This document shows, piece after piece, positions 1 through 64,000 of a stretch of DNA of 64,000 nt. A program made the translations under genes and the position numbers. This stretch comes from Bacteriovorax sp. Seq25_V (lineage in GTDB: Bacteria > Bdellovibrionota > Bacteriovoracia > Bacteriovoracales > Bacteriovoracaceae), in the NCBI RefSeq assembly GCF_000447795.1, contig NZ_AUNI01000015.1, forward strand, positions 372,001 to 436,000, written 5' to 3'. Below the pieces are notes generated by a model that did no database searches, had not been told where the DNA came from, and saw nothing but the letters and a program-made list of their open reading frames with translations. Every line of letters begins with the position of its first letter. Position 1 is the first letter of the stretch.

Positions 1-46
1 GGTAATATTAGCGGATTTCTCAAGACAAGGTAAATTAGGAACAATT

Positions 47-2827
47 TTGGTTAAAAGGCAATTTGATACATACATTATTATTTTTCTCTTCTTTGTGTCA
101 TTTGCAATCCTCTACAAATTGTTGACTCTTCAGTATCTCTATCCTTTTAGTGGTGGTGAACGTATCAGTGCAGGGCAATTAACTTCACTTGTTAATGATG
201 TAAGAAGGAAGAGTTTTGATCAGGTCTCCTGGGTGGATGCAAGTGATGAAGAGACTATCTATAATAATGATAAAATATTCACTGATAATAACTCAAAAGC
301 TCAGATCAAATTTGAGAGTGGTAATCTCATTACAATTAATGAAGAGAGTCTTTTTAAAGTAAGTATAATTAATAATACAATCAATCTTGATATGGAGAGG
401 GGATCGTTTATCGCTGATTTAACTTCTGATGCGGAGGTCCTGTTATTCATTCTAGGCGGTAAGGAATATAAAGTTAAATCAAAGAAAGGAAAAATTAAAA
501 TTACAGGAAATCAAATTTCCCTTCTTTCTGGAGAGGCTTCTCTTGTGTCGGGAAGTTCTAAACTTGAGTTGAAACAAGGGGAAATTGCTAAACTTGATGA
601 GCATATTGAGTTCGTTGAGAAGTTTCCTGCAAAATTAAATATTATCGATGCTAAAACATATTATATCCAAAAAGATAAGGGATTAACTCTAAACTGGGAA
701 AGTTTAAAAAAGTTAAAACTAGAGTCTTCTTTTGATATTTCTTTTGAAAAAAGAAGTGTCTATTCGCCTTTAGATAATACATTTGTTTTACATCTTCAGG
801 AAGGAATGAATTATATTCGTTTTATCGATCCTATAAAGAATCAAATCTCAAATATTACAAGTATGAATATTATTTACGAGACAGTTCCTGAAATTACACT
901 TGATCGTAATAAGGTTTTCTCCGGAGAAGAAGTAAGTTTTAAGGATAACTTCGAAGGAAAATGGTCTTACGAGATTCGTCTTGGAGACAAGACATTAAAG
1001 ACCAGCTCACTCAAGCACTCTTTCCAAATTAATGAAGTCGGAAGCCAGTCTGTCCTATTTAAGGTAGATGATCCTGACCGATTAGATGCTCTATGGTCGA
1101 AACCTCTTCAGGTTGAGGTGTTGTCATTGCCAAAGAGAGGGCCTCGTATACTTTCGCCAACAGAGGGACAAGAGTTCTATCTTTATGGAGATCATGGAAT
1201 TGTTAATGTTGAGGTTGATAATACTACCGATGCGACAACAGGAGTTTTATTCCAAGGAAATAAGTTACTTCTATCAGATGAGAATAAAACAGAGTTAACG
1301 ATAAATAAATCAGGAACTCAAGAGATTGAATCATTCTTTGAAATCAGTGATCAGGTAATTGGCGGATCTAAGCGTAAATTTCATGTCTACCTCGAGCCGT
1401 CTGGTCTTGATTTAGAGCAGGGGGCTAAATTTATTTTAAAGAAGCCTGGACAGGAAGTTGACTTTGATTGGGCCGGAGTAGCTAGCGCAAATTATCTTTT
1501 AGAAATCTCTAACGATAGAAATTTTCAAAAGATTGCGAAGACTAAAAATGTTAAGGGGCTTACAGCAAAAATGAGTTTCTCTAAAACAGGTGAAATGTTT
1601 TGGAGAGCTAAAAAAATTAATAAAGATGGAACTGTCGAGTATGGTTCACCGAAGAAGATTATTTTAAGTAAGCCACTCGCTCCATCCGCACCTAAAATTA
1701 GAAAAGTAATTAAGAAGAGAGTGACAACTAATATCTTAAATTCGATTCTCGATTTTATTTTTCCTGCTGCATACGCTGCTGAGGATGTGCTTGAATGGAC
1801 ACCGGTAAATGATGTCGAAAGTTATCGGGTTGAAATTTATCGAGGTGAAAAACTTCTTATTAATGAGATTGTTAATGACAATGCAATTTCAATACAAAGT
1901 CTTACGCCTGGTAGTTATAAGTATCGTATCGCTAGTATTGATTATTGGGAGCAGCAAGGTGAGTTCTCAGAATTTGCAACTTTAATAATAGAGAAGGTTG
2001 TTAAAAATCCAATAATTAATCTCATCGCTCCTGAACATCGCCAGTCATTTGATGGTGATGAGGTCATTAAATTTGAATGGGAAGCTGTAGAAGGTGAGAA
2101 TGTATATAATGTAGAATTGTCGAATAGCTTGTCTTTTAAAATAACAAAAGAATTCAAAGTAAAAGGTTCAATGTTTGAACTTGATGCTAAGAAGATGCGG
2201 TTGAACAAGATTTTCTGGCGTGTGAGTGCGGGCAAGTGGAAATCAAAACGTCGCTACTTTGAGGTGAAGCAATTAACAAAGGCATCGGAAATAAAGAAGG
2301 CAAGTTCGAGACGGTCGAAATGGTTAGTATACTTCTCTCCACGTAAAACTTCGAGAGAGACTAGTAGGGCTAAGATTGATGGAGTGGATATGATCTCATT
2401 TGGTGGAAGTTATTATTTTGACTACCAAAAGTTTAATTTTACAGCTTCATTTGATAAGAGCTCTGGAAAAGTATTTAATGATCTCAGTTACTCAGAAAAT
2501 ACATTTTCATTAAAAGGATTATATCCCGTTCGAAGCTTTGACCTGGGGATGAAACTATCTATTAGAAATGGTAATGATTATAAAGTAGAGAGTAACAAAG
2601 TCGTAGAAGCGCGAACTACTAACTTTAGTGTGGGATTAGAGACGAAAGTTTGGGACCTAAGCCTTGGATATACATTTGTTGGACTTAGTGGCCTTGACAT
2701 AAGATACGATTTTCCACTCTCTCTTTATAAGAAAAACTTTGTATTAACACCTCAATTTGTAACTCGAGACTCTGAAGATTACGGTAAAGAGACTTCATTT
2801 GGCCTTCTCTTTGGAATTAGCCTCTAG
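47..2827 (+). CDS. FecR-domain surface protein with fibronectin-like repeats and beta-strand C-terminus
   Basis: A TTG start at 47 is chosen because AGGA at 37-40 sits 6 bases before it; the frame is open to the left edge, so an upstream start is possible. Residues about 8-28 form one membrane anchor. Residues about 70-190 look like a FecR domain (DKIFT, then FESGNLITINEES). The middle, about 280-750, has fibronectin/Ig-like segments with WE and YRVEI motifs. The last ~140 residues alternate hydrophobic and polar residues like outer-membrane beta strands. No FecA or sigma factor is adjacent, so classical FecR signalling is unlikely. A role in envelope structure or sensing is inferred; the domain calls are by eye. 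Confidence 0.75.
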   Translation: MVKRQFDTYIIIFLFFVSFAILYKLLTLQYLYPFSGGERISAGQLTSLVNDVRRKSFDQVSWVDASDEETIYNNDKIFTDNNSKAQIKFESGNLITINEESLFKVSIINNTINLDMERGSFIADLTSDAEVLLFILGGKEYKVKSKKGKIKITGNQISLLSGEASLVSGSSKLELKQGEIAKLDEHIEFVEKFPAKLNIIDAKTYYIQKDKGLTLNWESLKKLKLESSFDISFEKRSVYSPLDNTFVLHLQEGMNYIRFIDPIKNQISNITSMNIIYETVPEITLDRNKVFSGEEVSFKDNFEGKWSYEIRLGDKTLKTSSLKHSFQINEVGSQSVLFKVDDPDRLDALWSKPLQVEVLSLPKRGPRILSPTEGQEFYLYGDHGIVNVEVDNTTDATTGVLFQGNKLLLSDENKTELTINKSGTQEIESFFEISDQVIGGSKRKFHVYLEPSGLDLEQGAKFILKKPGQEVDFDWAGVASANYLLEISNDRNFQKIAKTKNVKGLTAKMSFSKTGEMFWRAKKINKDGTVEYGSPKKIILSKPLAPSAPKIRKVIKKRVTTNILNSILDFIFPAAYAAEDVLEWTPVNDVESYRVEIYRGEKLLINEIVNDNAISIQSLTPGSYKYRIASIDYWEQQGEFSEFATLIIEKVVKNPIINLIAPEHRQSFDGDEVIKFEWEAVEGENVYNVELSNSLSFKITKEFKVKGSMFELDAKKMRLNKIFWRVSAGKWKSKRRYFEVKQLTKASEIKKASSRRSKWLVYFSPRKTSRETSRAKIDGVDMISFGGSYYFDYQKFNFTASFDKSSGKVFNDLSYSENTFSLKGLYPVRSFDLGMKLSIRNGNDYKVESNKVVEARTTNFSVGLETKVWDLSLGYTFVGLSGLDIRYDFPLSLYKKNFVLTPQFVTRDSEDYGKETSFGLLFGISL

Positions 2828-2950
2828 CCACAGAATATAGTCATATTAATCATGAAATTCCCTTCTTAGTTTGAGCTAAAGTACTGAATTTTAGTCCAAT
2901 ACTGTTAAAAAATTATAATAATTCAAGACCAAACCGATAAGGTATTGCTT

Positions 2951-5290
2951 ATGAAAACTTATAATTTACAAGTCACACCATTGTTAAGAATTGTCTCGAG
3001 GACAGTGCTGTCACTTGTTCTTATATTTGTAATCGGGTGTACTCCACAACCGGAAGTTGAAGAGGCCTTAGATGACTCGATCAATATTCCATCTGCTGGA
3101 GTACCCCCATTACCATCTCTTGAAGTAAGTTGTTACCAAGATGCTTACGCTGTACCCGAAGAGTCAATCACAAGAAAAATTGATATCTTAATTGTTCCTG
3201 ATACGTCAGGATCAATCATTGATGAACGCGCTGCTATCGCGGATGGCTTTGATAACTTTCTTAATATGATGCCAGCTTCTGCTGATATTAGAGTTGGTGT
3301 TATGCTTGGACACAGTGGAGCAACAACGAAGAGTGGTGCTCTTTATCAAAAAGGAACAGAGCCACTAATTCTTGATAATCAAAGCTTAACGATTGCTGAG
3401 ATTAAAACACATTTACGAACTAAGATGCAAAACCCAGCTGGAGATAATGCATCCGATGGTGGAGAGATGGGTCTTTATTCTCTTAATAAATCTTTAACTG
3501 AAACAAACTTTGCAAATATTCAATCACAAGGTTTCTATCGTGACGATGCTGCCCTTGTTGTTATTTTTGTCGCTGATGAGCAAGATATCTGTGCCGAGTA
3601 CCCAGCGGGGGTAACACCTGTTCCTGATCCTCAAGGTGGAGAGACAAATTCTTATAATAACTATTGTGTCGATGGTAGTGGAGAAAGAATTGTTACACCT
3701 AAAATCGTTGTTGATCGTTTGAAGGAGCTTTATCAAGACAAGCCACTTGTTGTTGGTGGTGTTCTTTACAATAATTTAAATACAATTCCACTATCTGGTG
3801 AAAATGAACTCGGTTACGGATACCTTGAGGCCATTGAGCTTGCAGGTGGTATTACAGTTGATATGGCAACAGGTGATTATGGAAATGGACTTTCAAAAAT
3901 TGGAACACTTGCGATGACAAAGCTTGCTCCTGTGAATAGTTTCAACCTCTCTGTAGCAAATGTAGATCCAGCTACAATTAAAACTTATGTTAATGAAGTT
4001 AGTGTTCCGTTCACATATAGCTCAGAATTAAATATCGTAACTCTGGTTAATGAGAGACCAACTTTTTCTGTGGCCCATGTTCAGTACTGTGAAAAACCTC
4101 AAATTATTAAAGAGGTTGTCCAAGTCGTTGCAGGTGGATTTCATACATGTGGCCTGCTTGCCACTGGTGATGTGAAGTGTTTTGGTGAAAATAATTATGG
4201 ACAGCTAGGTCTTGGTGATACTGATCGTCGTGGTGACGATGAACTACTAAATGGTATTGGTTATGTTCCACTTGGTGAAAAAGCAATTCAACTTGTGGCC
4301 GGTGTTTATCATACATGTGCTCTATTAGAATCTGGAAAAGTGAGATGTTGGGGATTCAATAATAGAGGTCAGTTAGGGCAAGGTAACACTGATAATGTTG
4401 GTGACAATGAGCAAGTAACTGACGTGCCATATGTTTCGCTTGGGACAAGTGAAGTAAAAAGACTTTACGGTGGGACTTACTTTAACTGTGCTCTTTATAA
4501 GAATGGAAATATTAGATGTTGGGGAGATAATACTAACGGACAACTTGGAAATGGAACAAATAACTTCATCGGAGATGATGAACTTCCAACTGCCGGTGGT
4601 CTCGTAAATCTAGGTGCTCCAGCTCTTCAAATGGACTTAAGTACAATTAGTTACCATGCTTGTGCAATTACAGCTGGTGGTGTTTTAAAATGCTGGGGAG
4701 AAAATGGGAACGGGCAGTTAGGACTTGGTAACACAACTGATACTAATATTCCAACAACTGCTGTATCACTTCCAAAACCAGCGATTATGGTTAGCACTGG
4801 TGGTCAGCACACTTGTGCTCTTTTAAGTGATTATACAGTAAATTGTTTTGGACAAAATACACATGGCCAACTTGGACTTGGTAACTCAGAGAAGATTGGT
4901 GACGATGAGCTTCCTTCTGCTGCATCTAACGTAAATATTGGCTTTGAAGTTTCACAAATTTATGCAGGTAACTTTTCAACGTGTGCGATCTCGAATGAAG
5001 GTGAGGCAAAGTGTTGGGGAAGAAATGTTTACGGTCAACTCGGTCTTGGGAACACGACGAATGTTGGTGTAACTGATACGCCTGCTGATCATGCATCAAT
5101 CAGTCTTGGTGCACGTGTTAGTTCTGTATCAGGGGGAGTTGAACATCACTGTTTTACACATCAAGATAGTGGGAAAATTAAATGTATCGGACAAGGTACT
5201 CGTGGCCAATTAGGCTATGGGGAAGCAAATAATATCGGTGATGATGAATTACCGACGAACTTCGACTTCTTGTCTTTGATTGAAATTTAA
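2951..5290 (+). CDS. VWA-like and RCC1-repeat lipoprotein
   Basis: ATG 2951 has TAAGG 8 bases upstream; an in-frame TTG at 2945 is less likely. The signal peptide ends in a lipobox (VIGC, Cys30). Residues about 76-330 resemble a von Willebrand A domain with a MIDAS-type DTSGS at 84-88. Residues about 385-779 hold seven RCC1-type repeats, each with a core like HTCAL, CWG and GQLG, enough for a complete seven-bladed propeller. Nearly every blade carries two cysteines, suggesting one disulfide per blade outside the cytoplasm. A surface-exposed adhesion or binding role is inferred. The 3' end overlaps the convergent glycine-rich gene by 42 bp. Confidence 0.85.
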   Translation: MKTYNLQVTPLLRIVSRTVLSLVLIFVIGCTPQPEVEEALDDSINIPSAGVPPLPSLEVSCYQDAYAVPEESITRKIDILIVPDTSGSIIDERAAIADGFDNFLNMMPASADIRVGVMLGHSGATTKSGALYQKGTEPLILDNQSLTIAEIKTHLRTKMQNPAGDNASDGGEMGLYSLNKSLTETNFANIQSQGFYRDDAALVVIFVADEQDICAEYPAGVTPVPDPQGGETNSYNNYCVDGSGERIVTPKIVVDRLKELYQDKPLVVGGVLYNNLNTIPLSGENELGYGYLEAIELAGGITVDMATGDYGNGLSKIGTLAMTKLAPVNSFNLSVANVDPATIKTYVNEVSVPFTYSSELNIVTLVNERPTFSVAHVQYCEKPQIIKEVVQVVAGGFHTCGLLATGDVKCFGENNYGQLGLGDTDRRGDDELLNGIGYVPLGEKAIQLVAGVYHTCALLESGKVRCWGFNNRGQLGQGNTDNVGDNEQVTDVPYVSLGTSEVKRLYGGTYFNCALYKNGNIRCWGDNTNGQLGNGTNNFIGDDELPTAGGLVNLGAPALQMDLSTISYHACAITAGGVLKCWGENGNGQLGLGNTTDTNIPTTAVSLPKPAIMVSTGGQHTCALLSDYTVNCFGQNTHGQLGLGNSEKIGDDELPSAASNVNIGFEVSQIYAGNFSTCAISNEGEAKCWGRNVYGQLGLGNTTNVGVTDTPADHASISLGARVSSVSGGVEHHCFTHQDSGKIKCIGQGTRGQLGYGEANNIGDDELPTNFDFLSLIEI

Positions 5291-6349
5291 TAATAAATTA
5301 GAGACAAGAAATAAAAATCCCAAAAAGATAAATCCAAATTTAAAATCATCATGAACTTCTCTAAGTGCACATCCTGGACTGATGTCTGATGTGAAGGCAT
5401 TGAGTTCAGAGGTTTGCGAAGAAAGACTAACATCAGATTGAAAAACAGATGGAGTAGGAGTGACTAATCCGACACCTGTTACTGCACCATCGCTATCATC
5501 AAGTCGAATAATTCCATTACCACCAGCTCCGCCTGCTCCACCATTACCAGCACCAGGGCCTGCCGCCCCTCCACTTGCAGTAATTGAGCCTGTGATTGTA
5601 ATGTGATCATTTGTCTCGATAAAAATGGCGCCTCCTGCGCCACCGCCGCCGCCTCCTGCGTCGTTTGAAGCTGAGTTGCCAGCACCTCCGCTAGCATTTA
5701 TTGAACTTGCAATTAAAACTGTCCCTCCAGCCGAAATGCGAAGAATTCCACCTCCGCCACCACCTTGGGCACCAACTGTAGAGTTATCATCCATTCCACC
5801 GCCGCCGCCGCCGGAACCACCAGTCATTGTAGTAGTAAATAGAGTTGCTGAGTCGTATGTTGATGTGGGTGCTATCCCGGCTGCTCCTGGACCACCGTCA
5901 CCACTATCTGTTCCCGCGATACCTACAGATCCAAGAGTTCCGTGTGATCCTCCTGAACCTCCTCCTGCTCCATCATTTCCAAATGCTCCCGCAGTAACGT
6001 CGCCTCCAGCATTTCCAAAAGTTCCAGCAGAAGGCCCACTTCCATTAGTTGAACCTGCTCCACCATTGTAACCACCAGCTACGCCGGCACCACCAGCAGA
6101 ACCATCTTGTCCACTTAAAGTAAGTGAGTTATTAATAGTGACATCACCCTGAACTTTAACAATGAGAGCTGTTGTTCCTGTTACTTGAACGGCTCCGGAA
6201 ATTGTGAGGTCTGTGCAATTGTATGTGCCTGAGGCTATTGTTGGGCCAGCCCAGTTACATGAACCATCGGCTCCGGTTCCGGTATCAATCGCAGCATATG
6301 TTGCAATTGAAAGCGAAGAGATTAAAAAGGTGTAAAATAGATTTTTCAT
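5249..6349 (-). CDS. Secreted glycine-rich protein with C-terminal sorting-like tail
   Basis: An N-terminal signal peptide (MKNLFYTFLISSLSIATYAA) leads into a short beta-rich region with VTINNSLTLSG-type motifs, then about 200 residues dominated by Gly, Ala and Ser (GGAGG-type runs). The C-terminus has Cys (SPGCA), a hydrophobic helix (FGFIFLGFLFLVSNLLL) and a basic end (NQRQEVEVRR). This Cys, helix, basic order resembles tripartite sorting tails such as MYXO-CTERM, though it is not a textbook match. Glycine-rich surface or extracellular matrix function is inferred. A long proline-rich frame on the other strand is only its composition shadow. Confidence 0.75.
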   Translation of the reverse strand: MKNLFYTFLISSLSIATYAAIDTGTGADGSCNWAGPTIASGTYNCTDLTISGAVQVTGTTALIVKVQGDVTINNSLTLSGQDGSAGGAGVAGGYNGGAGSTNGSGPSAGTFGNAGGDVTAGAFGNDGAGGGSGGSHGTLGSVGIAGTDSGDGGPGAAGIAPTSTYDSATLFTTTMTGGSGGGGGGMDDNSTVGAQGGGGGGILRISAGGTVLIASSINASGGAGNSASNDAGGGGGGAGGAIFIETNDHITITGSITASGGAAGPGAGNGGAGGAGGNGIIRLDDSDGAVTGVGLVTPTPSVFQSDVSLSSQTSELNAFTSDISPGCALREVHDDFKFGFIFLGFLFLVSNLLLNFNQRQEVEVRR

Positions 6350-6403
6350 CGTTAATATAATTATGACGGTAAGAATTTAATTTGCCAAATGGAATTAAGA
6401 AAA

Positions 6404-7528
6404 ATGAATTGTAATGCATTTGTTGAGCAAAGATGTCGGTCTTGTTCTTTAATTGAAAAAAACTACCATGAAGCTCTTCAAGAAAAAATTGATACTCTGT
6501 CTATTATGTTTCCAAGAGCATTGATAAAAGATGCGATCGAAACAACAGAGCGTCTTGGATATCGAAACAAAGCAAAATTTGTTGTAGGTGGAACTCTTGA
6601 AGCTCCTATACTTGGTATACCATCACCTCAGGATAAGTTTACAGTCTCTCCACTTCTTGATTGCCCAATTCATGAAGCAGAATTAAATACAATTTCTCTT
6701 TATATCAAAGAGAGTATTAAAAAGTTTTTACTAACTCCGTATTCCCTTGAAACAAGGACTGGAGAGTTTAAGTATCTCATCTTAACAAAAGCAAAGGGAA
6801 CAGAAGAGGTTTCTATTCGTTTTGGAATGAGAAGCTCGGAGTCCAGACCACGTGTAGAAAAACTTGCAAAAGAATTACAAGAAAAATTTTTAAATATTAA
6901 AGTTATAAGTTTTGAAATACAGCCTAAGCATGCTGCAATTTTTGAAGGTGATACATATTATTTAACAGAAGAGAAATTCATTCAGCATGATTTTGAAAGT
7001 TTTCGTTTAGTAAGTTCCACAACAAATTTCTTCCAGGTAAATAGTGAAGTTGCTAAAAAATTATATGATCAAATATTTTCAAGATATAAAGATGAGGATA
7101 TAAATCTCGCCCTCGATTTATTTTGTGGAGTTGGGGGTTTTGCTTTCTCGGCCGCAAGATTTTCAAATAAAGTAATTGGTATTGAGCTATCTGAAAATGC
7201 GATCGAGTGTGCAAAAACAATTCAGTCTCCAAAAGTTGAATTCTATTGTGATGATGCGATAAAGTTTCAGGAGTATAATAAAGAGAAAGTTGATCTTTTA
7301 ATCGTAAATCCTCCAAGAAGGGGAATTGGTGAGAAGTTCTCAAATCTAATCTGTGAAATTGCTCCAACATTCTTCGTCTATTCGAGCTGTAACCCTAAGA
7401 CACTTAAGGCCGATAGTGATATATTTGAGAAAGAATATGAGCTTGAATGTCTGATCCCTGTTGATATGTTTGCGATGACTTCGCATTTAGAGGTACTTAG
7501 CTTCTGGAAGAGGCGCAAAAGTCTGTAA
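6404..7528 (+). CDS. rlmC: 23S rRNA (uracil-C5)-methyltransferase RlmC
   Basis: SAM-dependent enzyme that makes 5-methyluridine in 23S rRNA (U747 in E. coli). It starts with an Fe-S cluster motif MNCNAFVEQRCRSC, closely like E. coli RlmC, then YRNKAKFVV, the SAM motif LDLFCGVGGF, the VNPPRRGIG motif and the catalytic-cysteine motif YSSCN. There is no N-terminal TRAM domain, which favours RlmC over RlmD. ATG 6404 gives the RlmC-like N-terminus; an in-frame ATG at 6389 would add five residues and has no ribosome site. It is divergent from the glycine-rich gene. Confidence 0.88.
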   Translation: MNCNAFVEQRCRSCSLIEKNYHEALQEKIDTLSIMFPRALIKDAIETTERLGYRNKAKFVVGGTLEAPILGIPSPQDKFTVSPLLDCPIHEAELNTISLYIKESIKKFLLTPYSLETRTGEFKYLILTKAKGTEEVSIRFGMRSSESRPRVEKLAKELQEKFLNIKVISFEIQPKHAAIFEGDTYYLTEEKFIQHDFESFRLVSSTTNFFQVNSEVAKKLYDQIFSRYKDEDINLALDLFCGVGGFAFSAARFSNKVIGIELSENAIECAKTIQSPKVEFYCDDAIKFQEYNKEKVDLLIVNPPRRGIGEKFSNLICEIAPTFFVYSSCNPKTLKADSDIFEKEYELECLIPVDMFAMTSHLEVLSFWKRRKSL

Positions 7529-7606
7529 GTTTTACACCATTTACAATCTTGATAAAGCTCTGGGCTATAATTGGAAAAAATAATTATTCGAAATTTAGGA
7601 GCTTTT

Positions 7607-8068
7607 ATGAAAAATCTTTTTGTAGCTTTATGTCTTTTAACTTCAATTTCCTCTTTTGCAGCAGATGTGACAGGTGAGTTTACTCTGAAGTCAGGTGATT
7701 CCTCATGTGAACATAGTGTAAGCCTAATAGAGGTTGAAAAAGGATTAAGACTAGTTGCTACAAGTAGTGTGGGTTCAATGTTTGAAGATGAAACAGCTGA
7801 AGATTTTTTAAATATTAACGGTGAAAAATTCGTCAAAAAGAGCAAAAGTTCGTCACACGGAACTAAATATGTCTCAGAAGCTGAGTCAACATTTGACGGT
7901 GTTTTCTTAGTAAAAAATGAAGTAATGAAAGAATATAATTTTGGAATTAGAACTTCAAAAACAACAGCAAATGTAATTCTTGAATTTCATGCTGATGGAC
8001 TTGAGTACTCTAAAGCACTGAAAGGTAGTAACAAGTGGTCAAGAGAGTGTTCTTACTCAAGAAACTAA
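7607..8068 (+). CDS. Small secreted protein, unknown function
   Basis: ATG 7607 follows AGGAG at 7597-7601 with 5-base spacing, which decides the start over an in-frame upstream TTG. The product is 153 residues with a clear Sec signal peptide (MKNLFVALCLLTSISSFA, cleaved before AD). The mature part has two cysteines (SSCEH near the start, RECSY at the end) and predicted beta strands, compatible with a small disulfide-bonded periplasmic or secreted beta-protein. No family recognised. Confidence 0.75.
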   Translation: MKNLFVALCLLTSISSFAADVTGEFTLKSGDSSCEHSVSLIEVEKGLRLVATSSVGSMFEDETAEDFLNINGEKFVKKSKSSSHGTKYVSEAESTFDGVFLVKNEVMKEYNFGIRTSKTTANVILEFHADGLEYSKALKGSNKWSRECSYSRN

Positions 8069-8116
8069 TTGTTAATTCTTTGTTAAGTTAGATAAAATTT
8101 CGTTGGCCTCCTTCGT

Positions 8117-8143
8117 GAAAAACTAATCGTGTGTTAGTTTTTC
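8117..8143 (+). promoter_or_regulatory. 10-bp perfect hairpin just upstream of a ribosome site
   Basis: GAAAAACTAA (8117-8126) pairs with TTAGTTTTTC (8134-8143) around a 7-base loop. It ends 4 bases before the GGAGG (8148-8152) of the next gene. It could stabilise the leader, end transcription from the gene before, or control ribosome access. Confidence 0.5.
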
Positions 8144-8157
8144 TCATGGAGGTAACA

Positions 8158-8787
8158 ATGACCAAACTGCTACTCGTATTTCTCTGTTTTTCTTATGTTA
8201 TTTTTTCTCACGCTAAATCACCCCACGATGAAAGTTACATTGGGACTCGCATTGAATATCAGGCCCATCAGCTAACCGTTACAGATAGTACGATAGCAAA
8301 AAAAATCTTTCTCAAACTTCCTGGACATTTCTATCATGCAGGATTGGCCCCTGAATTACTGATTAAAAATCATCGTTACTTTTACTGCACACGTGAACCA
8401 GATGGGAAGTTCTCTTGCAATATCTATTTAAACTTCAAGTATAATGGAGAACTGTCAAGTTTCGAAAAAGATCTCGACTACGGTCTTGGATCGATGACTG
8501 AATACTTATCTGAAGACAAAATTGCTGGAGTAGGGGAAGTTAAACTGGCAGGGAACTATATCGATATTTACTATGAAGGAGAGCTTGCTAAAAAAGTATT
8601 CTCAAAAATGGATCTCGCTAAAACTGATTACAAGCGTAAGTCTGGTACAGACTATGAGATCCGCTCTGGTCGTCATACAAGATGTGTAAGTCTTTATGCA
8701 GATAAAGAGGTTTTTTCATGCCGAATGAGACTACCAATAGATCCAAACAAGAAAAAAGAAGAAATTCCATTGAATCCCAATGCTTAG
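8158..8787 (+). CDS. Secreted protein, unknown function
   Basis: ATG 8158 is set by GGAGG at 8148-8152; an upstream in-frame start lacks any ribosome site and would lie inside the leader hairpin. The product is 209 residues with a Sec signal peptide ending FSHA/KS. Four cysteines in the mature part (YFYCTRE, FSCNIY, TRCVSL, FSCRMR) form two pairs, each in a pattern of a short strand with Tyr/Phe followed by Cys. This internal similarity suggests two related beta units. No family recognised. Confidence 0.72.
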   Translation: MTKLLLVFLCFSYVIFSHAKSPHDESYIGTRIEYQAHQLTVTDSTIAKKIFLKLPGHFYHAGLAPELLIKNHRYFYCTREPDGKFSCNIYLNFKYNGELSSFEKDLDYGLGSMTEYLSEDKIAGVGEVKLAGNYIDIYYEGELAKKVFSKMDLAKTDYKRKSGTDYEIRSGRHTRCVSLYADKEVFSCRMRLPIDPNKKKEEIPLNPNA

Positions 8788-8802
8788 CCGAACTCAAAAA
8801 AG

Positions 8803-8844
8803 TTGATAAGTGACCATTGGTCATATATAATTGACCGATGGTCA
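8803..8844 (+). promoter_or_regulatory. Promoter with two TGACC/GGTCA operators for the SDR-TetR operon
   Basis: A -35 TTGATA (8803-8808) and a perfect -10 TATAAT (8826-8831) are 17 bases apart. One palindrome, TGACCATTGGTCA (8811-8823), fills the spacer and a second, TGACCGATGGTCA (8832-8844), covers the start region. Their centres are 21 bp apart, about two helical turns, as expected for two repressor dimers on one face. The obvious binder is the TetR protein encoded second in the operon. Confidence 0.85.
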
Positions 8845-8871
8845 TTTTCCTGTGTCCATTTGGAGGTTAAG

Positions 8872-9663
8872 ATGAATTATAAAAATAAATGGGTTGTCAT
8901 AACAGGTGCATCAAGCGGTATGGGCATAGACTATGCTGAGGTTTTTGCAGAGAAAGGAGCGAATATTGTTCTTACTGCGAGAAGAGAGCAAAATTTAAGA
9001 GAACTCGAAACAAAAATTCTTAGTAAGTATCCAGACTGTAAGATCTCAGTCATCCCATGTGATTTATCAAGTGAAGAAGGATGTAACTTTCTACTTTCTG
9101 AAATTTCAAAGCAGGAGATAGAAGTACATACACTAATTAATAATGCTGGGTATGGAATATTCGGTGAATTTACTGAAATGGATTATTCTCAGTTAAAAAA
9201 TATGCTCGATTTGAACATTATTTCACTTACATATTTGACCCATTATTTCGTAAAGAAAATGAAAGAGAGAAATGAGGGACAAATTTTACTCGTCTCTAGC
9301 GTTGGCGCCTATCAACCTTGTCCTCTCTATGCTTCTTATGGTGCTTCTAAGTCTTATGTGTTACATTTTGGTGAAGCTTTAAGTATTGAGTTAGCTAACA
9401 CAAATGTCCGAGTTAGTGTTTTAAGTCCCGGAATGACTGAAACTGAATTTTTCGAACGCTCTGGCCAGTTTCAAGATGATAATAGCTTGATTAGAAAGAT
9501 ACTAATAATGAAGTCGAAGCCAGTAGTAGAGCTGGCCATAAGAAAACTTGAAAAGGGTGTCATCAGTTTTATTCCAGGTTTTTTAAATAATGCTCTAGCT
9601 TTTTTAAATCGTTTGTCTCCTCGTAAGATATCCGCTTTAGTAACACATGAAATTTTAAAATAG
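8872..9663 (+). CDS. Short-chain dehydrogenase/reductase
   Basis: NAD(P)-dependent oxidoreductase of the classical SDR family, 263 residues. It has the cofactor motif TGASSGMG near the N-terminus, the NNAG motif, a catalytic Ser in LLVSSVGA and the YxxxK active site (YGASK), followed by SPGMTETEF. ATG 8872 follows GGAGG (8862-8866) by 5 bases. The C-terminal part resembles SDRs acting on lipophilic substrates. It is first in an operon with a TetR regulator and its promoter carries two operators, so it is probably induced by its own substrate or a related lipid or xenobiotic (inference). Confidence 0.88.
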   Translation: MNYKNKWVVITGASSGMGIDYAEVFAEKGANIVLTARREQNLRELETKILSKYPDCKISVIPCDLSSEEGCNFLLSEISKQEIEVHTLINNAGYGIFGEFTEMDYSQLKNMLDLNIISLTYLTHYFVKKMKERNEGQILLVSSVGAYQPCPLYASYGASKSYVLHFGEALSIELANTNVRVSVLSPGMTETEFFERSGQFQDDNSLIRKILIMKSKPVVELAIRKLEKGVISFIPGFLNNALAFLNRLSPRKISALVTHEILK

Positions 9664-9666
9664 ATT

Positions 9667-10278
9667 ATGGGAAAAATTAGGTCAACAACATCAGAAGAAA
9701 AAGAATCGAAGCGTGAGCAAATCATTGACGTTGCTGCCTCGATGATTGATCGTGGTGCTGTTGATCTTCCCTCAATGAACGAAATTTCTAAGAAGGCAAA
9801 GGTTGCAAAGGGCACACTCTATAATTATTTTGAGACCAAAGAAGAACTATTTCTAGAAGTTTTTAGCTCTCTCTTTGCAAGATGGTTTTTCACCCTTCAA
9901 AAAGTGAAGCTTACTAAAAGTAATTATCTTAAAGTGATTGTTGAATCCTTGGAAGAGAATCCTAATATGATGAGACTTGCCTGTAAGGCGCCTGTGATTC
10001 TTGAAAATAATGTTTCTGATGAAATTTTTTTAAAGTTTAAAACAAATCTTGCTCTTCTCATTAATCACTTGGCCCAAATGCTCAGTTCAATCAATGAGAA
10101 GACTGTCACGCAAAACGAAAAATTACTCATGCAGTCTTATTACGTCATGACAGGAATTTTCCCTTCCCATGACCTGATGACAGCAAGAGGAGAGCTTCTG
10201 CGCAAAAATAATCTTGGTTTATTAGTTGTTCATTTTAAAGAAGACGCTTTGCGCATTCTTAAAATTCTTTGGTCGTAG
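9667..10278 (+). CDS. TetR/AcrR-family transcriptional repressor
   Basis: 203 residues. The N-terminal TetR helix-turn-helix is clear: REQIIDVAASMI, MNEISKKAKVAKGTLYNYF, then TKEELFLEVF. The C-terminal two thirds are the variable helical ligand domain. ATG lies 3 bases after the SDR stop with no good ribosome site, implying translational coupling. It likely represses its own operon through the paired palindromes at 8811-8844, and an acyl or aromatic ligand would release it; the ligand is not predictable from sequence. Confidence 0.9.
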   Translation: MGKIRSTTSEEKESKREQIIDVAASMIDRGAVDLPSMNEISKKAKVAKGTLYNYFETKEELFLEVFSSLFARWFFTLQKVKLTKSNYLKVIVESLEENPNMMRLACKAPVILENNVSDEIFLKFKTNLALLINHLAQMLSSINEKTVTQNEKLLMQSYYVMTGIFPSHDLMTARGELLRKNNLGLLVVHFKEDALRILKILWS

Positions 10279-10301
10279 ACTAATAATCAAGCCCTTAGCG
10301 A

Positions 10302-10346
10302 ATTAGTATTATTTGAACTAATGAAAGACATTTGTTAGAACTAATG
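10302..10346 (+). promoter_or_regulatory. Repeats upstream of the nuclease-like gene
   Basis: GAACTAATG occurs twice, at 10315-10323 and 10338-10346 (23 bp apart). ATTAGT at 10302-10307 is inverted relative to ACTAAT inside the first copy. A regulator site is possible but unproven in such AT-rich DNA. Confidence 0.3.
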
Positions 10347-10377
10347 CCATTAAACCCAATCAATATTTGGAGCTATT

Positions 10378-11088
10378 ATGCGCTACTTAGTTCTTTTCTT
10401 CTTAAGTCTTTCGGTTCTTGCAGGAAGGCCGACTCAGTTTTCTCATATTCACGGTTATGTAAATAAGGAATGTCCAACTTGGGACATTAAGCGATTTGAA
10501 AGAGTTGAAAAGTATTTCTACTTTGGTGTCGATAATGCCAAGAAGTATGGTTACACATATGCTTTTCCAATCGAGAGAAATGGAGTTGATTATATTTGGT
10601 GTGCACTTGTTCCTGAAAGAGGAATTAAGAATAAGGCCTGTAATAAGAAGATCTTTAGAAATTCTCAAAGGCCATTCGAGTTTTTACAAAACTCAGCACC
10701 TGATGAAAGTGATGTTTCAGTTTCTTTTGTAAATAAAGAAGAGCAATACAATGAGTATCTTTCTTATGTAAGAGAAACACTTGTAAAAGAAAAGTCAGAA
10801 GATCCAAATGTTGGAGCTGTTTTAGAAATCTTAACTCGCTATTACCTTCAAGTTCTAACGGATACTTATCCAGCTCAAGATTATGCTATTGAGTCTGGAG
10901 TTGAATATCGTTATGCTAACCAAAGAACTCTTGGAGAACTTGATATTATCGTTTATGAGCGTGCTACTTGTGATGTTGTTGCTTTAGGTGAATCAAAAGC
11001 ATCAAGCTCTAAAAATCAGCATAATAGTTTAATGAAAGCAAAGGATCAGTTAAGAAGGATTAAAAACTTTCTTGATGAAAATCTGTAG
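10378..11088 (+). CDS. Secreted protein with PD-(D/E)XK nuclease-like motif
   Basis: A Sec signal peptide (MRYLVLFFLSLSVLAG) precedes a 220-residue mature protein. The C-terminal third reads like a PD-(D/E)XK core: a helix (AVLEILTRYYLQVL), strand GELDIIVYE with Asp189, then strand ALGESKAS with Glu205-x-Lys207, then an amphipathic helix with Lys and Gln (KAKDQLRRI). The order and spacing fit the nuclease fold, but no search was run. The N-terminal half has four cysteines and is unknown. GGAG precedes the ATG. If it is a nuclease, export would point to degrading foreign or prey DNA. Confidence 0.7.
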   Translation: MRYLVLFFLSLSVLAGRPTQFSHIHGYVNKECPTWDIKRFERVEKYFYFGVDNAKKYGYTYAFPIERNGVDYIWCALVPERGIKNKACNKKIFRNSQRPFEFLQNSAPDESDVSVSFVNKEEQYNEYLSYVRETLVKEKSEDPNVGAVLEILTRYYLQVLTDTYPAQDYAIESGVEYRYANQRTLGELDIIVYERATCDVVALGESKASSSKNQHNSLMKAKDQLRRIKNFLDENL

Positions 11089-11098
11089 AATAAAAAAA

Positions 11099-11116
11099 GG
11101 GGCTTAGATTAGCCCC
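11099..11116 (+). terminator. Bidirectional terminator between convergent genes
   Basis: GGGGCT (11099-11104) and AGCCCC (11111-11116) form a stem with a 6-base loop. An A-run lies before it (11092-11098) and a T-rich stretch after it, so it can serve both strands. Confidence 0.75.
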
Positions 11117-11463
11117 ATTTCTTTACCTTTTTTCATGAGCTCATCTTTTTGTTCTGGGCTCATATTCATGATCATATCCTGCATACGCTTAAGTTCTTCT
11201 GGGTCCATATTTGCCATCATCTCTTGTGCTTGCTTGAACATATTCTCTTTATTAACAGGGGCTTCCTTACTGAAGATAATTTTCTCGGCTCCAATTTCTG
11301 CCATGATTTGATAATCTGCTTTGAGGTGATCAATTACCGCATTAAAGCTAAAGCCTTTTTCATCTGCAACTTCAAACATCTTCTCTGTTGGAAGTGATAC
11401 TTTCTTGGCCGGAAATCCATTGGCCTCGAGGTTTGAGATTACTTTCTTAGCGAATTCTTTCAT
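11104..11463 (-). CDS. Small cytoplasmic protein with Met-rich STI1-like C-terminus
   Basis: 119 residues, no signal peptide. The N-terminal 75 residues look like a small alpha/beta domain (VISNLEANGFPAKKV, YQIMAEIGAEKIIF). The C-terminal ~45 residues are rich in Met, Asp/Glu and Pro (MMANMDPEELKRMQDMI, then NMSPEQKDEL), reminiscent of the DP/STI1 repeats that bind hydrophobic helices in co-chaperones. This likeness is by eye. GGAG lies just before the start. Monocistronic, divergent from the RNA methyltransferase. Confidence 0.7.
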   Translation of the reverse strand: MKEFAKKVISNLEANGFPAKKVSLPTEKMFEVADEKGFSFNAVIDHLKADYQIMAEIGAEKIIFSKEAPVNKENMFKQAQEMMANMDPEELKRMQDMIMNMSPEQKDELMKKGKEMGLI

Positions 11464-11514
11464 CTTTTGTCTCCAAACATTTTCAAATGGTAAATCTTAG
11501 TGCATAAAGACTAC

Positions 11515-12378
11515 ATGAAAAAAATCAAAATGTCAGGTCCAGAACTCTTTGAATCCTACTACAAGTCTGTGTGGCTTGATCGCTGGGACAAGCTAAAGGA
11601 TGCCTTCAAGGGTGAAGGACAGAAGGTCTATCGTGCTAATGTTTGGGCAAAACCTAAGACTGGTTCGAAGGAAGTTATTCCAGGATGTTTTGAGAGTGAA
11701 GAGATCGCTGTAACAGAGGAAGGAATCAAGAACTTTTATCTGATGGATCCGGCTTCTGTAATCGTGGCAAGGAATCTTGATATCATCCCAAATTCTCGAG
11801 TGCTCGATATGTGTGCAGCTCCTGGGGGCAAGAGTTTGATTCTTTTTGAAAAGTTAATTGATGGCGGAGAGCTTATTTGTAATGAGCTTTCAAGAACGCG
11901 CAAAGAAAGATTACGTCGAGTGATTGGGGAGTACATTCCTGAAGATGAGCGAGTGCGCATTGATATTCGTGGCTTTGATGGCAACAAATATGGGATTCAT
12001 TTAAAAGATGAATTTGATTATGTTCTTCTCGATGCTCCATGTTCGGGGGAAAGGCATCTTTTGGATAGCCCAACAGAGCTTGAAAAGTGGAGCGAAAAGA
12101 GAACAAAGAGGCTCGCCCTCAATCAATTCTCACTTCTTTGCTCTGCATTTCTGACAGTTAAAAGTGGAGGGGAGATTGTTTATTCAACTTGTTCGCTATC
12201 ACCACTTGAAAATGATGACGTTATTGAAAAGCTAATCGCTAAGAAAGGTGACGAAGTGGAAATTCTACCGCCACTTGAAACATACGGTCTTGGTGAGTCA
12301 ACAAAGTACGGTCAGATATTTCTACCTGACCAATGTGGTTTTGGACCACTATATTTTTGTCGCTTAAAAAAGAATTAG
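11515..12378 (+). CDS. RsmB/NSUN-family RNA m5C methyltransferase
   Basis: SAM-dependent RNA cytosine-C5 methyltransferase. Motif I LDMCAAPGGKS, the LLDAPCSGE motif and the STCSLSPLEN motif supply the two cysteines typical of m5C enzymes (nucleophile in TCS, release Cys in PCS). At about 287 residues with little N-terminal extension and no NusB or PUA domain, it looks more like the compact NSUN4 type than bacterial RsmB. The substrate, probably rRNA, is not determined. Start is uncertain: GTG 11500, ATG 11515 or ATG 11530, none with a strong ribosome site. Confidence 0.85.
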   Translation: MKKIKMSGPELFESYYKSVWLDRWDKLKDAFKGEGQKVYRANVWAKPKTGSKEVIPGCFESEEIAVTEEGIKNFYLMDPASVIVARNLDIIPNSRVLDMCAAPGGKSLILFEKLIDGGELICNELSRTRKERLRRVIGEYIPEDERVRIDIRGFDGNKYGIHLKDEFDYVLLDAPCSGERHLLDSPTELEKWSEKRTKRLALNQFSLLCSAFLTVKSGGEIVYSTCSLSPLENDDVIEKLIAKKGDEVEILPPLETYGLGESTKYGQIFLPDQCGFGPLYFCRLKKN

Positions 12379-13175
12379 CTCGAAGCTGAGTCGTAAAAGT
12401 TAAGTCCCTTATTCCATAGATAGATCAAGAAGTAGTAGCATAGAATGATAGCTGCGATCATGTAAGCAACATAGTCCCATTTACTCGCATCAAATAGAAA
12501 TTGCACAGGGCCTGAACCAACTAAGAGAATTGGGATGCAGAATGTAAGCACTCTCTTCATAAATGGGTTATAGATGAAGTCTGGCATTCGTGACATTGAC
12601 TGCAGCTGCATACGAAGAAAGTTAACTCCAAGTCCTTCAACCAACCAAAACATTGCGCATGAAATAATAAACTCAATAAGTGCCAAGAGCGTGAAAGAGA
12701 TAAGGACGAGAAATGGAATTGCAATCCACTGCCAAATTTCAAGTCCAACTTTTATTCCAAAATAAATAAGTAATCCTACTGTTAAAAATAAATCCGGGAT
12801 TGATGAGGGCTTGAAGTGTCTAAAGAAGACAGTAAAGATAGAACTTACTGGTCTCAGTAGTGTGTAGTCGAGATTTCCCGTTTTTAGATCATCGGAGAAT
12901 CGCCAAAACCCATGGCTCAAAAAAAGCATGTGAAAACAATCAACCACAAGCATGAAGCAAGTAAAAAATAGTAGTTGATCCTTGTTCCAATTTCCAACCA
13001 AAGAAACGTGATCGTAAATAATACTAATTGTAAAAAGTGATGAAAGGTTGAAAAAGACATCCATGAAAATCATGAGAATAAAACTTGTTCTAAAGCTTGT
13101 TGCCTCAGAAATCGAGGTCGAGGCAAATTTTCCATAGACTTGAAGGTAGTGATTAATTTCTTTAAATATCTTCAT
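12375..13175 (-). CDS. ABC transporter permease (second subunit)
   Basis: 266 residues with about six transmembrane helices. The motif LLRPVSSIFTVFFRHF matches the conserved RP(V/L)S loop of the COG3694-type ABC-2 permease that pairs with a COG4587-type partner. It is the last gene of the three-gene transporter; its start touches the stop of the partner permease at 13175. The substrate is unknown for this family. Its 3' end overlaps the convergent methyltransferase gene by 4 bp. Confidence 0.82.
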   Translation of the reverse strand: MKIFKEINHYLQVYGKFASTSISEATSFRTSFILMIFMDVFFNLSSLFTISIIYDHVSLVGNWNKDQLLFFTCFMLVVDCFHMLFLSHGFWRFSDDLKTGNLDYTLLRPVSSIFTVFFRHFKPSSIPDLFLTVGLLIYFGIKVGLEIWQWIAIPFLVLISFTLLALIEFIISCAMFWLVEGLGVNFLRMQLQSMSRMPDFIYNPFMKRVLTFCIPILLVGSGPVQFLFDASKWDYVAYMIAAIILCYYFLIYLWNKGLNFYDSASS

Positions 13176-13975
13176 TACATTCCCGCCGCTGTGTAGAGTC
13201 TCAAGCCCTTACGCCAAACATAGCTATTTGCTAGGGTTAAAAGTATCATCCAGCCAGAAACCACGACAAAGAAGTTAGTTAGATCTACTGGAGCACCTGA
13301 AAAAATCTTGATTGGATAGTACGTTAAGTATGGAAACGGTGTGTACTCCAAAATATTTACGGCCCAAGCTGGAAAAAGCTCAAGTGGTATAACGGCACCA
13401 GATAGAAATACTGTTACTATTTGTAGGATCACGCGAAGAATCCACGTCTCTTCTAGCCAGAAAGAAATAAGTCCCGTGAGATATTGAAGAGTATACCAAA
13501 AGAGACTCACATAGAACGAGCAAGTTATTCCAAGAATTAAATTGTTCCAGGTAAAGTCAGGAAGAATTCCAAGTAGGCTAAAGATCAAAAGAGACACACT
13601 TGCGACGACAAATTGTAGGAGCTGAAAACCGATAAAAGATGCCGTATGAAATTCCCAAAAGTTAAATGGATATATTAGATAACTTGATATTCTTCCCATG
13701 CGTATATCCATGGAAAGGTTCAAGGCCGTGTGTCCCTGTGCAATTAGCGATACGATAAAACTCCAGATATGGTAAGTGATCATTGCAGCAAAAGTATAAC
13801 CACCAATTGTCGTACCTGGATTTTTTGAAAAAATCGTATTCCAAAGACTATACTTAATAAAGAAGAAGACAACGGCAGGACCGATGATTTGCAGGAAGAA
13901 GTTTAGACGGTATGCCGTATACTTTTTCCATGATATGAGGATGGTTTGATACCATTTTAATAAATTCTGTTTCAA
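13175..13975 (-). CDS. ABC transporter permease (first subunit)
   Basis: 266 residues, about six transmembrane helices. The loop DIRMGRISSYLIYPFNFWEF and the late motif SGAVIPLELFPAW are typical of the ABC2_membrane_6 / COG4587 permease. It begins one base after the ATPase stop and ends on the start of the second permease. Together the three genes form one ABC-2 type, probably export, complex in the inner membrane. Substrate unknown. Confidence 0.83.
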   Translation of the reverse strand: MKQNLLKWYQTILISWKKYTAYRLNFFLQIIGPAVVFFFIKYSLWNTIFSKNPGTTIGGYTFAAMITYHIWSFIVSLIAQGHTALNLSMDIRMGRISSYLIYPFNFWEFHTASFIGFQLLQFVVASVSLLIFSLLGILPDFTWNNLILGITCSFYVSLFWYTLQYLTGLISFWLEETWILRVILQIVTVFLSGAVIPLELFPAWAVNILEYTPFPYLTYYPIKIFSGAPVDLTNFFVVVSGWMILLTLANSYVWRKGLRLYTAAGM

Positions 13976-13976
13976 A

Positions 13977-14969
13977 TTACTTTCCTAAAACAATATTTGG
14001 GTCTTCCATAATTTTCTTCATAACTTTTTCAATCGGCATTTTCTCCGTGTAAAAGTCTGTTACTGGAAAACGGTTAAGTATAGCTGCAGAAATCTCTCTG
14101 ACTTCACTTTCTTCAAGACGAAGCTCAACTTCATCTCCTTTATCTGAGAAAGTAAGATCAAGTCCTGTCCAGAAATCATCTGTTCGATCAATTACTTGAT
14201 TAAAGTTAAAAACAACACTCTTCTTATGACCGAGAATTTTTTCAAATTTTGAGATTGGACCATCATAAGTTTTCTTGCCTCCGGCAATGAGGACGAGGTG
14301 AGGGCACAGGGCCTGAACGTCGGCCATATAATGTGATGTCAGAACAACTGTAAGCTTATTTAGTTCATGATACTCTTTAATGAAGTTTCTTATGTTTTCT
14401 TGAGCAATTAGGTCGAGACCAATTGTTGGTTCATCAAGGAAGAGAACTTCGGGGTCGTGAAGAAGCGATGCCATAAGCTCAAGTTTCATTCTTTCGCCAA
14501 GCGAGAGTTTTCTTACATGTACATGAAAGAGATCTTTAACATGAAGGAGTTCTCCCATCATATTGATCTTTTCATTGAAACGCTTGTCTGGAATTTCGTA
14601 ATACTTTTGGAGAAGTTTAAACGAATCAAGAGAAGGGATATCCCACCAAAGCTGAGACTTCTGTCCCATCACGAGTGCGATCTTCTTTCTGAATTCCTTT
14701 TCGCGTTTCCAAGGCACATGCCCTGCAATTTCAATCTCCCCTGAGCTTGGAACGATAATTCCGGTTAGCATTTTCATCAGAGTTGTCTTGCCTGCACCGT
14801 TAGGGCCTAGCAGTCCGATGACTTCACCTTGGTTAACTTCAAGGTCAAAACTATCAACAGCATTTTTTGAGATTTCATCTCTTTTAAAGAATGCTCCGAA
14901 TGCGCCTTTAATTCCTGGCTGTTTTTTATAACTTTTAAATGTTTTTGTGAGTTCTTTTGTTCTTATCAT
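13977..14969 (-). CDS. ABC transporter ATP-binding protein (COG4586 type)
   Basis: Walker A GPNGAGKTT, signature LSLGERMKLELM, Walker B VLFLDEPTIGLD and a switch His (VLTSHY). The phrase MGQKSQLWWDIP after Walker A is a hallmark of the COG4586 ATPases that drive the paired permeases found downstream. The N-terminal block with a short Lys-rich insert (KSYKKQPG) is also typical. Start at 14969 (MIRTKELTK) is chosen by family alignment; an in-frame ATG at 15014 would add 15 residues that do not look like the family. Confidence 0.9.
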   Translation of the reverse strand: MIRTKELTKTFKSYKKQPGIKGAFGAFFKRDEISKNAVDSFDLEVNQGEVIGLLGPNGAGKTTLMKMLTGIIVPSSGEIEIAGHVPWKREKEFRKKIALVMGQKSQLWWDIPSLDSFKLLQKYYEIPDKRFNEKINMMGELLHVKDLFHVHVRKLSLGERMKLELMASLLHDPEVLFLDEPTIGLDLIAQENIRNFIKEYHELNKLTVVLTSHYMADVQALCPHLVLIAGGKKTYDGPISKFEKILGHKKSVVFNFNQVIDRTDDFWTGLDLTFSDKGDEVELRLEESEVREISAAILNRFPVTDFYTEKMPIEKVMKKIMEDPNIVLGK

Positions 14970-15057
14970 CTTGTTAATATATAAAAAGTATCTGATGGCT
15001 GGCAAGTTTGACACATGATGACTAAGCTATCTGTGGACAATGGAGTAAGAGGTCTCT

Positions 15058-15636
15058 ATGGAATTTAATTTAAAGAATATATTTTCAGTTACACTAATTT
15101 TGTTTTCCGTTATTGATATCATTGGAGCGCTTCCTGTGGTTATCGATTTGAGAAGAAAAAAAGGCGAGATTTATCCTGGTAAGGCTACTATTTATTCCGG
15201 TCTTATCATGTTCGCCTTTCTCTTTGTTGGATCAAATATCTTAAAGCTTTTCGGCGTTGATGTTCTATCATTTTCGGCTGCTGGGGCGTTGATTATGTTC
15301 TTCCTTGGTCTTGAGATGGTTCTAGGGATAGAGATTTTTAAGGCCCATCCCGATGAGGCCGAAATTAATACGCCATTTGTTCCACTGGTTTTTCCTCTTC
15401 TTGCTGGTGCGGGTGTAATGACTACTCTTATTTCTCTCCGTGCGGAGTATGGAAAGTGGGATATTGGTTTTGGGATCGTTATTAATTTGATTATTATTTA
15501 TGGAGTCTTGAAACTTTCTGGAGTCATTCAAAAATTTCTTGGAAATTCTGGTGCGAGTGTTCTTAGAAAGCTTTTCGGAATTATTCTTCTTGCTATCGCA
15601 ATAAAGCTATTTAAAAAGAGTTTTGGTTTAGTATAA
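15058..15636 (+). CDS. MarC-family integral membrane protein
   Basis: 192 residues, about six transmembrane helices. The early motif FSVIDIIGALPVVIDL and the mid motif PLVFPLLAGAGVMTTLI are those of the MarC/UPF0056 family. Function of the family is not established; the old link to multiple antibiotic resistance was not upheld. GAGG precedes ATG. It starts an operon with thpR (7-base gap) and an acylphosphatase gene. Confidence 0.88.
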   Translation: MEFNLKNIFSVTLILFSVIDIIGALPVVIDLRRKKGEIYPGKATIYSGLIMFAFLFVGSNILKLFGVDVLSFSAAGALIMFFLGLEMVLGIEIFKAHPDEAEINTPFVPLVFPLLAGAGVMTTLISLRAEYGKWDIGFGIVINLIIIYGVLKLSGVIQKFLGNSGASVLRKLFGIILLAIAIKLFKKSFGLV

Positions 15637-15643
15637 TAATCTT

Positions 15644-16198
15644 ATGAAAAGATTATTTCTTGCCATTGAGATCCCTGAGGATATCAGGGATGATCTCTTA
15701 GATTTAAGAATCAATACATTTAATGTTAATTGGACGCCATTTGAGAATATGCATTTGACACTGCAGTTTCTTGGCGATTCTTTCAATGATAATGATGTGG
15801 AATCAATTTGTTCAAAATTATCACGAGTAAGAAACAGTGCTTTTGATCTCACTCTTAGTTCTGTGGGATATTTTGGTAGTGAGAATAACCCTCGTGTTCT
15901 TTATTGTGGGGTTGAGAAAGAGCAGACCTTACTTGATTTGCAAAAGCAAATTGTCGATTCGCTTCGAAGTTTTGAGTTTGATATGGAAGTGAGAAAGTAT
16001 ATTCCACATGTAACTCTAGGAAGGCCCAAAAAGTTGCCTTATGAAGAAGTTGCAAGATTCCTTCAAAGTTTCTCAATCTTTAGAAGTGAAGTATTTCATG
16101 TAGATAAGTATTTACTTATGGAGAGTATTTTAACTCGTCATGGACCTGTGTATAATGTTTTAGAAGAGTTTGAATTATATGAGATGGATGGGTTATGA
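15644..16198 (+). CDS. thpR: RNA 2',3'-cyclic phosphodiesterase ThpR
   Basis: 2H phosphoesterase family, 184 residues. Two HxT motifs, HLTL (His37, Thr39) and HVTL in the second half, make the active site that opens 2',3'-cyclic phosphate ends of RNA. The start KRLFLAIEIP and the GRPK motif after the second HxT match the LigT/ThpR family. It lies 7 bases after marC and overlaps the next gene by 4 bp (ATGA), so the genes are translationally coupled. Confidence 0.88.
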   Translation: MKRLFLAIEIPEDIRDDLLDLRINTFNVNWTPFENMHLTLQFLGDSFNDNDVESICSKLSRVRNSAFDLTLSSVGYFGSENNPRVLYCGVEKEQTLLDLQKQIVDSLRSFEFDMEVRKYIPHVTLGRPKKLPYEEVARFLQSFSIFRSEVFHVDKYLLMESILTRHGPVYNVLEEFELYEMDGL

Positions 16199-16524
16199 AA
16201 GTATCATTCTACGTTTATGGACGTGTCCAAGCGGTCATGTTTAGAAAGACATTTTGTTATGGGGCCATTGCCAGAAAGTTAGAGGCCGGAGCAACTAATG
16301 ATCGTCAAAACCGTGAGCGTGTTCTTTGTAGTGTTTGCGGAGATAGTGATAATATTCAACAATTTCTCGAAGAACTTCAAACGCTAGATACTCTTAATTC
16401 TTGGGGAGCGAAGGTTTTAAATATCGAAGTTTTGGAGGAGTTTCATGATCTTGAGAAGCATGAAATTACTACGACCAACGTTGATCATAAACCACGTACT
16501 CAGGATATAGAATTCTTTCTCTAG
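16195..16524 (+). CDS. Acylphosphatase
   Basis: Cytosolic enzyme hydrolysing acyl phosphates. The motif VYGRVQAVMFRK supplies the phosphate-binding loop with catalytic Arg17, and Asn35 (GATND) lies 18 residues later, the spacing seen in known acylphosphatases. The loop is a little changed from the consensus VQGVGFR, and the usual NxxDG motif is replaced by NDRQNRER, so activity is likely but not certain. Length 109 residues, slightly longer than the usual ~90-100. Coupled to thpR. Confidence 0.82.
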   Translation: MKVSFYVYGRVQAVMFRKTFCYGAIARKLEAGATNDRQNRERVLCSVCGDSDNIQQFLEELQTLDTLNSWGAKVLNIEVLEEFHDLEKHEITTTNVDHKPRTQDIEFFL

Positions 16525-17396
16525 TTGATAAAATCAAAAACCTTTGTCGCATTAATTTTCGTGACTTCTTCGCCCTCTGGACAATCTTTCGAATCACACT
16601 TCTTGATTGCTTTACAGGTTCCTTGTTTTTGATAGTCGGGACGACCTCTAACTAAGATACCTTCAACCTCATGTGTTTTTTCATTTAAAACTGGTGAACC
16701 GGAATTACGATGAAAGGCATCGAGATCAGTTCTAAAGAAGACTTCACTTGTCGAATCAAATACTGTGGCATTGTCGGTAATTTTAAGAGGAATACCCCCA
16801 GGTGTTCCAATCATATAAACACCGTCACCAAGCTCAGCGGCCCCTTGTTTACGAAGAGAAAGAGGAGTTACTCCTTCTACTGGACGATCTAGTTCGACAA
16901 TTGCGTAATCAAGAAGCGAGTTTTTATCATTAATCGTGATATCAATATTTTTACAGCTATATAATTTTACTCCATTAATATGAAAGCGGTCATATGGAGC
17001 GTGAGGACCAGTAACATTTTCAATATTATAGTTAAAAGCAAACTTCGTATCGTTACAGTTATATGTTGATCGCATACAATGTCCCGCGGTCATTACTTTC
17101 GTTGGGGAGATTAAGAATGCCGTGCAGTTCGACGAAGTCGGCTGACCTTGAAAGGGAACCTCCTTACAGAAGTTATCAAGCATTCCATATTTTCCCCACA
17201 TAAGCTCATGGGTATTTTCATCAATCTCTTTTATATGGCTACTATATATCATCGCAGCAACGGCTTTTGATTGTTCTTTGATAATTGGATTATGATAGAG
17301 GCTCGCTTCAACACGATCATCAGTTCCATAGACACCTTTATTCATAGCAAAAGTACTGAGGGTAAGGGACAATAAGATAAGTAGTTTTAATTTCAT
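16521..17396 (-). CDS. Secreted V8-like trypsin-fold serine protease
   Basis: Signal peptide (MKLKLLILLSLTLSTFA), then a trypsin fold. Catalytic residues appear as TAGHC (His), DYAIVELD (Asp) and RNSGSPVL (Ser). The NSGSPV form, rather than GDSGGP, matches S1B/V8 glutamyl-endopeptidase-like enzymes. There are ten or so cysteines, with a Cys-rich tail (GTCKAIKKCDSKDC), so a disulfide-stabilised extracellular or periplasmic protease is expected. In a predator it could act on prey proteins (inference). Convergent with the acylphosphatase gene. Confidence 0.88.
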   Translation of the reverse strand: MKLKLLILLSLTLSTFAMNKGVYGTDDRVEASLYHNPIIKEQSKAVAAMIYSSHIKEIDENTHELMWGKYGMLDNFCKEVPFQGQPTSSNCTAFLISPTKVMTAGHCMRSTYNCNDTKFAFNYNIENVTGPHAPYDRFHINGVKLYSCKNIDITINDKNSLLDYAIVELDRPVEGVTPLSLRKQGAAELGDGVYMIGTPGGIPLKITDNATVFDSTSEVFFRTDLDAFHRNSGSPVLNEKTHEVEGILVRGRPDYQKQGTCKAIKKCDSKDCPEGEEVTKINATKVFDFIN

Positions 17397-17505
17397 GGGG
17401 TGGATAATTCCATAGAATGAGATTTCGTGCTAGGGTATTTGAAAAGCTTACATAATTTTTGTAACGTTTATTGGCCCTTTGACACTTATTCGGGTGGAGG
17501 TATAT

Positions 17506-17979
17506 ATGAGCGAAATCGCAGTTTTTGGTGCAGGATGTTTTTGGGGTGTTGAGGAGAGATTTAGAACTCTCTCTGGAGTGAACTCGACTGAAGTTGGTTA
17601 CTGTGGGGGTAATCTACCTAATCCGTCTTATAAAGAAGTATGTACTGGGACGACTGATCATGCAGAGGTTGTAAAGATCGATTTTAACCCACGTGATATA
17701 ACATATCGTGAGCTTCTTGATATTTTCTTTAGAAGTCATAATCCTACGACATTGAATCGGCAGGGGCCAGATGTTGGAACGCAATATCGTTCGGTAGTAT
17801 TTTATTCTACTGAGGAACAGAAGGTGATTGCAGAGGAAGTATTAAAAGAGCAGCAGGAAAGTGGGAGATTTGATCTTCCGATTGTCACTCAAATTGTCGA
17901 ATTAAATAATTACTTTGCTGCGGAAGAATATCATCAGAAATACTTATATAAGAAAGGTGTAACGAGCTGTGGACTCTAG
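17506..17979 (+). CDS. msrA: Peptide methionine-S-sulfoxide reductase MsrA
   Basis: Repairs Met-S-sulfoxide in proteins. Catalytic Cys11 lies in GAGCFWG; other family motifs are TEVGYCGG, DHAEVV and GPDVGTQYRS. A C-terminal Cys (TSCGL) is a likely resolving residue. ATG 17506 follows GGAGG (17496-17500) by 5 bases, which overrules an upstream in-frame start. The product is 157 residues, a single MsrA domain without fused MsrB. Confidence 0.93.
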   Translation: MSEIAVFGAGCFWGVEERFRTLSGVNSTEVGYCGGNLPNPSYKEVCTGTTDHAEVVKIDFNPRDITYRELLDIFFRSHNPTTLNRQGPDVGTQYRSVVFYSTEEQKVIAEEVLKEQQESGRFDLPIVTQIVELNNYFAAEEYHQKYLYKKGVTSCGL

Positions 17980-17995
17980 GCTACTTGCCTAGAGT
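17973..17995 (+). terminator. Hairpin between msrA and the RRM gene
   Basis: ACTCTAGGC (17973-17981) pairs perfectly with GCCTAGAGT (17987-17995) around TACTT. It spans the stop codons of both convergent genes, so it is probably a shared terminator, though the T-tracts are weak. Confidence 0.65.
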
Positions 17996-18382
17996 GCTGC
18001 TTTTGAATTTTCGAGATTTCATATCCATAAGAAGACTTAAGCCTTGAGCATCTTTCTTCTTCTTTTTGAAACTCACTTTGATGTCTTCTTTTTCTTCTTC
18101 ATCATATTTTTCAATAAAAGGCTTCTTTACAACATCAGCCCTTTCATTTGCGATACTAACTTTTAGGGTTCTCTTATCAATGATTTTCCCATCAAGTGCT
18201 GCAATAGCTTTTTTTGCATCTTCAGCTCTTTCCATCTTAATGAAGGCATAACCCTTACTTCTTCCCTTATCATCTTTAATAATATCGATGAACTTGATTC
18301 TACCGTAATGAGAGAAGATAGCCTTAAGGCCTTTGTCGTCTCTTTCATAATTTAAATTTCCAACATATAGTGTTGCAGTCAT
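17981..18382 (-). CDS. RRM-domain RNA-binding protein
   Basis: 133 residues. An N-terminal RNA recognition motif shows RNP2 (LYVGNL) and RNP1 (KGYAFIKM) with the alpha/beta order intact over residues 1-80. The C-terminal ~50 residues are highly charged (EKYDEEEKEDIKVSFKKKKK). Bacterial single-RRM proteins of this form are known from cyanobacteria and proteobacteria and bind single-stranded RNA; the target here is unknown. Monocistronic. Confidence 0.88.
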   Translation of the reverse strand: MTATLYVGNLNYERDDKGLKAIFSHYGRIKFIDIIKDDKGRSKGYAFIKMERAEDAKKAIAALDGKIIDKRTLKVSIANERADVVKKPFIEKYDEEEKEDIKVSFKKKKKDAQGLSLLMDMKSRKFKSSTLGK

Positions 18383-18596
18383 TTTGTAGTTCCTAATTTA
18401 ATAATGCCATTTTGATGGAAGTTAGCATTGGTTGGAGTAAATAGCTACCTATCTATTACTTCTTACATAGCTCTTGCCAAGCTAGGTGGTCAAAATTCTT
18501 CAAATTTATTTATTTATAGTTAAAAATAGACTTTTTTAAGTTATTGAAAATACTTGAGTGTTATATTTTTTTAATTTTTTGATCTCTATAAACGGT

Positions 18597-18622
18597 TTGG
18601 GATTATTATGAACAAATCCCAA
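18597..18622 (+). promoter_or_regulatory. Leader hairpin upstream of a small gene
   Basis: TTGGGATT (18597-18604) pairs with AATCCCAA (18615-18622) around a 10-base loop, just upstream of GGAGG (18633-18637). It lies in a 262-bp gap (18383-18644) in which nothing else was recognised. Confidence 0.4.
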
Positions 18623-18644
18623 CAAAAAGATCGGAGGACGTTTT

Positions 18645-18887
18645 ATGAACGCAGAGGGTTTTCAAGATACTTTAATTAATCACTGTAGAGAAGAGATCCA
18701 GGATCTTTACTATCAATGCAAACACTATGGTGTATTTGATGCTACTGATTTTAGTGAGAGATTAGACACAATCTGGACTGAAGCAAAAATAAATGGTGTT
18801 AATGAGCTAGATTTTAGACGAGTTGTGAAGTCAATACTCCAAGATCACTCTGATACCATCGATTATCCTTTCGCAATTGCTGCGTAA
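18645..18887 (+). CDS. Small acidic protein, unknown function
   Basis: 80 residues with a strong ribosome site (GGAGG, 7-base spacing). It is predicted helical and acidic with aromatic residues (EIQDLYYQCKHYG, FDATDFSERLDTIWTEA) and no signal peptide or membrane helix. No family recognised. The clear ribosome site and long leader support a real, probably well-expressed gene. Confidence 0.65.
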   Translation: MNAEGFQDTLINHCREEIQDLYYQCKHYGVFDATDFSERLDTIWTEAKINGVNELDFRRVVKSILQDHSDTIDYPFAIAA

Positions 18888-18933
18888 TATTTGATCCACT
18901 TGCATCAGGTTCAAAATTACGTAACATAGTACT

Positions 18934-19380
18934 ATGAAAAAAATATTTATAGTCCTATCGTTAATAATTCAGATTTCTGGTGCAGCACAAGTGGGTGAAA
19001 AGTCACCTGCTCGTCCATCAAAAGAAAAGGTCGAATACTTTTTAGAGATTAGTGGCCTAGATGGATTGAGCGAGAAGGTGAGTGAGTATCTTTATCTTCT
19101 TGAGCTAAAGAAAAATAAGAATCTTCTAAAGTCTAAAGTTGAAGTCAAAAAAGTTATTGATAGATATTATTCTAAAAAACAGGTCATGGAGCTCTTAGTA
19201 GAGAATTATTCAACAAAGTTTTCAGAAAAAGAAATTAATAAACTAATCGCAATTTTTGAAACAAATGTGATGAAAAAAATGATGGCCAGCCAGGGCACAT
19301 CAATTAAAGAAGTTCTAAATCTGATTAAGTCAAAAGAAAATACAGAGTTCAAAGCAGAGCTTGGAAGACTTGCAAAGTAA
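18934..19380 (+). CDS. Secreted helical protein, DUF2059-like
   Basis: 148 residues with a Sec signal peptide ending ISGAA. The mature part is helical; the stretch NYSTKFSEKEINKLIAIFET followed by NVMKKMM resembles the DUF2059 pattern in which a helix pair precedes K(S/T)xxGKKx. Family function is unknown. It ends just before the convergent HxlR gene. Confidence 0.65.
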   Translation: MKKIFIVLSLIIQISGAAQVGEKSPARPSKEKVEYFLEISGLDGLSEKVSEYLYLLELKKNKNLLKSKVEVKKVIDRYYSKKQVMELLVENYSTKFSEKEINKLIAIFETNVMKKMMASQGTSIKEVLNLIKSKENTEFKAELGRLAK

Positions 19381-19390
19381 CGAGTTGACG

Positions 19391-19699
19391 TTACTCCAAA
19401 CAAAATTCCTCTTCTAATTTTCTTATCTCATTTACGATCTTAAGAAATTTAAGACCAAATTTGGTGTAGATATATTCTACCCGTGGTGGAACTTCATCAT
19501 ATTCAATTTTCTCAATAATTTTATACTTCATCAATTTACGAAGTCTTTCGTTTAGCACTTTTGTTGTTAGACCATCAAACTCTCTTGTCATAATGCCAGG
19601 TCTATTTATTCCACGATCAAGCATATCGAGAACAGAGAGAGACCATTTACAGCCAACAATATCTTCGATCATAAATTTTATATTTATTTTTTCTTCCAT
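19391..19699 (-). CDS. HxlR-family winged-helix regulator
   Basis: 102 residues. The HxlR pattern is clear: GCKWSLSVLDML, then the recognition region LTTKVLNERLRKLMKYKII, then VPPRVEYIYTKFG. The start at 19699 is fixed by AGGA 5 bases upstream; longer in-frame starts run into the promoter. There is a Cys beside the KW motif, which in some HxlR proteins senses thiol stress. It is divergent from a thioredoxin-fold/AhpD-like pair and probably controls it. Confidence 0.87.
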   Translation of the reverse strand: MEEKINIKFMIEDIVGCKWSLSVLDMLDRGINRPGIMTREFDGLTTKVLNERLRKLMKYKIIEKIEYDEVPPRVEYIYTKFGLKFLKIVNEIRKLEEEFCLE

Positions 19700-19713
19700 A
19701 AATTCCTCAAGAT

Positions 19714-19749
19714 GTACCATTTGGTACCTACGTACCGAATTGTAGGTAC
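19714..19749. promoter_or_regulatory. Palindromic sites between hxlR-type and redox genes
   Basis: GTACCATTTGGTAC (19714-19727) is a perfect palindrome. GTACCTAC (19725-19732) and GTAGGTAC (19742-19749) form a second inverted repeat overlapping it. They sit just upstream of the HxlR-type gene and are likely its operators. Confidence 0.65.
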
Positions 19750-19812
19750 TTGTTTTCATTCATTAATATCTGATAATCATGACATCAGCAAGAATAATTC
19801 GAAAGGATATTA

Positions 19813-20286
19813 ATGATGAAAGCTAAAGAATTAAAAATTGAGAAATGGCTAAATGTAAACGAAGTATTTGAACTGAATGTTGAATCTAGAAAAATAAAAG
19901 TTATTCATGTTTTTCAAATGCTGTGTCCTGGATGTGTTTATCGTGGAATTCCACAAACGATTGAGCTCTTTAATAAGTTCAATGGAACTGAGGTCGCCGT
20001 TGTCGGATTACACTCGGTCTTTGAAAATCACCATGTGATGACAGCTGAAGCTTTGGAAGTTTTTATTCATGAATGGCGCTTACCGTTTCCTGTTGGGATT
20101 GATTTAAGGCTTGAGGGGCAGTGGATGCCAGAAACAATGAGAACCTATCAGCTACAAGGAACACCGAGTTTAATTATTATTGATCATCTTGGTGAAGTTA
20201 AATTGTCTGCATTTGGTCACTTAGATTTAGATAGAGTCGAGAGTCTTATCTCGAGTTTAATAATAAAAATGAAGACCTCTGTTTAG
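19813..20286 (+). CDS. Thioredoxin-fold redox protein with CPGC motif
   Basis: 157 residues, no signal peptide. The core VIHVFQMLCPGCVYRGIPQ holds a CxxC in the thioredoxin/TlpA position; later AVVGLHSVFENH and GTPSLIIIDHLGEV complete the fold, with the cis-Pro in TPSL. It resembles AhpC/TlpA-like proteins found beside AhpD-like enzymes. AAAGGA precedes ATG by 5 bases. With the next gene, 16 bases downstream, it probably forms a peroxide or thiol defence pair under HxlR control. Confidence 0.82.
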   Translation: MMKAKELKIEKWLNVNEVFELNVESRKIKVIHVFQMLCPGCVYRGIPQTIELFNKFNGTEVAVVGLHSVFENHHVMTAEALEVFIHEWRLPFPVGIDLRLEGQWMPETMRTYQLQGTPSLIIIDHLGEVKLSAFGHLDLDRVESLISSLIIKMKTSV

Positions 20287-20302
20287 AGGCGAAGGAGAAA
20301 TT

Positions 20303-20839
20303 ATGTCTAGAGTAAAATTAGTAGAACCAACTTCAATTAATGGTGAGCACGGAGAAGTACTTAAATCAATTAAAGGAGCTTTTGGAACTGTTCCAAATAT
20401 GTTTAAGGCGATTGGAAATTCTCATGCGGGTCTTGAAAGCATGTGGACTTCTTTTGGGGCCCTTGGAAAAGGAACAATTGGCTCTAAGCTTGGAGAGCAA
20501 ATTGCTGTCTACGTTGCAGATTTAAACAGATGTGAATACTGTCTTGCTGCTCATACTGTTTTAGGAAAAAATGCTGGAGCAAGCGCTGAAGAAATGTCTG
20601 AAGCACAAAGAGGAAAGGCACAAGACTCTAAAACTCAAGCTGCACTAGTATTTACAAAGAAGCTTGTTTTAAATCGCGGAGCCGTAGAAGATAGTGATGT
20701 GGAAGCCGTAAGAGATGCTGGCTTTAATGATAGTGAAATTACTGAAATTTTAGCTCATGTGGCTTTAAATATTTTTACTAATTACACAAATGTCGCTTTC
20801 AATGTTCCTGTAGACTTTCCGAAAGTGAGTCTTACCTAG
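20303..20839 (+). CDS. AhpD-like alkylhydroperoxidase/carboxymuconolactone decarboxylase family protein
   Basis: 178 residues. The catalytic motif CEYCLAAHT (CxxCxxxH) is typical of AhpD-like peroxidases, preceded by GEQIAVYVADLN and followed by NYTNVAFNVP, a conserved tail in this family. GGAG lies before ATG. Co-transcribed with the CPGC thioredoxin-fold gene, which could supply electrons. Confidence 0.88.
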   Translation: MSRVKLVEPTSINGEHGEVLKSIKGAFGTVPNMFKAIGNSHAGLESMWTSFGALGKGTIGSKLGEQIAVYVADLNRCEYCLAAHTVLGKNAGASAEEMSEAQRGKAQDSKTQAALVFTKKLVLNRGAVEDSDVEAVRDAGFNDSEITEILAHVALNIFTNYTNVAFNVPVDFPKVSLT

Positions 20840-20852
20840 TTTTTATTTTTTT

Positions 20853-20887
20853 AAAAGAGTCTGATGAGCGCGCCTCAGACTCTTTTT
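20853..20887 (+). terminator. Rho-independent terminator
   Basis: AAAAGAGTCTGA (20853-20864) pairs with TCAGACTCTTTT (20875-20886), giving a 12-bp stem ending in a T-run. Closes the AhpD-like operon. Confidence 0.88.
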
Positions 20888-20897
20888 GCGAGGATTA

Positions 20898-21626
20898 ATG
20901 AATAAATGTAATAGAGATATTATCTTAAGCAATCTAGATCGAATTAAGGAAGGTATCATTCATTCTTGCCAGCGAGTCGGAAGAAATCCATCTGAAATTA
21001 ATATACTTCCAGTTACTAAAACCCGAAGTTTAGAAGAGGTTTCTTGTCTTCGAGACATTGGTTATCGTGAATTCGGAGAAAATCTTGTTAAGGAAGGGGT
21101 TAGGAAATACACTACAAGTGAAAATGGAATATGGATAATGATAGGTCATCTTCAAACGAATAAAGTTAAAGATGTTGTTCGTTTTGCAAAAGAAGTCCAT
21201 TCTGTTGATAGTATAAAGCTGATTAATGCATTAGAAAAAGAATTGCAGCGATCTAATAAGATTATGCGCGGAATGCTTCAGGTAAATACTTCTGGGGAGA
21301 CATCAAAATATGGGTTTTCAGAAGCTGAACTTTTTGACAATTTGGATGAAATATCAAAATTAGAGTACTTGAAAATTGATGGAGTGATGACTCTTGCTCT
21401 TAATTCGAAAAATGAAGCCGATGTAAGAAAGTGCTTTGAAAAATTAAAAAGCATTCAAACAAAGATTAATAATATGAATGTTCTAGAAAATGAAGTTACA
21501 CGAATTTCAATGGGGATGAGTGGGGATTACAAAATTGCAATCGAGGAAGGGGCTACTGATCTCAGATTAGGGCAGGCGATCTTTGGACCACGTGAAACAC
21601 CCGATTCGTTTTATTGGCCGGCCTAG
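20898..21626 (+). CDS. YggS/PLPBP-family pyridoxal phosphate homeostasis protein
   Basis: 242 residues of the YggS (PROSC) family, a PLP-binding protein that keeps free vitamin B6 balanced rather than a classical enzyme. PLP Lys lies in LPVTKTRS; other motifs are FGENLVKEG, IGHLQTNK, the HSVDS strand, and the C-terminal ISMGMSGDY and LRLGQAIFG. The start region overlaps the T-tract of the terminator before it, so it may receive its own promoter or read-through. Confidence 0.9.
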   Translation: MNKCNRDIILSNLDRIKEGIIHSCQRVGRNPSEINILPVTKTRSLEEVSCLRDIGYREFGENLVKEGVRKYTTSENGIWIMIGHLQTNKVKDVVRFAKEVHSVDSIKLINALEKELQRSNKIMRGMLQVNTSGETSKYGFSEAELFDNLDEISKLEYLKIDGVMTLALNSKNEADVRKCFEKLKSIQTKINNMNVLENEVTRISMGMSGDYKIAIEEGATDLRLGQAIFGPRETPDSFYWPA

Positions 21627-22300
21627 GGTGAAGTAAGGATTAAGTAACTACGCCGTACGGCCTTCAGAAATTTAAGATAACTCTCTTCTTTTGAGCGTAC
21701 TTTCTTTTCTTGAAGTTGTGCAACTTGTGCGTCTACAGTTGATTCAAAACATATTGGTAGCTTCCCTTCTTTCATAAGAATAAAATCAGCGGCAAGTCTG
21801 CCAGTCCTTCCATTACCATCCTTGAAAATGTGTAATGTGGTTAGCCAGAGATATATATGAAAGGCCTTCTCAAAAGTACAAGAGAAGTTTCCTCTTAGGA
21901 TAAGGTTAGAAAAATCTTGTGTGGCATCTTCAATAAAACTGGCGTCAATATAGCTAATGTCATTACAATATATAGGACCTGACCTAATATTATCTTCATC
22001 CCCAATAAGTATCGCATTTATTTTTGAAACTAGATTAATATCTAAATTGCTGTCATTTTGTATTTCTCTACTTATATACTGATTTGCTGCATCCCATTTG
22101 TAAAGACTGTCTGTAACCACTTTAGTATTTGTCGTGGAGGCAAAAAGTCTAGCTCTTGCGAGAGTTGACCAGTTTGGTCTTTCACAATGATTAAGCTTTC
22201 CCTCAAGAGTTTTGATTTCTTGAATGAGTTTATGAAAGATCTCCCCATGAGTTGTATCAAGGGGAGTTTTTAAAAATGTGAGAATTTCTCTTGAATTCAT
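21623..22300 (-). CDS. Fic-domain protein (likely AMP transferase)
   Basis: 225 residues. The full Fic motif HIFKDGNGRTGR is present near residue 157-168, so transfer of AMP to a target hydroxyl is expected. No (S/T)xxxE(G/N) inhibitory helix is obvious in the protein or its neighbour. It lacks a signal peptide. Its ATG shares one base with the stop of the upstream secreted-protein gene (TAATG), so the two are translationally coupled. The target is unknown. Confidence 0.88.
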   Translation of the reverse strand: MNSREILTFLKTPLDTTHGEIFHKLIQEIKTLEGKLNHCERPNWSTLARARLFASTTNTKVVTDSLYKWDAANQYISREIQNDSNLDINLVSKINAILIGDEDNIRSGPIYCNDISYIDASFIEDATQDFSNLILRGNFSCTFEKAFHIYLWLTTLHIFKDGNGRTGRLAADFILMKEGKLPICFESTVDAQVAQLQEKKVRSKEESYLKFLKAVRRSYLILTSP

Positions 22301-22842
22301 TACTTTACTTGAATAAAGAATTGGTTCTTGTGCCCATCTTCTCCAAAAAATAAGTCTTGAGCATCATCAATTTTCAAAAATCTATCCTTACCAATCCTAC
22401 TGATGGTCATGAGCGAATTGTGAAATCCTTGACTACAATTTAACGTCGAATCACAGTTGTATAATTTAAATTTATTTTTTCCAAGTCTGTCCACACGATA
22501 TGTCATGTCGTCATAGCTCTCATATCCATCTTCGAATACTTGTTTGAATGTAAAAGCATATTCCATTTTTAAATGATCTTCAGTGTGAAGAATGTCTTCA
22601 TCACGATTGTCGCTAAATTCAAGAACAATTTTATACTTGGCGAATACTTTGTCTGAAGTTTCTCTTGCCGGATCGTATTTCCAGTAATAACCATCAAATG
22701 TAGCAGTACTTTCAAAAGTAAAATCAGCAAGCTTTTCAAATTGTTTTCTCACTGCCATCTTTACTTCAGATAGCTCTCGAGCTTGAACATTTACAAGTGG
22801 ATTCATCATAATCAGCGAAGTTAGTAGAATTTCTTTTTTCAT
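22300..22842 (-). CDS. Secreted protein co-transcribed with fic
   Basis: 180 residues with a signal peptide (MKKEILLTSLIMMNPLVNVQA). The mature protein is predicted mostly beta, rich in Tyr, Phe and Asp/Glu (FDGYYWKYDP, KMEYAFTFKQVF), with one Cys pair (YNCDSTLNCS). No family recognised. Coupled by TAATG to the Fic gene and divergent from a LysR regulator. Its export contrasts with the cytoplasmic partner, so a toxin-antidote relation is not obvious. Confidence 0.72.
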   Translation of the reverse strand: MKKEILLTSLIMMNPLVNVQARELSEVKMAVRKQFEKLADFTFESTATFDGYYWKYDPARETSDKVFAKYKIVLEFSDNRDEDILHTEDHLKMEYAFTFKQVFEDGYESYDDMTYRVDRLGKNKFKLYNCDSTLNCSQGFHNSLMTISRIGKDRFLKIDDAQDLFFGEDGHKNQFFIQVK

Positions 22843-22855
22843 TTAATACCCCCCA

Positions 22856-22882
22856 GTATTTACACATGTGATTGATAAATAC
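22856..22882. promoter_or_regulatory. Nested dyad between LysR gene and Fic operon
   Basis: GTATTTA (22856-22862) and TAAATAC (22876-22882) form an inverted repeat enclosing the palindrome CACATGTG (22863-22870). It lies between divergent genes and includes a T-N11-A type arrangement, as expected for a LysR site. Confidence 0.6.
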
Positions 22883-22952
22883 GTCATATTTGTTTATATT
22901 CATAATATATAATAATGATGTTTGTTATAATCTTTTGGAATATGGTGTGGGA

Positions 22953-23852
22953 ATGAGAAACGGTATTAATTTTAATCACTTAGAAGTGTTTCTAAGTCTC
23001 GCTCGAACATTGAGTTTCTCTGAGACTTCAAAAGAACTTGGAATAGCACAGCCTGTTGTTTCTAAGCAAATCAAAGCATTAGAAGAGCAATTTCAACGCC
23101 AGCTCTTTTTTAGGACACGTCAACAAGTGACACTGACAGATGAGGGAAGAGAGCTCCTTGCAAGCTCACGAGCGTTGTATGAGCAGTTATGCTTTAGACT
23201 GAATAAGTATCAAAAGAATGATGAGGAAATATCGGGGATCGTTCGAATAGGATGCTTACTGGAAGTTGGAGAGCAGATCTTTACTCCTATTTTCTCTGAC
23301 CTAAAGAAGAAGTATCCTCAAATTAAGATTCATGTAAAATTTATGTCCACTGATCAAATTTCAGCTGGTGTTAAAAGTGGTGACCTTCATATTGGGATCA
23401 TGTCTCAAAAAGTAATTCTTGAAAGTATCCGTACGTATCCAATTATTTCCGAAGAGATAATGATGGTAACGGGTAAGAACTCAAAGTTCCAAAAAAAGAA
23501 TGTTCTTGAACAGCCATTTGTTCTTTACCGTGAAGATGATCCTCTTTTTGAGTTTTATCTGAGACAAGTTTTTCCTAAAACACATAAAAGTAAACTAAAT
23601 ATTGATGTTATGATTAACTCCCATAAATCAATGGCCGAATTTATCATGAAGCATGAAGCAATCGCTATTCTTCCATCTTTAAGTATCAGAGAGCATCTTA
23701 AAAGTGGGAAGATAAAAGATGTAGGACCAAAAAGCATTGAAGCAAGTCTTTATATGATTCATCAAGAGCTTGAATATCCTGATGAGTTAGTCCGGGTTGT
23801 TTCGGAGTTTTTACTCAAGCAAACTAAGCGAAAGCAAGAGCAATGGAAATAA
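22953..23852 (+). CDS. LysR-family transcriptional regulator
   Basis: 299 residues. N-terminal winged helix: FNHLEVFLSLARTLSFSETSKELGIAQPVVSKQIKALEEQF in substance, with the conserved LFFRTRQQVTLTDEG wing. The C-terminal two-lobed effector domain starts near GIVRIGCL. Start at ATG 22953 is chosen because the usual LysR N-terminus begins there; the in-frame extension upstream is hydrophobic and lies in the promoter. Divergent from the secreted-protein/Fic operon, which it may control. Confidence 0.88.
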   Translation: MRNGINFNHLEVFLSLARTLSFSETSKELGIAQPVVSKQIKALEEQFQRQLFFRTRQQVTLTDEGRELLASSRALYEQLCFRLNKYQKNDEEISGIVRIGCLLEVGEQIFTPIFSDLKKKYPQIKIHVKFMSTDQISAGVKSGDLHIGIMSQKVILESIRTYPIISEEIMMVTGKNSKFQKKNVLEQPFVLYREDDPLFEFYLRQVFPKTHKSKLNIDVMINSHKSMAEFIMKHEAIAILPSLSIREHLKSGKIKDVGPKSIEASLYMIHQELEYPDELVRVVSEFLLKQTKRKQEQWK

Positions 23853-23966
23853 GATTCAAAAGTATGTCACCCTAAAGGTGTAGATGTGTTAAGAAAAATT
23901 GGCTCGCATATAATTTTATTTCTTTTAAAATGTGAGAAAATAAAATCATTTTAAAGGGAGTTTTAT

Positions 23967-24890
23967 ATGAAGCTTGGTTTACTTGTGCCTATTCTTGTTG
24001 CTACGACAAGTGTCTCTGCTAAGATTACAGATCTTCAATACATGCCGGCTAAAGGTGCATTCTTTTCTAAGACTGAATTCTCTCAAGAACAAGGGGAAAT
24101 TGAATTATCATATTTTGGTAAGAACGTTTCAAAATCAGAAGTTGATGAGACTAATGTTAATCAAACACTTCTTTATACTTCTACTGATAGTTTAAGTTTC
24201 GGAGTTGGGCTCTCGTATAACATTAAAAGTGAGACTGAATCGAAATATGGTCCAGGTTCGACGATCAATGGAACAATACGAAACTATGAAAGTAGTGGTT
24301 TAAGAGATATCGAGTTGGTGTTAAAAAAGAGGCTACGCTCTGAAGAAACAATCGTTGATCTCTCTGGTGTTTATTCACCAAAAACTGGAGATGCTGAATC
24401 TGCTTCGACCTCAAAAAAAGGAAATGCATTTGATGGGGGTTCTAGTGTTGGAGCAACTTTGGAAATTGGTGGTTCAAGAGGGCATATTCAGTATAGTGGT
24501 AGTCTTTCTATTATTCACGATACAGAACGTGAGGTTAGGGATCTTTCTAATAATACGATGACAAAGTATAAGAGTACTACAAATGTGGTAGTCGGAGCAG
24601 AGATAAAAGTTCAAACATCAGAAATTTTCTTCCTAAAGGGGTCTCTTGGAGTAGCAAGCTTAGATGATCAAAATTATAGAGAAGCAGGAGATACTACTGA
24701 TACAGTCATTGAAAGAACCATTGGAGTTGTTGGGGGAGCTGCTGCTCAGTATAAATTAAGTGAATCTAGTGTCGTTGATGTTGGGTTATTCCGATCAATT
24801 AGTGATTATAATGTTTATGAAGGTTCGACTTCTATATTTGGAGATTATGAATCAACTGTATTCAATATAGGATTTTCGATAGAAATATAA
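23967..24890 (+). CDS. Outer-membrane beta-barrel-like protein
   Basis: 307 residues. Signal peptide ends VSA/KI. The mature part alternates aromatic/hydrophobic and polar residues in many short strands (LSFGVGLSYNIKSE, HIQYSGSLSIIHD, VVVGAEIKVQTSEIFF) and ends in a hydrophobic strand FNIGFSIEI, suggesting an outer-membrane barrel of about 12 strands. No specific channel family recognised. GGGAG precedes the ATG. Monocistronic, followed by a hairpin. Confidence 0.75.
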   Translation: MKLGLLVPILVATTSVSAKITDLQYMPAKGAFFSKTEFSQEQGEIELSYFGKNVSKSEVDETNVNQTLLYTSTDSLSFGVGLSYNIKSETESKYGPGSTINGTIRNYESSGLRDIELVLKKRLRSEETIVDLSGVYSPKTGDAESASTSKKGNAFDGGSSVGATLEIGGSRGHIQYSGSLSIIHDTEREVRDLSNNTMTKYKSTTNVVVGAEIKVQTSEIFFLKGSLGVASLDDQNYREAGDTTDTVIERTIGVVGGAAAQYKLSESSVVDVGLFRSISDYNVYEGSTSIFGDYESTVFNIGFSIEI

Positions 24891-24900
24891 CTTCTATAGA

Positions 24901-24921
24901 GGCCCTGTTATAGATAGGGCC
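24901..24921 (+). terminator. Terminator hairpin after the barrel gene
   Basis: GGCCCT (24901-24906) pairs with AGGGCC (24916-24921); a short T-rich stretch follows. Confidence 0.6.
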
Positions 24922-25002
24922 ATTTCTTAAAATAATATTTTTTATATGCAATTGTCATAAGAATTAAGCAAACAATTTCTAAACTGACAAAGTAGCGTGG
25001 GA

Positions 25003-25500
25003 TTAGTGCAACTTTCGACCAAGATATTCTGAGAAATCCAATGCTTCCTTAAGATTTGGATATTTATCGAAACATTTTTTTGCACGTGGATCTTTAAAGA
25101 AGAAATCTTTGGAGACAGGGCTATGTTCAATTACTGTACTGTATACACGTTCCCATCTTATTTTTTGAGCTTCTTCTTCCTGTAAGTTTATATTTGGATA
25201 GGCAACATAGCCCGTTTTATCTGCATCAGGATGGTTAGGTTGATAAATTAGTATAGGACTTTCTTGGCTGCTTACAATTTGGCAAAAGCCATTTTTACAA
25301 TCCTTTGCAATCTTCCTTTTATAGAATCCACCTTCAGGGGTTCTTGTGGTTTTAACATTAGCAATATTCGATGATATAACTTCGATTTTTTGGTAAAGAA
25401 TATTTAAATCTTGGCAATGTTGTTCAACTTGTTGATCAGTGACCTTTGATTCCTGAGTGCAGCTAATAAATATAAGAAGGAAAAGGATAATTTTCATCAT
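25003..25500 (-). CDS. FlgC-like lipoprotein
   Basis: 165 residues. The N-terminus (MMKIILFLLIFISC) looks like a lipoprotein signal with Cys14, although Phe at -3 is less usual. The mature part keeps the plan of flagellar proximal-rod protein FlgC: VISSNIANVKTTRTPEGGFY near the start, YRR-like YKRK, then YQPNHPDADKTGYVAYPN, INLQEE and a degraded end. In real FlgC the N- and C-terminal helices build the rod; here the C-terminal helix is replaced by a Cys-containing tail. Last gene after menB and eamA, overlapping eamA by 4 bp. It looks like a rod protein reused as an envelope lipoprotein. Confidence 0.78.
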   Translation of the reverse strand: MMKIILFLLIFISCTQESKVTDQQVEQHCQDLNILYQKIEVISSNIANVKTTRTPEGGFYKRKIAKDCKNGFCQIVSSQESPILIYQPNHPDADKTGYVAYPNINLQEEEAQKIRWERVYSTVIEHSPVSKDFFFKDPRAKKCFDKYPNLKEALDFSEYLGRKLH

Positions 25501-26378
25501 TCTTGTTCTGGGTGCTTCTGTATATTTGCAAACTTAGGAATTAGTGCCACAGCAATAAGAATAATTACTGCACCAATACCTCCTTTAACTCCAATCTTTT
25601 CGTCAAAGAAGAAATAGCCAAAAATGCTTGCAAAGATCGACTCACTCAAAAATACAAGTCCCACAATGTGCGGAGGAGTTTTCTTTTGAGCATAGATTTG
25701 AAGTGAGAATGCTATTAGTGATGAGAATATTGAAAGGATAATGAATCCATAAAGACTCGATGGAAAAATTAGTGCCTTCGCATTTATAAGTGGAGCAAGA
25801 CTCACTGGCCCTTCAAAAACAAGAGCGATTACTACGGAAATAAATCCAATCATCGTACATTGAAGGAAGTTGAAATTTATTGTGTCATATTTTTCAGCGT
25901 AGATATCCGTGAGGATAATATGTCCAGAAAAGAAAATAGCGCAAAGAACGATATAGAAATCTCCCATGTTGAAACCATCTAGTTTTAAGTCACACATGAG
26001 AAAAATTCCAAACATTGCAAGGGCGAGTAGCGCCCAAAATGTTTTACGAAGTTTTTGCTTAAAAATAATCACTGAAATAATTGGCGTGAAGACAGCGTAG
26101 AAGACAGTTAAGAAACCGGCCTTTGCCATTGTCGTCATTGAGATACCAATTGTCTGAGTAATCATTGCTCCAGTGAGAAAAAGGGAGCAAAAGAAAGCTC
26201 CTTTAAATTCTTTGAAGCCTCGACGATAGGCGAGGATAGGAATTGCTATTAGGGCCGCGAATAAATAGCGAAGCCCCTGTGACCAGAGAGGAGAGTAGTC
26301 AATGAAAGTAAATCTCGTCCCCGCGAAACCAAGCCCCCAAATAAGACAAGCAAATGAGAGTAATAGAATCCCTGCCAT
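25497..26378 (-). CDS. EamA/DMT-family transporter
   Basis: 293 residues with about ten transmembrane helices in two repeats of five, the EamA fold. Motifs include CLIWGLGFAGTRF at the start and TPIISVIIFKQKL in the first half, and SESIFASIFGYFFFDEK in the second repeat, typical of drug/metabolite transporters. Substrate unknown. It starts 3 bases after menB and overlaps the FlgC-like gene by 4 bp, so the three genes form one operon. Confidence 0.88.
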   Translation of the reverse strand: MAGILLLSFACLIWGLGFAGTRFTFIDYSPLWSQGLRYLFAALIAIPILAYRRGFKEFKGAFFCSLFLTGAMITQTIGISMTTMAKAGFLTVFYAVFTPIISVIIFKQKLRKTFWALLALAMFGIFLMCDLKLDGFNMGDFYIVLCAIFFSGHIILTDIYAEKYDTINFNFLQCTMIGFISVVIALVFEGPVSLAPLINAKALIFPSSLYGFIILSIFSSLIAFSLQIYAQKKTPPHIVGLVFLSESIFASIFGYFFFDEKIGVKGGIGAVIILIAVALIPKFANIQKHPEQE

Positions 26379-26381
26379 AAC

Positions 26382-27275
26382 TTAGAAGTGCCAAGGAAAG
26401 TTAGAGTAATCCTGATCGCGCTTTTCAAGGAATGCATCGCGACCTTCTTGTGCCTCTGCAGTACCATAAGCAAGTCTTGTTGCTTCACCTGCAAATAATT
26501 GCTGACCAACAAGCCCATCATCAAGAAGGTTAAATCCAAACTTAAGCATTCTCATGGCCGTTGGTGATTTTGAATTCATTTCTTTTGCCCACTCTAGGGA
26601 AACTTTTTCAAGGTCTTTATGAGGAACAACTTTATTGATCATTCCCATTTCAAATGCTTCTTGTGCTGTATAGTTAAAACCACAGAAGAAAATTTCTCTT
26701 GCGCGCTTTTGTCCACATTGACGTGCAAGGTATGCTGAACCATAGCCAGAATCAAATGAAGCTACATCTGGATCTGTTTGTTTAAAGATTGCGTGTTCTT
26801 CAGAAGCGATTGTTAAGTCACATACAACATGAAGAGAGTGACCACCACCAACTGCCCAACCTGGAACAACGGCAACAACAACTTTTGGCATAAAACGAAT
26901 GAGTCTTTGAACTTCTAAGATGTGAAGGCGACCAAGTTTTGCTGGGTCAGGTGTACCTTCACCATCGACATACTTATATCCGTCTTTTCCTCTAATTCTT
27001 TGATCTCCACCTGAACAGAATGCCCATCCACCATCTTTTGGAGAAGGACCGTTACCAGTGATTAGAACAACACCAACTGATGACCACATACGAGCGTGAT
27101 CAAGGGCGCGATAAAGTTCGTCAACTGTTTGTGGTCTAAACGCATTTCTAACTTCTGGTCTATTGAATGCAATTCTTACTGTCCCTTGGTCTTTGGCCTT
27201 GTGGTAAGTAATATCCTCAAAGTTAAACCCTTCAACTTCATCCCATAAACTAGCGTCAAAAATATCTGAAACCAT
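26382..27275 (-). CDS. menB: 1,4-dihydroxy-2-naphthoyl-CoA synthase MenB
   Basis: Crotonase-fold enzyme that closes the second ring in menaquinone synthesis. Conserved features: RPEVRNAFRP, FCSGGDQRIRG, GWAVGGGHSLHVVCDL, FKQTDPDVASFDSGYGSAYL and a C-terminal FPWHF. The start is ATG 27275 because AGGAG lies directly upstream; an in-frame start 45 bases earlier has no such site. No other men genes are in the window. First gene of the eamA/FlgC-like operon. Confidence 0.93.
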   Translation of the reverse strand: MVSDIFDASLWDEVEGFNFEDITYHKAKDQGTVRIAFNRPEVRNAFRPQTVDELYRALDHARMWSSVGVVLITGNGPSPKDGGWAFCSGGDQRIRGKDGYKYVDGEGTPDPAKLGRLHILEVQRLIRFMPKVVVAVVPGWAVGGGHSLHVVCDLTIASEEHAIFKQTDPDVASFDSGYGSAYLARQCGQKRAREIFFCGFNYTAQEAFEMGMINKVVPHKDLEKVSLEWAKEMNSKSPTAMRMLKFGFNLLDDGLVGQQLFAGEATRLAYGTAEAQEGRDAFLEKRDQDYSNFPWHF

Positions 27276-27318
27276 ATCTCTCTCCTTCGAACTTTTTTTT
27301 TCGGATATTAGTCTTTTC

Positions 27319-27330
27319 ACGGTGCACCGT
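27319..27330. promoter_or_regulatory. 12-bp perfect palindrome ACGGTGCACCGT
   Basis: A GC-rich perfect palindrome between divergent menB and ybaK-type genes. It stands out in AT-rich DNA and could be an operator for either side. Confidence 0.45.
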
Positions 27331-27399
27331 CAATTCTAAGTGGTGCGAGCGCGGTGTGTTATTTGGACCTTTAACAAGCATTCTGCTAATATTTCCGCC

Positions 27400-27867
27400 A
27401 TGGATGTAAATAAGAAAATATTCAGCTTGTTTGGGGAGAATAAGATCAGCTACGATCTCTTCGTCCACGAGAGCGCGTCTACTTGCGAGAGTGCCTCAGC
27501 CAAGCGAGGCCTAGATCTCAGTGTTGGTGCGAAGTCTATTCTATTCAAAGGGAAAAGTGGATTTTGTGTATTCTCCATTCGTGCTCATCTTGAAGTCTCA
27601 TCTCAGAAGGTGAGGAAAGTTCTGGGCTCAAATAAACTTCGTTTTGCCACACACGATGAACTAAAGGAAATCTGTCATGTGGTGAAAGGGGCACTTCCTC
27701 CACTGGCGGGCCCGCTTTTTGGACTTCCTCACTATGCGGATAAGTCTTTGACCACTGGAGACAAAATCGTTTTTAATGCTGGAATCTTGACTGAGTCCGT
27801 AGTAATTTCAACGCAAGACTTTTTGCGTTTAGCAAATCCTATTATTTGTGAGTTTAGTGATGACTAA
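27400..27867 (+). CDS. YbaK/ProX-type aminoacyl-tRNA deacylase
   Basis: 155 residues of the YbaK/EbsC editing-domain family, which removes wrongly attached amino acids from tRNA (for example Cys from tRNA-Pro). Features: Lys in GAKSILFKGK, KVRKVLGSNKLRFAT, and the late GALPPLAGPLFG loop. ATG 27400 is preferred; longer in-frame starts reach into the menB promoter. Overlaps the next gene by 8 bp. Confidence 0.83.
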   Translation: MDVNKKIFSLFGENKISYDLFVHESASTCESASAKRGLDLSVGAKSILFKGKSGFCVFSIRAHLEVSSQKVRKVLGSNKLRFATHDELKEICHVVKGALPPLAGPLFGLPHYADKSLTTGDKIVFNAGILTESVVISTQDFLRLANPIICEFSDD

Positions 27868-28891
27868 TATCCTTTCAGTAAAAAATATTTGCCATAATTT
27901 TGATCACAAATCTTTGGCCCAATTAATCGATATCTCTTTTGATCTTAAAAAGGCTGAAGTCCTATCAATAATTGGTCCTTCGGGAACTGGAAAAACAACA
28001 CTTTTAAATATTATCCGTGAAGTTTTAAATCCTGATAAAGGAGAGGTTGTCTTTGCTGGAAAGAGTAATGAGATTTCTTACGTTCCACAAATTTCTAGTC
28101 TTGATGAATCTAAAACAGTTATCGAAAATATTATGGCCGGAGCCAAGGGGATTCTTGATGATGACGTGGCCCGCGATAGAGCGCGCGACATGATTGAGAT
28201 TTTTGCACTTGAATACAAAGATGCAAAACTACCAAGTGATTTGTCGGCCGGCCAAAGACAGCGTGTCGAATTTGCGAAGGCCATGGTGAGATCACCAAAA
28301 CTAATTCTTCTTGATGAGCCATTTAGTAATCTCGATGAATTTTTAAAAGATGATGTCATTTCAGAAGTCTTCCCAATTTTTAAAGAGAATGGAATCGCTG
28401 TTATTTTTGTTTCACATAATATTGAAGAGGCTTTCTCTGTGAGTGATAAGACTATGGTCTTGGCCCATGGAAAAGTGCAACAACTTGATAACCCATTTAA
28501 TATTTATGAAAGGCCTTCCAATGTATTTGTAGCCCGCTTTACGGGAAAAATAAATCTTCTGGCTTCAAATGTGATTGAAGTAAGTGGAGATAAAGTAAAA
28601 CTTAAAAATATTTTTGGAGAATTTCACGCGGCCACGACTTTGTGGTTAGAAGGCAAGAAGTTTGTCTACCTTGCGATTCGTCCAGAGGAAGTCGCGCTAT
28701 CAAATGATGAGCATTCAATTGCAGGAAAAATTAAGAGAATCGAATATCGTGGTAGCACTCAGCTTCTCTACGTCCAGGCATTAGATAAGAATAAGTTTCT
28801 CATCACAAGACCAGGACGTGAAAAATTTCAAATTGATCAACGAGTAAGATTTGTTATCAATTCTGAAAGTTCATTTTTATTGCCTATCTAA
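27860..28891 (+). CDS. Orphan ABC ATPase of the FbpC/PotA type
   Basis: Walker A GPSGTGKTT, signature LSAGQRQRVEFAKAM, Walker B LILLDEPFSNLD and switch His FVSHN. After the ATPase domain comes a ~100-residue regulatory domain (FVYLAIRPEEVAL) like the TOBE_2 domain of iron, spermidine or molybdate importers. No permease or binding protein is nearby, so its partner must be elsewhere or it has another role. ATG 27860 overlaps the ybaK-type gene; a GTG at 27848 is possible. Confidence 0.87.
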   Translation: MTNILSVKNICHNFDHKSLAQLIDISFDLKKAEVLSIIGPSGTGKTTLLNIIREVLNPDKGEVVFAGKSNEISYVPQISSLDESKTVIENIMAGAKGILDDDVARDRARDMIEIFALEYKDAKLPSDLSAGQRQRVEFAKAMVRSPKLILLDEPFSNLDEFLKDDVISEVFPIFKENGIAVIFVSHNIEEAFSVSDKTMVLAHGKVQQLDNPFNIYERPSNVFVARFTGKINLLASNVIEVSGDKVKLKNIFGEFHAATTLWLEGKKFVYLAIRPEEVALSNDEHSIAGKIKRIEYRGSTQLLYVQALDKNKFLITRPGREKFQIDQRVRFVINSESSFLLPI

Positions 28892-28892
28892 A

Positions 28893-29264
28893 TTAGTGGA
28901 GTCTCGATCCATTAGGGACTTCATGATCCAGATTGAAGAGAACAACATTTTGGGCCTCATCTGAAAAACCAAGTAGTAAAACTTCTGACATGAACTTTCC
29001 AATTTGTCTTTTTGGAAAGTTTACAACTGCCGCAACTTTCTTGCCCATCAGATCTTCTTTAGAATATAGCGATGTAATTTGTGCAGAGGTTTTCTTAATT
29101 CCTAAAGTCTCTCCAAAATCAATTTGAAGCTTGTAGCTTGGCTTTCTTGCCTCTGGAAAATCTTCCACCTCAATAACTTGTCCAATTCTAATATCAACTT
29201 TTAGAAAATCGTTAAATTCAATTTCATCACAGGCCGGTGCCGTGTGCTCAAAATTCATATGCAT
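28893..29264 (-). CDS. csaA: CsaA-like tRNA-binding-domain protein
   Basis: 123 residues, a single OB-fold of the EMAP/tRNA-binding family. The CsaA pattern is clear: FLKVDIRIGQVIEVEDFPEARKPSY in substance, then KTSAQIT, VAAVVNFPKRQIG and SEVLLLGF. CsaA proteins bind tRNA and have export-chaperone activity in Bacillus. AAAGGA lies 7 bases before ATG 29264. Confidence 0.9.
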   Translation of the reverse strand: MHMNFEHTAPACDEIEFNDFLKVDIRIGQVIEVEDFPEARKPSYKLQIDFGETLGIKKTSAQITSLYSKEDLMGKKVAAVVNFPKRQIGKFMSEVLLLGFSDEAQNVVLFNLDHEVPNGSRLH

Positions 29265-29276
29265 ATATAATTCCTT

Positions 29277-30131
29277 TTAAAATGAGTTCCAAATATAATT
29301 ACTAACAATCCCGTGGTACTCGTTTCTTCTTCTCGCTAGAAACATCTCAATTTTCTCATGCTCCATTTCTTCAGTACGTAAAATTTCCAGAACCTGGCGT
29401 TGAACATATTCGTTAACGATATGATCAGGAAGTCGACCCCAGCCAAGACCTTCCATAATCAGCTTCATTTTTGTTCCAAGATCATCAACGTACCACTTCT
29501 TCGACCCCTTAACGACACCAAAAGAACTTTCATCAGGTAAAGTACTTCGAACTACAATTTGAGGGTAATTCGAGAGAACTTCTTTCGTTGGCTTAAGTCC
29601 TTTTTGTACAATAGGATGAGTCGAAGCAATGACGAGAGGCATTTCAACTTCTCCAACTTTTTTATACTCAAGATCAACCTTATTTGTTATTCCTGCAAGA
29701 AGAGAAATATCGACATCTCCAGCGAGTAAAAATTTTTCTCCGCTTAAAACTTCTGTGGTGAACACGACTTCAGTATTTAAAAAGTTTTCTTCAATTTTTC
29801 TAAGTGTACTTGTGAATTCAGAAAGAGGGAAAATCGCTGACATTGATAAACGAATTTTTAGCTCTTGATTACTCGATAAAGTTTTAGCAAAAGTAGTTAA
29901 TTCCTCAAAAGATTTTAAAACCGGAGAGGCTTTCTCAAGAAGTTGTAGACCATAATTCGTCAGTTTTGGTCGATACTCACTTCTATCAATTAAAAGCAGG
30001 CCTAGCTCATCCTCGAGGTTTTGGATAGCGTAGGAGAGGGCTGACTTCGCCTTAAAGAGTTTTTCAGAGGCCTTTGAAAAACTACCCTCCTCTTTAATGA
30101 TTTTAAGTACTTGTAATTGATCCAAGTTCAC
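29277..30131 (-). CDS. LysR-family transcriptional regulator
   Basis: 284 residues. Winged helix: VLKIIKEEGSFSKASEKLF, AKSALSYAIQNLEDELG, then LLLIDRSEYRPKLTNYG. Effector domain follows. The GTG start at 30131 is set by GGTGG 7 bases upstream and by the family's usual N-terminus; the longer ATG-started frame would run through the promoter region. Divergent from the yceI-type gene, its likely target. Confidence 0.88.
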   Translation of the reverse strand: MNLDQLQVLKIIKEEGSFSKASEKLFKAKSALSYAIQNLEDELGLLLIDRSEYRPKLTNYGLQLLEKASPVLKSFEELTTFAKTLSSNQELKIRLSMSAIFPLSEFTSTLRKIEENFLNTEVVFTTEVLSGEKFLLAGDVDISLLAGITNKVDLEYKKVGEVEMPLVIASTHPIVQKGLKPTKEVLSNYPQIVVRSTLPDESSFGVVKGSKKWYVDDLGTKMKLIMEGLGWGRLPDHIVNEYVQRQVLEILRTEEMEHEKIEMFLARRRNEYHGIVSNYIWNSF

Positions 30132-30153
30132 AATTAAGCCACCTTGTTCGATA

Positions 30154-30195
30154 ATTAGAACGTCTTGAGTGAAATTATAGTGTTTTATTAGAACG
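30154..30195. promoter_or_regulatory. Direct repeats between lysR-type and yceI-type genes
   Basis: ATTAGAACG occurs at 30154-30162 and 30187-30195, 33 bp apart, about three helical turns. A TATAAT (30233-30238) lies upstream of the yceI-type gene. Possible LysR sites. Confidence 0.4.
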
Positions 30196-30253
30196 AGATC
30201 AAGGTTAATATCGATACAACAAACAGATTGAATATAATTTCTCAGGAGGAAAT

Positions 30254-30829
30254 ATGAAGCATTTAATTTTATCAGCAGTACTTTTTGGTTTATCAAACAT
30301 GGCTTTTGCGGACAAATCTTTCAGTGTCGATACTTCAGCAAGTAAGCTTGAGTGGACAGGAAAGAAAGTTACTGGACAACACGTAGGAACAATTGACTTT
30401 AAGTCTGGAACTGTTGTGTTAGACGATAATGGTGTTTTAAAAGCTGCAAACTTTGTTGCTGATATGACAACTATTAGTGCAACAGATCTTGAAGGTGAGT
30501 GGAAAGGTAAACTTGATGGTCACTTAAAAAATGATGACTTTTTTGCAACAGATAAGAACCCTGAAGCAAAAATGAGTCTTAAAAAAATCATTTCTAAAAA
30601 AGGTGATAAGTACGAAGTTGAAGCTGATCTAACTGTTAAAGGAATTACTAGCCCAGTTAAATTTAACGTGGATCTTTCAAATAAAGCGAAGCCAGTACTT
30701 GCAGGGAACCTAACTTTTGATAGAACTAAATTCAATGTAAAGTATAACTCTGGGTCATTCTTTGAAGGTCTTGGGGATAAGATGATTTACAACGATGTTG
30801 ATTTAAAATTTTCTGTTAAAACAAAATAA
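30254..30829 (+). CDS. YceI-family periplasmic protein
   Basis: 191 residues with signal peptide ending MAFA/DK. The YceI lipocalin-like barrel is clear: LEWTGKKVTGQHVGTIDFKS, later LKNDDFFATDKNPEAKM and LTVKGITSPVKFNVDL. Family members bind isoprenoid or other lipids in the periplasm. A very strong ribosome site (AGGAGG) suggests high expression. Divergent from a LysR gene. Confidence 0.92.
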   Translation: MKHLILSAVLFGLSNMAFADKSFSVDTSASKLEWTGKKVTGQHVGTIDFKSGTVVLDDNGVLKAANFVADMTTISATDLEGEWKGKLDGHLKNDDFFATDKNPEAKMSLKKIISKKGDKYEVEADLTVKGITSPVKFNVDLSNKAKPVLAGNLTFDRTKFNVKYNSGSFFEGLGDKMIYNDVDLKFSVKTK

Positions 30830-30836
30830 TAGAAAG

Positions 30837-30859
30837 GGCCTCGAAAGAGGCCTTTATTA
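30837..30859 (+). terminator. Terminator after the yceI-type gene
   Basis: GGCCTC (30837-30842), GAAA tetraloop, GAGGCC (30847-30852), then TTTATTATTT. Confidence 0.85.
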
Positions 30860-30875
30860 TTTAAGGGATAGAGTT

Positions 30876-31553
30876 ATGAAAATTAGAAGATCAAATGAAA
30901 GAGGAACATTCAATATTGATTGGCTACAAGCAAAGTACACCTTTTCTTTTGCTAATTACTACGATCCTCGTCATATGGGTTTTAGAAGTTTAAGAGTTAT
31001 CAATAATGATATCATTGCTCCTGAAGGAGGGTTTCCTACACACTCACATCGTGACATGGAAATCATCACTTTTATTATTCGTGGTGAGCTTGCTCACAAA
31101 GATTCGATGGGAAATGCCGCGACAATCACTCCTGGAATGATTCAGATTATGTCGGCAGGATCTGGTGTTTCACATTCTGAATTTAATCCCAGCAGTGAGA
31201 ATGATACTGAGCTTTTTCAAATCTGGGTTGAATCAAAAGAGAGAGGAACTGAACCAAGCTATAGTGAATTTCGTTTTGAAGATCGCCTCGAAGAAAATAA
31301 GCTTAACTTAATCGTGTCTAATAATAAGCATGATGAAGTAGGGTATGTGAATCAGGATATTAGAATTTATTATTTTGATTTGAAAGATAAGAATTTTAAT
31401 CTTGATGCTGACAAGGCCTATTGGCTGCAAATGATCGAAGGCGAAGCAACTATTGGTGGCGAATCAATTTCTCATCGTGATGGAATTAGCTTAGAGCATG
31501 AGAATGCACAGGTACAAGTTAAGTCTGCAAAGGGATTACTCTTTGAGTTTTAA
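30876..31553 (+). CDS. Pirin-family (YhhW-like) protein
   Basis: 225 residues, bicupin pirin fold. Metal ligands appear as THSHRDMEI (two His) and SGVSHSEFN (His and Glu), as in E. coli YhhW, which has quercetin 2,3-dioxygenase activity in vitro. The physiological substrate is unknown. The next gene starts inside its 3' end. Confidence 0.92.
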   Translation: MKIRRSNERGTFNIDWLQAKYTFSFANYYDPRHMGFRSLRVINNDIIAPEGGFPTHSHRDMEIITFIIRGELAHKDSMGNAATITPGMIQIMSAGSGVSHSEFNPSSENDTELFQIWVESKERGTEPSYSEFRFEDRLEENKLNLIVSNNKHDEVGYVNQDIRIYYFDLKDKNFNLDADKAYWLQMIEGEATIGGESISHRDGISLEHENAQVQVKSAKGLLFEF

Positions 31554-32010
31554 GTTAGAATTAAACTCACCATTTAGTGCAAAAGCTATTGAGGATATTT
31601 ATCGAGATCAAGAGGTTTTAATTAGTGCCATGCCAGATGCTAATTTTCCTTTTGATCACGATCAGTGGAGTTCGTGGTTTTTTGATGAAGAGAAGTCTTT
31701 GAGATACTCGTTCATTTTAAATGAAGGTGAGAGCGCAGTGGCCCATTGTGCGGTTTTAAAATACAAGGAAGCTCCTGGGCTCGCTTATATTTGTTTTGTC
31801 GCAGTAGCTAAGAATCAGCAGGGAAGAGGTCTTTCAAGGGTCTTACTTAACCAGGTTCACAATTATCTTTGGCAGAATTTAAAAATTTCAGAAATCTATT
31901 TACTAGTTGATAGTAAGAACGTAAAAGCAAATAACTTATATAATTCAATGGGTTACAAGTATATCGACGGTTCCTCTCGCAAAAGATTAAAAAGACGTAT
32001 AGTAGACTAA
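31543..32010 (+). CDS. GNAT-family N-acetyltransferase
   Basis: 155 residues. Acetyl-CoA motif AVAKNQQGRGLSRVLLNQV and the later VDSKNVKANNLYNSMGY are typical of GNAT enzymes. A TTG start at 31543 with AAAGGGA upstream gives a natural N-terminus (SFKLELN); an in-frame ATG at 31498 would add 15 residues lying fully inside pirin. It overlaps pirin by 11 bp. Acceptor unknown. Confidence 0.8.
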   Translation: MSFKLELNSPFSAKAIEDIYRDQEVLISAMPDANFPFDHDQWSSWFFDEEKSLRYSFILNEGESAVAHCAVLKYKEAPGLAYICFVAVAKNQQGRGLSRVLLNQVHNYLWQNLKISEIYLLVDSKNVKANNLYNSMGYKYIDGSSRKRLKRRIVD

Positions 32011-32055
32011 AGTTGTCAGAAAAAGCGTCGAAGAGGAAAACGTAAGTTTCAAGTA

Positions 32056-32083
32056 TTGACATCAATCATTTTGAACTTATCTT
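32056..32083 (+). promoter_or_regulatory. Promoter for the 52-residue gene
   Basis: TTGACA (32056-32061), 16 bases, TATCTT (32078-32083). It precedes the AAAGGAG of the small gene. Confidence 0.5.
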
Positions 32084-32109
32084 GTGACTATTAAAAAAAG
32101 GAGTTTGTA

Positions 32110-32268
32110 TTGAAGGCGGTAAAATTATCAAACGTATTCTTTAGCAAAGATAAAGTTCTCTACCCTCTAAAAAAAGATGTTTTAAAATATCAAATTAATT
32201 ATCCAAAACACAAAGTGGATGACAAGCAGATAGAGAAAGAGACGAAAGAATCAAAATCAAAAAAATAA
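32110..32268 (+). CDS. Small basic protein (52 residues), unknown
   Basis: A TTG-started frame with a strong AAAGGAG 6 bases upstream, its own likely promoter and a terminator just after. The product begins MKAVKLSNVFFSKDK and ends in a Lys/Glu-rich tail (KETKESKSKK). No signal peptide or membrane helix. The full set of gene signals supports it although it is short and starts with TTG. Confidence 0.6.
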   Translation: MKAVKLSNVFFSKDKVLYPLKKDVLKYQINYPKHKVDDKQIEKETKESKSKK

Positions 32269-32280
32269 CGATCGTATTAA

Positions 32281-32311
32281 ACTGCCTAACAGCAATTGTT
32301 GGGCAGTGTCT
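32281..32311 (+). terminator. Terminator after the small gene
   Basis: An 11-bp stem with one G-U pair (32281-32291 with 32297-32307), 5-base loop, then TCTTTT. Confidence 0.8.
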
Positions 32312-32409
32312 TTTAAAATAATTTCAAAAGCAAATCTAAAGTAAATAAGCGATAATTTAAAAGTGACTATAAGTAAATTTTTAGTGAACCTATAAATTTT
32401 GGAGATCCC

Positions 32410-32949
32410 GTGAGTTATATCTATCATCTTAAGCCTATTCCTTTTGAGGGAACTACTCTGGTTCCTCTAAACCAGATGGATAGGGACAGTGAGCTGTATA
32501 AGAATCATGCTAAAAAGTATATCGGTCGTGAAAAATTAATGGATGTGATTATTCCAAAATTAAACTGCAAGTGGAATGATGTTGTTCAGTTTTCGTCCAT
32601 TGATCCGCAGGTCATCGTTGATCACTTAAGAGAGATAGAAGAAGACTTTAAACTGATGAGACTGGAGTATTTTAAAATACATATCAGTCAGATTCTTGGA
32701 AAGTATGAATCAGTTGTGTTTGATAGAAATAAGAAACAGCAAAATGGTGACTTCACTGTTCATGAAAGTGATGTTGTCACATTATGCGAATCTTATGAAG
32801 AAATTAAAAATCTCCCAAATGAAACAATAGAGTTTTGGAATAATGTAAAGAAAGAGGGTGGAAAGTATCTGTGGTTTGCCTATATTCCCCATATCCTAGT
32901 GAAGGGAATAATCGATACGAAAGATTTTCAGGTTTGTACTATAAGATAG
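32410..32949 (+). CDS. Cytoplasmic protein, unknown function
   Basis: 179 residues from a GTG start with GGAG 5 bases upstream. No signal peptide. Mixed alpha/beta with many charged residues; the N-terminal HLKPIPFEGTTLVPLNQM looks like a conserved loop, and there is a long amphipathic helix (HLREIEEDFKLMRLEYF). No family recognised. Opens an accessory-looking stretch. Confidence 0.65.
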   Translation: MSYIYHLKPIPFEGTTLVPLNQMDRDSELYKNHAKKYIGREKLMDVIIPKLNCKWNDVVQFSSIDPQVIVDHLREIEEDFKLMRLEYFKIHISQILGKYESVVFDRNKKQQNGDFTVHESDVVTLCESYEEIKNLPNETIEFWNNVKKEGGKYLWFAYIPHILVKGIIDTKDFQVCTIR

Positions 32950-33107
32950 AAAGGGCAATACAGAAGCAGTTATCTTAGTTTATTTAATGGTAAACTTAGA
33001 TTTGGTTCCAGTATTTTACCTCTGCGATTTTTAGTGACCTGGAATTATCTCCAATGATCTAGTATGATTGTATTATTGATAATAATGATGAAACCTAGAG
33101 GGAGAGT

Positions 33108-33569
33108 ATGAGTGTAGAAACTTCATTCGCAAGAATCGAAACTGAAATTTCTGACTATAGAAGTTCTTCTAAAAAGAAAGAACAAGATATGTTTGGAAAG
33201 CTAGTGAAAAACCTATCTGAAGATAGAATGGAAATTGAACTTCTTACTTTTAAAGGGATTATTAACTGTACTTCCAAGATTAGTGGCTCAGATAAATTAG
33301 ATATTATAACTATTTTGAATGATGAAAATGAAACGGTTATGAGTGAAACTAGAGCGTTGAATACAGAATATAAAGAATCTGTGAGTAAAAGGGGGATTCC
33401 TGAAAATGGAGTAATCATAGATGCAGTTCAGGTTGAAATTGATGATAGAACCATGTCCTTAAAAATTGTTAAAGAGGAAAAGAGTGGTAATATTATGGCG
33501 GTCGTAAAAGAGATTCATATCCCAATTTCAGAAGAACAATACTTAGAGCAAAAGAAGAAGTTCTTGTAG
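33108..33569 (+). CDS. Cytoplasmic protein, unknown function
   Basis: 153 residues with a good ribosome site (AGGGAGAG). No signal peptide. Charged, beta-rich middle (MEIELLTFKGIINCTSKIS, DIITILNDENETVM). No family recognised. It is followed after 35 bases by a 22-bp perfect palindrome. Confidence 0.62.
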   Translation: MSVETSFARIETEISDYRSSSKKKEQDMFGKLVKNLSEDRMEIELLTFKGIINCTSKISGSDKLDIITILNDENETVMSETRALNTEYKESVSKRGIPENGVIIDAVQVEIDDRTMSLKIVKEEKSGNIMAVVKEIHIPISEEQYLEQKKKFL

Positions 33570-33604
33570 CATTCTGTGGTTTTTGTGACTTTTATGTAAA
33601 TGAA

Positions 33605-33626
33605 ATTATATACTTAAGTATATAAT
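33605..33626. promoter_or_regulatory. 22-bp perfect palindrome
   Basis: The sequence ATTATATACTT followed by its exact complement AAGTATATAAT. There is no T-run after it, so an operator or cruciform is as likely as a terminator. It lies between two unknown genes, upstream of the TraB/ChaN-like gene. Confidence 0.6.
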
Positions 33627-33721
33627 CAATACCTCCACCATTTCTTTTACACATTACAAAGGACTAGTTAAAATTTCGTGTAGTTTGAGAATAATAAATA
33701 TCTCTAGGAAAGAGTATTAAA

Positions 33722-34516
33722 ATGCATAATAAGAATAATACGATAGTGTTTAACATGGGCTCATTACACGGGCATATGTTAGAGCATCCACAATATAATC
33801 TTAATACCTTTGTTAGTATCATTCTTTCTTTTAAGGCCGACGTCATTTTTACTGAAGTTAGATCTGAGTTTCCTGGTGCAATTGAAGGATCTATTGATGG
33901 TGGAATAGAGCAGTCAATTATTTATGCTATAGCTGAGCATCAAGAAATTGAGGTTGTCGCGATTGACTGGTTTAATGATGAGCACATTCAAAAAAGTAAG
34001 GAAGAGAGTGAGAGGGCTAGTTCAGATCTTGAAATGAAGAAGAGAATAGAACCTTTATTTTCTCTGTATGTAGATAAGTTTAAATCAACAAGTTTTAAAG
34101 AGCTTAATGATGATGAAGTACAAAATTTAGTGCGTTCTATTTATGATGGTTATGACCAATTGGGGTATAAACAATCGCGTATTCGAAATGAAAATATTTG
34201 TGCTAACTTCAAACTTAAGATCAAAGAGTATGAGGGGAAGCGAGTTCTTGTTATCTTTGGTCTAGACCATAAGTATTTTTTGGATGACTGTGCGAAAAAA
34301 TTGTCTTTAAGTATTGTTGATGTTGAGGATATGGTTGTAGATAATCATAAAATTGATCCAGAAATCGTTAAACTGAGTCTACGAAATATTCTAGAAAGCA
34401 AATCAACTTTAGAAGAAAGACTTCGAAATGATTACTACGAGAAATCCTATGCCGATAGATTATCTACAAAGATTAAATCTTTTGATAAGTGGTATGAAGC
34501 CGTAGCAAAGCTATAA
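33722..34516 (+). CDS. TraB/TIKI/ChaN-superfamily-like protein
   Basis: 264 residues, no signal peptide. Four spaced motifs resemble the TIKI/TraB/EreA/ChaN fold: GSLHGH near the N-terminus, a strand ending in Glu (VIFTEVR), RNENICANFKLKI in the middle and FGLDHKYFL in the C-terminal part. In that superfamily His and Glu residues at these positions form the active site. The match is by motif order only. Reaction unknown. Confidence 0.6.
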   Translation: MHNKNNTIVFNMGSLHGHMLEHPQYNLNTFVSIILSFKADVIFTEVRSEFPGAIEGSIDGGIEQSIIYAIAEHQEIEVVAIDWFNDEHIQKSKEESERASSDLEMKKRIEPLFSLYVDKFKSTSFKELNDDEVQNLVRSIYDGYDQLGYKQSRIRNENICANFKLKIKEYEGKRVLVIFGLDHKYFLDDCAKKLSLSIVDVEDMVVDNHKIDPEIVKLSLRNILESKSTLEERLRNDYYEKSYADRLSTKIKSFDKWYEAVAKL

Positions 34517-34593
34517 ATGATTACTAATGAGTTTTTTATTTGAAAGAAAAACAGTATCATTGTATGAAGTTATAAAATTACTGGAGACTTAAA

Positions 34594-35574
34594 ATGAAAG
34601 AACGAAGAACAAATGTTTTTGCATTAATATTTTCAATCGTATTAAGTCTCGGTGGTTTGGCAGAAGCTAAGGACGTTTTATCCGGGTGTCCGAACAAGGC
34701 CTTGGGAGAAACATCTGAGGATTGCCCATGGGCCAGCATTAGTCGCTTTCTTGATCAAGTAGCATCTGAGGGAAAAAATCTTGAAGACACACTTAGAGCG
34801 AAGGCACCAGCACTAGTTGAGCAAATTGAAATCGACTCTCGAAATGAAGTATTAAAATCTCTTTGGGGTAGGGCCTTAAATTTTGATCAGTCGGCAAAAG
34901 GACAAATTGTCTCTCCTGCTGTCGTCGATATATTGACCAAACTATCTAAAACACCAAAGCGCGATGGGATCGTTGTACATGCTGGTATTCAGCATACATA
35001 TTCTTATTTATTTAGTAATTTGAAAACGGCCTATGGTTATAAACGCGCCCGCTGGGTTCGACCAGATGTTGAAGTCGGTTTTAATCTCCCTTTGGGAACA
35101 CTTCTTCCAAATAGCGTTTCGGAGTCGAGTGGAACTTTATTTGCGAATGTCACATATTTCGTAGGGCAATTTGCATATAGGGGTCACGCTAGTGAGCTTT
35201 TAGCGCTTCAATCATCAAGCAAAACAGTTGCGCGCTCTCTGTTAGAAATGGATTTCAAAAAGTTTGAACATACTCGTTTGACAGAACAGGCCGGTAATAT
35301 TGAAATTCAAACTGATTTTATTAAATTTAAGAAAACGGTTCCTGGTTCAACAAACTCTTATCTTCTTGTCTATTCAGTTTCTTCCCCTTTCTATGGTAAT
35401 TCTAAACGCCTAATTACTGCATTTCCAGTCGATGCTAAGTTTATGGCGCGTATGACTGAGTCTTCGAATTTAGGGGAGAGTAAACCTATCCAGTCGCGAT
35501 ACAATGCCTACATTCCTGAGCTGATCAATAATCAGGTGGTCGGTAAGCGCACAGTGAGTATTATTCAAAGATAG
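34594..35574 (+). CDS. Secreted protein, unknown function
   Basis: 326 residues with a signal peptide ending LAEA/KD. Two cysteines near the mature N-terminus (SGCPNK, EDCPWA) suggest one disulfide. The C-terminal half is beta-rich (TLFANVTYFVGQFAYRG). GGAG precedes ATG. No family recognised. Convergent with the secreted kinase-fold gene, sharing a hairpin over both stop codons. Confidence 0.75.
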   Translation: MKERRTNVFALIFSIVLSLGGLAEAKDVLSGCPNKALGETSEDCPWASISRFLDQVASEGKNLEDTLRAKAPALVEQIEIDSRNEVLKSLWGRALNFDQSAKGQIVSPAVVDILTKLSKTPKRDGIVVHAGIQHTYSYLFSNLKTAYGYKRARWVRPDVEVGFNLPLGTLLPNSVSESSGTLFANVTYFVGQFAYRGHASELLALQSSSKTVARSLLEMDFKKFEHTRLTEQAGNIEIQTDFIKFKKTVPGSTNSYLLVYSVSSPFYGNSKRLITAFPVDAKFMARMTESSNLGESKPIQSRYNAYIPELINNQVVGKRTVSIIQR

Positions 35575-35591
35575 TTTCTTTATAAGAAACT
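35573..35591. terminator. Shared hairpin between convergent genes
   Basis: AGTTTCTT (35573-35580), TAT, AAGAAACT (35584-35591). The symmetric stem covers both stop codons. Confidence 0.6.
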
Positions 35592-36800
35592 CTTCACCGC
35601 CTCAGTGCAATTAACTACTGGTGCAATATTTAAGCGCTCACGGTTAATCCAGGCCTTGGCGTAGTTCGTGACAAAATCATGCGCTACAAGTTTTTTGTAA
35701 GTTTCAAGAGGAGTATTGATATCACTACTTGTAATAATACTTTGAATCTTCATCTCTAAATTCCAGTCAATCTTCATTCCTAGTGAATCTTTAAAACTTA
35801 AAAGAGCTACAAGGTCTTCAATGCTATTTGAATGCTCCAAATAATTCTTTATGAGATAGTTATAATCACCATGACTTGCAAGAAGATAATCAGGCAATTC
35901 GTCTGGAATATCCATCTTTATTAAACGATCAATTATTTTAAGTGTTAAATTATTTGAATATCCTTGAGGTGGATTTTCAATAGCTCTTAAGAAGTCTTCA
36001 TCGCTAAGCCTTTCTAAATTTCTTAAAAAAATCTTCTCTTCTTTTAAAATATACTCGCGTCGATTAGTCATCTTGGATTCGATTAAGCTAAATAGCTCTT
36101 TAAATTCTGAACTTTCTTGATAAATTTTTCCATGTTTTTCTAAGTGATATTTTACCATCTCCACAGAGAAGGGGAGGTCATCATTGATTTTTTTAAATAG
36201 TTCATGGGGGTGTGTCCAGTCAATCAATATCCAGCGTTGATCACTACGAGAATACACTAATTGGTTGAGATGAAAGTCTTTAACTTTTTTAAATGGGGCC
36301 ATTGTTTCAAAAAAATCAGCCAGACGATCAAGAGCATTTTTAAAATCAGAGGCATTAATATGTCCTTCGTTTAAAATAAACGCCTCAAGATCAAAGGAGT
36401 CTTCTAGATTTAGTTTCTCAACAAGAAGATAATTTTCTTTTGCATACCGATTGATTTTAGGAATTGATACTCCTTGGGTTTCCAGGGCTGCATGTCCAAG
36501 ATAGAAAGCATCAATATAATTTGAAAATTTTGAAAAGGTATTGAAGTTTCCGTGTCCCTTAGGAACTCTTAGTGCATAGACATTCTCTCCAGACTTTACT
36601 TCATGAATTGTCGTTGTATTTCCAGCTCCTAACTTTCGCACAAACTCAACTTCATTGCCATGGGAAAGCTCAATAGTGTGACCCGATTTCAAATTCTTTC
36701 CCTGAGTTTCGACGAGTTCCTGAAGCCCAATATCGGCCGCAAAGATACTTAAGCTCAGGCAGAGCCAAAGAAAGATGTTGAAAGTGAGCTTGAAGATCAT
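35580..36800 (-). CDS. Secreted protein with kinase-like fold
   Basis: 406 residues. A signal peptide (LWLCLSLSIFA/AD) is followed by kinase-like features in order: Gly-rich loop KLGAGNTTTIHE (residues 56-67), strand VYALRVPKG with Arg78 where kinases have Lys (Lys81 nearby), a hinge-like LLVEKLNLEDSF, a catalytic-loop-like KDFHLNQLV (Asp175, Asn179/Gln180) and ILIDW (Asp194) in the DFG position. This resembles aminoglycoside/choline-kinase-like folds. The C-terminal ~200 residues are helical and unknown. Export of a kinase-fold protein is unusual; an effector role is inferred. Confidence 0.7.
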   Translation of the reverse strand: MIFKLTFNIFLWLCLSLSIFAADIGLQELVETQGKNLKSGHTIELSHGNEVEFVRKLGAGNTTTIHEVKSGENVYALRVPKGHGNFNTFSKFSNYIDAFYLGHAALETQGVSIPKINRYAKENYLLVEKLNLEDSFDLEAFILNEGHINASDFKNALDRLADFFETMAPFKKVKDFHLNQLVYSRSDQRWILIDWTHPHELFKKINDDLPFSVEMVKYHLEKHGKIYQESSEFKELFSLIESKMTNRREYILKEEKIFLRNLERLSDEDFLRAIENPPQGYSNNLTLKIIDRLIKMDIPDELPDYLLASHGDYNYLIKNYLEHSNSIEDLVALLSFKDSLGMKIDWNLEMKIQSIITSSDINTPLETYKKLVAHDFVTNYAKAWINRERLNIAPVVNCTEAVKSFL

Positions 36801-36811
36801 AGGGGATAAAA

Positions 36812-36848
36812 AGCAACATAGGTGCCAAGAAAGTCTCTCTATGTTGCT
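36812..36848. promoter_or_regulatory. Inverted repeat upstream of the kinase-like gene
   Basis: AGCAACATAG (36812-36821) and CTATGTTGCT (36839-36848) are perfect 10-base inverted repeats 17 bases apart, in the leader between two divergent genes. Confidence 0.5.
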
Positions 36849-36948
36849 GATTTTATGAGTATCTAGTGTCAGTTTTTTGCGTATTGAAGAAAGTTTAGAC
36901 GCTCACTTACTTCTTAAGTCTTGATGAAGCTTAACCGATAAATTTTCT

Positions 36949-38232
36949 ATGTTTTGGATTTTCTTTTCTTCATTTCTTTTCATGATCACAGTTCAGGCCC
37001 AAGATTATCAATCGAGTCAGTTTGTTCGAGATAAGGGGTGCTATGATGGGTATTGTCTTGCAAATAATTTGTCTGATGTTTTAAAGCTTTACGGTGATGT
37101 CGAAAATGCCATCCAACAAAAGTCTCTCATTGATAATGAAAGGTTTTTAGAATCGATCAGGTCAAAATCAATTTCTTCATCTGAATTAATAGAAAAAGCT
37201 GACCCATTTTTTGAGTATATATTTCATTTGAAAAACTTTGAGCCTGGAACCTTTGATTCTGAATTTCAAGAGATACTAAGGTCTTGTCATGTTGATCAAG
37301 CTCGTAAAAGTAACGTGGCCATTGTAAATGAGAGACATATACTGATCGCGAAAACACTCTGTATGAAAGAAAATTTTCAATTTAACATTCTTGAATTAGA
37401 GAATAATTGTGATCATGTGTTAAAAGACACATTTGAACTTATTGATCTGACTTCTGAATATCCAGGAAGCTTTTCACAAGTGTATGTTAATAATCTCTTA
37501 GAAGATAAGAAATTTGATAATTATATAGTTGAGTTTAATAAAGAGATTGAAAAAATACTTGGAAAAAATTGGAAATCTCAAATTCAAGAACTAGATAGAA
37601 CAAGGCCAGAATTACTACCTGAGAAAATTAGAAACTTAGATTTAGGTGCTCTTGCAATTAAAGTTACTGGAAGTAATGAAATGGCAATTCGACTCGTCCA
37701 AGTACTTATATCTGATCCTGGAGCAAGAGTTATTAAAGAAAAATTTCGAGAGAAGCTTAGAAGAGATGATCTTGAAAGATTTAAAAAAATTCGAAATGAA
37801 TTAAGCGATGATAATATCAATTCTCTAATAGAGCTTAGTGGATTAACAAAAAATGTTTTTGGGATGGACTTTAAGCGTAATTGGTCCAATCGAAACTATA
37901 AGGCAATTGCGGGAGTGACCCTTGGGTATGAACTTGGTAAGAGAGGACATTCTAAAGAACTTTCAACATGGGCGTCGCAGTTTATAGGCGAAGCCTATAA
38001 AATTAAGAGTCATATTCTTCCTGCGATGAGTAGTGGTAAGAGTATTAAAGGTGATCATCCATATTTCGTAATTGATTCTGCTGCTCATTATACTGGTGCA
38101 GAACTTGGTCATCAGGTATCACAAGGAAAAGGATTCTCTAAGCAAGAGATGGAAAGTGCAATTAAAATTGGAACTGACAGGTCTGAAGGCCATTGGAAGC
38201 AGATAGAGAAGCTAAAATACTTTCTCGACTAG
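36949..38232 (+). CDS. Secreted protein, unknown function
   Basis: 427 residues. A signal peptide (MFWIFFSSFLFMITVQAQ) precedes a long, mostly helical protein. Cysteines cluster in the first 150 residues (KGCYDGYC, RSCHVD, TLCMK, ENNCDH). The C-terminal part contains several His and Ser (HPYFVIDSAAHYTGAELGHQ) that may form a small functional site. No family recognised. Divergent from the secreted kinase-fold gene with a shared upstream region. The start lacks a strong ribosome site. Confidence 0.7.
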   Translation: MFWIFFSSFLFMITVQAQDYQSSQFVRDKGCYDGYCLANNLSDVLKLYGDVENAIQQKSLIDNERFLESIRSKSISSSELIEKADPFFEYIFHLKNFEPGTFDSEFQEILRSCHVDQARKSNVAIVNERHILIAKTLCMKENFQFNILELENNCDHVLKDTFELIDLTSEYPGSFSQVYVNNLLEDKKFDNYIVEFNKEIEKILGKNWKSQIQELDRTRPELLPEKIRNLDLGALAIKVTGSNEMAIRLVQVLISDPGARVIKEKFREKLRRDDLERFKKIRNELSDDNINSLIELSGLTKNVFGMDFKRNWSNRNYKAIAGVTLGYELGKRGHSKELSTWASQFIGEAYKIKSHILPAMSSGKSIKGDHPYFVIDSAAHYTGAELGHQVSQGKGFSKQEMESAIKIGTDRSEGHWKQIEKLKYFLD

Positions 38233-38272
38233 TTAAGACGATATGAATTCAGATTTCATCCACTTCGAACAA

Positions 38273-39109
38273 CTACTTAATACTAAGCTTCTTATCCGCT
38301 TTGATCTCAAACTTCATTTCATTATTTCTTCCCGGAGCAAGAAGAATAATTTTTGAAGCCACTAGTTGTAGACCATCTTCGTGTGAGTTAAATGAACCGT
38401 AGCGAGGGTCTCCCATAATGGCGTGTCCGATATGATCAAAATGAATTCTTAGTTGGTGCTTCTTACCAGTAATTAATAGGGCCTCAACAAGAGTTTGCCC
38501 GTTCTTTCTTTCAAGAACTTTGTACTCCGTAACAGCTTCCTTTCCATCAATATCAAAACGAATTTCCCCTGAGTCTTTTTCAAGTTCGCCTTTAAGGACT
38601 GCTTGATAGTACTTATGAACTTTCCTCTCTCTTATTTGTTCACTAAAGTAGCGAGCAATTTTCTTATTATAAGCAATGATCATAAGTCCTGACGTTTCTC
38701 TATCAAGGCGGTGAACAAGCAGACCTGGACGATTAATCTTCTTTTCCACAAGTCTTAAAATCGAATACTGATCACCATACTTTGTTCCCTGTGAAAGAAG
38801 TCCGGCCGGCTTATACCAAATTCCCCAGTTATGAGTGTCGTGAATACACTCAACTAATTCCATATCAAATGGTTTAATATTTGGATCGTGATAAACACGA
38901 ACTCTTGTTCCTGCTTCGAGATCACCCTTGATTTTTCGAAATCGATTCTCTCCCTTTTCATCCACAACCCAAACGGCCCCGGCATTGAAAAGTTTTTTAA
39001 TCACCATTTTTGAAAGTTTTGTATTTTCTGCAAGAAATTCTAGTGCTGGAGTTTTTTCATTTACTGCATAAGAGTAAATCTTTTTTTTGTGTTCAACTGC
39101 TTGATTCAT
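38273..39109 (-). CDS. RluA-family pseudouridine synthase
   Basis: 278 residues. The catalytic motif HRLDRETSG contains the Asp nucleophile; downstream ITGKKHQLRIHFDHIGHAIMGDPRYG is also typical of RluA. The N-terminal ~70 residues look like an S4-type RNA-binding domain (LAENTKLSKMVIKKLFNAGAV in substance). Acts on rRNA or tRNA uridines; the site is not predictable. Overlaps the preceding gene by 4 bp, third gene of a coupled operon. Confidence 0.92.
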   Translation of the reverse strand: MNQAVEHKKKIYSYAVNEKTPALEFLAENTKLSKMVIKKLFNAGAVWVVDEKGENRFRKIKGDLEAGTRVRVYHDPNIKPFDMELVECIHDTHNWGIWYKPAGLLSQGTKYGDQYSILRLVEKKINRPGLLVHRLDRETSGLMIIAYNKKIARYFSEQIRERKVHKYYQAVLKGELEKDSGEIRFDIDGKEAVTEYKVLERKNGQTLVEALLITGKKHQLRIHFDHIGHAIMGDPRYGSFNSHEDGLQLVASKIILLAPGRNNEMKFEIKADKKLSIK

Positions 39110-39759
39110 TTATATTCCTTAAAAAACTTATATTGTTCATATAGTGCAACAGCAACGAGTAGGTGCCATATGCTATGTCCATGTGTGTAGATATTATTGT
39201 AGCAAAACACTTTTTGACGATCTAAAATAAAGCAAGCTCCACCTAAAATGATAAGTAAAACAGCACGAAAGAAGCGGACAATATTTTTCCTTGTTGGTCT
39301 ATGTTGATTGAGCTTAAATCCAATTGCGATTACTGCGGGTATAAAATATCCCGCAAAAACACCAACTGGATTGTGAGGGAAAAAGTATATCCCTAGAGTC
39401 GAAAGTATTGTGAGTCCAATCAATGTAAGGAAGAAAGTTAAATTCGATTTTTTTTTGAAATAGAGATAGCTTAAGGTCCATGAAATAATGGCAAAGATTG
39501 AACCAAAATCAAAAAAATTTGAAATAAGTATAAATGAGCTATGTAAAAAAATACTAGAAAAACCTAAGACTATAAAAAGTCCAAGCAATACTCGTAAATG
39601 AAAATCTTTCTCTGAACGAATATAGAAGAGTCCAAGTATGATGAAAGGCAAGCTCGTCAGAACGGCTATTGGTTGTAGTATTAGATGCTCAAATCTCATC
39701 GGTTCACAATTACAGTTTTGTGGAAAGCACTTGAGACGTTCGAAATCATTCCAATTCAC
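39106..39759 (-). CDS. Ceramidase-like (CREST-superfamily) membrane protein
   Basis: 217 residues with about seven transmembrane helices. The C-terminal motif THGHSIWHLLVAVALYEQY and an earlier LHSS motif match metal-binding His positions of the CREST superfamily (alkaline ceramidases, Per1, PAQR). A Cys-rich N-terminus (CFPQNCNCEP) precedes the first helix, as in ceramidases. The GTG start at 39759 overlaps the previous stop as GTGA; the longer frame would lie inside that gene. Lipid amidase activity is inferred. Confidence 0.72.
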   Translation of the reverse strand: MNWNDFERLKCFPQNCNCEPMRFEHLILQPIAVLTSLPFIILGLFYIRSEKDFHLRVLLGLFIVLGFSSIFLHSSFILISNFFDFGSIFAIISWTLSYLYFKKKSNLTFFLTLIGLTILSTLGIYFFPHNPVGVFAGYFIPAVIAIGFKLNQHRPTRKNIVRFFRAVLLIILGGACFILDRQKVFCYNNIYTHGHSIWHLLVAVALYEQYKFFKEYK

Positions 39760-40067
39760 GAGCGAAGACCCTTGTAATGGGGACAACCCGCACAGCCACT
39801 TTGGCAGCAAGAATCAAAGTCATCTTCTTCATGAGAGTTAAACGCAAGAGATTTTGGTTTTAATACATTCTCATAACCACTGAGTTCTACAGATTCATAA
39901 AGCTCTGGAGCCTCAGCGGGAGATGGTAGTGTTTCAAGCATGAGGCCTAATTTATATGAGTGGGCCTCGTTCTGATTATCACAAAATAAATAGTATTTTC
40001 CGCCACTTACGCTAAGAAGCAGACAATTTTCTTTATCATGTAGATCAATAAGTTTATATTCAGTCAT
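39756..40067 (-). CDS. Small protein with C-terminal CCxxGCxxCP motif
   Basis: 103 residues. The C-terminal DSCCQSGCAGCPHY matches the CCxxGCxxCP motif of DUF5522/oxidoreductase-like small proteins, probably a metal or Fe-S site. The N-terminal part (YKLIDLHDKENCLLLSVSGG) is beta-like. ATG 40067 is chosen over an upstream GTG. First gene of the operon with the ceramidase-like and RluA genes. Confidence 0.72.
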   Translation of the reverse strand: MTEYKLIDLHDKENCLLLSVSGGKYYLFCDNQNEAHSYKLGLMLETLPSPAEAPELYESVELSGYENVLKPKSLAFNSHEEDDFDSCCQSGCAGCPHYKGLRS

Positions 40068-40114
40068 AAGGACACTTCTTAGCACAAAATGCTGTTTTTT
40101 ATAAGGAAATATCG

Positions 40115-41017
40115 ATGTTTTATAACTTTCCTGTAAATTATATTGAGCCTGTTTTTAGGCCGCCATCAGAAGGAAAGAGCTTTCTTTTGCAGGTCACTAT
40201 TGGTTGCTCAAACAACCGTTGCACCTACTGTAACATGTATCGCTCTAAATCTTATTCAGAACGCACTAAAGAGGAAATTTCTTCAGACATCAAGAAGGCT
40301 TCTGCCTATTTTCAAAAAGTTGGCTACCTTCCAGAGAAGGCCTTTCTCTGTGACGGTGATGCCCTCGGTGCAAGTTTTGAACTTCTATGCTTTACCCTTG
40401 ATGAAATTAAGCGCGAAATGCCATTTATTAAGAAGGTTGGCGTCTACGCGACAGCACAGAATATGATCGAAAAGACCTATGAGGAGCTTGTTACACTTCG
40501 CCAAAAAGGCCTAGGGATCGCTTATCTTGGAATGGAGTCGGGTTGTGATAAGGTTTTACACCTTATCGTCAAGGGTAACAACCAAGAGGAAATGATCACA
40601 GGGAGTCAGAAGTTAATGGATAGTGGTATTGAACTTTCCGTGATCTGTATGCTTGGAGTGGGAGGCGAGAAATTCACTGAAAGTCATATTGCGGAAACGG
40701 CGAAGGCCCTAAGCCTCATTTCTCCTCAATATCTTTCATTCCTCACAACAATGGCCGTTGATGGCACTCCTTACGCACGCATGGTGAAGCAGGGCTTTAA
40801 AATGCTAACGACGAAGAAATTGCTTTTTGAGATGAAGGAAATCTTAAGACTTGCTCGCTTTAACAAAAATGTTTTATTTAGAACTAACCACGTTTCAAAT
40901 ATGTATCCTGTTGGTGGGACATTACCTCACGACCAAAACGCGATAGTCGATCAGGTCGAGAAATGGTACACTAGTACACCAGAGGGGACATATCCTCCGA
41001 AACCATCACATATGTAG
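40115..41017 (+). CDS. Radical SAM protein
   Basis: 300 residues. The cluster motif is GCSNNRCTYCNMY, with four rather than three residues between the first two cysteines (CX4CX2C), a variant known in a branch of COG1032-type radical SAM proteins. The Gly-rich LGMESGCDKVL and SVICMLGVGG fit the TIM-barrel. No obvious substrate domain. Followed after 9 bases by a DUF2489 gene and lgt. Confidence 0.85.
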   Translation: MFYNFPVNYIEPVFRPPSEGKSFLLQVTIGCSNNRCTYCNMYRSKSYSERTKEEISSDIKKASAYFQKVGYLPEKAFLCDGDALGASFELLCFTLDEIKREMPFIKKVGVYATAQNMIEKTYEELVTLRQKGLGIAYLGMESGCDKVLHLIVKGNNQEEMITGSQKLMDSGIELSVICMLGVGGEKFTESHIAETAKALSLISPQYLSFLTTMAVDGTPYARMVKQGFKMLTTKKLLFEMKEILRLARFNKNVLFRTNHVSNMYPVGGTLPHDQNAIVDQVEKWYTSTPEGTYPPKPSHM

Positions 41018-41026
41018 AGATATTTT

Positions 41027-41491
41027 ATGACTCAAAATGAATTTTATATTTATAGTGCTATTCTTGTTGTTATTATTTTCGCTCTTTCAATCGCTGTCAG
41101 CTTTTACTACGTAAAACTTCAAAAAATTAAGAAGGTGAGAGATGAGTACGTTAAAGAGCTACAAAAAAATGAACAAGAAAGACATGACTATATCTTTGAT
41201 AGTATTCGCACAATTTGCATGGCGTATACCCAAGATCAAGTCGAGGCCAGTGAAGCGTGTATTCGTCTAAGAATGCTAATTGATCGCAATGAGCTTATTG
41301 AAAATGAGAAGTATCCAACTATCTTTGCGATGTATGAAAAACTTAAACACTTCAAAACTCACGAAGTTCGAAATGCCCTAAGTTCGAAAGAAAAATTTGC
41401 AGAGGATAAGGAGCGTTATCAAGTAGAAGAGGACTTCAAGGAACTCTTCGCTCATGAATGTAAGCTTCTTCTTGAGGAAGTGAATTCTTAA
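41027..41491 (+). CDS. DUF2489 membrane-anchored protein
   Basis: 154 residues. One N-terminal membrane helix (FYIYSAILVVIIFALSIAVS) and a cytoplasmic helical part with SIRTICMAYTQDQVEASEAC and IRLRMLIDR, matching the DUF2489 pattern. Function unknown. Its stop overlaps the lgt start (TAATG). Confidence 0.78.
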   Translation: MTQNEFYIYSAILVVIIFALSIAVSFYYVKLQKIKKVRDEYVKELQKNEQERHDYIFDSIRTICMAYTQDQVEASEACIRLRMLIDRNELIENEKYPTIFAMYEKLKHFKTHEVRNALSSKEKFAEDKERYQVEEDFKELFAHECKLLLEEVNS

Positions 41492-42261
41492 TGAGCTACT
41501 ATGTTCATAACTTAAGCCCAATCGCTTTCCATCTCTTTGGGATGCCCTTTGCGTGGTACTGGTTGGTTTATTTTTGTGGATATTTCTGGGTTCTCTATTC
41601 TTTAAAATTAATCAAGCAAGAGTCCCATCAAATTAGCGCCGTTGATTTTCAAAATTATCTCTTCATCGGTTTTTTCTCAATGCTTCTTGGAGGAAAATTC
41701 TTTTATATTCTTTTTTATAATCTAAGCTATTACGTTGAAGAGCCTTCACGCATCTTTAAAATTTGGGAAGGTGGTATGAGCTTTCACGGTGCCATCATTG
41801 GAAGCTGTGCTTGGACTTTTATTTACGCAAAAATTAAGAAGATCTCTTTTTGGAAACTTACCGATCTCGTCGTGACATCTGTCCCTCTGGTACTTCTCTT
41901 TGGAAGACTCGCAAACTTTATAAATGGAGAGTTAGCGGGAAGGATTTCAACACTTCCCTGGGCGGTGGTTTTTCCACGATATGCTGACGGACTAGCAAGG
42001 CACCCGTCTCAAATCTATGAGGCCATGCTTGAAGGAGCTGTTTTATTTATGATCATGTGGCGAGGAAGAAAATTTCTTTCTGAAGCTGGAAGACAGAGTG
42101 TTCGCTTCTTATTTTTCTACGGACTGTTCAGATTTATTTGCGAATTTTTTAGAGCACCTGATATACAAATTGGCTACATCGCAGGTCTTACAATTGGCCA
42201 GTTCTACTGCCTGGCCATGATGCTTATCGCTTTTGTGATTTTTACGCGGTCGAGAACTTAG
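41491..42261 (+). CDS. lgt: Prolipoprotein diacylglyceryl transferase Lgt
   Basis: Inner-membrane enzyme that attaches diacylglycerol to the lipobox Cys of prolipoproteins. 256 residues, seven transmembrane helices. Key motifs: GGMSFHGAIIG, GRLANFINGELAGR (the Lgt signature) and RHPSQIYEAMLEG. Translationally coupled to the DUF2489 gene. It would process the several lipoproteins encoded in this window. Confidence 0.95.
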   Translation: MSYYVHNLSPIAFHLFGMPFAWYWLVYFCGYFWVLYSLKLIKQESHQISAVDFQNYLFIGFFSMLLGGKFFYILFYNLSYYVEEPSRIFKIWEGGMSFHGAIIGSCAWTFIYAKIKKISFWKLTDLVVTSVPLVLLFGRLANFINGELAGRISTLPWAVVFPRYADGLARHPSQIYEAMLEGAVLFMIMWRGRKFLSEAGRQSVRFLFFYGLFRFICEFFRAPDIQIGYIAGLTIGQFYCLAMMLIAFVIFTRSRT

Positions 42262-42488
42262 AAGCTCTTCTTTTTTGGAGGATGCTTCGCGGCCTTGTCA
42301 TTAATGGCCTGCTCATACTGTTTTAATAGTTCTGGGTCGATTTCATTAACTTCAACTTTTCTGTAACTCTTTCTTGAATTAACCATTTCATCACACTTGT
42401 GTGTTGTCCCATCAGACTCCACAGGAACGTTCTTACGCCCATCCTTCATCCACGTGATTTCTCTATTACAAAAACGACACTTTGCCAT
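42258..42488 (-). CDS. Small zinc-ribbon-like protein
   Basis: 76 residues. An N-terminal CxxC (AKCRFCNREITWM) and a following HKCDE suggest a small metal site; the tail is charged and ends KHPPKKKSF. ATG 42488 follows GGGAGA; a longer start is unlikely. Convergent with lgt, overlapping by 4 bp. Confidence 0.72.
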   Translation of the reverse strand: MAKCRFCNREITWMKDGRKNVPVESDGTTHKCDEMVNSRKSYRKVEVNEIDPELLKQYEQAINDKAAKHPPKKKSF

Positions 42489-42647
42489 ATTCTCTCCCTT
42501 AAATTGAAGGGCCATCATAGATTGATTTTGGCGAAATTTACAGTGAAAATTCTCGGCCTATTTATATGCAGTGTGTCCCAAAGTTGACTGGTACAATTAC
42601 TGGATTTGATGTATCCTATCCCAGATTATTTTTAGGAGATTTTAAAG

Positions 42648-43919
42648 ATGTTAGACATTAAATTTTTGAGAGAAAATACTGAGTTAATGAAGAAGGTAAT
42701 TGAGAACAAAAGGATTGGTCTCGACCTTGATGAATTACTTAAAATTGATAGTGAACTTCTTGAACTTGGAAAAGAATTACAAGAACTTCAAACTCAAAGA
42801 AATGTAACATCAAAAAAAATCCCAACAGCTTCACCAGATGAAAGACCAGCATTAATTGAAGCCGGAAAAGAGATTGGAAATAAGATTAAAGATATTCAAC
42901 CAAGAGTTTCTGAACTTGAAGAAAGTCTTAAGCAACTTATGTATCTTGTGCCACAAATTCCATCTTCAAAAGCTCCACTTGGAAAAGATGATAGTGACAA
43001 CGTAGAAGTTAAAAAGCACGGAGATCTTCCAAAATTTGATTTTGAACCACTTGATCACGTACAAATTCTTGAAAAACAAAATTGGGCAGAATTTGAAAAA
43101 GTCGCAAAGGTTTGTGGATCAAGAAGTTACTCCCTTAGAAATGAAATGGTACTTCTAGAAATGGCCCTACACCGAATGGCCCTTGATAAATTATTAGATA
43201 AAGGTTTCACACTTGTTTCAGCCCCATCGATGGCAAGAGAACAAGCACTATTTGGAACGGGTCACTTCCCAACAGGACGTGATCAGGCCTACTACGTACC
43301 TGAGCATGACATCTATCTTTCAGGAACAGCTGAAGTTCAACTTAATAGTTTTCACATGGATGAAATCCTTGATGAAAAAGACCTTCCAATTCTTTACGCA
43401 GGTTATTCACCATGTTTTAGATCAGAGGCGGGAAGTTATGGACGTGATGTAAGAGGACTTATTAGAGTTCACCAATTTAATAAAACTGAGCAGTATATTA
43501 TTTGTAAAAATGATGAAGCAGAATCAGAGAAGTGGCATCAAATGCTTTTAACAACTGCTGAAGAAATTTGCCAGGAACTAAACCTTCCATACCGTATTGT
43601 TGAATGTTGTACTGGAGACATGGGAGCAGGGAAGCATAGAATGTTTGATATTGAGTGTTGGGTACCTAGTGAGAGCAAGTACCGTGAGACTCACTCATGT
43701 TCAGCACTTCATGACTGGCAATCAAGAAGAACAAATACAAGATACCGTGACAGTGAAGGAAAAGTTCAATTTGTTCACACTTTAAATAATACGGCCGTGG
43801 CAACACCAAGAATCCTAGTTCCTTTCCTAGAAAACCATCAGCAAAAAGATGGGACAATCTTTGTTCCTGAAAAGTTAAGACCATACCTATCTGGTCGTAC
43901 AGTTCTTGGTAAAGCATAA
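42648..43919 (+). CDS. serS: Seryl-tRNA synthetase
   Basis: 423 residues, class II synthetase. N-terminal coiled-coil tRNA-binding arm (residues ~30-110), then motif 2 (CFRSEAGSYGRDVRGLIRVHQF) in substance and motif 3 region (TLNNTAVATPRILVPFLENHQ). GGAG precedes ATG. Where most SerS have SGLAVGRT this one has NTAVATPR, a known variant. Monocistronic. Confidence 0.96.
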   Translation: MLDIKFLRENTELMKKVIENKRIGLDLDELLKIDSELLELGKELQELQTQRNVTSKKIPTASPDERPALIEAGKEIGNKIKDIQPRVSELEESLKQLMYLVPQIPSSKAPLGKDDSDNVEVKKHGDLPKFDFEPLDHVQILEKQNWAEFEKVAKVCGSRSYSLRNEMVLLEMALHRMALDKLLDKGFTLVSAPSMAREQALFGTGHFPTGRDQAYYVPEHDIYLSGTAEVQLNSFHMDEILDEKDLPILYAGYSPCFRSEAGSYGRDVRGLIRVHQFNKTEQYIICKNDEAESEKWHQMLLTTAEEICQELNLPYRIVECCTGDMGAGKHRMFDIECWVPSESKYRETHSCSALHDWQSRRTNTRYRDSEGKVQFVHTLNNTAVATPRILVPFLENHQQKDGTIFVPEKLRPYLSGRTVLGKA

Positions 43920-43938
43920 TTCTAACTACTTAAAATCA

Positions 43939-43966
43939 TTGCTCTCTTGGGAAAACAAGAGGGCAA
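43939..43966 (+). terminator. Hairpin after serS
   Basis: TTGCTCTCTTG (43939-43949) pairs with CAAGAGGGCAA (43956-43966) with one G-U pair. The following bases are A-rich, so termination is uncertain. Confidence 0.5.
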
Positions 43967-44033
43967 AAATTAATTCACTCAACTATTTTTCGTTTAGAGC
44001 CGAAAAGCGTTTATAATGTAATTCGGAGTAACT

Positions 44034-44378
44034 ATGGAATTTGATAGTAAAGAATTGACCATGATGTTTGGAGATGACCAAGAGATCTTCTTTGAGATTT
44101 TTGGTGACTTCGAGCAATCACTAGATGAGATGCTAGGTGAAATTAGCAGTGCAATTGAAGCGAAAAATGCTGAGGCGCTACAAATTTCAGCACACACTTT
44201 TAAAGGTGTCCTTTCAACTTTTTGTGCTCTTGAAAGTAAAGAGCTTGCTTTTGAACTGGAGCAAATGGGGAGAGCTGGAAGCTTTGATGGTGCAGTGGAG
44301 AAGTTTGAAAAGCTTAAAGAATATTCTGTGAAATTAATCGCTTCTTTGAAATCGTTTCAATTTTCACAAGCTGCTTAA
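44034..44378 (+). CDS. Stand-alone HPt phosphotransfer protein
   Basis: 114 residues, helical. The HPt motif AHTFKGVLSTF has phospho-acceptor His54 and the xxKG signature; flanking helices fit the four-helix bundle. No kinase domain. It lies 20 bases before a REC-DHp gene, suggesting the two exchange phosphate. Confidence 0.88.
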   Translation: MEFDSKELTMMFGDDQEIFFEIFGDFEQSLDEMLGEISSAIEAKNAEALQISAHTFKGVLSTFCALESKELAFELEQMGRAGSFDGAVEKFEKLKEYSVKLIASLKSFQFSQAA

Positions 44379-44398
44379 TTACAAAACTAGGATAGTAA

Positions 44399-45034
44399 AT
44401 GAGAATTTTAGTTGTCGATGACGACAGAATAAATAACAAGATGATTTGCAAGAAACTTGAAAAGCGTGGCTTCGAAGTTGTTGAAGCATTCAACGGCCAC
44501 GAGTGCTTAGAAGCTGTTGAGAATAAGCAAATCGACCTTGTTCTTTTAGATATTATGATGCCAGATATGTTTGGAAGTGATGTTCTTGTTGAGCTTAGGA
44601 AGAATTACTCGGCATTCGAACTACCGATTATAATGGTTACAGGAAAAAGTGAAACAGAAGATATTGTAGAGTGCTTAAGAGCCGGGGCGAACGATTATAT
44701 TGTCAAACCGATTAATATCGAAGTTGCACTTGCTCGAATTTCTGCTCAACTAACTTTAAAGAAAATGCATCATGAGAACCTTTCAAAGGCCGAGCTTGAA
44801 ACTGCTCAGGCAATGATTGTGACATATAATCATGAAATCAATAATCCCCTTACAATTGCTCTTGGACTTCTTGGAAGAGTGAAAGGTGAGGAGAATTTAG
44901 AAAATGTAGCTAAGATTAGCGATGCTCTTTTTAGAATTGTCGACATTGTCAAAAAGATTCAACAAATTTCAAATGAGACTCAGTTGAAGCATTCAAGTTA
45001 TACTGATCAAGAAAAAATGATTAAATTAAAGTAG
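44399..45034 (+). CDS. REC domain fused to DHp-like domain, no ATPase domain
   Basis: 211 residues. The receiver domain is complete: acidic pocket Asp7-9, phospho-acceptor Asp51 (LLLDIMMPD), Thr81, Lys103 (VKP). It is followed by a kinase dimerisation-like segment with the H-box TYNHEINNPLTIALG (His145). The protein ends about 60 residues later with no HATPase_c catalytic domain. It may relay phosphate between Asp51 and His145 and the neighbouring HPt. Confidence 0.87.
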   Translation: MRILVVDDDRINNKMICKKLEKRGFEVVEAFNGHECLEAVENKQIDLVLLDIMMPDMFGSDVLVELRKNYSAFELPIIMVTGKSETEDIVECLRAGANDYIVKPINIEVALARISAQLTLKKMHHENLSKAELETAQAMIVTYNHEINNPLTIALGLLGRVKGEENLENVAKISDALFRIVDIVKKIQQISNETQLKHSSYTDQEKMIKLK

Positions 45035-45544
45035 CAGTTGAAGGTTAAGGATACCTTGACCTTCCTGTAGTAGTTTAACTCCAACTCCTTCAAGGCTGTG
45101 GGAGAGGTTTATCATTGCCTGATTTGTTGATTTTAGCTGACCGTAGAGTCTTGTCACTCCACGGGACTTAGCTTCTTCAATTAGTGCGAGAAGCATCGTC
45201 TTTCCAAGTCCCTTTCCCTGCATTTTATCAATGATAAGAAGACCAAATTCTGCGCTACGCTTGTCATCTTCATCAATATTAAATCTCGCGACCCCTAGTC
45301 CTTCATCTTGTTCTGGGTGACTGATAGCTGCAATCGCAAAGTGCGACTCATGATCGTATTCAGTAAGACGTTGAAGCTCAAGATCAGTAAATCCTTTTTT
45401 GGCCACGAAGAAACGATGTTGGATAGTTTCAATAGAGAGCTTTTTCATACCTTCTGCAAGATAACTCTTGTCACTAGGTAATAGCTCTCGAAGAACTACT
45501 TCAATATTGCTTTTTAATGTGATGACTTTTTCTTGCATTGGCAT
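45026..45544 (-). CDS. GNAT-family acetyltransferase
   Basis: 172 residues. Acetyl-CoA motif DKMQGKGLGKTMLLALIEEA is clear, and VLRELLPSDKSYLAEGMKKLS with RFF resembles the GNAT domain of Pat-type protein acetyltransferases. The start is uncertain (45601, 45559, 45544 or 45538) and no ribosome site decides it. Substrate unknown. Confidence 0.82.
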   Translation of the reverse strand: MPMQEKVITLKSNIEVVLRELLPSDKSYLAEGMKKLSIETIQHRFFVAKKGFTDLELQRLTEYDHESHFAIAAISHPEQDEGLGVARFNIDEDDKRSAEFGLLIIDKMQGKGLGKTMLLALIEEAKSRGVTRLYGQLKSTNQAMINLSHSLEGVGVKLLQEGQGILNLQLLL

Positions 45545-45652
45545 AAATAAATAATACATCGTATTTCGATTAAAGACTATCTTATTTAGAAATTTTGACA
45601 CAATGAAATTAAAGATATTACAATAGGATATGCACTTATGGAGGAGAGCTCA

Positions 45653-46744
45653 ATGGATACTTACTACCCACTAAAGAAAGTGGCGCAGATATTTGGTGAC
45701 AATAATTTAAAGTTTTCAATTGAAGAATTAGAGAGAGCTGGTGATATTCCTGCTTCTCGAAAATTCAGAAGCGGTGCTCTTTTTAGAAACGGATGGAGTA
45801 AGGCTGAGTTGCCACTTATTGGAGAAAAAGTTGGGTATTTCCCAAAGTTTTCTAAGTCAGTAGCACTTTCCGTTTTCACGACAAAAGGTGGAGTTCTAAA
45901 ATCGACTCTCGCTCTTAACCTTGCTCGAACTGCGGCTTTACATGGTCTTAAGACATGTGTGGTTGGACTCGATATTCAAGGTGATGTAACGACAGCACTT
46001 GGGTACGATTTTGATATTAAGCCAAATAGCCAGTTAGATGAAATTATTGAAAAACTAGACCAAACAAAAGGTTTGAATGACCTTTTTGCTGGGCAAGTTT
46101 CTCTTGAAGATATAATTGTTGGAACAGACCTACCTAATCTCTTTCTTATCCCTGAAACTCCAGAGCTAGTTGCTCTTAACGATTCTTTAAACAATATTAA
46201 TCGTAGAGAGTTTTGGTTGAAAGAAAAAGTTGTTGCACCATTAAAGAATTACTTTGATATTATCATCATGGACTGTTCTCCTAATTGGAACAAGCTCACA
46301 ACAAACGCGCTTGTAGCATGTGATTCTTTAATTTCACCACTAGAGTGTAAGATTAATAACTTTAGGAACTTCAAAGTTTTTAGTCATTTTTTAAAAGAAT
46401 TTAAAAATGAAATGAGACTTAACTTTGAAAATGTTTTTATTCCAACAAAGTTTGCTCCAAATAAAAAACTTAGTAGTGACATCTTTACTTGGTACCAAGA
46501 AAATGTTGAAGGCTGCACGTCTTTAGGAATAAAAGAGTCTGTAACTGCGGAAGAAGCAATGGCCCTTAATATTTCTATTCTTGAGCATGCAGGACTAAAG
46601 CCAATTGGCCGCGACATGGTAACTTTAATGAAGGAAGTTCATCAGCGTGTTGAGAGTTCTCTTGTTAATTCAAACCGTGAGTTCGGGCACGATCAGAGAA
46701 TTTTAAGCGCACAAAAATTTAATTTTAATGGAGCAAGACCTTAA
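45653..46744 (+). CDS. ParA-family ATPase with N-terminal helix-turn-helix
   Basis: 363 residues. GGAGGAG (45640-45646) 6 bases upstream sets ATG 45653. The first ~65 residues look MerR/plasmid-ParA-like (YYPLKKVAQIFG, then GDIPASRKFRSG). The deviant Walker A is KGGVLKST, with Leu in place of Gly, then Walker B-like IIIMDCSP. The C-terminal half matches ParA. It is 2 bases before a small gene that is not ParB. Chromosomal cargo or component positioning is inferred. Confidence 0.85.
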   Translation: MDTYYPLKKVAQIFGDNNLKFSIEELERAGDIPASRKFRSGALFRNGWSKAELPLIGEKVGYFPKFSKSVALSVFTTKGGVLKSTLALNLARTAALHGLKTCVVGLDIQGDVTTALGYDFDIKPNSQLDEIIEKLDQTKGLNDLFAGQVSLEDIIVGTDLPNLFLIPETPELVALNDSLNNINRREFWLKEKVVAPLKNYFDIIIMDCSPNWNKLTTNALVACDSLISPLECKINNFRNFKVFSHFLKEFKNEMRLNFENVFIPTKFAPNKKLSSDIFTWYQENVEGCTSLGIKESVTAEEAMALNISILEHAGLKPIGRDMVTLMKEVHQRVESSLVNSNREFGHDQRILSAQKFNFNGARP

Positions 46745-46746
46745 AT

Positions 46747-47094
46747 ATGGCACTATCACTGGATCAAATTAATTCAAAAAAATCATTTACTGCTAATAGT
46801 GAAGAGACAAAGAAGAATATAAGACCATGGAAAAGCAATGACCAATTTGGGAAATCTTTTTCGGGGAATCTTGCAGTGAAAAAAGCGAGAGAAATCGCAA
46901 ATAGAAATAACGAACTTGTTGAGTCTCTTCGTGGTGATAATGCAAGTGAGGCTCATGTTAGCTCAATAGAAAAGTTTATCCGTGCCAAAGAAGAAGAGTT
47001 TGAAAACTTGGAAAAACAAGAAATGCACCACCGTCGTATTCAAGCGAGAGGGGGAGTTATCGGTAAATTTAAAAATTTGATTTTTGGGCACTAA
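46747..47094 (+). CDS. Small partner of the ParA-like ATPase
   Basis: 115 residues, highly charged and helical (KKAREIANRNNELVESL, then IEKFIRAKEEEFENLEKQE). No ParB motif. The N-terminal Lys/Ser-rich segment could contact the ParA partner, as basic N-termini do in ParB and McdB-like partners. It starts 2 bases after the ParA-like stop. The C-terminus ends RGGVIGKFKNLIFGH. No family recognised. Confidence 0.68.
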   Translation: MALSLDQINSKKSFTANSEETKKNIRPWKSNDQFGKSFSGNLAVKKAREIANRNNELVESLRGDNASEAHVSSIEKFIRAKEEEFENLEKQEMHHRRIQARGGVIGKFKNLIFGH

Positions 47095-47112
47095 GAATTA
47101 GTGTCCTCTTTA
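47086..47112. terminator. Terminator after the ParA operon
   Basis: GGGCACTAA (47086-47094) pairs with TTAGTGTCC (47098-47106) with one G-U pair, followed by TCTTTATTTC. It overlaps the stop codon and may serve both strands. Confidence 0.72.
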
Positions 47113-47424
47113 TTTCTTTAAATATTTTTCTTTTTCTTTATCTGAAAAACACTCTGTAATTCGTTCCCCAAATTTTTTTTCTAGTGTCTCTTTATCTGCT
47201 CCAAGCAGTAGAGAATTAAAAGCTTCTTGGCAGGTAAGCTTTGTATATTTAATTTGAAATTTCGAGCATGAATTCTCTAATGTATTACAGGAATTCGGAA
47301 AACCCTTATAACAGTTGATCGATATCTCTTCACAATCAGCAGCCGTAAGTACTTTATTAGAGCAGGATTGTATGAGTGTTAAGAGAATAAGTGATGCAAC
47401 CAGCTTAATCAAGTATCTGCTCAC
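47110..47424 (-). CDS. Small Cys-rich lipoprotein
   Basis: 104 residues. Lipobox LIQSC at the end of the signal peptide (Cys21). The mature part has seven further cysteines (ADCEEISINCYKG, NSCNTLENSCSKF, LTCQEAF, ECFSD), so a disulfide-rich fold is likely. Overlaps the HD-domain gene start-to-end by 20 bp. No family recognised. Confidence 0.75.
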   Translation of the reverse strand: MSRYLIKLVASLILLTLIQSCSNKVLTAADCEEISINCYKGFPNSCNTLENSCSKFQIKYTKLTCQEAFNSLLLGADKETLEKKFGERITECFSDKEKEKYLKK

Positions 47425-48346
47425 TTTTTAGAATTTCTTTAAATTTATTCATTAGGTCTAGTTCATAATTTCCAAGTTCACTAATCATGATACTTTTGAT
47501 TGCTTCTTGTGGAGATTCACCAGTTGTAATGATATGTTTATCGTAAGTATTTACTAAACTCAGAATCATCTCTGGAAGAGTTAGCTTTTTCTTTTTATTT
47601 GGTCCCAGACCAGAGAGGACCTCTTCGTGATTTATGACAAGTTCCATGACGTCTTTTGTTACCCATGGCTTGTCACTTAATGCTTTCACTGCATCTTTTA
47701 CATGTAGGCCGTAAATACGTTTGTCATCAGATGTATACGTTCCTTTTTGTCTTTTGAATAGAGCCTGGTCTTGCTGATTAAGTCTTGTGATCCCAACGTC
47801 ATGAATAAGACCTGCAGTGGCAATATTATCTATTTCTTCATTTGAGCATTTCATCTTCACTGCTAGTTTTGTTGAAAGTGCTGAGACATTTAATGAGTGT
47901 TTAATGATCATATCAGCTTCAGATGCTTTCTTGCCGAAGATCTTTTTTAGTGCTTCTGGATTTTGTTCAACAATTTGTCTTAAACTCTTTGCTGCAGATT
48001 TTGTCATACGGTATGCAGATTCACTTTCTGGATCTTTTTGCATTCTTTCTACTGCGGTAGAGCAAGCACCATCTACAACGTTTACTTTATCATCTAGTGG
48101 TACTGCAGGGTCATTCATTGTATCAACAAGTAACTTATCAAGAAATGCTTGGTAATTTGGCTCGTCACTTTCAGTGATGTAGAACTTTGCAATTTTTTGT
48201 TTCTTTAACTTTGAATATTTTTCTTCTTCAATTGAAGTTCCACGCTCACTATATTTTAGATATGTGTCTTTAAAATAAATATAAAGATCAAAAGATAATT
48301 CTCTGTTTGGTTTAACTGTTGAAATTCTAAGTGGAGTGTATGCCAT
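47405..48346 (-). CDS. HD-GYP-like protein with degenerate GYP motif
   Basis: 313 residues. HD-domain metal ligands are visible: IIKHSLNV, LIHDVG, GLHVKD, VINHEE and VNTYDKH. The signature GYP is replaced by SGLGPNK, so c-di-GMP hydrolysis is doubtful. The N-terminal ~120 residues are an unrecognised domain with a strand-rich start. It lies 7 bases after the 7TM histidine kinase stop, so it may act in the same pathway. Confidence 0.8.
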   Translation of the reverse strand: MAYTPLRISTVKPNRELSFDLYIYFKDTYLKYSERGTSIEEEKYSKLKKQKIAKFYITESDEPNYQAFLDKLLVDTMNDPAVPLDDKVNVVDGACSTAVERMQKDPESESAYRMTKSAAKSLRQIVEQNPEALKKIFGKKASEADMIIKHSLNVSALSTKLAVKMKCSNEEIDNIATAGLIHDVGITRLNQQDQALFKRQKGTYTSDDKRIYGLHVKDAVKALSDKPWVTKDVMELVINHEEVLSGLGPNKKKKLTLPEMILSLVNTYDKHIITTGESPQEAIKSIMISELGNYELDLMNKFKEILKSEQILD

Positions 48347-48353
48347 AATATCC

Positions 48354-50195
48354 TCAAAAAATTAATATTGCTTCTGTTCCAAGTCCTGATGTTGCTCTCT
48401 TTATTGTCAGTTTAATTCCTAATGCCTTTGCATAGGAAATAACGAGATAAAGCCCAAAGCCTGTTCCTTGTTCACCATGAGTCCCTATCGTTGAATGAGT
48501 TGATTTTTCAGCTTCAATCTTTTCAATAAGTCCCGAAGTGATACCTATTCCATAGTCACGTATAACTATTATAGTCTGATTCATTTTTTTTGAAATAGTA
48601 ATATTAATATCGGAGTTTGAATGTGAATATTTAATTGCATTACTTATTAAATTACCAAAGATTTGGTGGGTTAATATCGTATCGTTTGATTCAAGTAATA
48701 TTTCTTCCTCTAAAAAGTCTTTAATGAAAGAGATATTCTTCTCTGTAGCCTTTTCCTCAAAATTTGATAACGCGCTATTAAGAGATTTGATGATATTTAT
48801 CTTACTTTTTTGAATGAATTCAAGTTCTCTTTCGAGTTTTTGTTCTTCTTTAACTGAATTTAAAATATTTTCAATGTTTTTAGCCGCACGTTTTACTCTT
48901 TCCCATGCTCTGTCATTATCAAAGTGTGAAACTCCGCGCTCTTTTTGTCTCGTATAGGTGAGGATAATGAAAATTGAATTAGCAATATCATGAGATAGCA
49001 CACGCACGATTTTTTGAAGCTTTTCTTTATTCCTTGCCTGCTGGTTTGCAAAATTTTTCTCTGTCGTCAGGATATTCATCTTATATGCTAGAGCAACAGA
49101 AAGAATTAGCATCTCAATGATATTTCCAAAAATAATAATATTTTGAGTGAAAAAATTGAAAGGTATTATCTGTGCATAAACACCAAACCAAATAATGACC
49201 GAACCATACATAAAAAACCAAGAGAGAACATAAATTTTTGCAAGAGGGTCTTTATATTTAATTGCCTTTCTAATACTTAGATACATAATAAGGCAGATTG
49301 TTAAAACAATATTGAAATCAATAATAGTTCCAAAAAAATTTGGAAATACTTTGTATAAAGGTGTGAAATTAGAGACAAGAGTGAAAACTCCAAAACCCAC
49401 GCTTGGTGCTAAAATCTTTTTGATATTGGGATAGACCGATTTAAAGTTTAAAAAAGAATAGGCAAAGATGACTGACACAACGAGTGATAGGGAAGAAAAT
49501 GCTCCAAGGTGCTCATTAATCTCAAATGAAAAATAATTTCTTTCAAGGTATCCATTAAGTATGAGAACTGTTATCGAAATCGAAGCAATAAATAAACAGT
49601 AGTATAGGAAATCTCTGTCCCTTGTGAATGAGAAAACAGAAAGATTGTAAAAGAAAATCATTAAAAAGGCAGCGATATAAATAATATAGAGCTTTTCAAG
49701 TGCGTATTCGCTTTCGTTTACAGAATCAATATCTCCAAGAATAAACTTCGTATCGAGATGATGTATACTTTCTCTTTTGATAATATAAATTGCGGTTTCA
49801 TTCGGCTCTAGGTGCAACTTAAACTTAGGGTGAACTCCGCCAGGGACTTGGCGTTCGTTTATAGCATCTTTAGCAACTTCAATATACTCATTAAGACTAT
49901 TTTCAAACTTATAAAGGGTTAGGTTACCAAGAAGACCAGCATTGGAGTAGATATAGAAGTCATTTGTACGATCAAGGGTATTGTGAAGTTGAAACTTGAA
50001 CCACACTGGAGTAGCAGTGTAGCGGTGATGAATTTCATCACTTTCATTGAGTTGAAAAGACTCCGGAAAATCATAAGATTCACTAATTTGAATAGTGTTT
50101 GATATATTCAAATTTTCTGTTATTAAGCCAACTTCTATTGTTTTTGCGCTGACAATTTGAAAAAAGAAAAGGTAGAATAGAAAAAAATATTTCAT
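48354..50195 (-). CDS. 7TMR-DISM sensor histidine kinase
   Basis: 613 residues. Signal peptide, an N-terminal extracellular DISMED2-like beta domain (~25-170), about seven transmembrane helices (~175-380), then a kinase with H-box VLSHDIANSIF, N-box NLISNAIKYSH, G1 DYGIGI and G2 GTGFGLYL. Such receptors likely sense extracellular sugars or other ligands. No response regulator is adjacent; an HD-GYP-like gene follows. Divergent from a DsbA-fold gene with almost no gap. Confidence 0.9.
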   Translation of the reverse strand: MKYFFLFYLFFFQIVSAKTIEVGLITENLNISNTIQISESYDFPESFQLNESDEIHHRYTATPVWFKFQLHNTLDRTNDFYIYSNAGLLGNLTLYKFENSLNEYIEVAKDAINERQVPGGVHPKFKLHLEPNETAIYIIKRESIHHLDTKFILGDIDSVNESEYALEKLYIIYIAAFLMIFFYNLSVFSFTRDRDFLYYCLFIASISITVLILNGYLERNYFSFEINEHLGAFSSLSLVVSVIFAYSFLNFKSVYPNIKKILAPSVGFGVFTLVSNFTPLYKVFPNFFGTIIDFNIVLTICLIMYLSIRKAIKYKDPLAKIYVLSWFFMYGSVIIWFGVYAQIIPFNFFTQNIIIFGNIIEMLILSVALAYKMNILTTEKNFANQQARNKEKLQKIVRVLSHDIANSIFIILTYTRQKERGVSHFDNDRAWERVKRAAKNIENILNSVKEEQKLERELEFIQKSKINIIKSLNSALSNFEEKATEKNISFIKDFLEEEILLESNDTILTHQIFGNLISNAIKYSHSNSDINITISKKMNQTIIVIRDYGIGITSGLIEKIEAEKSTHSTIGTHGEQGTGFGLYLVISYAKALGIKLTIKRATSGLGTEAILIF

Positions 50196-50206
50196 AGAGG
50201 ATGACC

Positions 50207-50863
50207 TTGGATAGCAAATTATATTTCGACTTTACTTCACCTTATTCGTACTTGCTTTGGGAGAAGCTAATTCAAACTAAGTTTGATTTCTCTAAAGTTA
50301 TCATAAAACCAGTTGTCGTTGGCAAAATTATAAATGATGTTGGTAGTGTTGGGCCAGCAGGGATACCGTCAAAGAGAAATTTTCTTTTTCAAGATTGTAT
50401 TCGAAAGGCTCATCGCAGTAATATTAAATTTCAAGCCCCCGCAAGATTACCTTTTAACCCAATGGACCTGCTAAGATTTGCTTGCGCACTTGAGAATAAT
50501 CAAGCGAAGCAGATTGAGTTTATTACAAATACCTTTCGCTTTGGATGGCGTGATGGTGGTGATTACGAAAGCTTTTCTAAGTTTAAATCGTGGATTATGG
50601 ACACATGTCATTTTACTGAAGAAGAATATGAGAATTTAAATAGTGATAGAAACGCGAGAAAACAGTTAAAGCTCAATATCCAAGACGCTATTGAGTCCCA
50701 AGTTTTTGGAGTCCCATCTTTAACAAATAAAGGAACTGTTTTCTGGGGACTTGATGCTTTTGAGGATTTTCAAGCAAGTCTAAAAGGTGAAGATCCTCTA
50801 AACATGCACTTAAGCGTTTACAAGAAGTTTATTGATATAGTTCAAGGAGAACAAAATGGTTAA
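50207..50863 (+). CDS. DsbA-fold 2-hydroxychromene-2-carboxylate isomerase-like protein
   Basis: 218 residues. The N-terminal FDFTSPYSYLLWEKL and the C-terminal QVFGVPS and FWGLDAFEDF match the kappa-GST/HCCA isomerase family of the DsbA fold. TTG 50207 is favoured because AGAGG (50196-50200) is 6 bases upstream; ATG 50201 would sit directly against it. Overlaps the next gene by 8 bp. Substrate in this organism unknown. Confidence 0.85.
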   Translation: MDSKLYFDFTSPYSYLLWEKLIQTKFDFSKVIIKPVVVGKIINDVGSVGPAGIPSKRNFLFQDCIRKAHRSNIKFQAPARLPFNPMDLLRFACALENNQAKQIEFITNTFRFGWRDGGDYESFSKFKSWIMDTCHFTEEEYENLNSDRNARKQLKLNIQDAIESQVFGVPSLTNKGTVFWGLDAFEDFQASLKGEDPLNMHLSVYKKFIDIVQGEQNG

Positions 50864-51410
50864 GTTTAAATTTTTTGCAGTACTTTTATTAACATTCCAA
50901 ATTTTTGCTAATACAAAAGTTTTAATGAAAACAACAAAAGGTGATATTGAGCTTGAATTGTTTGATACAAAAGCTCCAATTACAGTTAAAAACTTTCTTT
51001 CATATGTTAACGATGGTTTCTACAATGGAACAATTTTTCACCGCGTAATTGATAATTTTATGATCCAAGGTGGTGGTTTTGATATTAACTTAAAGCAAAA
51101 GGATACGAAGGCGCCAATAAAAAATGAAGCAACAAATGGGATCTCAAATACAAATGGAACAATTGCAATGGCGAGAACAAGTGTTGTTGATTCTGCAACA
51201 GCTCAATTCTTTATCAATGTTAAGGATAATACTTTTCTAGATAACTCAGGTACTTCTCCATCTCAGTACGGTTACGCTGTATTTGGTAAAGTGACAAAAG
51301 GAATGAGTGTTGTAAATGCGATTAAAAAAGTTCAAACAAGTAGAAATGGTGGAATGGGAGATGTGCCTGTTCAGAATATTATCATCAATTCTATGACTGT
51401 TCTCAAGTAA
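50856..51410 (+). CDS. Secreted cyclophilin-type peptidyl-prolyl isomerase
   Basis: 184 residues with signal peptide ending IFA/NT. Cyclophilin core: FHRVIDNFMIQGG, NEATNGISNTNGTIAMAR, SATAQFFINVKDN and YAVFGKV. The PPIase acts on periplasmic protein folding. Overlaps the upstream gene by 8 bp and is followed by a GC-rich hairpin. Confidence 0.92.
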   Translation: MVKFKFFAVLLLTFQIFANTKVLMKTTKGDIELELFDTKAPITVKNFLSYVNDGFYNGTIFHRVIDNFMIQGGGFDINLKQKDTKAPIKNEATNGISNTNGTIAMARTSVVDSATAQFFINVKDNTFLDNSGTSPSQYGYAVFGKVTKGMSVVNAIKKVQTSRNGGMGDVPVQNIIINSMTVLK

Positions 51411-51428
51411 CTACTTAGAATCATTTAA

Positions 51429-51448
51429 CCCCTTCCTATAGGAAGGGG
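51429..51448 (+). terminator. Terminator after the cyclophilin gene
   Basis: CCCCTTCC (51429-51436), TATA loop, GGAAGGGG (51441-51448). GC-rich, but with only a short T-stretch after it. Confidence 0.7.
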
Positions 51449-51500
51449 ACTCATTTGCCTGCTAAAACTGTTGTCATTAATTATTTATAATTATTATTGT

Positions 51501-53321
51501 ATGACAACAGCAAGAAAAAAAATTCACAGCGATCCCTACTCAAAGTTCAACCAAATAAATGGAAAACATCCATTAATGAAGAATTGTCCTGATTCTTTTA
51601 TCTCCTATAAAGCGAGAAAGAGAAAAGGTGGGAAAGTGTCGTTCTTTAACTTCGATCTTGCTAAAGAAATGGGAATTATTCCAAAAGATCATCCTCTCGA
51701 AATTACAAAAGAGCTTGAGACAAAGATTCTAGATACATTTTCAATTGTTATTATTAATGAATATGATCAGATTAACGAAATAAAGTATCCCGAAGAAGAT
51801 ATTCTTCCAAATGAATTTATGGCCACTCGTTATCTCCAGTTGCAACACCCTAACAAGCAAGGGAAAACTTCTGGTGACGGTAGAAGTATTTGGAATGGAT
51901 CAATTTCAAATAAAGGAAAAACCTGGGATATATCAAGTTGTGGAACGGGAGCTACTAGGTTAAGCCCAGCGACACATATCCAAAAGCGATATTTTCAAAC
52001 TGGTGATCCTTCGATTTCTTATGGATGTGGCTATAGTGAAGTTGATGAAGGGTTAGGTACTTTGTTTTTCAGTGAAGTTTTAAATAGAAATGGATATCAA
52101 ACAGAGAGAGTTCTTGGGATTATCGAATTTTCAAAGGGGATTTCGATCAATATTAGAGCTCATGTTAACCTGATTCGTCCTTCCCATATGTTTAATCACT
52201 TAAAGCAAAGCAATTACGATGCTCTAAGTAACATCGTTAATTATTTCATCGATCGAGAAGTAGGGAATAAGAGGTGGACTAATGTACCAACCTCACACAA
52301 GGGAAGATTAAAGTACTTTTTAGATAAGCAAGTGGAAACCTTTGCTAAGCTTTCAGCTAATTTTGAAGATGATTATATCTTCTGCTGGCTTGATTGGGAT
52401 GGCGACAATATTTTAATGGATGGCGGAATCATTGATTATGGTTCAGTTCGTCAGTTCGGTTTATTTCACCATGAGTATCGTTACGATGATGTTCAAAGAT
52501 ACTCTACAACTATTAAAGAACAGAAGGATAAGGCAAAGTATATTGTTAAGTGCTTTATCCAGATCTATGATTATTTAACGACAAAAGAGAAGAAGCCAAT
52601 TAACGCTTACAATAAACATGAAAAGCTCGAAGAGTTCGAGGTTATTTTTCAAAGACAGAAGTCTAATAATCTTCTCCAAAAGATTGGTTATACTCAAGAT
52701 ATCTGTGATTACCTTATTACTAAAAAGTCAGACACTGTTGAAAAGCTTAAAAATGTTTTTTCATATTTTGAAAGATCCAAATCTGTTCTTGGTCCAGAGG
52801 AAGTGAGTGATGGTATTAATTGGAATGCTATCTTTTGTATGAGAGACATTCTACGCGAGCTTCCACAGATCTATCTCCATAGAGATGATGTTGTAAGCAG
52901 AGAAGAGTTTATGGAGATTATGAAGTCTTCTTATGCAACAGAGGAAGACATCGAGATAAACCCTACACGAGCAAAAAAAATCGATGATTTTCAGGCTCTA
53001 TATCTTGAACTTATTGATTATGTTTCAAAGAAAAATCATGTTTCGCAATTAGATACATTACTGGCCGTGACAATGAGATCATCTATAATTAATAAGTATG
53101 ATCGTGTGACAGGTGATAGCATTACAACCATAGTTAATAAAGTCTTAGCTCACAGACCAAAACTAAATTCAGAGCAGATGTTTGAACTTATGCATGAGTT
53201 TGCTGAGTACCAAAATTTAGACCCAGATACAAAGAGATTATCGAGAGAGCGAAATACAGAGCATTCAAAAATTATGAGAGGGATGTTAAAGATTGTTCGT
53301 ACATATCGAGAGGGAATCTGA
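51501..53321 (+). CDS. Divergent SelO/YdiU-like protein
   Basis: 606 residues, no signal peptide. SelO (UPF0061) is a pseudokinase-fold AMP transferase. Here the landmarks are altered but in order: SGDGRSIWNGSISNKGKTWD (cf. LGDGRA... LKG), SSCGTGATRLSPAT, a metal-site-like DWDGDNILMDGGIIDYGS (cf. NTDNMSILG..IDYGP), then a long helical C-terminus. ATG 51501 is preferred to an upstream TTG; no strong ribosome site. AMPylation is inferred and needs testing. It precedes an S51 peptidase gene. Confidence 0.72.
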   Translation: MTTARKKIHSDPYSKFNQINGKHPLMKNCPDSFISYKARKRKGGKVSFFNFDLAKEMGIIPKDHPLEITKELETKILDTFSIVIINEYDQINEIKYPEEDILPNEFMATRYLQLQHPNKQGKTSGDGRSIWNGSISNKGKTWDISSCGTGATRLSPATHIQKRYFQTGDPSISYGCGYSEVDEGLGTLFFSEVLNRNGYQTERVLGIIEFSKGISINIRAHVNLIRPSHMFNHLKQSNYDALSNIVNYFIDREVGNKRWTNVPTSHKGRLKYFLDKQVETFAKLSANFEDDYIFCWLDWDGDNILMDGGIIDYGSVRQFGLFHHEYRYDDVQRYSTTIKEQKDKAKYIVKCFIQIYDYLTTKEKKPINAYNKHEKLEEFEVIFQRQKSNNLLQKIGYTQDICDYLITKKSDTVEKLKNVFSYFERSKSVLGPEEVSDGINWNAIFCMRDILRELPQIYLHRDDVVSREEFMEIMKSSYATEEDIEINPTRAKKIDDFQALYLELIDYVSKKNHVSQLDTLLAVTMRSSIINKYDRVTGDSITTIVNKVLAHRPKLNSEQMFELMHEFAEYQNLDPDTKRLSRERNTEHSKIMRGMLKIVRTYREGI

Positions 53322-53337
53322 TTAAAAGAGAGGGGAT

Positions 53338-54003
53338 GTGAATCTCGTATTATATGGAGGTGGTCATGAATGGGAGAATGATCATCTTGATCTAGAGGCG
53401 ATTAGCCTTACTGGAAAGAAATCACCAAGTTTTACTTTTATACCTGCGGGCTCGTACGAGTCTGAGATTGAGTTTCGTGCGCTAATAAAGCAGTATCAAC
53501 AATTTGGAGTGAAAAGATTTTTACAATTTTCAATCGATGTTGATTTTGATCAGACACTTAAAGACGAAGCCTTTAATTCAGATATCATTCACCTTGGTGG
53601 TGGAAATACATACTATTTCCTAAAGTATCTTCGCTCTAAGGGAATGCTTGCCGAGTTAAAAAGATTTGTCAAAAATGGGGGAGTTCTCACTGGTCTTAGT
53701 GCTGGTGGAATTCTAATGACGCCAACAATAGATACTGCCGGTTTCCCTGAATTTGATTGTGATGATAATGAAGAAAACTTGAAAAACCTAAAGGCTCTTG
53801 GGTTGGTAAATTTTGAATTCTTTCCGCATTATAGAAATTCAAAACGCTATGATAAAGAATTGCTCGCTCATTCAACAAAAATTAAAAGACCATTATATGC
53901 TTGTCCAGACGGTAGTGGTATCAGTGTTAACGGAAAGAGTTTAAAATTTCATGGGAAGGTTTATTGTTTCTTTGAAGGAAAGAAGATTACTGTATCTCGT
54001 TAG
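53338..54003 (+). CDS. Peptidase S51 (dipeptidase E-like)
   Basis: 221 residues from a GTG start with AGAGGGG upstream. The nucleophile elbow GLSAGGIL supplies Ser; LGGGNTYYFLKYL and a later FFPHYRN complete the S51 pattern of dipeptidase E and cyanophycinase. No signal peptide, so cytoplasmic. It follows the SelO-like gene by 16 bases. Confidence 0.88.
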   Translation: MNLVLYGGGHEWENDHLDLEAISLTGKKSPSFTFIPAGSYESEIEFRALIKQYQQFGVKRFLQFSIDVDFDQTLKDEAFNSDIIHLGGGNTYYFLKYLRSKGMLAELKRFVKNGGVLTGLSAGGILMTPTIDTAGFPEFDCDDNEENLKNLKALGLVNFEFFPHYRNSKRYDKELLAHSTKIKRPLYACPDGSGISVNGKSLKFHGKVYCFFEGKKITVSR

Positions 54004-54377
54004 CGAGAAGGTCTGGAAAGAATAAACGCCATTACTACAATACCAGATAATGCGACAATCGATTTAATATAGATATTCACATTTACAAAAATTAGAGTGT
54101 AGCTAAAAAAAATCACAATTGCAGTGCAAGCAATCCATTTAGTTTTTACGCTTATGGCCCCATGCTTTTCCCAGTCATTGATAATTGGCCCAAAAATTCT
54201 GTGCTCGAGAAGCCAATTATGCATCCTCTTAGAACTTTGAGAAAATAAGTAAGCCGCAAGAATTAGAAATGGTGTAGTTGGTAATATGGGAAGAAAGAGT
54301 CCAATAAAACCTAGAATGATTGAAACAAATCCGAGAGTGAGAAAAATTAATTTCTTAGTTTTTCTCGATATCGTCAT
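54000..54377 (-). CDS. DUF454 (YbaN-family) membrane protein
   Basis: 125 residues, three or four transmembrane helices. The motif LGFIGLFLPILPTTPFLILAA is the hallmark of the DUF454/YbaN family, followed by WLLEHRIFGPIINDWEKHGAIS. Function unknown. Its start touches the cmoB stop. Confidence 0.92.
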   Translation of the reverse strand: MTISRKTKKLIFLTLGFVSIILGFIGLFLPILPTTPFLILAAYLFSQSSKRMHNWLLEHRIFGPIINDWEKHGAISVKTKWIACTAIVIFFSYTLIFVNVNIYIKSIVALSGIVVMAFILSRPSR

Positions 54378-55357
54378 TAGTCAAACCTTTTAATAGGAGA
54401 TGGTTTCTTCTGAGCTTTTACACAGAATCTTACAGGAGCAGGATGACCCTCGACTGTCTTTGTCTTATCATTAGGATCAAGGAACTCTTCAAGAGATTGA
54501 AATGGTGGAGGGCACCAAGGTGTGGTACTTTGCTCTTCAGTCGTTGTTAAAGATTCCGAGAGTACTTCAATATTTGTAAAGCCTGTGCGGTTAAGCCAGT
54601 TTTTCAAGCAAGAAAGGGTTGGTAAAAACCATACATTTCTCATTTTTGAGTAACGATCTTCAGGGAAGAGACAAATACTTTCTTCTCCTGGAATTCCAAT
54701 TGTTTCAAGAATAAGGTGACCTTCCGACTTTAACGCCTCTCTCATTTCCATTAGTTGTTCAAGAGGGTGACGATGGTGATAAATGATTCCCATTGAAAAA
54801 ATTGTATCAAACATTGATCTGAAATATGGGAGCTCTTCAATACCGAAGAGTTCGAACTTTAAATTACCTTTGTTTGCTATCTTATTAATAAATTCAAATT
54901 GAAACTTATTGTGAATAACTGGATCTATCCCTAGAACAAGTTCTGGCTGATCTTTAAGCATCTGAAACATGTAGTAGCCGTTGTTACAGCCAATATCTAA
55001 AACGACTTGATCTTTTAAGCTACCAATTGAATCCTGAATTCTCTTCCATTTTAAATTAGAACGCCATTCAGAGTCGATAGCAAGGTCATCTACTTTGAAT
55101 GGACCCTTTCTCCATGGAATAAGGTCTTTTGCAATTTCTTCAATTAGTAGTGACTCTGATTTATTGGTAACGAGGTGAACATAGTCATCAACTTCAACCT
55201 GAGTTGCGATAGAATTAAGTTGTGAAATTTTCTCTTGGATAGGAGAGTACTTTTCACCGGCCTTGTGGCCAGTCCAGCTATTTCTTTCATCTAGAATTTT
55301 TCTTAAACTTTCAATATCAACATGAGGTTGATATTTTTCAAGATATGAAAGTTCCAT
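54377..55357 (-). CDS. cmoB: tRNA U34 carboxymethyltransferase CmoB
   Basis: Transfers the carboxymethyl group from carboxy-SAM to 5-hydroxyuridine at tRNA wobble position 34. 326 residues. Motifs: RKGPF, WRSNLKW, VLDIGCNNGYYMF, DTIFSMGIIYHHRHPLEQL and NVWFLPT. Downstream of cmoA with a 9-base gap, so the enzyme and its cofactor synthase are co-expressed. Confidence 0.96.
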   Translation of the reverse strand: MELSYLEKYQPHVDIESLRKILDERNSWTGHKAGEKYSPIQEKISQLNSIATQVEVDDYVHLVTNKSESLLIEEIAKDLIPWRKGPFKVDDLAIDSEWRSNLKWKRIQDSIGSLKDQVVLDIGCNNGYYMFQMLKDQPELVLGIDPVIHNKFQFEFINKIANKGNLKFELFGIEELPYFRSMFDTIFSMGIIYHHRHPLEQLMEMREALKSEGHLILETIGIPGEESICLFPEDRYSKMRNVWFLPTLSCLKNWLNRTGFTNIEVLSESLTTTEEQSTTPWCPPPFQSLEEFLDPNDKTKTVEGHPAPVRFCVKAQKKPSPIKRFD

Positions 55358-55366
55358 CTATTGTCC

Positions 55367-56134
55367 TTACTTTATTCCGAGGTAACAGCAGAAATTATAC
55401 CATCTAAAAATCATTTCTGTCTTTTTAAAACCAGCTTCTTTCATCATTTGAATTTGATCTGTTGGCGTAATAGGTCTTAAAACATTTTCGAGGGCATCTC
55501 TTTTTTGAGAGATCTCCATTTCACTGTAGCCATTTCTTCTTTTGAAGTCATAGTAGAGGTCAATAAGTAACTTATCAATTTGGTCGTCATGGCAGATGAT
55601 TTTCTCCGCAAGAACAAAAACACCACCCGGGTTAAGAGAGTCGAAGATATTTTTCAAAATCTCTGGTCGTGAAGAGGGCTCAAGAAACTGTAAGGTATAA
55701 TTCATAATAACCATACCAGCATTCTCCATAGGGAATGTTTCAATATCGCCATTTGAAAGATTAATATCTTTTAAACCAAATGAATCAAGTTTCTTTCTTG
55801 CTTTATCAATCATTGCCACTGAGTTATCAACACCAAACATCGCAGGACGATCTTTTTCCATTTTCTTAAATGCTTGTGCAATAATTTGCAGGGTTGATCC
55901 TGTAGAACATCCGAGGTCATAAATATTCCCACCCAGATAAGCCCTACGGCATAGGTCAGCTATAATCTTGTGTATCTCATGGTAATTAGGAATCGAACGT
56001 TCCACCATATCGTCAAATACTTGAGCGACATCATCGTTAAACTCGAACTTACTTATTTCGTCTCTATGTTTTTTAAATACTTCATCACGCATGGAGCCAA
56101 AATAAAACGAAGATGACCGTTTGTCTACAGACAT
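55367..56134 (-). CDS. cmoA: Carboxy-SAM synthase CmoA
   Basis: Makes carboxy-S-adenosyl-methionine from SAM and prephenate. Motifs: FNDDVAQVFDDMVERSIPNY in substance, YDLGCSTGSTLQ, GVDNSVAMIDKAR, MNYTLQFL. The start at 56134 gives 255 residues; an in-frame ATG at 56092 gives 241 and a family-like N-terminus, so it is possible. No strong ribosome site decides. Confidence 0.95.
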   Translation of the reverse strand: MSVDKRSSSFYFGSMRDEVFKKHRDEISKFEFNDDVAQVFDDMVERSIPNYHEIHKIIADLCRRAYLGGNIYDLGCSTGSTLQIIAQAFKKMEKDRPAMFGVDNSVAMIDKARKKLDSFGLKDINLSNGDIETFPMENAGMVIMNYTLQFLEPSSRPEILKNIFDSLNPGGVFVLAEKIICHDDQIDKLLIDLYYDFKRRNGYSEMEISQKRDALENVLRPITPTDQIQMMKEAGFKKTEMIFRWYNFCCYLGIK

Positions 56135-56243
56135 TTTATGTAAGTTTTAACCTTTGAAAATTAAGAACTTACGAGACTTTTTTTCCGATTCAAAAAATCA
56201 CCAAAACAGTGGACAATATTTATAGTTTAAAAAATGGAGCGAA

Positions 56244-56897
56244 ATGGAAAAGCTATCACGATTTGCAAGATCTTTTAATGAGACGCATCGAATTTGTACT
56301 CACGAAATCTCTGGGCATTTACATCTATTGAGATTTTGTATTGATGAATTAGTGGAACAGCTAGGCGACGATAATCAGCTTGCTGAGAAAATCGAAGAAG
56401 GCGTTACAAAACTTGAGGAGATGAACAAACTTTGGAAAATATGTTCTCGTTACCATGATCCATTTGGTGTGATTGAGTTAGACGGCCTTGCGGAAAAAGC
56501 AATTGGTCTTGTCACTTTGTATAACGGAAAATTTATTAAAGAAATTAATTATATCGTTGAAGGTGAACTCGAACTTGCAACAGATGAAGGAATTCTTTTC
56601 ATCGAAGCTATTTATGCTGCAGCATCGCTAGCATCTTTTTTTGCAATTAGAGATCACCAAAAAGAATTATATTTCAAAATTAGTGGACATCTTTTGAACA
56701 ATGGAGAACGTGAGGTGAAAATTACATCTAACGTTTCAAAGTTTTCAATTGAGGAGGCCAATGCAATCTTGGACAATGGAAATGAAAATGAAAAAACTCA
56801 GCGACGTTTCAATGGAGTGGAGCTGGTTAAAGAAAATAATGGAACATATAGTATCGAATTAGATAATAACTTTTTAAGTGTAAGGATTAGATTATGA
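56244..56897 (+). CDS. Degenerate histidine kinase/ChpT-like phosphotransfer protein
   Basis: 217 residues. A DHp-like helix carries TRHE-style CTHEISGHLHLL (His20), then a second long helix. The C-terminal ~120 residues have the shape of a kinase ATP domain but no N, G1 or G2 boxes. This matches the ChpT idea of a kinase-derived phosphotransferase. It overlaps the OmpR-type regulator gene by 4 bp. Confidence 0.7.
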   Translation: MEKLSRFARSFNETHRICTHEISGHLHLLRFCIDELVEQLGDDNQLAEKIEEGVTKLEEMNKLWKICSRYHDPFGVIELDGLAEKAIGLVTLYNGKFIKEINYIVEGELELATDEGILFIEAIYAAASLASFFAIRDHQKELYFKISGHLLNNGEREVKITSNVSKFSIEEANAILDNGNENEKTQRRFNGVELVKENNGTYSIELDNNFLSVRIRL

Positions 56898-57565
56898 GTT
56901 TTTCAGAAAAAGAAATTTGGATTTTAGAAGATGATAAAGGTTGTCAGTTTGTCTATGAGCAAACACTCGATCATCGTTATAAGACGAGATACTTTAGTAA
57001 GATAGCTGATTTTCAAGCTGCCCTTGAAGCAACAACTGAAGACCCTGCTCTTCTCATTGCGGACCTAATGCTCGACGATGGAAATTTTATGACTTACCTA
57101 AACTCTGGTAAGGATCCACGTCTTATGGTAATTCCATTTATAATTGTATCTTCAATTGATGATATTGATGCTCTTAGATATTGTTTTATGGAAGGAGCAA
57201 TTGATTACCTAACTAAACCTTTTAAGAAAAACGAACTCATCGTTAAAATTGAAAATATCTTTTCAGGAGCAAAGAAGAGTAGTGTCTCCACACATGTAGG
57301 TGGTCAGAAATCAGTTTTACTTGACGGAAGAGAAATTGGAAATCTTACGAGTAAGCAAAAGCAACTATTGGGATTATTTCTTGATAATCCTGATAGAGTT
57401 GTTACAAGAGATGATATCCTTGATAATGTTTGGGGCGATACAAATGTTCACCCAAAGACGGTTGATGTACACCTTTATAATTTAAGAAGAAAACTTCATG
57501 ATATGGGGTATATCATTCGCTCTGAAGGAGGAGGTAAGTGGTCGCTTATCTCTGATACTATCTAG
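56894..57565 (+). CDS. OmpR-family response regulator
   Basis: 223 residues. Receiver: acidic pocket EDD (12-14), phospho-acceptor Asp57 (LIADLMLDD), a Ser in VSSID and LTKPF Lys. C-terminal winged helix: LTSKQKQLLGLFLDNPDRVV, ILDNVWGD, and TVDVHLYNLRRKL. Coupled (4-bp overlap) to the degenerate kinase-like gene, its likely phosphate partner. Confidence 0.93.
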   Translation: MSFSEKEIWILEDDKGCQFVYEQTLDHRYKTRYFSKIADFQAALEATTEDPALLIADLMLDDGNFMTYLNSGKDPRLMVIPFIIVSSIDDIDALRYCFMEGAIDYLTKPFKKNELIVKIENIFSGAKKSSVSTHVGGQKSVLLDGREIGNLTSKQKQLLGLFLDNPDRVVTRDDILDNVWGDTNVHPKTVDVHLYNLRRKLHDMGYIIRSEGGGKWSLISDTI

Positions 57566-57584
57566 TTAATTCACTTAACTCTCT

Positions 57585-57611
57585 GGGCTGGAAACTTCGC
57601 TTTTCTAGCCC
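57585..57611 (+). terminator. Hairpin after the OmpR-type gene
   Basis: GGGCTGGAAA (57585-57594) pairs with TTTCTAGCCC (57602-57611) with one G-U pair around CTTCGCT. Confidence 0.65.
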
Positions 57612-57625
57612 GAAATTCTCATCTA

Positions 57626-57634
57626 TGTTATAAT
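57626..57634 (+). promoter_or_regulatory. Extended -10 promoter for acnA
   Basis: TG-T-TATAAT at 57626-57634; no good -35, as usual for extended -10 promoters. It lies 35 bases before the acnA start. Confidence 0.45.
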
Positions 57635-57668
57635 TTAGAAAATTTAGATCACGTCAGAAGGAGTGGAT

Positions 57669-60344
57669 ATGAGTAAATTTAAGAAGTCCTTAAATGTGGG
57701 CCAAAAGTCTTATTCTTATTTTTCTTTAAACGAGGCAAAAGCCGCAGGACTTGGTAACATCGATAAACTTCCAAGATCATTAAAAGTACTTTTAGAAAAT
57801 TTATTAAGGCATGAGAACGGAACGACTGTTACCTGGGATGACGTAAAGGCCATCAATGAATGGGCCGAAACTAGAAAATCTAATCATGAAATTGCTTATA
57901 ACCCTGCTCGCGTTGTTCTTCAAGACTTCACGGGTGTTCCTGCAGTTGTTGATCTAGCTGCGATGAGAGACGCAATGGTATCTCTTGGAGGAGATCCGCA
58001 AAAAATTAATCCTCTCGTTCCTGTTGATTTAGTTATTGATCACTCTGTGATGGTTGAACATTTTGGAAATAAAGATGCTTTTGAAAAAAATGTTGAAATT
58101 GAATATGAAAGAAATGCTGAAAGATATAATTTTTTAAAGTGGGGACAGAAGTCTTTTAAAAATTTTCGTGCAGTTCCTCCTGGAACTGGAATTATTCATC
58201 AAGTAAATCTTGAGTATCTTGCCGATGTCGTTTGGACAAATGAAGTTAATGGTGAATTATTTGCTTACCCTGATACTTGTGTTGGAACAGATTCACATAC
58301 GACAATGATTAATGGACTCTCTGTTCTTGGTTGGGGTGTTGGTGGAATTGAAGCTGAAGCTGCAATGCTTGGACAGCCTGTAACGATGCTTATTCCTGAA
58401 GTTGTAGGTTTTAAATTAACTGGAGAACTTAAAGAGGGGATTACGGCAACAGACCTTGTGTTGAATGTTGTTGAAGCGCTTCGTAAGCATGGTGTAGTAG
58501 ATAAGTTTGTTGAATTCTTTGGGCCAGGACTCAAAGTACTATCTCTTGCTGATAGAGCAACTCTTGCAAATATGGCCCCTGAGTATGGTGCCACTTGTGG
58601 TTTTTTTCCTATCGATGAGAAGACGACAGAGTACTTGAGACTAACAGGAAGAAAAGAAGAAACAATAGCTCTCGTTGAAGCTTACGCGAAAGAGCAAGGT
58701 CTTTGGCTCTCAACAGAAGACGCAGATCCTGTATTTTCATCAATTGTAGAACTTGATATGTCGACTGTTGAACCTTGTGTTTCAGGACCTAAGAGACCTC
58801 AAGATAAAGTACAGTTAAGAAATGCAAAATCTTCATTTAAGGAAGCTCTGACTAAGACTTTTGGCTATAGTGAAGATGCCCTTCGTTTTGAATATGAAGT
58901 TGAAGGTAAAGACTTCAAGATGAAAAATGGTAATGTTGTTGTTGCTGCAATCACATCTTGTACCAATACTTCAAACCCTTCAGTCCTTATGGCCGCTGGT
59001 CTTATTGCAAAGAAAGCAGTGGAAAAAGGATTACAGACTAAACCGTGGGTAAAAACTTCGTTAGCTCCTGGGTCTAAAGTTGTTACTGATTACCTTATGG
59101 CATCTGGTCTGCAAACATATCTTGATCAGCTTGGATTTAACCTTGTTGGATATGGGTGTACAACATGTATTGGAAACACTGGACCATTACCTCCTGCTGT
59201 TTCCAAATCAATAAATGCTAATAATTTGTGTGCAACTTCAGTTCTATCTGGAAATAGAAACTTTGAAGGAAGGATTTCCCCAGATGTAAAAGCAAATTAC
59301 CTGGCATCTCCTCCGCTTGTTGTTGCTTATGCAATTGCAGGAACGATGGACTTTGATATGAATAAGGAATCTCTAGGTAAAGATAAAGATGGTAATGATG
59401 TATTTATGAAAGATATCTGGCCATCAAATGATGAGATTCAAAAAGTTGTTGCGCAATTTATTTCAGGAAAAATGTACGAAACAAGATACGCCAATGTTTT
59501 TGAAGGTGATGAGAAATGGAAGGCGGTTAATGCTCCAGATGGAGAAACATATAAATGGGATAAAGATTCTACTTATATTGCTCACCCAACATTTTTTGAA
59601 AATATTAAAGACGGTTTAGTTGAAAGCTTTGAAGTAAAAAATGCTTCTATCCTTGCTCTTCTTGGTGACTCAGTAACTACTGACCATATTTCTCCTGCGG
59701 GTAATATTAAAATTGATTCCCCTGCTGGAAAGTGGTTGACAGAGAGGGGTGTTGCTAAGCAGGACTTTAACTCTTACGGATCACGTCGTGGAAATCATAA
59801 TATTATGATGAGAGGAACATTTGCTAATATCAGAATTAAGAACGAAATGATTCCTGGTGTAGAAGGCGGGTACACAAAACATATACCTTCTGGGCAGCAG
59901 ATGAGTATTTACGATGCGGCAATGAAGTACAAAGAAGAGGGAACTCCACTTGTTATCATTGGCGGTAAGGAATATGGAACTGGTTCTTCACGTGATTGGG
60001 CAGCGAAAGGGACAAATCTTCAAGGGGTAAAGGCCGTTATTACTGAATCATTTGAAAGAATTCACCGTTCAAACTTAATTGGTATGGGTGTGATGCCTCT
60101 TCAATTCTTAAATGGAGTAACTCGGAAAACATTAAATCTTGATGGGTCAGAGAAAATTTCTCTAACACCAATAGGTTCTGAACTAGCCCCTAAAATGCAA
60201 TTTGAGTTGACTATTACTAGAGCAGACAAGACCACTGAAGTCGTACGAGTCATTTCACGCGTTGATACTGTTGATGAGCTGAACTACTTTAAAAATGGTG
60301 GTATTCTTCAGTATGTACTAAGAAATCTGAACAACTCACACTGA
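57669..60344 (+). CDS. acnA: Aconitate hydratase AcnA
   Basis: Citrate-isocitrate isomerase of the TCA cycle, 891 residues, normal for AcnA. Motifs: [31 protein letters not shown] and [13 protein letters not shown] (three Fe-S cysteines), and [13 protein letters not shown] in the C-terminal swivelling domain. ATG 57669 follows AAGGAG (57658-57663) by 5 bases. Monocistronic with a strong hairpin after it. Confidence 0.97.
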
Positions 60345-60355
60345 TCTAAATTATA

Positions 60356-60382
60356 TTTCCCCCTCTGATAAGGAGGGGGAAA
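60356..60382 (+). terminator. Hairpin after acnA
   Basis: TTTCCCCCTC (60356-60365) pairs perfectly with GAGGGGGAAA (60373-60382), loop TGATAAG. Strong 10-bp stem without a long T-run. Confidence 0.72.
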
Positions 60383-60472
60383 TCACTTCTGACTAAAATC
60401 AAAAATTGTTTGTTGGAGTTAATAGCTTTTTATTGATACGCTATCGTGGAAGAATATTTATAGCTTCTTAAA

Positions 60473-60488
60473 AGAAGCATGTGAACAT
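60473..60488 (+). repeat. Short dyad in the acnA downstream gap
   Basis: GCTTCTT (60473-60479), AA, AAGAAGC (60482-60488). The 274-bp gap 60345-60618 also holds other small hairpins; no gene was recognised there. Confidence 0.4.
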
Positions 60489-60618
60489 GTTCAGATCTTG
60501 AGGCTGTTAAGTTAATGATCACTACTCATAAAAGGAATTCATTTCCTGATTTTAATCAAGAATTCTTATGTTGGAGATCATTAATATTTATTGTTATTCT
60601 TAAAATATTGGAGAGGTT

Positions 60619-61587
60619 ATGAATATTGAAATTGATGAGCAATGTGAAATTTTGGACGAACTCAATAAGCTTTCTGATTTCCTCGTGGTCTTAGAAAAGA
60701 AGTATGACCTAAACTTGTGCATTCACATTAAGAGATCTCTGCATAATTTGAAAGGGACTTTACAGATGGTCGGCTTCATAAAAATCGGAGAGTTCTTTCA
60801 TGATATTGAAGATCTTTTTGAAAAGAAAGTTCAAGACCATGTTTTTTTAAACTTGATAATTCGCTATCTGGGTGATGCTGAAAAAATGATAAGTAGCTCA
60901 CAGGATGAAATTTCTGAAAACTTCTATAACGAGCTTGTTGCTTTTAAAAATAGCCCTATGCCAGAAAAATTTACGCAGCAAGGTCTAGATTTACTTAAAG
61001 AAATACAAGACCAGCAGAAATTTGATCCAAAGACATCGAGGCTCGACTTTGGTGATAGAAATATGATTTATGCTCTTGTCGATGATGACTCTTATAATAT
61101 TTTAAAAGAAGAAATTATCGGCGATTCAAATATCTATATTCAACGATATAGAACACTTTCTGAGTTGTTTACTGCTACGTCGCAAATGACGCCTGAATTT
61201 ATTTTTATCGAAGGCATGACTAAATCTGACATTAACCGTTTTCTCTTTAGAAAGAATATCAATATTGATAGAACTAGCTTATTTTTTATCGTAGATAATA
61301 TCGATGACGAAATTATTTCTTCAATCAGAAAAGATAGGCATACTTTTTATCTACAAAAAGGACTTCGTAAAATCGATGTGATTTCAAAGATGGTTGCAGC
61401 TATTGAGTTCATGAATTATCACAATCTGATGTCATCAGCGATTAACTTCGAGCAGAAAGTTTTTGCGTATCATGAAGATATAAAGACGATTATGTTGGCC
61501 AAAGGGCAGCAAGAAGATTTTTTCTTGTTTGAGAAGGCCTTTAAGGAAAGCTTAAAGGCCCGTAGTAAAATCTTAAAAACTGAGTGA
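60619..61587 (+). CDS. HPt domain plus degenerate receiver-like domain
   Basis: 322 residues. Residues ~1-110 look like an HPt bundle with LHNLKGTLQMVGF (His42, xxKG). Residues ~145-265 look like a receiver (YALVDDDSYNIL, FFIVDNIDDE) but the phospho-acceptor strand reads FIFIEGM, with Glu in place of Asp, so it probably cannot be phosphorylated normally. The C-terminus is helical. A tuned phosphate sink or pseudo-receiver is inferred. Confidence 0.72.
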   Translation: MNIEIDEQCEILDELNKLSDFLVVLEKKYDLNLCIHIKRSLHNLKGTLQMVGFIKIGEFFHDIEDLFEKKVQDHVFLNLIIRYLGDAEKMISSSQDEISENFYNELVAFKNSPMPEKFTQQGLDLLKEIQDQQKFDPKTSRLDFGDRNMIYALVDDDSYNILKEEIIGDSNIYIQRYRTLSELFTATSQMTPEFIFIEGMTKSDINRFLFRKNINIDRTSLFFIVDNIDDEIISSIRKDRHTFYLQKGLRKIDVISKMVAAIEFMNYHNLMSSAINFEQKVFAYHEDIKTIMLAKGQQEDFFLFEKAFKESLKARSKILKTE

Positions 61588-62013
61588 TTATTCAGCTAGA
61601 AGTATTGCTTCTAGAACTTCTTCATCAGATGCATTCTTTAAAGACTCATCAGCAGCTTTAATTGCTTCCATTTCGTCTTGAATTTCTGGAGAAATTGCTT
61701 CATCAATTCCTTGAGAAAGAAGTGAAAGAGTTAGAGATACTTCATTTTTGAATGCATCAATCTTATCATCTCCATCAAGAATATCAGACGTTGTAATTGT
61801 TAGATAAGATGATGCTAGCATCCCATCAAAGAAACCATCTCCGTACCCATCATGGTGACCATGATGATCATGATAAACTCTAATGTTTGAACATTTTGTG
61901 TAAGCATTTCCACGTCTGTCATACTTTGTAGTACATCTTCTCTCATAAGTAGAGTGTGCAAGAGCAGAAGTTGCCATAAGTGCTAAAACAGTAACTGTTA
62001 ATAATTTTTTCAT
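61588..62013 (-). CDS. Small secreted His-rich protein
   Basis: 141 residues with signal peptide ending ALA/HS. The N-terminal mature part has two cysteines and a His/Gly/Asp cluster (YHDHHGHHDGYGDGFFDG) that could bind metal. The C-terminal half is acidic and helical (DEMEAIKAADESLKNA). No family recognised. Next to a secreted metalloprotease-like protein. Confidence 0.72.
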   Translation of the reverse strand: MKKLLTVTVLALMATSALAHSTYERRCTTKYDRRGNAYTKCSNIRVYHDHHGHHDGYGDGFFDGMLASSYLTITTSDILDGDDKIDAFKNEVSLTLSLLSQGIDEAISPEIQDEMEAIKAADESLKNASDEEVLEAILLAE

Positions 62014-62068
62014 TTTTTGCCTCGTTTGTGTTTTGAGCCATCCATGACCTTGTTGTTCCGTATTGTTG

Positions 62069-63895
62069 TTATAAATCTTTTAATTTACTCTTAATTAAAG
62101 TCATATTTTCTAGAGCATTTTCATATCGCTCAAAAACTGTTGTGTTCACCCTTTTTATTTCTTCCCTTACTCTTGCAAGGATTTCATCCCTTTGCTTATC
62201 ACTATCATCTCTAAGAGTCGTATCATCGCTAGAAAAATCTCCTTCTAGTGGAATTCCATACCCAAGTTCTTTTACTGTGGTTCCATAGAGATATACGTTT
62301 TTAAGTTCCACAGTTTCCTCAAGCATCTTTTTAAAATCGTCACCAAGGGAATCGATAGTCTTAAAATCAGTCATCAATGTTATAACTTTTAAGCCATCAA
62401 GATACTGGCCGTGTCCTTCGATTCCGATAAGTGAGAAAACTTCCTTCTTCTCTGTAACTAAGGCCAAAGCATCACTAATAATCTCACGTCTCGTTAGAGG
62501 GTGAAGTTTAGTGTACTCTTCAACATTTTCTGGCCATGCGATATCACTAAGATTTACTTTAAGAGCACTGTAAACTTTGTTTAAACTGTCCCCAAAGCTT
62601 GGATAGTAGTAGCCATTCGAAGTTGCCGCTTTTCTATCCTCAAGAATCGTCTCATCAGTTAAGCCTGTTTTATTAAGATATTTATATAGACCCAGTGGAG
62701 TTACAACATCGTCTTTGTAAACAGACTCCTCATTAATTGCTAATTGAATTAACTTGAAAGCTTCGTCAGCACAGTTATTTGTGAAGAAGTAGTATCTTCC
62801 TGCATACTCCCAATAAACTCTCAATAAATGATTTAAAAATCTCTCTCTTTGAGTTTCGTTAAATTTAATTGGTAATGCTTTTAAACTTCTAAATTCACCA
62901 CGCGTGTACTGTCTCTTTATTGCACCGAGGTCTGACACTAACATTCTCGATGGGTAAGCTCCAAATACTCCCTTTACCGCATCAATTGAAATATCATCAA
63001 CGTATGCAAGGAAGCTTATTACAACGTGCTCTCTCGAGTTCTTGCGACACTCTTCAAGACTATCACCCTCATCTTTACAAACGATTAGTTTGAACATTGA
63101 GTGTCCCCACTTACTCATCATTTGTGGGCCCTCTGCTGCAAATAAGAACTGAACCTCTTTGATCTTATTTTTATTAACTGAAACAGACATAACACCGTTA
63201 TCTGTAGTTAGATTTATTTCATCATTCGTCTTACACTCAAAATTTTTAAATGGAGTAGCTCCAAGCTCTTTTGAGTAGTAATTGTAAAGTGTTGGTCTAC
63301 GACACTTGAATTCTTTATCCAAGAAGAAGTATTCAAAATTTACAGCAAAGAACTCCTTGCGCTTTTCATACTCGTAATCATCAGGTGAGCGTTTATGAAA
63401 AGTATTGTAGTTTTTATTTAAAATTGCCTCAGTATCCCAGAAACCGAGAGCTCTTAATTCTTTGTCATTAGATGCACGCTTAACCCATAGAAATTTATTG
63501 TCGTATGCGTGAGCAATCTCATGTAGAAGAGATGCCTTCGTTAATTGATAGAAGTTACCGTGCTTACAATCAAACTCTTTATCTGTGTTCTTGTCTTTAA
63601 TAACCTGAATCAGTCTCTTGTCGAGTTTAATCTTTCCAAGCTTGTAGTTACCGTACTTAAATCCACTTGCAGCACAAGGATCTGGGAGGCCTTTAAAGCC
63701 CTTATTAAGATCAACAAACTCAACCGAGAGTGTCTTCTTGCTTAATACTTTTTTGATTTTATATGGAAGTGGTTTGAGAGTTTCGACAATAAAGTCTGTT
63801 GCAACATTCGTCACGTCTTTAGATGCCTTTAACTCAATCTTCATTGAGAAAACAGGTTGAATTAGTAATGTGGCAACTAATAGCTTTTTAAGCAC
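62069..63895 (-). CDS. Secreted HExxH metalloprotease-like and DUF4105-like fusion
   Basis: 608 residues from GTG 63895, set by GGAG 5 bases upstream; a longer frame would lie in the promoter. Signal peptide ends VFS. The N-terminal domain has HEIAHAYD (125-132) and a downstream RKEFFAVNFEYFF with a possible Glu ligand, a zinc-metallopeptidase pattern. The C-terminal domain shows the DUF4105 pattern: SKWGHSMFKL and YYFFTNNCADEAF (a conserved His and Cys). Many cysteines. Likely acts on proteins outside the cytoplasm (inference). Confidence 0.75.
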   Translation of the reverse strand: MLKKLLVATLLIQPVFSMKIELKASKDVTNVATDFIVETLKPLPYKIKKVLSKKTLSVEFVDLNKGFKGLPDPCAASGFKYGNYKLGKIKLDKRLIQVIKDKNTDKEFDCKHGNFYQLTKASLLHEIAHAYDNKFLWVKRASNDKELRALGFWDTEAILNKNYNTFHKRSPDDYEYEKRKEFFAVNFEYFFLDKEFKCRRPTLYNYYSKELGATPFKNFECKTNDEINLTTDNGVMSVSVNKNKIKEVQFLFAAEGPQMMSKWGHSMFKLIVCKDEGDSLEECRKNSREHVVISFLAYVDDISIDAVKGVFGAYPSRMLVSDLGAIKRQYTRGEFRSLKALPIKFNETQRERFLNHLLRVYWEYAGRYYFFTNNCADEAFKLIQLAINEESVYKDDVVTPLGLYKYLNKTGLTDETILEDRKAATSNGYYYPSFGDSLNKVYSALKVNLSDIAWPENVEEYTKLHPLTRREIISDALALVTEKKEVFSLIGIEGHGQYLDGLKVITLMTDFKTIDSLGDDFKKMLEETVELKNVYLYGTTVKELGYGIPLEGDFSSDDTTLRDDSDKQRDEILARVREEIKRVNTTVFERYENALENMTLIKSKLKDL

Positions 63896-64000
63896 ATATT
63901 CTCCATATTTAGTAATATCTAAACATATAACGCTTTGCGCAAGCACTCAATGAGTCGTGTAATTTTTATAAGTGGTGTTTGATTTAAACTGCTCCGGGTA

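What the first reader, a model, noticed from the sequence alone, without database searches (positions are those of the whole stretch)
25003..25500. Flagellar rod protein FlgC apparently reused as a lipoprotein
The protein keeps FlgC landmarks (SSNIANVKTTRTPEGGFY, YQPNHPDADKTGYVAYPN) but starts with a lipoprotein signal and lacks the C-terminal rod helix. It is the last gene of a menB/transporter operon, far from flagellar genes. A flagellar part turned envelope lipoprotein would be an unusual evolutionary step.
Basis: partly seen in the sequence, partly recalled or inferred. Interest (0 to 1): 0.8.

Follow-up and report, generated by a model that had tools for sequence, protein, structure and literature searches.

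The report
Exported, disulphide-stapled flagellar rod (FlgC) paralogue
A building block of the bacterial flagellum's drive shaft (FlgC) has been duplicated in Bdellovibrio-like bacteria, cut down so it probably cannot build shafts, given extra cysteines and sent to the cell envelope, sometimes on a lipid anchor, which makes a new protein family of unknown function.

Summary
An AlphaFold model (pLDDT 91) matches FlgC of solved flagellar rods (Z 11.9, residues 22-138). The same genome has a normal flgC in a flgBC-fliEFGHIJ cluster.

It is not a one-off. I found about 33 genomes in six families of the phylum (Bdellovibrionota) with an exported FlgC paralogue. These form one group apart from all normal FlgC. 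They share the FlgC 'elbow' (TTRTxEGGxY, HPDAxxxGYVxxP), have lost the helix-end residues conserved in normal FlgC, and carry a four-cysteine signature (C-x37/38-C-x3..7-C-x52..70-C) in 32 of 35; normal FlgC has almost none. Lipidation is confined to part of one subfamily. Gene neighbours, including the menB operon, are not conserved.

Most likely it is a non-polymerising periplasmic FlgC core, OM-anchored here. Docking at the basal body is about 0.4; a non-flagellar envelope role is about as likely. I found no published description. Function is untested.

The parts
25003..25500 (-). gene for exported FlgC-like lipoprotein precursor, 165 aa (P0001)
25459..25500 (-). signal peptide and lipobox (MMKIILFLLIFIS-C14); predicted lipidation at Cys14, Thr at +2
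   Evidence: sequence; lipobox Cys conserved in 7 relatives; no signal-peptide predictor was run
25360..25437 (-). N-terminal helix (model residues 22-47), counterpart of the FlgC D0 N-terminal helix; canonical residues of its first half replaced
25414..25416 (-). Cys29 (C1 of the four-cysteine signature)
   Evidence: invariant in 33 exported members
25318..25368 (-). conserved FlgC elbow 1: N45 IAN..TTRTPEGGFYK (residues 45-61)
   Evidence: conserved in exported and canonical FlgC
25282..25299 (-). Cys68 and Cys73 (C2, C3) flanking the turn of a beta hairpin that replaces the about 20-residue canonical FlgC D1 loop
25195..25239 (-). conserved FlgC elbow 2: P88-x-HPDADKTGYVAYP102
25126..25185 (-). 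C-terminal helix (residues 106-125), shortened; residues conserved in canonical FlgC (MxxMIxAxRxYEAN) not conserved
25072..25074 (-). Cys143 (C4), in the subfamily I tail CFDKYP...YLGR
25497..26378 (-). EamA-family transporter, upstream gene; overlaps by 4 bp (ATGA)
   Evidence: PF00892 E=1.1e-33
26382..27320 (-). menB, 1,4-dihydroxy-2-naphthoyl-CoA synthase, first gene of the apparent operon
   Evidence: NF006186 E=9.4e-175
24901..24921 (.). GC-rich inverted repeat beyond the 3' end of the operon and of the convergent gene, terminator-like
   Evidence: consensus scan only

Best explanation
The gene encodes a Sec-exported paralogue of the flagellar proximal-rod protein FlgC, one member of a so far undescribed family in Bdellovibrionota. 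Shown: FlgC ancestry, FlgC-like predicted fold, an N-terminal hydrophobic export signal in place of the bare FlgC start, loss of the residues at the two helix ends that are conserved in normal FlgC, shortening of the D1 loop to a hairpin, and four added cysteines. Inferred: C2-C3 closes the hairpin and C1-C4 ties the N-terminal helix to the C-terminal region, giving a compact, stable, non-polymerising single FlgC core in the oxidising periplasm. In this species and its relatives it would hang from the inner face of the outer membrane by a lipid. Inferred mechanism: it works as a binding module through the retained FlgC elbow. The partner I favour, at about 0.4, is the flagellar basal body (for example rod, P-ring or rod-cap proteins in the periplasm), as an assembly or stabilising factor. 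The confidence below is for the identity and architecture, not for the partner.
For: Family membership: TIGR01395 matches all 33 aligned members; the window protein is under its cut-off. Fold: pLDDT 91.4, pTM 0.81; best solved matches are FlgC chains, Foldseek E 4e-7, Z 11.9, 26% identity. A second, diverged member (L081) gives the same result, Z 9.6. Export: maximum N-terminal hydropathy 1.8-3.9 in exported against 0.6-1.7 in canonical proteins. Four-cysteine signature in 32 of 35 exported; 40 of 41 canonical FlgC have no Cys. Own genome encodes DsbB and VKOR. Separate from all canonical FlgC by one branch, 98 SH-aLRT and 92/94 with the three invariant Cys columns left out. Conservation pattern: elbow kept, helix ends lost. 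Normal flgC operon in the same genome. Carriers have flagellar genes: in the four without a detectable normal flgC, other axial-protein (FlgE/F/G-like) matches are present; 33 of 322 genomes with a FlgC match carry it, 0 of 47 without (Fisher p 0.009; not corrected for relatedness).
Against: No member seen lies next to flagellar genes, and most flagellated relatives lack it, so it is not a core flagellar part. Conservation of the elbow may only reflect fold stability. C4 sits at different places in subfamilies I and II, and one lipoprotein member (L080) lacks it.
Confidence: 0.8

Rival explanations
1. FlgC fold co-opted for a non-flagellar envelope job, for example an outer-membrane or periplasmic binding lipoprotein, possibly tied to predation or cell-wall remodelling.
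For: Scattered, solitary gene positions with unrelated neighbours; switching between lipidated, soluble and two-domain forms; residues of the polymer-forming helices lost.
Against: Occurs only in genomes with flagellar genes; no neighbour, domain or motif points to another pathway. The association is weak because relatives are not independent.
Confidence: 0.4
2. A variant rod subunit that still assembles into the flagellar rod, replacing FlgC at some positions.
For: FlgC-like fold and elbow sequence.
Against: Hydrophobic or lipoprotein signal instead of a type III substrate start; D0 residues conserved in canonical FlgC are lost; C-terminal helix shorter; lipid anchoring would block axial stacking (last point is inference).
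Confidence: 0.05
3. Decaying duplicate without function (relic).
For: Patchy presence and long branches.
Against: Intact frames in about 33 genomes, invariant cysteines and elbow residues across strongly diverged members, orthologues 53-61% identical over full length.
Confidence: 0.05
4. Chance or low-complexity resemblance to FlgC.
For: Score below the curated FlgC cut-off.
Against: Profile, fold and solved-structure searches all place FlgC first.
Confidence: 0.01

Closest known systems
FlgC, flagellar proximal-rod protein (TIGR01395; PDB 7cg0, 7bin, 8wlh, 8z5s)
   Same: Fold over nearly its whole length; TTRTxEGGxY and HPDAxxxGYVxxP motifs.
   Different: Sec or lipoprotein signal, four added cysteines, D1 loop shortened by about 20 residues, conserved helix-end residues lost, own C-terminal tail, gene not in a flagellar operon; score under the equivalog cut-off.
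Other axial proteins FlgB, FlgF, FlgG, FlgE (PF00460, PF06429)
   Same: Same structural superfamily, weaker matches.
   Different: FlgC scores clearly better in the profile and fold searches.
Flagellar accessory lipoproteins of the basal body, e.g. FlgH (L-ring), FlgP (from general knowledge)
   Same: Lipid-anchored periplasmic envelope parts; possible analogy in role.
   Different: Unrelated folds as far as I know; not compared here.

Membership tests
FlgC (TIGR01395 equivalog) | Score over the curated cut-off of 102.1 bits | tested here: not met
   69.7 bits; the genome's normal FlgC scores 162
FlgC (TIGR01395 equivalog) | FlgC fold and conserved elbow motifs | tested here: met
   Z 11.9 to FlgC; conserved columns
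FlgC (TIGR01395 equivalog) | Conserved D0 helix-end residues (e.g. RM..ISSN; MxxMIxAxRxYEAN...KxM) | tested here: not met
   lost in exported members
FlgC (TIGR01395 equivalog) | Coded with flgB / fliE in a flagellar operon | tested here: not met
   menB-EamA operon here; no flagellar neighbour in any member seen
FlgC (TIGR01395 equivalog) | Export by the flagellar type III system and assembly into the rod | not testable with these tools
   a hydrophobic Sec-type signal argues against it
Bacterial lipoprotein | Hydrophobic signal with lipobox [LVI][ASTVI][GAS]C | tested here: met
   FISC here (F at -3 is less usual); VTSC, LTSC, LISC, AVGC, LVGC, LSSC in relatives
Bacterial lipoprotein | Lipid attached in vivo and sorted to the outer membrane | not testable with these tools
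   no Asp at +2; inference from the E. coli rule only
Exported four-Cys FlgC-like family (defined here) | C-x37..38-C-x3..7-C-x52..70-C plus N-terminal export signal plus FlgC elbow | tested here: met
   window protein 38/4/69 spacing

The most novel reading that the evidence does not exclude
A single old duplication turned a flagellar axial subunit into a family of disulphide-stapled, Sec-exported envelope proteins that have left the flagellum altogether and serve a new function in predatory and related bacteria: a clear case of a drive-shaft part exapted as a soluble or lipid-anchored envelope protein.
Probability: 0.4. Interest if true: 0.8.

Novelty: new variant of a known kind. Interest (0 to 1): 0.68.

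Why it matters
Axial proteins of the flagellum are generally understood to work as polymers exported through the flagellar type III system. A phylum-wide family that keeps the FlgC fold but carries a Sec signal, conserved cysteines and sometimes a lipid anchor shows that the fold can live as a single envelope protein. It is either an unrecognised accessory of the flagellar motor in Bdellovibrio-like bacteria or a rare exaptation of a flagellar part, and a deletion strain could tell the two apart. It also warns annotators: such genes match FlgC profiles and could be miscalled as flagellar rod proteins.

Tried and rejected
Conserved gene neighbourhood as a clue to function: examined for about 36 loci, nothing shared beyond close relatives (its output was partly cut). 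Identity of the extra C-terminal beta domain of subfamily II: only weak LolA/GerS-like hits, Z at most 5.2, not claimed, no convincing Pfam hit. Two short proteins upstream of thyA (L038, L091) were first grouped with the family but lack the cysteine signature and rest on a profile that contained one of them; left out of A4 as doubtful. Literature: no paper found in the held library describes an exported FlgC paralogue; subscription journals are mostly not held.

Full report
What is there. It is the third gene of an apparent operon menB - EamA transporter - this gene; its start overlaps the stop of the transporter gene by four bases (ATGA). The window lies in a 3.45-Mb genome of 21 contigs; the nearest named relatives are Bacteriovorax, Halobacteriovorax and unnamed Bacteriovoracaceae.

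It is a FlgC homologue. NCBIfam's FlgC model matches residues 37-133 at E=2.8e-19, but at 69.7 bits against a cut-off of 102.1, so by NCBI's rule it is not FlgC itself. The same genome has a normal FlgC, 162 bits, in a flgB-flgC-fliE-fliF-fliG-fliH-fliI-fliJ cluster on another contig (the neighbours are named by position and sequence, not by a family search). An AlphaFold model from 22 family sequences is confident (mean pLDDT 91.4, pTM 0.81). Its best solved matches are FlgC chains of the flagellar proximal rod: Foldseek E 4e-7, VIA-align Z 11.9, 117 residues, model 22-138 on FlgC 4-130. A profile of the family finds only FlgC among PDB sequences. So the match is global, not to scraps.

The C-terminal rod helix is not missing: the model has a helix at 106-125 in its place. 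What is lost is its distal part and the residues that canonical FlgC conserves there.

It belongs to a family. Searches of 129 genomes of the same family and 369 of the phylum, followed by reading the loci, gave about 33 genomes in six families with an exported FlgC-like protein. There are three shapes: subfamily I (window type, tail CFxKYP..YLGR, 11 sequences, 8 with a lipobox); subfamily II (soluble signal, extra C-terminal beta domain, 16 sequences); and short forms that are little more than the FlgC core (for example 122-127 aa in L123, L125, L133, L134). All 33 members of alignment A4 match TIGR01395. A subfamily II member modelled on its own gives the same FlgC fold, Z 9.6.

Signature. 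A conservation count of 33 exported against 41 canonical proteins shows three kinds of column. Kept in both: N45, N48, TTRT, GG, Y60, Y86, P88, HPDA, GYV, P102, E109, i.e. the elbow between helices and beta part. Conserved only in canonical FlgC: the first half of helix 1, parts of the roughly 20-residue D1 loop, and most of the C-terminal helix; in solved rods the two helices form the D0 polymer core (general knowledge of flagellar axial proteins). Conserved only in exported members: cysteines. The pattern C-x37/38-C-x3..7-C-x52..70-C is present in 32 of 35, while 40 of 41 canonical FlgC have no cysteine. C68 and C73 flank the hairpin turn in the model (strands 63-69 and 72-77). C29 sits near the start of helix 1, and in short and subfamily II forms the fourth cysteine lies near the end of the C-terminal helix, as expected for a staple between antiparallel helices; this pairing is inferred. 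The genome encodes DsbB and VKOR, so its periplasm should be able to form disulphides. Exported members have a hydrophobic N-terminus and canonical ones do not.

Ancestry. In a maximum-likelihood tree all 35 exported proteins lie on one side of a branch from all canonical FlgC, including those of other phyla (SH-aLRT 98). The split persists with several of the longest rows and the three invariant cysteine columns removed (92/94, one origin in 90% of bootstrap trees). Few columns and long branches mean that a single origin is favoured, not proved, and the root is not known.

Function. No neighbouring gene is shared among distant members and none seen is flagellar, so the menB operon is uninformative. 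Carrier genomes have flagellar genes; in the four draft genomes without a detectable normal flgC, other axial-protein matches are present. Among phylum genomes, 33 of 322 with any FlgC match and 0 of 47 without one carry it (Fisher p 0.009; related genomes are not independent). This mildly favours a link to the flagellum. I therefore favour, at about 0.4, a periplasmic factor that docks on the basal body through the retained elbow; a non-flagellar envelope role is equally open, and a polymerising rod subunit or a relic is unlikely.

Novelty. No paper found in the held library describes an exported or lipid-anchored FlgC paralogue. Scans of other phyla gave only canonical FlgC or nothing, though these were samples. 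I rate it a new variant of a known kind: a known fold and ancestry with a new location, stabilisation and probably function.

Noticed in passing
window:21623-22300 (-): Fic/DOC-family protein (PF02661 E=2.9e-8) with motif HIFKDGNGRTGR, coded just downstream of, and overlapping by one base, a small secreted protein gene (22300-22842).
   Followed up: partly
window:23967-24890 (+): 307-aa exported protein convergent with the FlgC-like gene, no Pfam or NCBIfam match at E 1e-5; beta-rich, porin-like look by eye.
   Followed up: no
L038:6997-7359 (+) and L091:7274-7642 (-): Small exported proteins directly upstream of thyA in two genera, sharing a VPNIxxEEE stretch with the FlgC-like family but without the four cysteines; possibly further-degraded relatives.
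   Followed up: partly
L081:4061-4600 (-), residues 127-179, and other subfamily II members: Extra C-terminal five-stranded beta domain fused to the FlgC core, with weak LolA/GerS-like fold hits only.
   Followed up: partly
L075:6784-7864 and L080:7146-8235: In two genera the exported FlgC-like gene lies beside an acetyltransferase-like gene (ELIVGxRISLKRH start), the clearest neighbour shared between genera that I saw.
   Followed up: no
L075 and L076 (genome G068): One genome carries two different exported FlgC-like lipoprotein genes (its listed contamination is 9%, so they may come from two organisms).
   Followed up: no
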